In this document: piece by piece, positions 1 to 15,308 of the stretch
How positions within the stretch are numbered: position 1 is the stretch's first letter
Layout: each line of letters starts with the position of its first letter
From: Cyanobacteria bacterium RUI128
GTDB taxonomy: Bacteria > Cyanobacteriota > Vampirovibrionia > Gastranaerophilales > Gastranaerophilaceae
Assembly (NCBI GenBank): GCA_024695725.1
Contig: JAILHQ010000072.1
Span: 1-15,308, forward strand
Reading direction: 5' to 3'
DNA: 15,308 nt
Notes under the pieces: generated by a model
What the model was told of the DNA's origin: nothing
Seen by the model: only the letters and a program-made list of their open reading frames with translations
The model's database searches: none
Translations under genes and position numbers: made by a program

Positions 1-654
1 GTTAAAGAGTCAATAGATAACATCTCAAGAATAGAAGATAAAGACGTTAAAATATTAGGCGAATGCGTTATCCCTATCAGCCATTGCCTGATTACACACG
101 CAGAAAACCTGAAAGATGTGAAAACTATAATATCCCACCCTCAGGCTATTTCACAGTGTTTTGATTATATTTACAAAACCTTTGGAGAAAATGTCGTTTA
201 CAGACCTGATTCTTCTACTGCTCATGCCGTCAAAAAACTGGACAGTAACGACAAAACAATTGCTGCAATAGGAAGCAGATACTCTGCAGAATTCTACGGC
301 AAACCAGTAATTGCAGAGGCCATAAATGACGAACCGCACAACAGTACGAGATTTCTGCTTATAGGAAAACTACAGTTGCCAAAGATGGACTGTGAATACA
401 AATCAAGTATAACCTTTTCAACCGACAATAAGCCGGGTGCGCTTTGCGATATCCTGACGATTCTCAGAAACTATGACATAAATATGTCACATATTTCATC
501 AAGACCGTCTAAAAAGAGTTTGGGCGAATACTCTTTCTATATCGATTTTGACGGCAAAATTCTTGATATGAAAGTATCAAAAGCAATGTTTGAAATACTT
601 CAACACGTTACTATGTTCAAACACCTCGGCACTTATCCGAAATGGCAGGGGTAG
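1..654 (+). CDS. pheA: Prephenate dehydratase, C-terminal part (5' end outside window)
   Basis: This enzyme converts prephenate to phenylpyruvate in phenylalanine synthesis, in the cytoplasm. The frame is open from base 1, so the gene starts upstream and only about 217 codons are seen; the GTG at 118 is an internal valine codon. The visible dehydratase half has the family's ISHCL segment, the SHPQA motif near bases 133-147 and the N-S-T-R-F motif near 343-357, whose Thr is catalytic in known enzymes. An ACT domain follows (about bases 400-640) with the phenylalanine-binding signatures P-G-A-L and S-S-R-P (usually E-S-R-P), so feedback inhibition by phenylalanine is expected. A fused N-terminal chorismate mutase cannot be judged from this window. 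No clear terminator follows. The family assignment is secure. Confidence 0.93.
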   Translation, partial: VKESIDNISRIEDKDVKILGECVIPISHCLITHAENLKDVKTIISHPQAISQCFDYIYKTFGENVVYRPDSSTAHAVKKLDSNDKTIAAIGSRYSAEFYGKPVIAEAINDEPHNSTRFLLIGKLQLPKMDCEYKSSITFSTDNKPGALCDILTILRNYDINMSHISSRPSKKSLGEYSFYIDFDGKILDMKVSKAMFEILQHVTMFKHLGTYPKWQG

Positions 655-702
655 CACGCAAATATAGTCTAAATATAGGGTATAGCTTTTGTTCAAATAT
701 GA

Positions 703-708
703 TATTAT
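703..708 (+). promoter_or_regulatory. Possible -10 element for a leaderless transcript
   Basis: TATTAT ends six bases before the ATG at 715, and no Shine-Dalgarno sequence lies between. No convincing -35 box is seen, so this is a weak call that gains weight only because three other genes in the window show the same spacing. Confidence 0.3.
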
Positions 709-714
709 CAAGTT

Positions 715-1389
715 ATGAGCTCAAATAATACAATGACAAAGATTAAAAAAGTTTCGGCAGAGGTTGATGATTTTATCTCGAAGAAACGGGATATTTTTGA
801 CTCAGGTTATGACGATATTATAGAAAGGTATAATGCACTCTCTTTCGAACTCATCAATTTGGAAGATTTGCCGGAGGAGGCCGCAAAATACCTTACAAAA
901 AATGATTATGAAACGGTTATACCTCCTGCCGGATATTCCACCCTTGCTTGCATGGATAAACTTGCAAAATACGCACATCTTCAGGCAAAAAAGAAGATAA
1001 CCGAATGTCTTAAATCCGATAATATTGGCAGAGCGGTTGAAATCTATGCAAGAGCGATAAAATCAGGAAAAAAGAATTCTGATCTACTCTACCTCTTTGA
1101 AAAAACATACACTAAAAGAAGGTTATACAGCGAATTACTGGAACTCTACAAAATTATATTTTCGTGCACTTACGATACTAAAAGTTTTGAGAAAATCGGC
1201 GACACCTACGCTATCTTAAAAGACTATGAAAAAGCCATTGAGTATTATCTGAATGTTGTCGAACTGACAGGACAAAATCCGAAAATTTTCTTAAAACTTG
1301 CCAAAATATTTAAAGAACTGAATGATATGGAAAGTTATAATACCTGTATGATGCAGGCACAAGGATCGGCAGGTGTTAATGAATTATAA
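715..1389 (+). CDS. TPR-repeat protein, first cistron of a TPR operon
   Basis: A 224-residue cytoplasmic protein without a signal peptide or membrane segment. The N-terminal 100 residues are charged and helical with no motif I recognise. The C-terminal third (about 155-215) contains at least one clear tetratricopeptide repeat (DTYAILKDYEKAIEYYLNVV) followed by a degenerate one, so the likely role is a protein-protein interaction scaffold. The start is uncertain: the ATG at 715 has no Shine-Dalgarno sequence but lies six bases after a TATTAT hexamer, which fits a leaderless mRNA. An alternative ATG at 733 also lacks a ribosome site. The 3' end overlaps the next cistron, implying coupled translation. 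The specific function is unknown. Confidence 0.8.
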   Translation: MSSNNTMTKIKKVSAEVDDFISKKRDIFDSGYDDIIERYNALSFELINLEDLPEEAAKYLTKNDYETVIPPAGYSTLACMDKLAKYAHLQAKKKITECLKSDNIGRAVEIYARAIKSGKKNSDLLYLFEKTYTKRRLYSELLELYKIIFSCTYDTKSFEKIGDTYAILKDYEKAIEYYLNVVELTGQNPKIFLKLAKIFKELNDMESYNTCMMQAQGSAGVNEL

Positions 1390-1996
1390 AGAACAGTTTA
1401 TTAAAAACAAAACAGAAGAACTGACAAACCGCTATAAAACAGTGGCTACTCTATCAGTTCTGTCAATAATAAACAGAGATGTGAAGTCTGTAAAATCACA
1501 GTATAATGAGCTGAAAAATATTTATGATGAGATAATGCAGATTATTGAAAATAACTGCAGAGAAGAATATTATATTGCAGCCAAAGAATTTGATTTTAGT
1601 ATTCTTCCCGATTATTTACAGTCAATAACAGCAATTCAGGAATATCAAAATATTCTTGCGCTACATTATGCAACAACAAACTTGAAAAATAAAGCTGAAT
1701 ATATTCAGCTAAACAAAATGAGTATAGATTTCAACCCGAAAGAAGAACTTCCGTACTTCAATATTATGAAAATACTGTACGCCGATAAAAAATATTCCGA
1801 AATTATCAAAATGTGCGAATATTTATCCACTTACTCTAATTCGGCTACAATATACAGTTTTATGGGCAGTGTTTACTTAAAACTGAAGCAGTACGGCAAA
1901 GCTCTGAGAGCGTTTGATATTTATACTACTCTGAACCAAAACGATAAACAAATTGAGAACAAAATACAAAAAATATACAAGGAAATTCTGAAATAA
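1373..1996 (+). CDS. TPR-like protein, second cistron of a TPR operon
   Basis: A 207-residue helical protein of unknown function. Roughly residues 110-200 read as two or three degenerate tetratricopeptide repeats; the best is the segment with Y-S-F-M-G-S-V-Y-L-K-L-K-Q-Y-G-K-A-L-R-A. The N-terminal half is a helical region without a recognisable domain. There is no signal peptide. The GTG at 1373 sits seven bases after AAGGA (1361-1365) and overlaps the previous gene by 17 bases. The ATG at 1379 is an alternative start and also overlaps. The stop TAA at 1994-1996 is immediately followed by the ATG of the next gene. Overlap and abutment indicate translational coupling, and possibly a shared complex of the three products, which is an inference. 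Confidence 0.8.
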   Translation: MLMNYKEQFIKNKTEELTNRYKTVATLSVLSIINRDVKSVKSQYNELKNIYDEIMQIIENNCREEYYIAAKEFDFSILPDYLQSITAIQEYQNILALHYATTNLKNKAEYIQLNKMSIDFNPKEELPYFNIMKILYADKKYSEIIKMCEYLSTYSNSATIYSFMGSVYLKLKQYGKALRAFDIYTTLNQNDKQIENKIQKIYKEILK

Positions 1997-3736
1997 ATGT
2001 ACGACAAAAAAGAAGATATCATATTTAATCTAAATAACATTCTGCTTTCGGCATATGAGGATAAGAAAGGTTTATCAGATCAGCTGAGATCCGAGAACGA
2101 AGAATTTTTGCCGTACGTTGAAGATTCCCTGAAGGTTGAATATGAAAAAATCAAAGCGGGTAAAAAAATTGAGGTTGAAACTGACGATTACCCGACAATT
2201 ATGCGCGCAATAAATTTCTACAGCATAGGGGAATATGAACAATGTATGTGGGACGCACTGCGTATTCTTGAAAATGAGAAAGAAGAGTATTTAAAATGCA
2301 TAAAAATAGTCATACTATCCCTTCTTGAATTGCAGAGTGCGACAAAATTCATAAAAAAATTTATACCGATAGTAAAAGAAAATATCGATAAAGACGAAGA
2401 TATGCTTGATATTCTTGCAAACATATATTTTAAGCAGGAAGATTATGCAAAGGCACTTCCTGTGTTTGAAAAGCTTGTTCAAAAATACCCGAACGACAGG
2501 ATTGGGTATAATTACAACTACAAACTTGCCTATATTTATGAACGGGTATATCAGGATCAATACCTTGATAAACAAATCGAACTTACCCAAAAAGCGGCAT
2601 CCCTTACCAACGATGATAACGGGGTAATTTGTTTTCTGGCAAAACTTTACCACAGAAAAGGGCTTATTGAAAAAAGTGATGAATTGTTTACAAAGGCTAT
2701 GAATAATAACCCTAAGCCTGATATGATGCTTGGATATGCCCACTACCTGATGAACACAGGCAGACTAAAACAAGGCTATGATGTTTACAGAAACAGGTTC
2801 AAAGTTGAATCGATTGCCTATCCTAAAGTTCTTACGGATGAAACAAGATGGGACGGAAAAAGCGATTTATCCGATTGTGATGTAATAGTACATTACGAAC
2901 AGGGCTTCGGAGATTCGGTAATGTTTTCAAGATATATTCCTGACCTTGCAAAAATGGCTAAAAGCATCACTTTTGTTGCTCAGAAGAATCTGATATCACT
3001 CTTCAAATCATCAGGTTTTGATAAATACTGCCACATATTATCACATGAGGCAGATATTAATCCTAATTTTAAAGCTGAGAGCAGAATGAGCTCCGAAATG
3101 TTCAATACTGGACAGGGAATGCTCAGAATACCGCACGATTATCATATCCCTCTTGCAGATTTGCCGTATCTGTTTGATGCATCCCCTGAAAATATGGTGC
3201 ATACGGAAGGTTATCTGAAGGTTGATGCGGATAAAATTGAGGCGTTCAGGAAAAAATATCTTAAAAACAGCAAAAAAATAAAAGTTGGATTTGCTTATCA
3301 CGGAACAAAAGCATCTGTCCAGACCTACAGAGATATACAGGCTAAAAAGCTAATGCCGCTGTTCAAGATGAAAGAATTAGAGTTTTACTCTTTCCAAGCT
3401 GATGAGAATTCAATGGAAATAGATAAACTGGATAAAAGTCTTAAAGTTCATAACCTGGCAAAACATTTTAAAACGTTTGAAGATACTGCCTGCGCTATGT
3501 GCTGCATGGACCTGATAATATCAACAGATAACGTAATTCTGAACCTTGCAGGTGCTTTGGGTGTGAAGGCATATGGATTATTCAATATTTATCCTGAGGC
3601 AAGATGGTACAAAACCTCGGGCGAAGATATCGGCTGGTATAAATCTGTCAAACCATTCAGGGTAAAAACCTTCAATGCGTGGAACGAATTGATGCACGAG
3701 GTGAAGGACTCAATCAAACAAGATTTTAATCTCTAA
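1997..3736 (+). CDS. TPR protein with C-terminal GT9/heptosyltransferase-like domain
   Basis: A 579-residue two-part protein. Residues about 130-270 are TPR repeats (for example around DILANIYFKQEDYAKALPVF). From about residue 290 the sequence follows a glycosyltransferase-B fold related to family GT9 and found in many bacterial TPR-fusion proteins: E-Q-G-F-G-D at 301-306 matches the usual E-Q-G-x-G-D loop, and S-T-D-N...L-A-G-A-L at 509-521 matches the nucleotide-sugar site (usually V-D-T-A-V-A-H-L-A-G-A-L). The His of that motif is Asn516 here, so activity or donor specificity may be altered. Probable role: transfer of a sugar to a surface polymer or a protein; the substrate is unknown. The start ATG abuts the previous stop; AAGGA (1979-1983) lies 13 bases upstream. 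A terminator follows directly. Confidence 0.8.
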   Translation: MYDKKEDIIFNLNNILLSAYEDKKGLSDQLRSENEEFLPYVEDSLKVEYEKIKAGKKIEVETDDYPTIMRAINFYSIGEYEQCMWDALRILENEKEEYLKCIKIVILSLLELQSATKFIKKFIPIVKENIDKDEDMLDILANIYFKQEDYAKALPVFEKLVQKYPNDRIGYNYNYKLAYIYERVYQDQYLDKQIELTQKAASLTNDDNGVICFLAKLYHRKGLIEKSDELFTKAMNNNPKPDMMLGYAHYLMNTGRLKQGYDVYRNRFKVESIAYPKVLTDETRWDGKSDLSDCDVIVHYEQGFGDSVMFSRYIPDLAKMAKSITFVAQKNLISLFKSSGFDKYCHILSHEADINPNFKAESRMSSEMFNTGQGMLRIPHDYHIPLADLPYLFDASPENMVHTEGYLKVDADKIEAFRKKYLKNSKKIKVGFAYHGTKASVQTYRDIQAKKLMPLFKMKELEFYSFQADENSMEIDKLDKSLKVHNLAKHFKTFEDTACAMCCMDLIISTDNVILNLAGALGVKAYGLFNIYPEARWYKTSGEDIGWYKSVKPFRVKTFNAWNELMHEVKDSIKQDFNL

Positions 3737-3764
3737 AAAAAGCCTGACGGATGTCAAGCTTTTT
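3737..3764. terminator. Bidirectional intrinsic terminator between convergent genes
   Basis: AAAAAGC and TGAC (3737-3748, one intervening C) pair with GTCA and GCTTTTT (3753-3764, one intervening A), leaving the loop GGAT. The A-run on one side and T-run on the other let it work in both directions. It lies between the stops of the glycosyltransferase gene and mscL. Confidence 0.8.
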
Positions 3765-3766
3765 GA

Positions 3767-4228
3767 TTATAAATCTGATGTACAATGCGGACATTTTTTT
3801 GCATTTATCGGAATAGAAGAACAACAGAAAGGACATTCTTTTGTTGTTGCCACTTCTTCAGCCTGTTCTTCTTTACACGTTTTTGATTTCAGAGTGTTGA
3901 TAGCTTTTATTACAAAAAATACAGCTATTGCAACAACGATAAAACTTATCACTGTGTTTAAAAACAGACCGTAATTGATTGTTACCGCACCTTGAGCCTG
4001 AGCATCAGCCAGACTTGCAAATTCTTTTCCAAACGGATGAATTGGGAAATAAAGGTTAGAAAAATCAACCTTCCCTAACAATACACCAATAGGCGGCATA
4101 ATTACATCCTTAACCAAAGAATCAACAATTTTACCGAAAGATGCACCGATAATGATACCAACAGCCATGTCTATGACATTTCCGCGCAAGATAAATTCTT
4201 TTAACTCTTTTGTAAGACTTTTAAACAT
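3767..4228 (-). CDS. mscL: Large-conductance mechanosensitive channel MscL with C-terminal zinc ribbon
   Basis: MscL is a homopentameric inner-membrane channel that opens under membrane tension and releases solutes during hypo-osmotic shock. The 153-residue product has the typical start (F-K-E-F-type amphipathic helix, then [14 protein letters not shown]), a pore helix TM1 at about 15-45 and TM2 at about 87-110. It is longer than the classical form of about 136 residues because the C-terminus adds a zinc-ribbon-like module, C132-x2-C135 and C146-x2-C149 (ECPFC...CPHC), after a short acidic linker. Such tails occur in some MscL subfamilies; a metal- or redox-sensing role is inference. The start is supported by AGGGAG (4234-4241) just upstream. 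It is convergent with the TPR operon and divergent from the calpain-like gene. Confidence 0.95.
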
Positions 4229-4248
4229 AATTTTCTCCCTTCACTTGT

Positions 4249-4257
4249 ATTTTAGCA
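4249..4257 (-). promoter_or_regulatory. Extended -10 promoter element for mscL
   Basis: On the minus strand this reads TGC-TAAAAT, an extended -10 box. Transcription would begin near 4242, giving a leader of about 14 bases that just contains the AGGGAG ribosome site. No good -35 box is seen. Confidence 0.4.
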
Positions 4258-4383
4258 GATTACATTTCCTTCCGTAAAGCACTATTTCAAATTATGATAC
4301 AAATCTTAAATACAATATTGCGATTTGTAAATATTTTTAAAGAATTACCTGAAAATGCCGTTATATCTGCTGGAAGGTGTTCT

Positions 4384-6618
4384 ATGGGCAATAATATCTC
4401 AGTAGTTCAAAGATTCACAAATTACTTTACTACTCACGTGCGTGAATGTAAGGGTAAAACTCTTGCTGAAATTTGCACTATGATGAATTTAACACCTGCC
4501 GAAAAAGAGGAGCTGCTAAAAAATAAATTATTATTACCATTTCAATTTCAATCAGAAGAACACACGTACGGATATGAAAATTTCGGACTACATCTTAACC
4601 CTACAAAAAAACAACCTGCCCAAAAGCCAAAACAACCCCAGAAAAAACCTTCTGACGGGAATATTAACATAAGAGAATTTTTCCCCGGAATAAAACTAAC
4701 AAAAGATGGTAAAGTTGACTTAAATCAATTTACAATGAAGGAACTGCAAAAGAAATATCCTTCAGACAAATATGATGTTAAAAGAGAAGATGGAGACCTT
4801 GTCGTATATAACAAACAAGGGGAAAAGGTATGTGAAGTATTTGTCCAAGACGGGAATATATGTGTAATGATGCCTGTTGATTCTAAAACCAGAAGGGGGT
4901 TAGAAATCAGAGATAACGGAACAATTAAATCAAGAATTGTAAAAACAAAGTCTGATGGTGTTACGACAAGCACAATGTACAGCGGAACTTCCACAAGAAT
5001 CACCGGTTACGGCAGTTTTAATAATCAAACAAAAATGGGCGTAAAAACCTATTATGATGATAACGGAAATGTTATACATAAAGAAAGATATAAAAGAATC
5101 AATGACAAAAATACGACTACAAGTGAAATATTTTATTCCAATAACCAACCATATAAAAAAGTAACAGGTAAGAAAGTTACTTATCCGCTTGTTAATGATT
5201 TAATAGCTGATATTACAGCAAAAACAAAATTAGGATTCCCTACAACCAGAGCATCTCTTTCTAATAATGTACTGAAGCGAATCAATGCTTCTAATGTTGC
5301 CGAGATAGTAGAGCAATATAAAAAGCAGACAGGGAATGAATTGCTTGCAGATATCGCTTCTGAGTGGGGGCTCCCCGGTCCGATTCAGAAAAAATTAATC
5401 GAACATATAGACAACTTATTATCTGAAAACTCCGGACAATATCTTGCCCAAAAACTGTTTGATGATATTAGTGGTCCCGGAAGCGGGAATTTGAGTAAAG
5501 ATGTAATGCAGATAAATAAAAATAATGTTAAAGATGTTTTGGTTGCATATCGTGAATTAAGTATGGATGAGACCAGTGGGACATATGAAACAATCGATAC
5601 TTGCACAGGTTTTATACGAGATTTAACAGGTATAAATATAACCGATAACTTGGCTTATTTAATAGCACCGTACGAAGGTCTTTTAACAGCAATAAACGGA
5701 GAATGGGGTCTTTCTAAAGCCGAACGAACAAGATTAATTAGCCATATAGTTAAGACAGTGACAGATAATGTGTCTGCTGATACAAGCCTGCGTACAAAAC
5801 GTGATATTGCGAATCATTCGGAAGATTTCCACAGTGTTGAGATAGATTTGTATCGTGCAATAAATGCAAATGATGGTACCTTAGAAGATCCAAGAGCGCA
5901 TTTGGAAGAAGCACCTTCTGCTGAATCCGTATCAGCTCCGACCCAACAGGGCGGGACAGGTGACTGTTGGTTATTAGCTGCTCTAAACTCAGCAATAGCA
6001 AAACCTCACGGTTTAAACATGCTCGAACGTCTGGTCAAACATGACGAACAAACCGGGATCTATACCGTTCGTTTGAAAGGCTGGTTTAGAGAATACTATA
6101 TAACTGAACAAGAAGTTGCATCCGTTCATAATTTATCAACAGGAAGTAAAAAAGTTAAAGCCATAGAAATTGCAATGGATAAACTAATCAGAGATTTGAG
6201 TTATTCGGACAGGCGCCATCAAATTACTATGGACTCTGATGGTATGATTGATGATGTTGATATAGATGGAAATCGTGAATGGTTCTTATTCCACAGTTTG
6301 TTTGGGGATAGTAATAAGCTAACCATCGGAAAGACGGATCCGTTAACGGAAGATTTTAATAAGCCAAATAATTTTTATACTTTTGGTTTAAGTGGCGATG
6401 AACCACGTTCAAGTGTTGTGCATAGTGAAAAACACGAAAATTACAAAATAATACCTAATCACGCATATTCTATTATCGGAAGCGACTCTAAAAATGTTTA
6501 TTTGCTAAATCCGTGGGATGCTTCAGATAAACTGACTGTTAGTCGTAAAGATTTCAAAAATATGGGAGTTGAGATAACAAATTATGAGTTGCCATTCGGC
6601 AGTTGGCTATTCACGTAA
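4384..6618 (+). CDS. Large protein with C-terminal calpain-family (C2) cysteine protease domain
   Basis: A 744-residue protein ending in a papain-fold calpain catalytic domain. The sequence around Q-G-G-T-G-D-C-W-L-L-A-A-L carries nucleophile Cys528, N-H-A-Y-S-I-I-G carries His693, and L-L-N-P-W-D carries Asn709, so the triad is intact. Before it lie a short helical N-terminus, a Pro/Lys/Gln-rich linker (about 77-94), a beta-rich region with MORN/RHS-like D-D-N-G-N-V, and two related helical segments each ending in E-W-G-L (327-330 and 440-443). No signal peptide or membrane helix is visible, so its location (cytoplasmic or specially secreted) is open. I chose ATG 4384 because GGAAGG (4372-4377) lies six bases upstream; an in-frame ATG at 4294 has no ribosome site. 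No penta-EF domain is present, so calcium control as in animal calpains is not shown. Confidence 0.88.
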   Translation: MGNNISVVQRFTNYFTTHVRECKGKTLAEICTMMNLTPAEKEELLKNKLLLPFQFQSEEHTYGYENFGLHLNPTKKQPAQKPKQPQKKPSDGNINIREFFPGIKLTKDGKVDLNQFTMKELQKKYPSDKYDVKREDGDLVVYNKQGEKVCEVFVQDGNICVMMPVDSKTRRGLEIRDNGTIKSRIVKTKSDGVTTSTMYSGTSTRITGYGSFNNQTKMGVKTYYDDNGNVIHKERYKRINDKNTTTSEIFYSNNQPYKKVTGKKVTYPLVNDLIADITAKTKLGFPTTRASLSNNVLKRINASNVAEIVEQYKKQTGNELLADIASEWGLPGPIQKKLIEHIDNLLSENSGQYLAQKLFDDISGPGSGNLSKDVMQINKNNVKDVLVAYRELSMDETSGTYETIDTCTGFIRDLTGINITDNLAYLIAPYEGLLTAINGEWGLSKAERTRLISHIVKTVTDNVSADTSLRTKRDIANHSEDFHSVEIDLYRAINANDGTLEDPRAHLEEAPSAESVSAPTQQGGTGDCWLLAALNSAIAKPHGLNMLERLVKHDEQTGIYTVRLKGWFREYYITEQEVASVHNLSTGSKKVKAIEIAMDKLIRDLSYSDRRHQITMDSDGMIDDVDIDGNREWFLFHSLFGDSNKLTIGKTDPLTEDFNKPNNFYTFGLSGDEPRSSVVHSEKHENYKIIPNHAYSIIGSDSKNVYLLNPWDASDKLTVSRKDFKNMGVEITNYELPFGSWLFT

Positions 6619-6702
6619 ACGCAATCTGCAATCACGTTTTTAAATCTTTTCGGATTTAGTAACCCATCCGACCGAAACCGTCGCATGCAAAATTTCCTGC
6701 AA

Positions 6703-6754
6703 TTACCCCTTATATTTACCCCTTATATTTACCCCTTGTATTTACCCCTAACTT
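6703..6754 (+). repeat. Four-copy 13-bp tandem repeat
   Basis: The unit TTACCCCTTATAT occurs at 6703-6715 and 6716-6728 exactly, at 6729-6741 with one change, and at 6742-6754 diverging in its last bases. It sits in the spacer between the calpain-like gene and the CNNM gene, directly upstream of the probable promoter of the latter. It may be a slippage-prone array or a set of binding sites; no function is shown. Confidence 0.9.
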
Positions 6755-6781
6755 GCTTTTTTTTTATATATATATTAGAAT
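6753..6781 (+). promoter_or_regulatory. Probable sigma70 promoter for the CNNM gene
   Basis: TTGCTT (6753-6758) and TAGAAT (6776-6781) are separated by 17 bases of T- and TA-rich sequence. Predicted transcription starts near 6788, giving a leader of about 28 bases. The -35 box overlaps the last 13-bp repeat. Confidence 0.45.
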
Positions 6782-6815
6782 TTGAGTATTGAAGGAAAGG
6801 TAAAAGAAAAGGGAA

Positions 6816-8150
6816 ATGGCCCAGAAATTATTTTTAGTAGTTTTCCTAATATTAGCGAATAGCTTTTTTGTTGCCTCAGAATTTGCAATGGTTAAAGTAA
6901 GAAAAACCCGTTTAGAACAGATGAGTAGCGAGGGAAATTCTACAGCAAAGGTTGCATTGGAGTTAGTTGAAAATATCAATGAAATGTTGGCGACAGCACA
7001 ACTGGGCATTACATTGGCAAGTGTTGCACTTGGTTGGGTAGGTGCAAAAACTATAGAAAGTATCTTACTGCCGGTAATTGATTTCATTTTACCTTTTGAA
7101 AATGCCGCTTTTTGCACATTATTAACTTTCATCATCTCATTTGCAATAATAACATTCTTAGAATTGCTGGTTGGTGAACAGTTACCAAAATGCGCATCCT
7201 TACAAAATACCGAAAAAGCGGCATTAATGGTTGCAAGACCGATGAAATTGATGATGAAAATTTTTAAACCTTTTGTTTGGTTTTTATCAACTTGTACAAC
7301 AAAAATTTTAAAAATATTTAAAATGGATGCATATTCAAATGATTTAGTTCACACAACAGAAGAATTAGACATGCTTGTCGATGCAAGTTATAACGAAGGG
7401 GTATTAAATGAAACAGAGGCTGAAATGTTACATAATATGTTTAACTTCTCAGACCTGACAGCAAAACAGGTTATGACTCCGAGAACGGATATGATGTGTA
7501 TAGAGACAATCACCCCTATTGATGAGATTAAGAAATTCACTGCAGAGCATCAATACACAAGGTATCCTGTATATGAAGAAAATATAGACCATATTCTCGG
7601 GTTTATTCACGTTAAAGATTTGTATTCAAAAATGCTTGAAGGCGATGACAATATAAATCTTCAGGAAATACTCAGACCTATTATGCTTGTTCCTGAGACA
7701 ATGACATTGGATAATTTAGTAATCGAATTCAGAAAACGTAAGAGCCAGATAGGAATTGTTGTTGACGAATTCGGCGGAACTTCAGGACTTGTATCCTTGG
7801 AAGACGTAATTGAAGAAATTGTGGGCGAAGTACAGGATGAGTTTGATGAAGATGAAGAAATTGATATAAGAGAAGTTGCGCCTAATACTTATGTTGCGAA
7901 TGCAATGATGAGAATTGACGAGATTGCTGAATTTTTTGATATTGAGGAAAATCAGTTTGACTTTGAAGATGTTGAAACAATCGGCGGACTTGTAGTTAAG
8001 GAATTAGGCAGACTTGCACAGGTTGGCGATAGTGTAGAAATAGAAGAACAAGGCTTGAAATTCACTGTTCAGAAAGTTGACGGTGCGAGAGTCGTCCGTT
8101 TGGTTATCCAAAAATCAGAAATCAAAGAAGCTGTTGAAGCTGAAAAATAA
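6816..8150 (+). CDS. CNNM/CBS/CorC_HlyC-domain membrane protein (hemolysin-family, UPF0053)
   Basis: A 444-residue inner-membrane protein of the family that includes CorB, YfjD and MpfA, which export or control Mg2+ (some members were named hemolysin C or CorC). Residues 1-190 form the CNNM (DUF21) domain, with membrane segments at about 1-22, 60-85, 88-118 and a hydrophobic stretch near 150-165, and the conserved G-E-Q-L-P-K at 120-125 (usually G-E-x-x-P-K). Two CBS motifs follow (about 215-275 and 285-340, including V-M-T-P-R-T-D and V-V-D-E-F-G-G-T-S-G-L-V), then a CorC_HlyC domain (about 355-432). The length is normal. The start ATG is preceded by purine-rich GGAAAGG and AAAAGGG, neither ideally spaced. 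It stands alone between the repeat-bearing spacer and a probably separate coiled-coil gene. Confidence 0.93.
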   Translation: MAQKLFLVVFLILANSFFVASEFAMVKVRKTRLEQMSSEGNSTAKVALELVENINEMLATAQLGITLASVALGWVGAKTIESILLPVIDFILPFENAAFCTLLTFIISFAIITFLELLVGEQLPKCASLQNTEKAALMVARPMKLMMKIFKPFVWFLSTCTTKILKIFKMDAYSNDLVHTTEELDMLVDASYNEGVLNETEAEMLHNMFNFSDLTAKQVMTPRTDMMCIETITPIDEIKKFTAEHQYTRYPVYEENIDHILGFIHVKDLYSKMLEGDDNINLQEILRPIMLVPETMTLDNLVIEFRKRKSQIGIVVDEFGGTSGLVSLEDVIEEIVGEVQDEFDEDEEIDIREVAPNTYVANAMMRIDEIAEFFDIEENQFDFEDVETIGGLVVKELGRLAQVGDSVEIEEQGLKFTVQKVDGARVVRLVIQKSEIKEAVEAEK

Positions 8151-8201
8151 TTATTGTTAAGTTAAAAAAAAAAAACTGTAAATACTAAAGTTTAGCTGTG
8201 T

Positions 8202-8269
8202 TTTGCCGTAATGCATGATGTAACAATTCAGTTTAAATTTTGTGCACTCACTGAATTGATTACGGCAAA
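8202..8269 (+). promoter_or_regulatory. 20-bp stem-loop touching the ribosome site of the next gene
   Basis: TTTGCCGTAAT (8202-8212) pairs perfectly with ATTACGGCAAA (8259-8269), and CAATTCAGT (8224-8232) pairs perfectly with ACTGAATTG (8250-8258). The 3' arm is continuous; the 5' arm has an 11-base bulge (8213-8223); the loop is 17 bases (8233-8249). The stem ends on AAAGGA (8267-8272), leaving AGGA (8275-8278) free before the ATG at 8283. It has no U-tract, so it is not an ordinary terminator. A leader element controlling translation of the downstream gene is the natural reading. Confidence 0.6.
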
Positions 8270-8282
8270 GGAACAGGACAAG

Positions 8283-9161
8283 ATGGGTTTATCGTCATCA
8301 CAGGCTAGATTATTGAATCTGACTGCAAGAATGCACCAGATTGAATATAAAGCAGCCAAGCTGGAAGCTCAAAAACTCCAGATGGCAAACGAATCACGCC
8401 GTGTGTACGACGAATACCTTGATGCACTCGATAAAACAAAAGTCCAAGTAAAAACACTCAACAATGATGGTTCTGCAAGTTATAAAGATATATATAGTTA
8501 TCAAGACTTCCTCAATGCAGGGTATGCTTTAGAATATAAGGGCAGAATCTATCGAGGGAACGTATATGAATTTTATATTCCTGCAGAGAATGTTGGTGTA
8601 CCTGGCGGCTCAGCTCAACCATTTATTGACGAAGGATACAGTATATCACCAGGACCATACTACTTCAGTGAACAAACGGCTACCGGAACGTATGGTCAAG
8701 TAGGATGGTTTACATATACTGATATGTACGGAGCAAAATTCATTGCAGGAGGACTACCATCATTTACATACACAAATGTTATAAGTGAAGGCGGTTTTAA
8801 AGACCTTGCAAATGATGCGTATGGTGCAAACTATACTACAGAACCTACAGGTGAAACATTTGAAGAAATAATTACTAATCTTATAAACTCAGGCGATGTT
8901 ACTATTGTTAGACTTAAAGATGATTCAGAAACATCAGTCGCAATAGACACAGGGTTGCAGGAAGTTTCTGATGAAACCTTGCTTAGAAAAGCAGAAGCTA
9001 AGTATGAAGCTGATATGCGCAAGATTGATGCAAAAGATAGAAAGTATGATATCGACCTTGCAGCACTTGATGCAGAACGTAATGCGATAAAATCAGAAAT
9101 GGAAACACTCAAGACCGTAGCTAAAGATAACGTAGAAAGAACATTCAAACTATTCAGCTAG
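8283..9161 (+). CDS. Coiled-coil protein of unknown function, MGLSSSQARL type
   Basis: A 292-residue protein with long charged helices at both ends (about 1-55 and 235-292) and a central, possibly beta-rich part with many Gly, Tyr and Ser. Such an end-helix layout resembles filament, hook or needle subunits and their substrates, but I see no specific flagellin or secretion-family signature, so this is only a structural analogy. The start M-G-L-S-S-S-Q-A-R-L-L-N-L-T-A-R looks like the genuine N-terminus, and ATG 8283 has AAAGGA and AGGA 4-10 bases upstream. A longer in-frame start at 8211 would run through the stem-loop and is unlikely. There is no signal peptide or membrane segment. I recall similar N-termini from Gastranaerophilales proteins, which a search should confirm. 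Confidence 0.75.
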   Translation: MGLSSSQARLLNLTARMHQIEYKAAKLEAQKLQMANESRRVYDEYLDALDKTKVQVKTLNNDGSASYKDIYSYQDFLNAGYALEYKGRIYRGNVYEFYIPAENVGVPGGSAQPFIDEGYSISPGPYYFSEQTATGTYGQVGWFTYTDMYGAKFIAGGLPSFTYTNVISEGGFKDLANDAYGANYTTEPTGETFEEIITNLINSGDVTIVRLKDDSETSVAIDTGLQEVSDETLLRKAEAKYEADMRKIDAKDRKYDIDLAALDAERNAIKSEMETLKTVAKDNVERTFKLFS

Positions 9162-9170
9162 GTTTAAAAT

Positions 9171-9455
9171 CTATCCGACGCTATGCATAGTGTCAAAGAT
9201 TTCTTTTCTTTGAACCCAGGCTTCCATACCCATTTTATTACATTCGTCTTTCAGAAGTGCCTGAAACTCTTGCAGGTTCTTGTTTGACTTAGACATATCA
9301 CACAACATAAACATAACAAAATGTCCCTGCATAAGTGTTTGCTTGATATCTTCTATATTAACCTGACAATCGGCAAGCAGATTTGCGACTTTTGCAACGA
9401 TACCTACTTTGTCAGCGCCTGATACTGTAATTATAATTTTATCATTATTTTCCAT
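9171..9455 (-). CDS. Small ACT-domain protein (UPF0237/ACT_6-like)
   Basis: About 94 residues, almost entirely one ACT domain: I-I-I-T-V-S-G-A-D-K-V-G-I-V-A-K-V-A begins the fold, followed by N-I-E-D-I-K-Q-T and a beta strand around H-F-V-M-F-M-L. Stand-alone ACT proteins of this type are small ligand-binding regulators; the ligand is not predictable here. ATG 9455 is preferred because AAAAGGG lies about ten bases upstream and family members start close to the first strand. An upstream ATG at 9479 would overlap the stop of the TPR gene as TAATG, and translational coupling there is also possible, adding eight residues. It is the last gene of the apparent PilZ-TPR-ACT unit, only nine bases from the convergent coiled-coil gene, with no clear terminator between them. 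Confidence 0.87.
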   Translation of the reverse strand: MENNDKIIITVSGADKVGIVAKVANLLADCQVNIEDIKQTLMQGHFVMFMLCDMSKSNKNLQEFQALLKDECNKMGMEAWVQRKEIFDTMHSVG

Positions 9456-9478
9456 TTCTGATTTACCCTTTTCCCCCA

Positions 9479-11071
9479 TTATGAGAAGAGTCCGTTTATT
9501 TTATCAATGATATCCTGCGGATCTATTTCATTCGTAACCTTATTGATATCCTGAGCTATCTGATAGAGTTTAGCTGCCTCAATTTTATCCCCGACGATAG
9601 TAATAGCTCTTGCAAGGTTAAAGTGAGCAAGTGCATAGTTAGGGTTACATTCGGCAGATTTTTTGAACAGTTCTATTGCTTTTTGAACTCTGCCTAAATC
9701 GTCAAGATAAATTACACCAAGGTTATTGTATGCAATATCGTAGGTTTCATCATATTTAATTGATAATTCATATTCTTTTATAGCCTCGTTAGTATTTCCT
9801 TTACCCCAGTGTAAGAATGCGAGGTTACAGTGAATTTTAGAATTTGTAGGATCAAGTTCAAGCGCTTTTCTGTATACAGAAAGTGCGTTATCAAAATCTT
9901 CTTTATCATAGAAGGCACTGCCTAAGTTGATGTAGATATCAATATCCTCAGGAGTCATTGTATATGCATTTTGGTATGCACAGATAGCGGCATCTAAATC
10001 GTTTTGGTTTTCCTGATAAACAAAGCCTAATGTTTGGGCGATGATACTTGTCCAGCGTTTGTTCGGATTTAGTGTAATTGCTGTTTGGTATTGAGCGACA
10101 GCGAGTTTAAATTCACCTTTAATGTAATACAGGTTTGCGAGATTTGAGTGGAAGTCAGGTACTGTTGGCATAATAGAAATAAGTTTTTGATAGGTTTCTA
10201 TTGCTCTGTCGTAGTCGCCCTGTTCTTCATAAGCCTGACTAAGGTGCCTGTATGCAGGAATATTCAGACTGTCTAACCATATAGCCATTTTGTATTCGGT
10301 AATAGCATCTTCATAGTGTCCGATAGCAAGATATGCATCACCTAATAAGCAATAAAGCGGAACAAAGCCCGGTGCTTTATCTATTGTCTGAATATATAAA
10401 TCTATTGCAGAATCAATTCTTCTGATTTGTATCAGGTAGAAAGCCAGGAACAATACCGGCATAAATTGCAGATATGAAATGGTTTTCATAAGAGCATTGA
10501 TAGCGTTTTTATCAAACGGGAAAGTCAGAAGTGACAGAATGTGTTCAAACTTTGACTTGCAGCCAACTTTAAAATCTTTAAAGGCAGATGCCTGATACAA
10601 CTTATGCAGAAGGAAGTGTGCTCTTGAGTTTCTGAACTTTTTGTATTTTATGGACTGTTTCGCAGCCTGAATAGCCTCAAAGAAATAAGCTTTTCTTGTA
10701 TAGGTTTCGGCAAGGACATAGTATGCATCCGCATATTCCGAATTTTGTTCAAGCGACATATTAAGGTAGTTTATTGCTTTATCGAGATCGCCTTTATAGA
10801 ACTGCGCTTTACCTATTTTGTAATAGATTTCATAGGCATCAATGGCAGTTTCGAGTGCACATTGATATTCGGTGATAGCCTCATCGATATATTGGCATGA
10901 ATTAAAAATATCTAAGTGCCAATCCATATACAGATCACCTAATCTGATATGTAATTTGGCATTGTTCGGTTCTTTTTGCAGAGCAAGTTGGCATTTTTCG
11001 ATAGCCTTTTTCACTTTGCTTTGTTTTTTATTTAATTCATCTGATGATTCATTTTCAATCATATTGTTCAT
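9479..11071 (-). CDS. Large TPR-repeat protein
   Basis: A 530-residue protein built of about ten to twelve tetratricopeptide repeats with strong consensus (for example A-Y-Y-V-L-A-E-T-Y near 117, then a run from about 235 to 515 including D-I-Y-I-N-L-G-S-A-F-Y and A-Y-N-N-L-G-V-I-Y). TPR superhelices bind peptides or partner proteins. A hydrophobic stretch at about 202-215 (M-P-V-L-F-L-A-F-Y-L-I) splits the array and might be a membrane contact or a buried helix. There is no signal peptide. ATG 11071 has only a weak GGA nine bases upstream; ATG 11062 is an alternative. It follows the PilZ gene by 23 bases and its stop touches the ACT gene, so these three are probably one operon. The exact partner is unknown. 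Confidence 0.88.
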   Translation of the reverse strand: MNNMIENESSDELNKKQSKVKKAIEKCQLALQKEPNNAKLHIRLGDLYMDWHLDIFNSCQYIDEAITEYQCALETAIDAYEIYYKIGKAQFYKGDLDKAINYLNMSLEQNSEYADAYYVLAETYTRKAYFFEAIQAAKQSIKYKKFRNSRAHFLLHKLYQASAFKDFKVGCKSKFEHILSLLTFPFDKNAINALMKTISYLQFMPVLFLAFYLIQIRRIDSAIDLYIQTIDKAPGFVPLYCLLGDAYLAIGHYEDAITEYKMAIWLDSLNIPAYRHLSQAYEEQGDYDRAIETYQKLISIMPTVPDFHSNLANLYYIKGEFKLAVAQYQTAITLNPNKRWTSIIAQTLGFVYQENQNDLDAAICAYQNAYTMTPEDIDIYINLGSAFYDKEDFDNALSVYRKALELDPTNSKIHCNLAFLHWGKGNTNEAIKEYELSIKYDETYDIAYNNLGVIYLDDLGRVQKAIELFKKSAECNPNYALAHFNLARAITIVGDKIEAAKLYQIAQDINKVTNEIDPQDIIDKINGLFS

Positions 11072-11094
11072 AAATTTTATCCAATCTTATTATA

Positions 11095-11691
11095 TTATTT
11101 AGCCAAAGACATACAATAATCTACCAATTTTTGCCTGTCAGAGTATGATATTTTTTCGATAATCATTCTGTGAACACCTTCCGGCAACCCTGTTTTATCT
11201 AAAATACGTCCCGTAAGTATTATTTTACCAATAGAATTTGATAAATTCAACATTATTTCAAATTCTGAATTAACATCAAGAGGTATTTCCGAATAGAACC
11301 TCAGTCCTCTGACGCTGATATCGATAAGATGTGATTCAATGTTCCCCTGAAGCGGTCTGAATATTGTTATAGGACATTCAGACTGATAACGCGGGTTTTG
11401 GCGCGTATTTTCAAGTTTTGTATTTTTCTCGTCAAAGCTGATTTCCAGCTCTTTAGAAGATATTATTTTTAACACTTTTGATTTAAAGATAAGGATACCG
11501 TTCGGCGTAAACACTTTCACGTCGAGGTCATAATCTTTTTCAAAGTCAGAAAAATCATTTTTCTGAATCGGGCTGACAGCAAGAACAATCTTATTATCGG
11601 AATATTTTTTAACGAAGCAGTCAACATCAAGTGTATCAATACCTGATTCGGAAACGATTTTAGTTTTTTGTTTTTCTGCAAGCAAATTCAT
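11095..11691 (-). CDS. PilZ-domain protein (probable c-di-GMP receptor, YcgR-like layout)
   Basis: A 198-residue protein with an N-terminal beta-rich domain (about 15-90) resembling the YcgR-N/PilZN partner domain and a C-terminal PilZ domain (about 95-195). Both c-di-GMP-binding motifs are present: R97-Q-N-P-R101 (R-x3-R) and D124-I-S-V-R-G129 (D-x-S-x2-G). Proteins with this layout bind cyclic di-GMP and act on motility, surface polymers or type IV pili; the target here is not shown, though no flagellar or pilus gene lies nearby. It is the first gene of a probable minus-strand operon with the TPR and ACT genes. Its ATG lacks a Shine-Dalgarno sequence but sits six bases after TAAAAT (11698-11703). 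Confidence 0.9.
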   Translation of the reverse strand: MNLLAEKQKTKIVSESGIDTLDVDCFVKKYSDNKIVLAVSPIQKNDFSDFEKDYDLDVKVFTPNGILIFKSKVLKIISSKELEISFDEKNTKLENTRQNPRYQSECPITIFRPLQGNIESHLIDISVRGLRFYSEIPLDVNSEFEIMLNLSNSIGKIILTGRILDKTGLPEGVHRMIIEKISYSDRQKLVDYCMSLAK

Positions 11692-11697
11692 ACAACT

Positions 11698-11726
11698 ATT
11701 TTACCCGAAAAAACAGGAAATATAAA
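11698..11726 (-). promoter_or_regulatory. Probable promoter of the PilZ-TPR-ACT operon, leaderless type
   Basis: On the minus strand TTTATA (11721-11726) and TAAAAT (11698-11703) are 17 bases apart. The -10 box ends six bases before the ATG at 11691, so the transcript would start at or next to the start codon. Confidence 0.4.
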
Positions 11727-11730
11727 GAGA

Positions 11731-11994
11731 TTATTTATTATTTCCGTCATTAGTTTTTTTGCTGTTATTTTTCGATTTTTTTGACCAAAACGGTGCTATC
11801 GGATGTTCGTTTTTCATATCTTCATATTTTATATCATCCGGGTGATAGTTAGGGATATCCTTCCAGTATTCTGTGCGGACATCATAGGCTTGCGGGCAGG
11901 TATTATAATCAGCCGGCGATTCACAGAAATCGTAGAATGCCAGAGCACTCCCTGCAAAAAATATCATGACTGATAACAGAATAAAATTTTTCAT
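11731..11994 (-). CDS. Small secreted protein of unknown function
   Basis: An 87-residue protein with a clear signal peptide (M-K-N-F-I-L-L..., hydrophobic to about 18, cleavage expected after A-L-A at residue 19). The mature part is about 68 residues, acidic and Tyr/Pro-rich, with two cysteines (24 and 33) that could form a disulfide, and ends in a Lys/Asn-rich tail. Cys24 is too far from the cleavage site for a lipobox, so it is not a lipoprotein by this evidence. I do not recognise a family. The ATG follows a perfect TATAAT by six bases with AAGGG in between, too close for a normal ribosome site. It lies upstream of the PilZ operon in the same direction, with a 39-base gap, and could be co-transcribed with it. 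Confidence 0.65.
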   Translation of the reverse strand: MKNFILLSVMIFFAGSALAFYDFCESPADYNTCPQAYDVRTEYWKDIPNYHPDDIKYEDMKNEHPIAPFWSKKSKNNSKKTNDGNNK

Positions 11995-12000
11995 GCCCTT

Positions 12001-12006
12001 ATTATA
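12001..12006 (-). promoter_or_regulatory. Consensus -10 box before the small secreted protein gene
   Basis: Perfect TATAAT on the minus strand, six bases before the ATG at 11994. The -35 candidate TTTATT (12024-12029, 17-base spacing) is weak. The geometry points to a leaderless or nearly leaderless mRNA. Confidence 0.5.
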
Positions 12007-12041
12007 TCATTTTTTTTTGAATTAATAAAGCAAAAAATATT

Positions 12042-12069
12042 TTGAAAATTTTTATGTGCGTGGTAGAAT
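12042..12069 (+). promoter_or_regulatory. Strong extended -10 promoter of the repeat/tRNA-Val unit
   Basis: TTGAAA (12042-12047) and TAGAAT (12064-12069) with 16-base spacing, plus TGG directly before the -10 box (an extended -10). Each hexamer differs from consensus at one base. Transcription would start near 12076 and run through the truncated repeat, both 96-bp repeats and the tRNA to the terminator at 12382. Confidence 0.65.
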
Positions 12070-12084
12070 AAAACATACCGAGAA

Positions 12085-12110
12085 GATTGGCACTCTGCCG
12101 AATCAAATAC
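12085..12110 (+). repeat. Truncated copy of the 96-bp tRNA-linked repeat
   Basis: GATTGGCACTCTGCCGAA (12085-12102) matches positions 5-22 of the full repeat, and AAATAC (12105-12110) matches its last six bases. The whole hairpin and D-arm-like middle are missing, as after an internal deletion. Confidence 0.75.
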
Positions 12111-12302
12111 GGGCGATTGGCACTCTGCCGAAGAAAACAATTGAATATTGTTTTCTGAGAGGGGTAGCGCATCGGACAACCGAATGGTTGTAGAAAAATT
12201 AAATACGGGCGATTGGCACTCTGCCGAAGAAAACAATTAAGTATTGTTTTCTGAGAGGGGTAGCGCATCGGACAACCGAATGGTTGTAGAAAAATTAAAT
12301 AC
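12111..12302 (+). repeat. Two tandem 96-bp repeats with tRNA-derived 5' sequence
   Basis: Copies at 12111-12206 and 12207-12302 are identical except for two bases, both in one hairpin loop. Each begins GGGCGATTGGC, exactly the first 11 bases of the tRNA-Val that follows in register at 12303, and each also has GTAGCGCATC, the D-arm 3' part of that tRNA. In place of the tRNA's seven D-loop bases lies a 41-base insert with the hairpin GAAAACAAT-(5)-ATTGTTTTC. In place of the anticodon and T arms lies ACAACC-GAAT-GGTTGT, then the A/T-rich joint AAAAATTAAATAC that also precedes the tRNA. No T arm or 3' acceptor strand exists, so these are not tRNA genes. They would be transcribed in the tRNA precursor. 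Confidence 0.9.
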
Positions 12303-12375
12303 GGGCGATTGGCGCAGTTGGTAGCGCATCACATCGACATTGTGGGGGTCACGTGTTCGAGTCACGTATCGCCCA
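12303..12375 (+). tRNA. tRNA-Val (anticodon GAC)
   Basis: A complete 73-base cloverleaf. Acceptor GGGCGAT pairs with ATCGCCC (12368-12374); D stem GCGC/GCGC; anticodon stem TCACA/TGTGG (one G-U); 7-base loop TCGACAT with anticodon GAC at 12336-12338 reading GUC; 5-base variable loop GGGTC; T stem ACGTG/CACGT with loop TTCGAGT; discriminator A at 12375. CCA is not encoded. Position 33 is C (12335) where U is almost universal. It is preceded in register by two repeats sharing its 5' end and followed by an intrinsic terminator. Fold and identity are clear; full decoding activity is the only doubt because of C33. Confidence 0.93.
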
Positions 12376-12381
12376 ATAAGA

Positions 12382-12406
12382 CTCCGAGGCATAGCCTCGG
12401 GGTTTT
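12382..12406 (+). terminator. Intrinsic terminator after tRNA-Val
   Basis: CTCCGAGGC (12382-12390), loop ATA, GCCTCGGGG (12394-12402), then TTTTATTA. Nine pairs including one G-U, beginning six bases after the tRNA. Confidence 0.88.
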
Positions 12407-12475
12407 ATTATGCATATACTAGCGAGAACACGTGAGGCGCAGCTTTGTTTTACAAAGTCTTCTAACGCCCACCAT
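12407..12475. other. Spacer without a recognisable gene
   Basis: It holds a small hairpin CTTTGT-TTT-ACAAAG (12443-12457) and CGCCCACCA (12466-12474), which resembles a tRNA 3' end but has no T arm directly before it. Nothing else is supported. Confidence 0.4.
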
Positions 12476-12508
12476 AAAAAAAAGAGGTCTTGTTGACCTC
12501 TTTTTTTT
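12476..12508. terminator. Perfect 14-bp bidirectional terminator
   Basis: AAAAAAAAGAGGTC (12476-12489), loop TTGTT, GACCTCTTTTTTTT (12495-12508). The flanking A and T runs form part of the stem and give a U-tract in either direction. It ends three bases past the stop of the minus-strand gene at 12512 and mainly serves that gene. Confidence 0.92.
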
Positions 12509-12511
12509 GTA

Positions 12512-12799
12512 TTAGTAGTTTTTTATTATGCCAGATATCTGATTTGTTCCGTCAACATTTGATTTTGCTTTGGCAACTTGTTCAGGAGAATAATTGGTAT
12601 AAAAAACATCGCCATTATTCATTCTTATTTCTGACTCATACTTATCGTGCTCCGAAATTGATGAAATCGACTCAGAGTTTATAAATACATTCTCCTTCTG
12701 AGTTATATACTCAGAATCCGGTTTACTGATAGCTGCGACTTTGCAATGAATTTGTCCGCTAAAATTTGTTTTGTTTGGGGTAAATAACGAGATTTGCAT
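12512..12799 (-). CDS. Small hypothetical protein with N-terminal N-F-S-G motif
   Basis: A 95-residue protein without a signal peptide or membrane segment. After the start M-Q-I-S-L-F-T-P-N-K-T it has N-F-S-G, a motif position I associate with many small Gastranaerophilales proteins (recollection, not shown here). The rest contains strands around R-M-N-N-G-D-V-F-Y-T-N-Y and a helical S-P-E-Q-V-A-K-A-K-S-N segment. I recognise no domain. Translation is well supported: GGAG lies about six bases before the ATG within AGAAGGAGAAAATT, and a perfect terminator follows the stop by three bases. It appears to be a single-gene unit. Confidence 0.75.
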   Translation of the reverse strand: MQISLFTPNKTNFSGQIHCKVAAISKPDSEYITQKENVFINSESISSISEHDKYESEIRMNNGDVFYTNYSPEQVAKAKSNVDGTNQISGIIKNY

Positions 12800-12935
12800 A
12801 ATTTTCTCCTTCTATTCTTTCTTTTCAGAATAAAAAACATAACGAAATTTTTTTGCTAGTACACAGTAATAAGTAAAACAAATATTTACAAAGGCAACTG
12901 ATATACAATATTGCACTATGATATTATAACAACAT

Positions 12936-13006
12936 TGTCATTCTGAGGTTTTAGCCGAAGAATCTCAATACTTAAAAGAGATACTTCGCTATCGCTCAGT
13001 ATGACA
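12936..13006. repeat. REP/MITE-like imperfect palindrome
   Basis: TGTCATTCTGAG (12936-12947) faces CTCAGTATGACA (12995-13006) with one mismatch, and GAAGAATCTC (12957-12966) faces GAGATACTTC (12978-12987) with one mismatch; the central loop is 11 bases. Palindromes with outer TGTCATTCTGAG and inner GAAGAATCTC are a common dispersed intergenic repeat in many bacterial genomes. It sits in the 251-base gap between two minus-strand genes; the remainder of that gap (12800-12935 and 13007-13054) is AT-rich with nothing recognisable. Confidence 0.75.
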
Positions 13007-13050
13007 GCATTTTTGTCTTTATCTGTGTAAAAAACAATATATGATTACCT

Positions 13051-14106
13051 TTATTTAACCTTACTCAGCGGGATATATTCAAACCTTATATATTTTTCAA
13101 AAACTTTGATTCTTTCCATAAAAGTTTGTTCTGAAACGTTTTCCCATTTATTGTCATTATTATCGTTTCCGTAAGAGACAAACCAAGGAGATTCGGGATC
13201 AGCGTACGCATCATATTTAAAGCTGACCTGAGGGAATAGCTCTGTAGAATTTTCCACAAGAATATATATTCTCCAACCGATACCCATCGCACCTGATGAA
13301 TATTCGTTGGCAACAAAAACATTGTTTGTGACAAAATATCTGTCTCTTGAGCCTCCGCTCACTACGTGCTGAGGTTTTCGGTTAACCATAGTGTACATAT
13401 CATAGACAACGCCTTTCCAGTCTCCCTTTGCTATTTCACCGATTAAAAGTTCATCTATCCCGTCTCCGTTGACATCGTAATAAATGTAGCCAATTTTATC
13501 CAAAACATTTCTGCTTGTCTGAGCAACAACGTTATACATATAGCTCATATCTTCGCTTTCAAGTTTTGAAGAATCCCATTTTTCTTTTATGGCGGTTATA
13601 TGTTTTTTCAGGATATCTTTATACAAGTCTTCGCCTTTCATACCCTGATTTTTATGATATACAGAACCTCTGACACCTTTTATCTCAACAACTTCGCCTA
13701 AATCATAAAGTGCTTTGTATCCTTCCGGTGCTTTTTCACTTTTTGTATAATCGTGCTGAACATCGGTCGGGTATTTTAGAACGATATCGTACAATTTCCC
13801 TTTTTTATCCGTCAACTCGCCAATTTTTCTGCCACCGGGCATTTCTGCGTGATCAGCAGGGTTTTCATAGGCTTTTATTCCGAACGCAAACCCGCCAAAA
13901 CCAGCGTCTTTAGACGGTTTATGATATATAGAAATACAGTCTTTCTTTACGCTTTTACAAAATTCTCCGCTCACATTTGACGGTATTGTGACAGAAAAAA
14001 GCCTGTTTTTTATAACCACATCAGCGCATTTGTCAGCCGCATATACGGAAATATCAGTAACCAAAACCACTAAAATACCAAACAATAATGCAAATAATTT
14101 CTTCAT
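13051..14106 (-). CDS. Secreted protein with calcium-loop-like motif, unknown function
   Basis: A 351-residue exported protein. The signal peptide (M-K-K-L-F-A-L-L-F-G-I-L-V-V-L-V...) is expected to be cut after V-Y-A at residue 23. The mature N-terminal part (about 24-150) has three cysteines (27, 50, 57) and is beta-rich. The centre carries D-V-N-G-D-G-I-D-E-L-L-I-G (211-223), which matches EF-hand, dockerin or FG-GAP-type calcium loops. The C-terminal part has no domain I know. ATG 14106 is chosen over 14118 because GGAG lies six bases upstream and the signal peptide then starts correctly. A TATAAT on the minus strand (14136-14141) gives a short leader. It is divergent from the SpoIID gene, and a role at the cell surface is inferred only. 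Confidence 0.8.
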   Translation of the reverse strand: MKKLFALLFGILVVLVTDISVYAADKCADVVIKNRLFSVTIPSNVSGEFCKSVKKDCISIYHKPSKDAGFGGFAFGIKAYENPADHAEMPGGRKIGELTDKKGKLYDIVLKYPTDVQHDYTKSEKAPEGYKALYDLGEVVEIKGVRGSVYHKNQGMKGEDLYKDILKKHITAIKEKWDSSKLESEDMSYMYNVVAQTSRNVLDKIGYIYYDVNGDGIDELLIGEIAKGDWKGVVYDMYTMVNRKPQHVVSGGSRDRYFVTNNVFVANEYSSGAMGIGWRIYILVENSTELFPQVSFKYDAYADPESPWFVSYGNDNNDNKWENVSEQTFMERIKVFEKYIRFEYIPLSKVK

Positions 14107-14135
14107 TTTATACTCCAAAAAACAACCTTAAAACA

Positions 14136-14141
14136 ATTATA
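14136..14141 (-). promoter_or_regulatory. Consensus -10 box of the secreted protein gene
   Basis: Perfect TATAAT on the minus strand, 29 bases before the ATG at 14106, leaving a leader of about 23 bases with a GGAG ribosome site. No clear -35 box is seen. Confidence 0.45.
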
Positions 14142-14241
14142 ACACACAGAAATTATAAAACTTTGCCGAAAATTCGCTTTTTCCCCAAAATTCCCGCTCA
14201 AAATACTCCATTTAATTCATTTTTATTTTTTATTATTTAAG

Positions 14242-14247
14242 TAGAAT
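14242..14247 (+). promoter_or_regulatory. -10 box close to the SpoIID-family start
   Basis: TAGAAT ends seven bases before ATG 14255. It overlaps the alternative upstream ATG (14246), which argues that 14255 is the real start and that the mRNA is leaderless or nearly so. No -35 box matches. Confidence 0.4.
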
Positions 14248-14254
14248 GGTTATT

Positions 14255-15139
14255 ATGAGGAAATTATTAATCGTAATGTTCATATTATTGGCGTTGGTTG
14301 TTGCGACTAACCCTTCGCATGCGATAAAGATAGGCCTGCTTCTGAACGAGTCTAAGGTTTTGATTTCCGCATCCGATGAGGCTCAGATGATAGATGTCAA
14401 AACAAACAAACAAGTTTGTGTCATCAGAAAAATGCTTATGTACGAAATTACCCCTCTTGGTGATGACAAAATGGTTGTACGCTCTAACTGGGGACAATGC
14501 ACGGTAAACACGAACGATGCAGTCATAAAACCTATTGACGAAAAAGCGTGTGTTTATGCAAAAGAAAAATGGTACAGAGGTATTCTGAGGGTAATGAACA
14601 AAAACAACTCCATTACGCTTATAAACGATTTATGTCTTGAAAACTATCTTCAGGGTGTTGTTCCTGCCGAAATGCCGCCATCCTGGGGGATTGAGGCACT
14701 AAAAGCGCAGACAATAGCCGCAAGAACCTATGCTGTTGCCAATATGGGTAAACACGCAAAAGATGGGTTTGATCTGGTTGATACCCAGATGGATCAGGTT
14801 TACGAAGGGGTTCAGGCAGAGTATGAAAGAACTAACAAGGCTATTCTTGATACTGCAGGAATAATAATGATATACGATAAGAAACCGATTTCCGCTATGT
14901 ATTCATCCTGCGCAGGAGGGCAAACAAACTCTGCAATGTCGTCCTTCGGATACGACGTTCCGTATCTTCAGTCAGTGCCTTCGTATGATGATAACTTCAC
15001 AAAAAACGGGCATGGAGTAGGCATGACACAGCACGGAGCCAAAAATTTGGCTGAAATGGGCAACAATTCGTACCAAATATTAACGCATTTTTACAATAAT
15101 ATACAATTTGTACGGCTAAATCCGATATATTACAAATAG
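14255..15139 (+). CDS. Secreted SpoIID/LytB-domain protein (probable peptidoglycan lytic transglycosylase)
   Basis: A 294-residue exported protein with a signal peptide (M-R-K-L-L-I-V-M-F..., cleavage expected after S-H-A at about 23). The SpoIID domain carries the family motifs: L-E-N-Y-L-Q-G-V-V-P-A-E-M-P with Glu139, the equivalent of the catalytic glutamate, then E-A-L-K-A-Q-T-I-A-A-R-T-Y-A, D-Q-V-Y-E-G, Y-S-S-C-A-G-G-Q-T and G-H-G-V-G-M-T-Q-H-G-A. SpoIID cuts peptidoglycan glycan strands lacking peptides during spore engulfment; relatives in non-sporulating bacteria, including cyanobacteria, act in general wall remodelling. No sporulation gene is near, so the latter is likely. The stretch between P-Y-L-Q-S-V and the G-H-G motif is short for the family. 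ATG 14255 gives a clean signal peptide; 14246 adds three residues. Confidence 0.93.
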   Translation: MRKLLIVMFILLALVVATNPSHAIKIGLLLNESKVLISASDEAQMIDVKTNKQVCVIRKMLMYEITPLGDDKMVVRSNWGQCTVNTNDAVIKPIDEKACVYAKEKWYRGILRVMNKNNSITLINDLCLENYLQGVVPAEMPPSWGIEALKAQTIAARTYAVANMGKHAKDGFDLVDTQMDQVYEGVQAEYERTNKAILDTAGIIMIYDKKPISAMYSSCAGGQTNSAMSSFGYDVPYLQSVPSYDDNFTKNGHGVGMTQHGAKNLAEMGNNSYQILTHFYNNIQFVRLNPIYYK

Positions 15140-15148
15140 GCTAAAATC

Positions 15149-15183
15149 GGCTCATAGTAATAGTTTCAAGCATATAATGAGCC
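15149..15183 (+). other. Weak hairpin after the SpoIID-family gene
   Basis: GGCTCAT (15149-15155) pairs perfectly with ATGAGCC (15177-15183) around a 21-base loop. No U-tract follows, so it may not be an intrinsic terminator. Confidence 0.35.
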
Positions 15184-15223
15184 TGCATGCCATATATATA
15201 TAAAAATTTAACTATTTACCCTC

Positions 15224-15251
15224 TTGCAAATATAAGAAACATGTGTATAAT
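15224..15251 (+). promoter_or_regulatory. Sigma70-type promoter for a gene beyond the window
   Basis: TTGCAA (15224-15229) and a perfect TATAAT (15246-15251) with 16-base spacing. Transcription would start near 15258. The leader has a hairpin TAGTGTT-(7)-AACACTA (15270-15290) and ends in GAAAAGGA (15301-15308), a likely ribosome site for a start codon just outside the window. Confidence 0.6.
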
Positions 15252-15308
15252 AAGAAATTGTAGAGAGTTTAGTGTTTATTGCTAACACTACTGTATAGTA
15301 GAAAAGGA

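What the first reader, a model, noticed from the sequence alone, without database searches (positions are those of the whole stretch)
12085..12375. tRNA-linked array: tandem 96-bp repeats that copy the tRNA's own 5' end, in register with the tRNA
Two near-identical 96-bp units, plus a truncated one, precede tRNA-Val. Each begins with the tRNA's exact first 11 bases and holds 10 more bases of its D arm, but a 41-base hairpin insert replaces the D loop and a different hairpin replaces the anticodon and T arms. The only two differences between copies fall in a hairpin loop, so the stem is kept. Each unit and the tRNA share the same upstream joint, and one strong promoter and one terminator bracket the whole. 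Possible roles: processing decoys for RNase P, a structured precursor leader that controls this tRNA, small RNAs released during maturation, or remnants of elements that target the tRNA.
Basis: partly seen in the sequence, partly recalled or inferred. Interest (0 to 1): 0.75.

Follow-up and report, generated by a model that had tools for sequence, protein, structure and literature searches.

The report
Hairpin repeats nested in tRNA-gene copies
The tandem units before this tRNA gene belong to a family of tiny hairpin repeats, common in one group of gut bacteria, that sit inside partial copies of the ends of tRNA and other RNA genes; they look more like small mobile DNA pieces than parts of a switch for this tRNA.

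Summary
In detail: two 96-nt units (12111-12206, 12207-12302; two differences, both in a hairpin loop) and a truncated one precede tRNA-Val(GAC). Each unit is the tRNA's 5' edge, a 41-nt hairpin ("core", ACTCTGCCGA-stem-GAGAGG), D-arm sequence, a second hairpin and the leader. The core is not specific to tRNA-Val: it matches 1239 times in 124 of 146 genomes of the order, with 0 matches for the reversed pattern. It lies beside many tRNA genes, tmRNA and 5S rRNA, in sense on the 5' side or in antisense on the 3' side, and as a rule points into the gene. All 10 upper-stem pairs covary. Of 30 tRNA-Val loci chosen by tRNA identity alone, 12 carry the unit, 3 a second hairpin class in the same place, 2 relics, 13 nothing. 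Antisense placement and empty sites argue against a leader that regulates this tRNA. Best reading: a modular hairpin element that enters arms of stable-RNA genes at the DNA level and comes with a copy of the gene's edge, so the gene stays intact; recombination multiplies it. The enzyme is unknown. The window's units match no Rfam family, and my paper searches listed no description.

The parts
12042..12069 (+). promoter-like site TTGAAA-16-TAGAAT upstream of the array
   Evidence: not above shuffle expectation
12085..12107 (+). truncated unit: tRNA-like GATTGGC plus ACTCTGCCGA, then deleted into a leader copy
12111..12206 (+). unit 1 (96 nt): tRNA edge, core, D-arm piece, second hairpin, leader
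12111..12121 (+). LEFT: copy of tRNA-Val positions 1-11 (unit 1)
12122..12162 (+). core hairpin ACTCTGCCGA-stem-loop UGAAU-GAGAGG (unit 1)
12163..12173 (+). RIGHT: copy of tRNA D-loop/D-stem sequence GGTAGCGCATC (unit 1)
12176..12191 (+). second hairpin ACAACC-GAAU-GGUUGU; the relatives L001-L010 have quite different sequences here that also can form a hairpin (by eye)
12207..12302 (+). unit 2 (96 nt), differs from unit 1 at two core-loop positions
12218..12258 (+). core hairpin of unit 2 (loop UAAGU)
12303..12375 (+). intact tRNA-Val(GAC)
12379..12410 (+). terminator-like hairpin and T-rich tail after the tRNA

Best explanation
The units are copies of a small, modular hairpin element that acts at the DNA level. 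A 39-47-nt hairpin (core) sits in the arm of a stable-RNA gene copy: mostly in or next to the D-arm on the 5' side, T-arm or anticodon arm on the 3' side, or a 5S stem. Each insertion comes with a second copy of the gene's outer edge (leader plus 5' end, or trailer plus 3' end), so an intact gene remains beyond it. This is the layout of islands integrated into tRNA genes, but only about 80-250 bp long and without an integrase. Homologous exchange between the direct repeats then multiplies the units and keeps their edges like the neighbouring gene. SHOWN: core family, covariation, orientation rule, edge duplication, both-sided placement, empty and filled copies of the same tRNA gene in relatives (synteny not tested), a second hairpin class with the same layout, identical second-class hairpins at separate places of one genome. 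INFERRED: that insertion (not loss alone) explains the pattern, that it happens on DNA, and tandem growth by recombination. UNKNOWN: the enzyme, and whether the edge copy arises by site-specific integration or by replicative template switching at the arm hairpin.
For: Exact core in 124 of 146 genomes of the order, 1239 matches, up to 86 per genome; reversed-pattern control 0. In the sample chosen by the core pattern alone (L061-L140), 89 of 122 cores have a tRNA or 5S gene within 700 nt downstream, 14 have none and 19 are cut by contig ends; the 14 nt left of the core recur downstream in 78 of 93 with at least 700 nt of sequence there. Over all samples, within 200 nt a tRNA or tmRNA gene lies downstream of the core in 115 of 209 and upstream in 8 of 209. 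Insertion points in tRNA genes fall mostly at positions 11-13 and 17-20, and at 8-15 from the 3' end; exceptions are 7 and 8, 26-27 (Ile), 36 from the 3' end (Met), and three values where the matched recurrence lay outside the gene. Upper stem: 10 of 10 pairs with double changes, whole structure 96.6% of cells paired, 0 of 500 shuffles reach either value. tRNA-Val loci: 12 of 30 with core, 3 with the second hairpin class or a close variant only, 2 relics, 13 empty; all four states occur among the 8 genomes with an identical tRNA (sorted by eye). tRNA-Arg(CCT): intact core unit in 1 of 10 genomes whose 3' side was readable, a decayed one in another (by eye). Second class AAGGACTCCG-stem-GGAGG in 47 of 146 genomes; of 36 such cores examined 23 have a tRNA within 700 nt downstream, 7 none, 6 are near a contig end; one identical 47-nt copy is listed at 7 places of G004 (their flanks were not compared, so a longer repeat may carry them).
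Against: No mobilising enzyme was found: IS110 transposase matches in 8 of 146 genomes, reverse transcriptase in 59, Y1 transposase in 46, and many of the Y1 genes have their own, different hairpins. Similarity of cores at different genes of one genome is only slightly higher than between genomes (0.672 against 0.624 for the same gene and 0.604 for unrelated pairs; 2 of 190 identical), so the first class is not obviously in rapid spread. The hairpins evolve by compensation over the whole order, which could mean a selected RNA; G.T exceeds A.C among stem mismatches (21 to 13), weakly favouring the core's sense strand. The number of further pair types in the stem did not exceed shuffles (18 against 17.9). 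26 of 209 cores have no RNA gene downstream. The inverted copy of arm sequence after the core is not explained by simple insertion.
Confidence: 0.6

Rival explanations
1. A structured RNA with a job in the precursor: each unit, transcribed with the tRNA, offers the tRNA's 5' strand and hairpins that delay folding or processing (attenuator, RNase P decoy) or recruits a protein to the conserved bulge and loop.
For: In the window and in L003, L007 and L008 a promoter-like site lies just before the first unit (by eye in the three relatives). Stems covary strongly. The central loop is U-R-A-R-U in 85 of 124 distinct cores. Units often contain sequence complementary to the tRNA edge (by eye). A leader motif like rRNA boxA (name recalled) is found before 41 of 68 tRNAs with arrays, 12 of 36 without, 1 of 104 shuffled.
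Against: 3'-side arrays have the core in antisense. Absent at 13 of 30 tRNA-Val genes of relatives with no visible substitute. Relatives differ in which tRNA genes carry it.
Confidence: 0.17
2. Purely mutational product: replication stalls at RNA-gene arm hairpins, switches template to another hairpin repeat and back, leaving edge copies and fold-back inverted pieces; no dedicated element.
For: Unit layout LEFT-core-RIGHT-loop-RIGHTrc is a fold-back of the gene edge in several units (L065, L069, L044; by eye). The tRNA-Val array of G117 joins tRNA to leader at shared CACATTGA. Several unrelated bodies use a similar layout.
Against: Would not conserve ACTCTGCCGA/GAGAGG and the loop across an order, nor place cores outside RNA genes in other repeats.
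Confidence: 0.13
3. Non-autonomous members of the REP/RAYT system moved by Y1 transposases.
For: Y1 (mostly RAYT-like, about 170-200 aa) in 46 of 146 genomes; these hold more cores (mean 13.0 against 6.4, Mann-Whitney p 0.005, relatedness not corrected). 3 of 20 fetched Y1 loci have a core within about 200 nt of the gene.
Against: The hairpins beside many of these Y1 genes are GTAGG-TTGGGCAnnnnTGCCCAA and similar, with the GTAG tag; the core lacks it (by eye). Core-rich genomes such as G039 (41) and G063 (38) have no Y1 match.
Confidence: 0.06

Closest known systems
Islands integrated into tRNA/tmRNA genes (Islander database, PMC4383910; abstract and passages seen)
   Same: Intact gene plus a displaced gene fragment on the matching side and in the same orientation; tandem arrays occur; T-loop and anticodon-loop positions.
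   Different: Units here are about 80-250 bp with no integrase; Islander rejects candidates under 2 kb and those without an integrase. Its table gives 159 islands with a 5' fragment and 3760 with a 3' fragment, whereas here 110 of 144 gene-adjacent cores, and 73 of 89 in the pattern-only sample, are on the 5' side, most in or next to the D-loop.
REP/REPIN palindromic repeats and RAYT (PMC3733652; abstract and passages seen)
   Same: Small hairpins, many copies, compensatory stem variants, tandem reiteration together with flanking DNA.
   Different: No GTAG or CGTC tag; not the hairpins beside the RAYT genes; nested in copies of stable-RNA genes.
Repetitive hairpin-forming elements of sponge mitochondrial DNA (PMC2800124; abstract seen)
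   Same: Hairpin elements that invade repeatedly and are scattered among relatives.
   Different: Intergenic in mitochondria; the abstract mentions no duplicated RNA-gene edge.
Partial tRNA genes left by integrating elements (PMC9897764; passages seen)
   Same: Partial plus complete copy of one tRNA gene.
   Different: There the elements are about 9-23 kb or larger; the passages seen mention no hairpin core.

Membership tests
tRNA-gene integrative islands | intact gene plus displaced fragment on the matching side and strand | tested here: met
tRNA-gene integrative islands | integrase gene within the element | tested here: not met
   repeat units of about 80-250 bp have no room for one
tRNA-gene integrative islands | crossover in anticodon loop, T loop or T-stem region | tested here: inconclusive
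   3' side yes; most units sit in or before the D-loop
REP/REPIN | GTAG or CGTC tag at the foot of the hairpin | tested here: not met
   conserved feet are ACTCTGCCGA/GAGAGG, which were part of the search pattern
REP/REPIN | repeats flank a RAYT gene | tested here: not met
   3 of 20 Y1 loci have a core near; many of the Y1 genes have other hairpins beside them
cis-regulatory leader RNA of tRNA-Val | sense strand, upstream of the regulated gene | tested here: not met
   as a family rule: 34 of 144 gene-adjacent cores are antisense on the 3' side; in the window itself the array is sense and upstream
Rfam RNA families | match at gathering score | tested here: not met
   in the window only the tRNA itself; relaxed search of the array gives only chance-level hits
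IS110 with guide RNA | IS110 transposase in the carrying genomes | tested here: not met
   8 of 146 genomes, 6 over the cut-off
integron attC sites | R-box consensus and integron integrase | not tested
   looked at by eye only; no attC-like box recognised

The most novel reading that the evidence does not exclude
A new class of bacterial mobile hairpins that home to the loops of arms in stable-RNA genes by structure rather than sequence, in either orientation, and that rebuild the target gene by copying its edge, so that essential single-copy genes can serve as safe harbours; several hairpin classes (at least two shown here) share one unknown host or helper machinery that recognises the U-R-A-R-U loop.
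Probability: 0.3. Interest if true: 0.9.

Novelty: new variant of a known kind. Interest (0 to 1): 0.74.

Why it matters
It would add a miniature, integrase-free form of tRNA-gene integration, spread through an order of non-photosynthetic relatives of cyanobacteria, and shows how essential RNA genes could be hit repeatedly yet stay intact. It also warns that tRNA-like repeats before a tRNA gene need not be regulatory. Many arrays coincide with contig ends in these MAGs (39 of 209 cores have a contig end within 700 nt downstream and no RNA gene before it), so they matter for assembly.

Tried and rejected
Own-genome search: no genome is held for the window. Rfam at relaxed threshold: only miRNA-, snoRNA- or leader-like hits below gathering score besides tRNA, 5S and LSU rRNA. 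tRNA-Val-specific regulator: given up as the best reading after one search showed other genes and antisense placement. IS110/bridge RNA and reverse transcription: families too rare or not tied to the core. RAYT/REP: own hairpins differ. The synteny column is void, because tblastx is not among the installed programs. The leader motif TTGAMAAYTRAATA was first taken for part of the element; one search shows it also before tRNAs without arrays. A kink-turn reading of the GCCGA/GA bulge was considered and left untested. Not used: structure prediction, protein search, phage and plasmid collections.

Selection effects: L001-L010 were found with a pattern that includes tRNA-Val sequence, so their Val counts are biased; L021-L060 come from model hits in those ten genomes; L061-L140 were picked from the listed part, which names only the first places of some genomes; the 209 cores come from 35 sources. 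One core-like hit at window 281 lacks the hairpin and was dropped before counts. L011-L020 repeat L001-L010 and were left out. In the 5S counts two cores (L076, one in L112) met only the unit's own 5S copy. The 20 Y1 loci are a choice from the longer list. The shuffle control is a plain letter shuffle. Sorting of the 30 tRNA-Val loci and of the tRNA-Arg loci was by eye. Relatedness was not corrected in any count.

Full report
OBSERVATION. Two 96-nt units and a truncated one stand directly before tRNA-Val(GAC). Each full unit reads: tRNA positions 1-11; a 41-nt hairpin ACTCTGCCGA-[10-bp stem, 5-nt loop]-GAGAGG; GGTAGCGCATC from the D-arm; a second hairpin; the leader. The two units differ at two loop positions. 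The stretch 12076-12410 and unit 1 alone fold far better than shuffles. In the window Rfam finds only the tRNA; a relaxed search of the array gives only hits far below gathering scores.

SAME ELEMENT ELSEWHERE. An exact gapped pattern found ten contigs, several titled Gastranaerophilales or Melainabacteria; eight of them show one or more units directly before an annotated tRNA-Val(GAC), and two end within the array. The copied edge follows each species' own tRNA: GGGCGAT where the tRNA has GGGCGAT, GGGCGGT where it has that; the first units of L001 and L009 depart at one base each. A covariance model of these units then hit 3 to 30 places per genome in the same ten genomes. Fetched contexts showed the core beside tRNA-Leu, -Lys, -Pro, -Met, -Ile, -Thr, -Glu, -Phe, -Arg, -His, beside tmRNA (L046) and in copies of 5S rRNA ends (L060, L071, L076, L112; an intact 5S gene confirmed by Rfam in L060), and, by eye, in a copy of a tRNA-Asn anticodon arm (L054).

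RULES OF PLACEMENT. (1) The core points into the gene: a tRNA or tmRNA lies within 200 nt downstream of 115 of 209 cores and upstream of 8. (2) On the 5' side the core is sense to the tRNA (110 cores), on the 3' side antisense (34, two of which met only their own 5S copy); 39 cores run into a contig end and 26 have no RNA gene within 700 nt downstream. (3) The sequence left of the core is usually a copy of the gene's outer edge and recurs downstream: 78 of 93 in the sample chosen only by the core, 120 of 153 over all samples (where the 153 include the dropped chance hit). (4) The copy mostly stops in the D-arm (positions 11-13 or 17-20) or the T-arm, sometimes earlier (7, 8) or in an anticodon arm. 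(5) After the core many units continue with the arm's other side and then its inverse, as in L065: GTAGCACC-GTA-GGTGCGCTAC beside the gene's GTAGCGCACC, so that the unit looks like a folded-back copy of the gene edge with the core inside.

ABUNDANCE AND RANGE. The bare core pattern matches in 124 of 146 genomes of the order, 1239 matches in all, with no match for the reversed pattern. In 292 genomes of the phylum 125 match; no match is in a genome larger than 2.5 Mb; there the reversed pattern matched once in each of 7 genomes, all without a core. The stem shows compensatory change at 10 of 10 upper pairs over 36 distinct 41-nt cores, against a mean of 5.0 in shuffles with 0 of 500 reaching it; the number of further pair types does not exceed shuffles. 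The four foot pairs could not vary in that test because they were part of the search. Over 124 distinct variable parts, 1205 of 1369 pairs are Watson-Crick; 77 mismatches are G.A or A.G and 39 are G.G; 85 have the central loop T[AG]A[AG]T.

PRESENCE AND ABSENCE. Thirty tRNA-Val loci were drawn by tRNA identity alone from the order. Twelve have a core unit upstream, three only the second hairpin class or a close variant, two look like relics, thirteen have nothing (sorted by eye). Among the eight with a tRNA identical to the window's, all four states occur. At tRNA-Arg(CCT) one of ten readable relatives has an intact core on the 3' side and one a decayed copy; some others carry different structured repeats set in a similar edge copy (by eye). 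Synteny was not tested, so these are the same gene rather than proven orthologous sites. The unit comes and goes at a given gene.

SECOND CLASS. AAGGACTCCG-stem-GGAGG occurs in 47 of 146 genomes; its reversed control matched in 7 genomes, at most twice each. Of 36 such cores in 30 loci, 23 have a tRNA within 700 nt downstream, 7 none, 6 are near a contig end; 24 of 36 have a recurring left edge; 24 of 28 distinct ones contain the loop motif T[AG]A[AG]T. In G004 one 47-nt sequence of this class is listed at seven places. Thus the layout does not depend on one hairpin.

MECHANISM. The layout equals that of islands in tRNA genes, where the element restores the gene it splits and leaves a displaced fragment (PMC4383910, passages seen), but the pieces are far too short for an integrase and most sit at the 5' side. 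I therefore hold a DNA-level hairpin element with edge duplication as most likely (0.6). The step that makes the edge copy is open: site-specific integration in trans, or replicative template switching at the arm hairpin. An RNA role remains possible for 5'-side arrays (0.17). Candidate enzyme families tested (IS110, Y1, reverse transcriptase) give no clean link.

LITERATURE. Searches for Gastranaerophilales/Melainabacteria with tRNA-Val, Melainabacteria with structured RNA, tRNA with tandem repeats and hairpins, mobile hairpins, REP/RAYT with tRNA, integration sublocation, and tRNA gene fragments listed no paper that, by title and abstract, describes this element; beyond the listings I saw passages of three papers and the abstract of a fourth.

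Noticed in passing
L052, L056, L057, L058 (G004, G002): A dispersed structured repeat of about 200 nt (GTCTGAGTGnGACCTCGCTTG...CGGGGTCAGTTGACTATATGAAA) that holds a core; no plausible Rfam match at E 0.5.
   Followed up: partly
L008, L100, L281, L288: Another dispersed repeat ending ...GCGAACGAGCAAGACA (with variants) at tRNA 3' ends with a copy of the tRNA end on its far side (by eye).
   Followed up: partly
L261-L280: RAYT-like Y1 proteins of about 160-220 aa, many of them beside GTAG-tagged REP-like hairpins such as GTAGGTTGGGCATACTTGCCCAAC.
   Followed up: partly
12303-12375: The tRNA-Val anticodon loop reads UCGACAU, with C before the anticodon where U33 is nearly universal (recalled); relatives L004, L007, L010 have U.
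   Followed up: no
L049 (G001): Near-identical core-bearing repeats about 600 bp apart flank a gene that looks like ribosomal protein L14 (my reading of the sequence).
   Followed up: no
L064 (G117): Core units stand before a tRNA-fMet-like gene that seems to break off at the anticodon loop (by eye).
   Followed up: no
4294-6618: 774-aa ORF with a match to calpain-type peptidase PF00648 in its C-terminal part.
   Followed up: no
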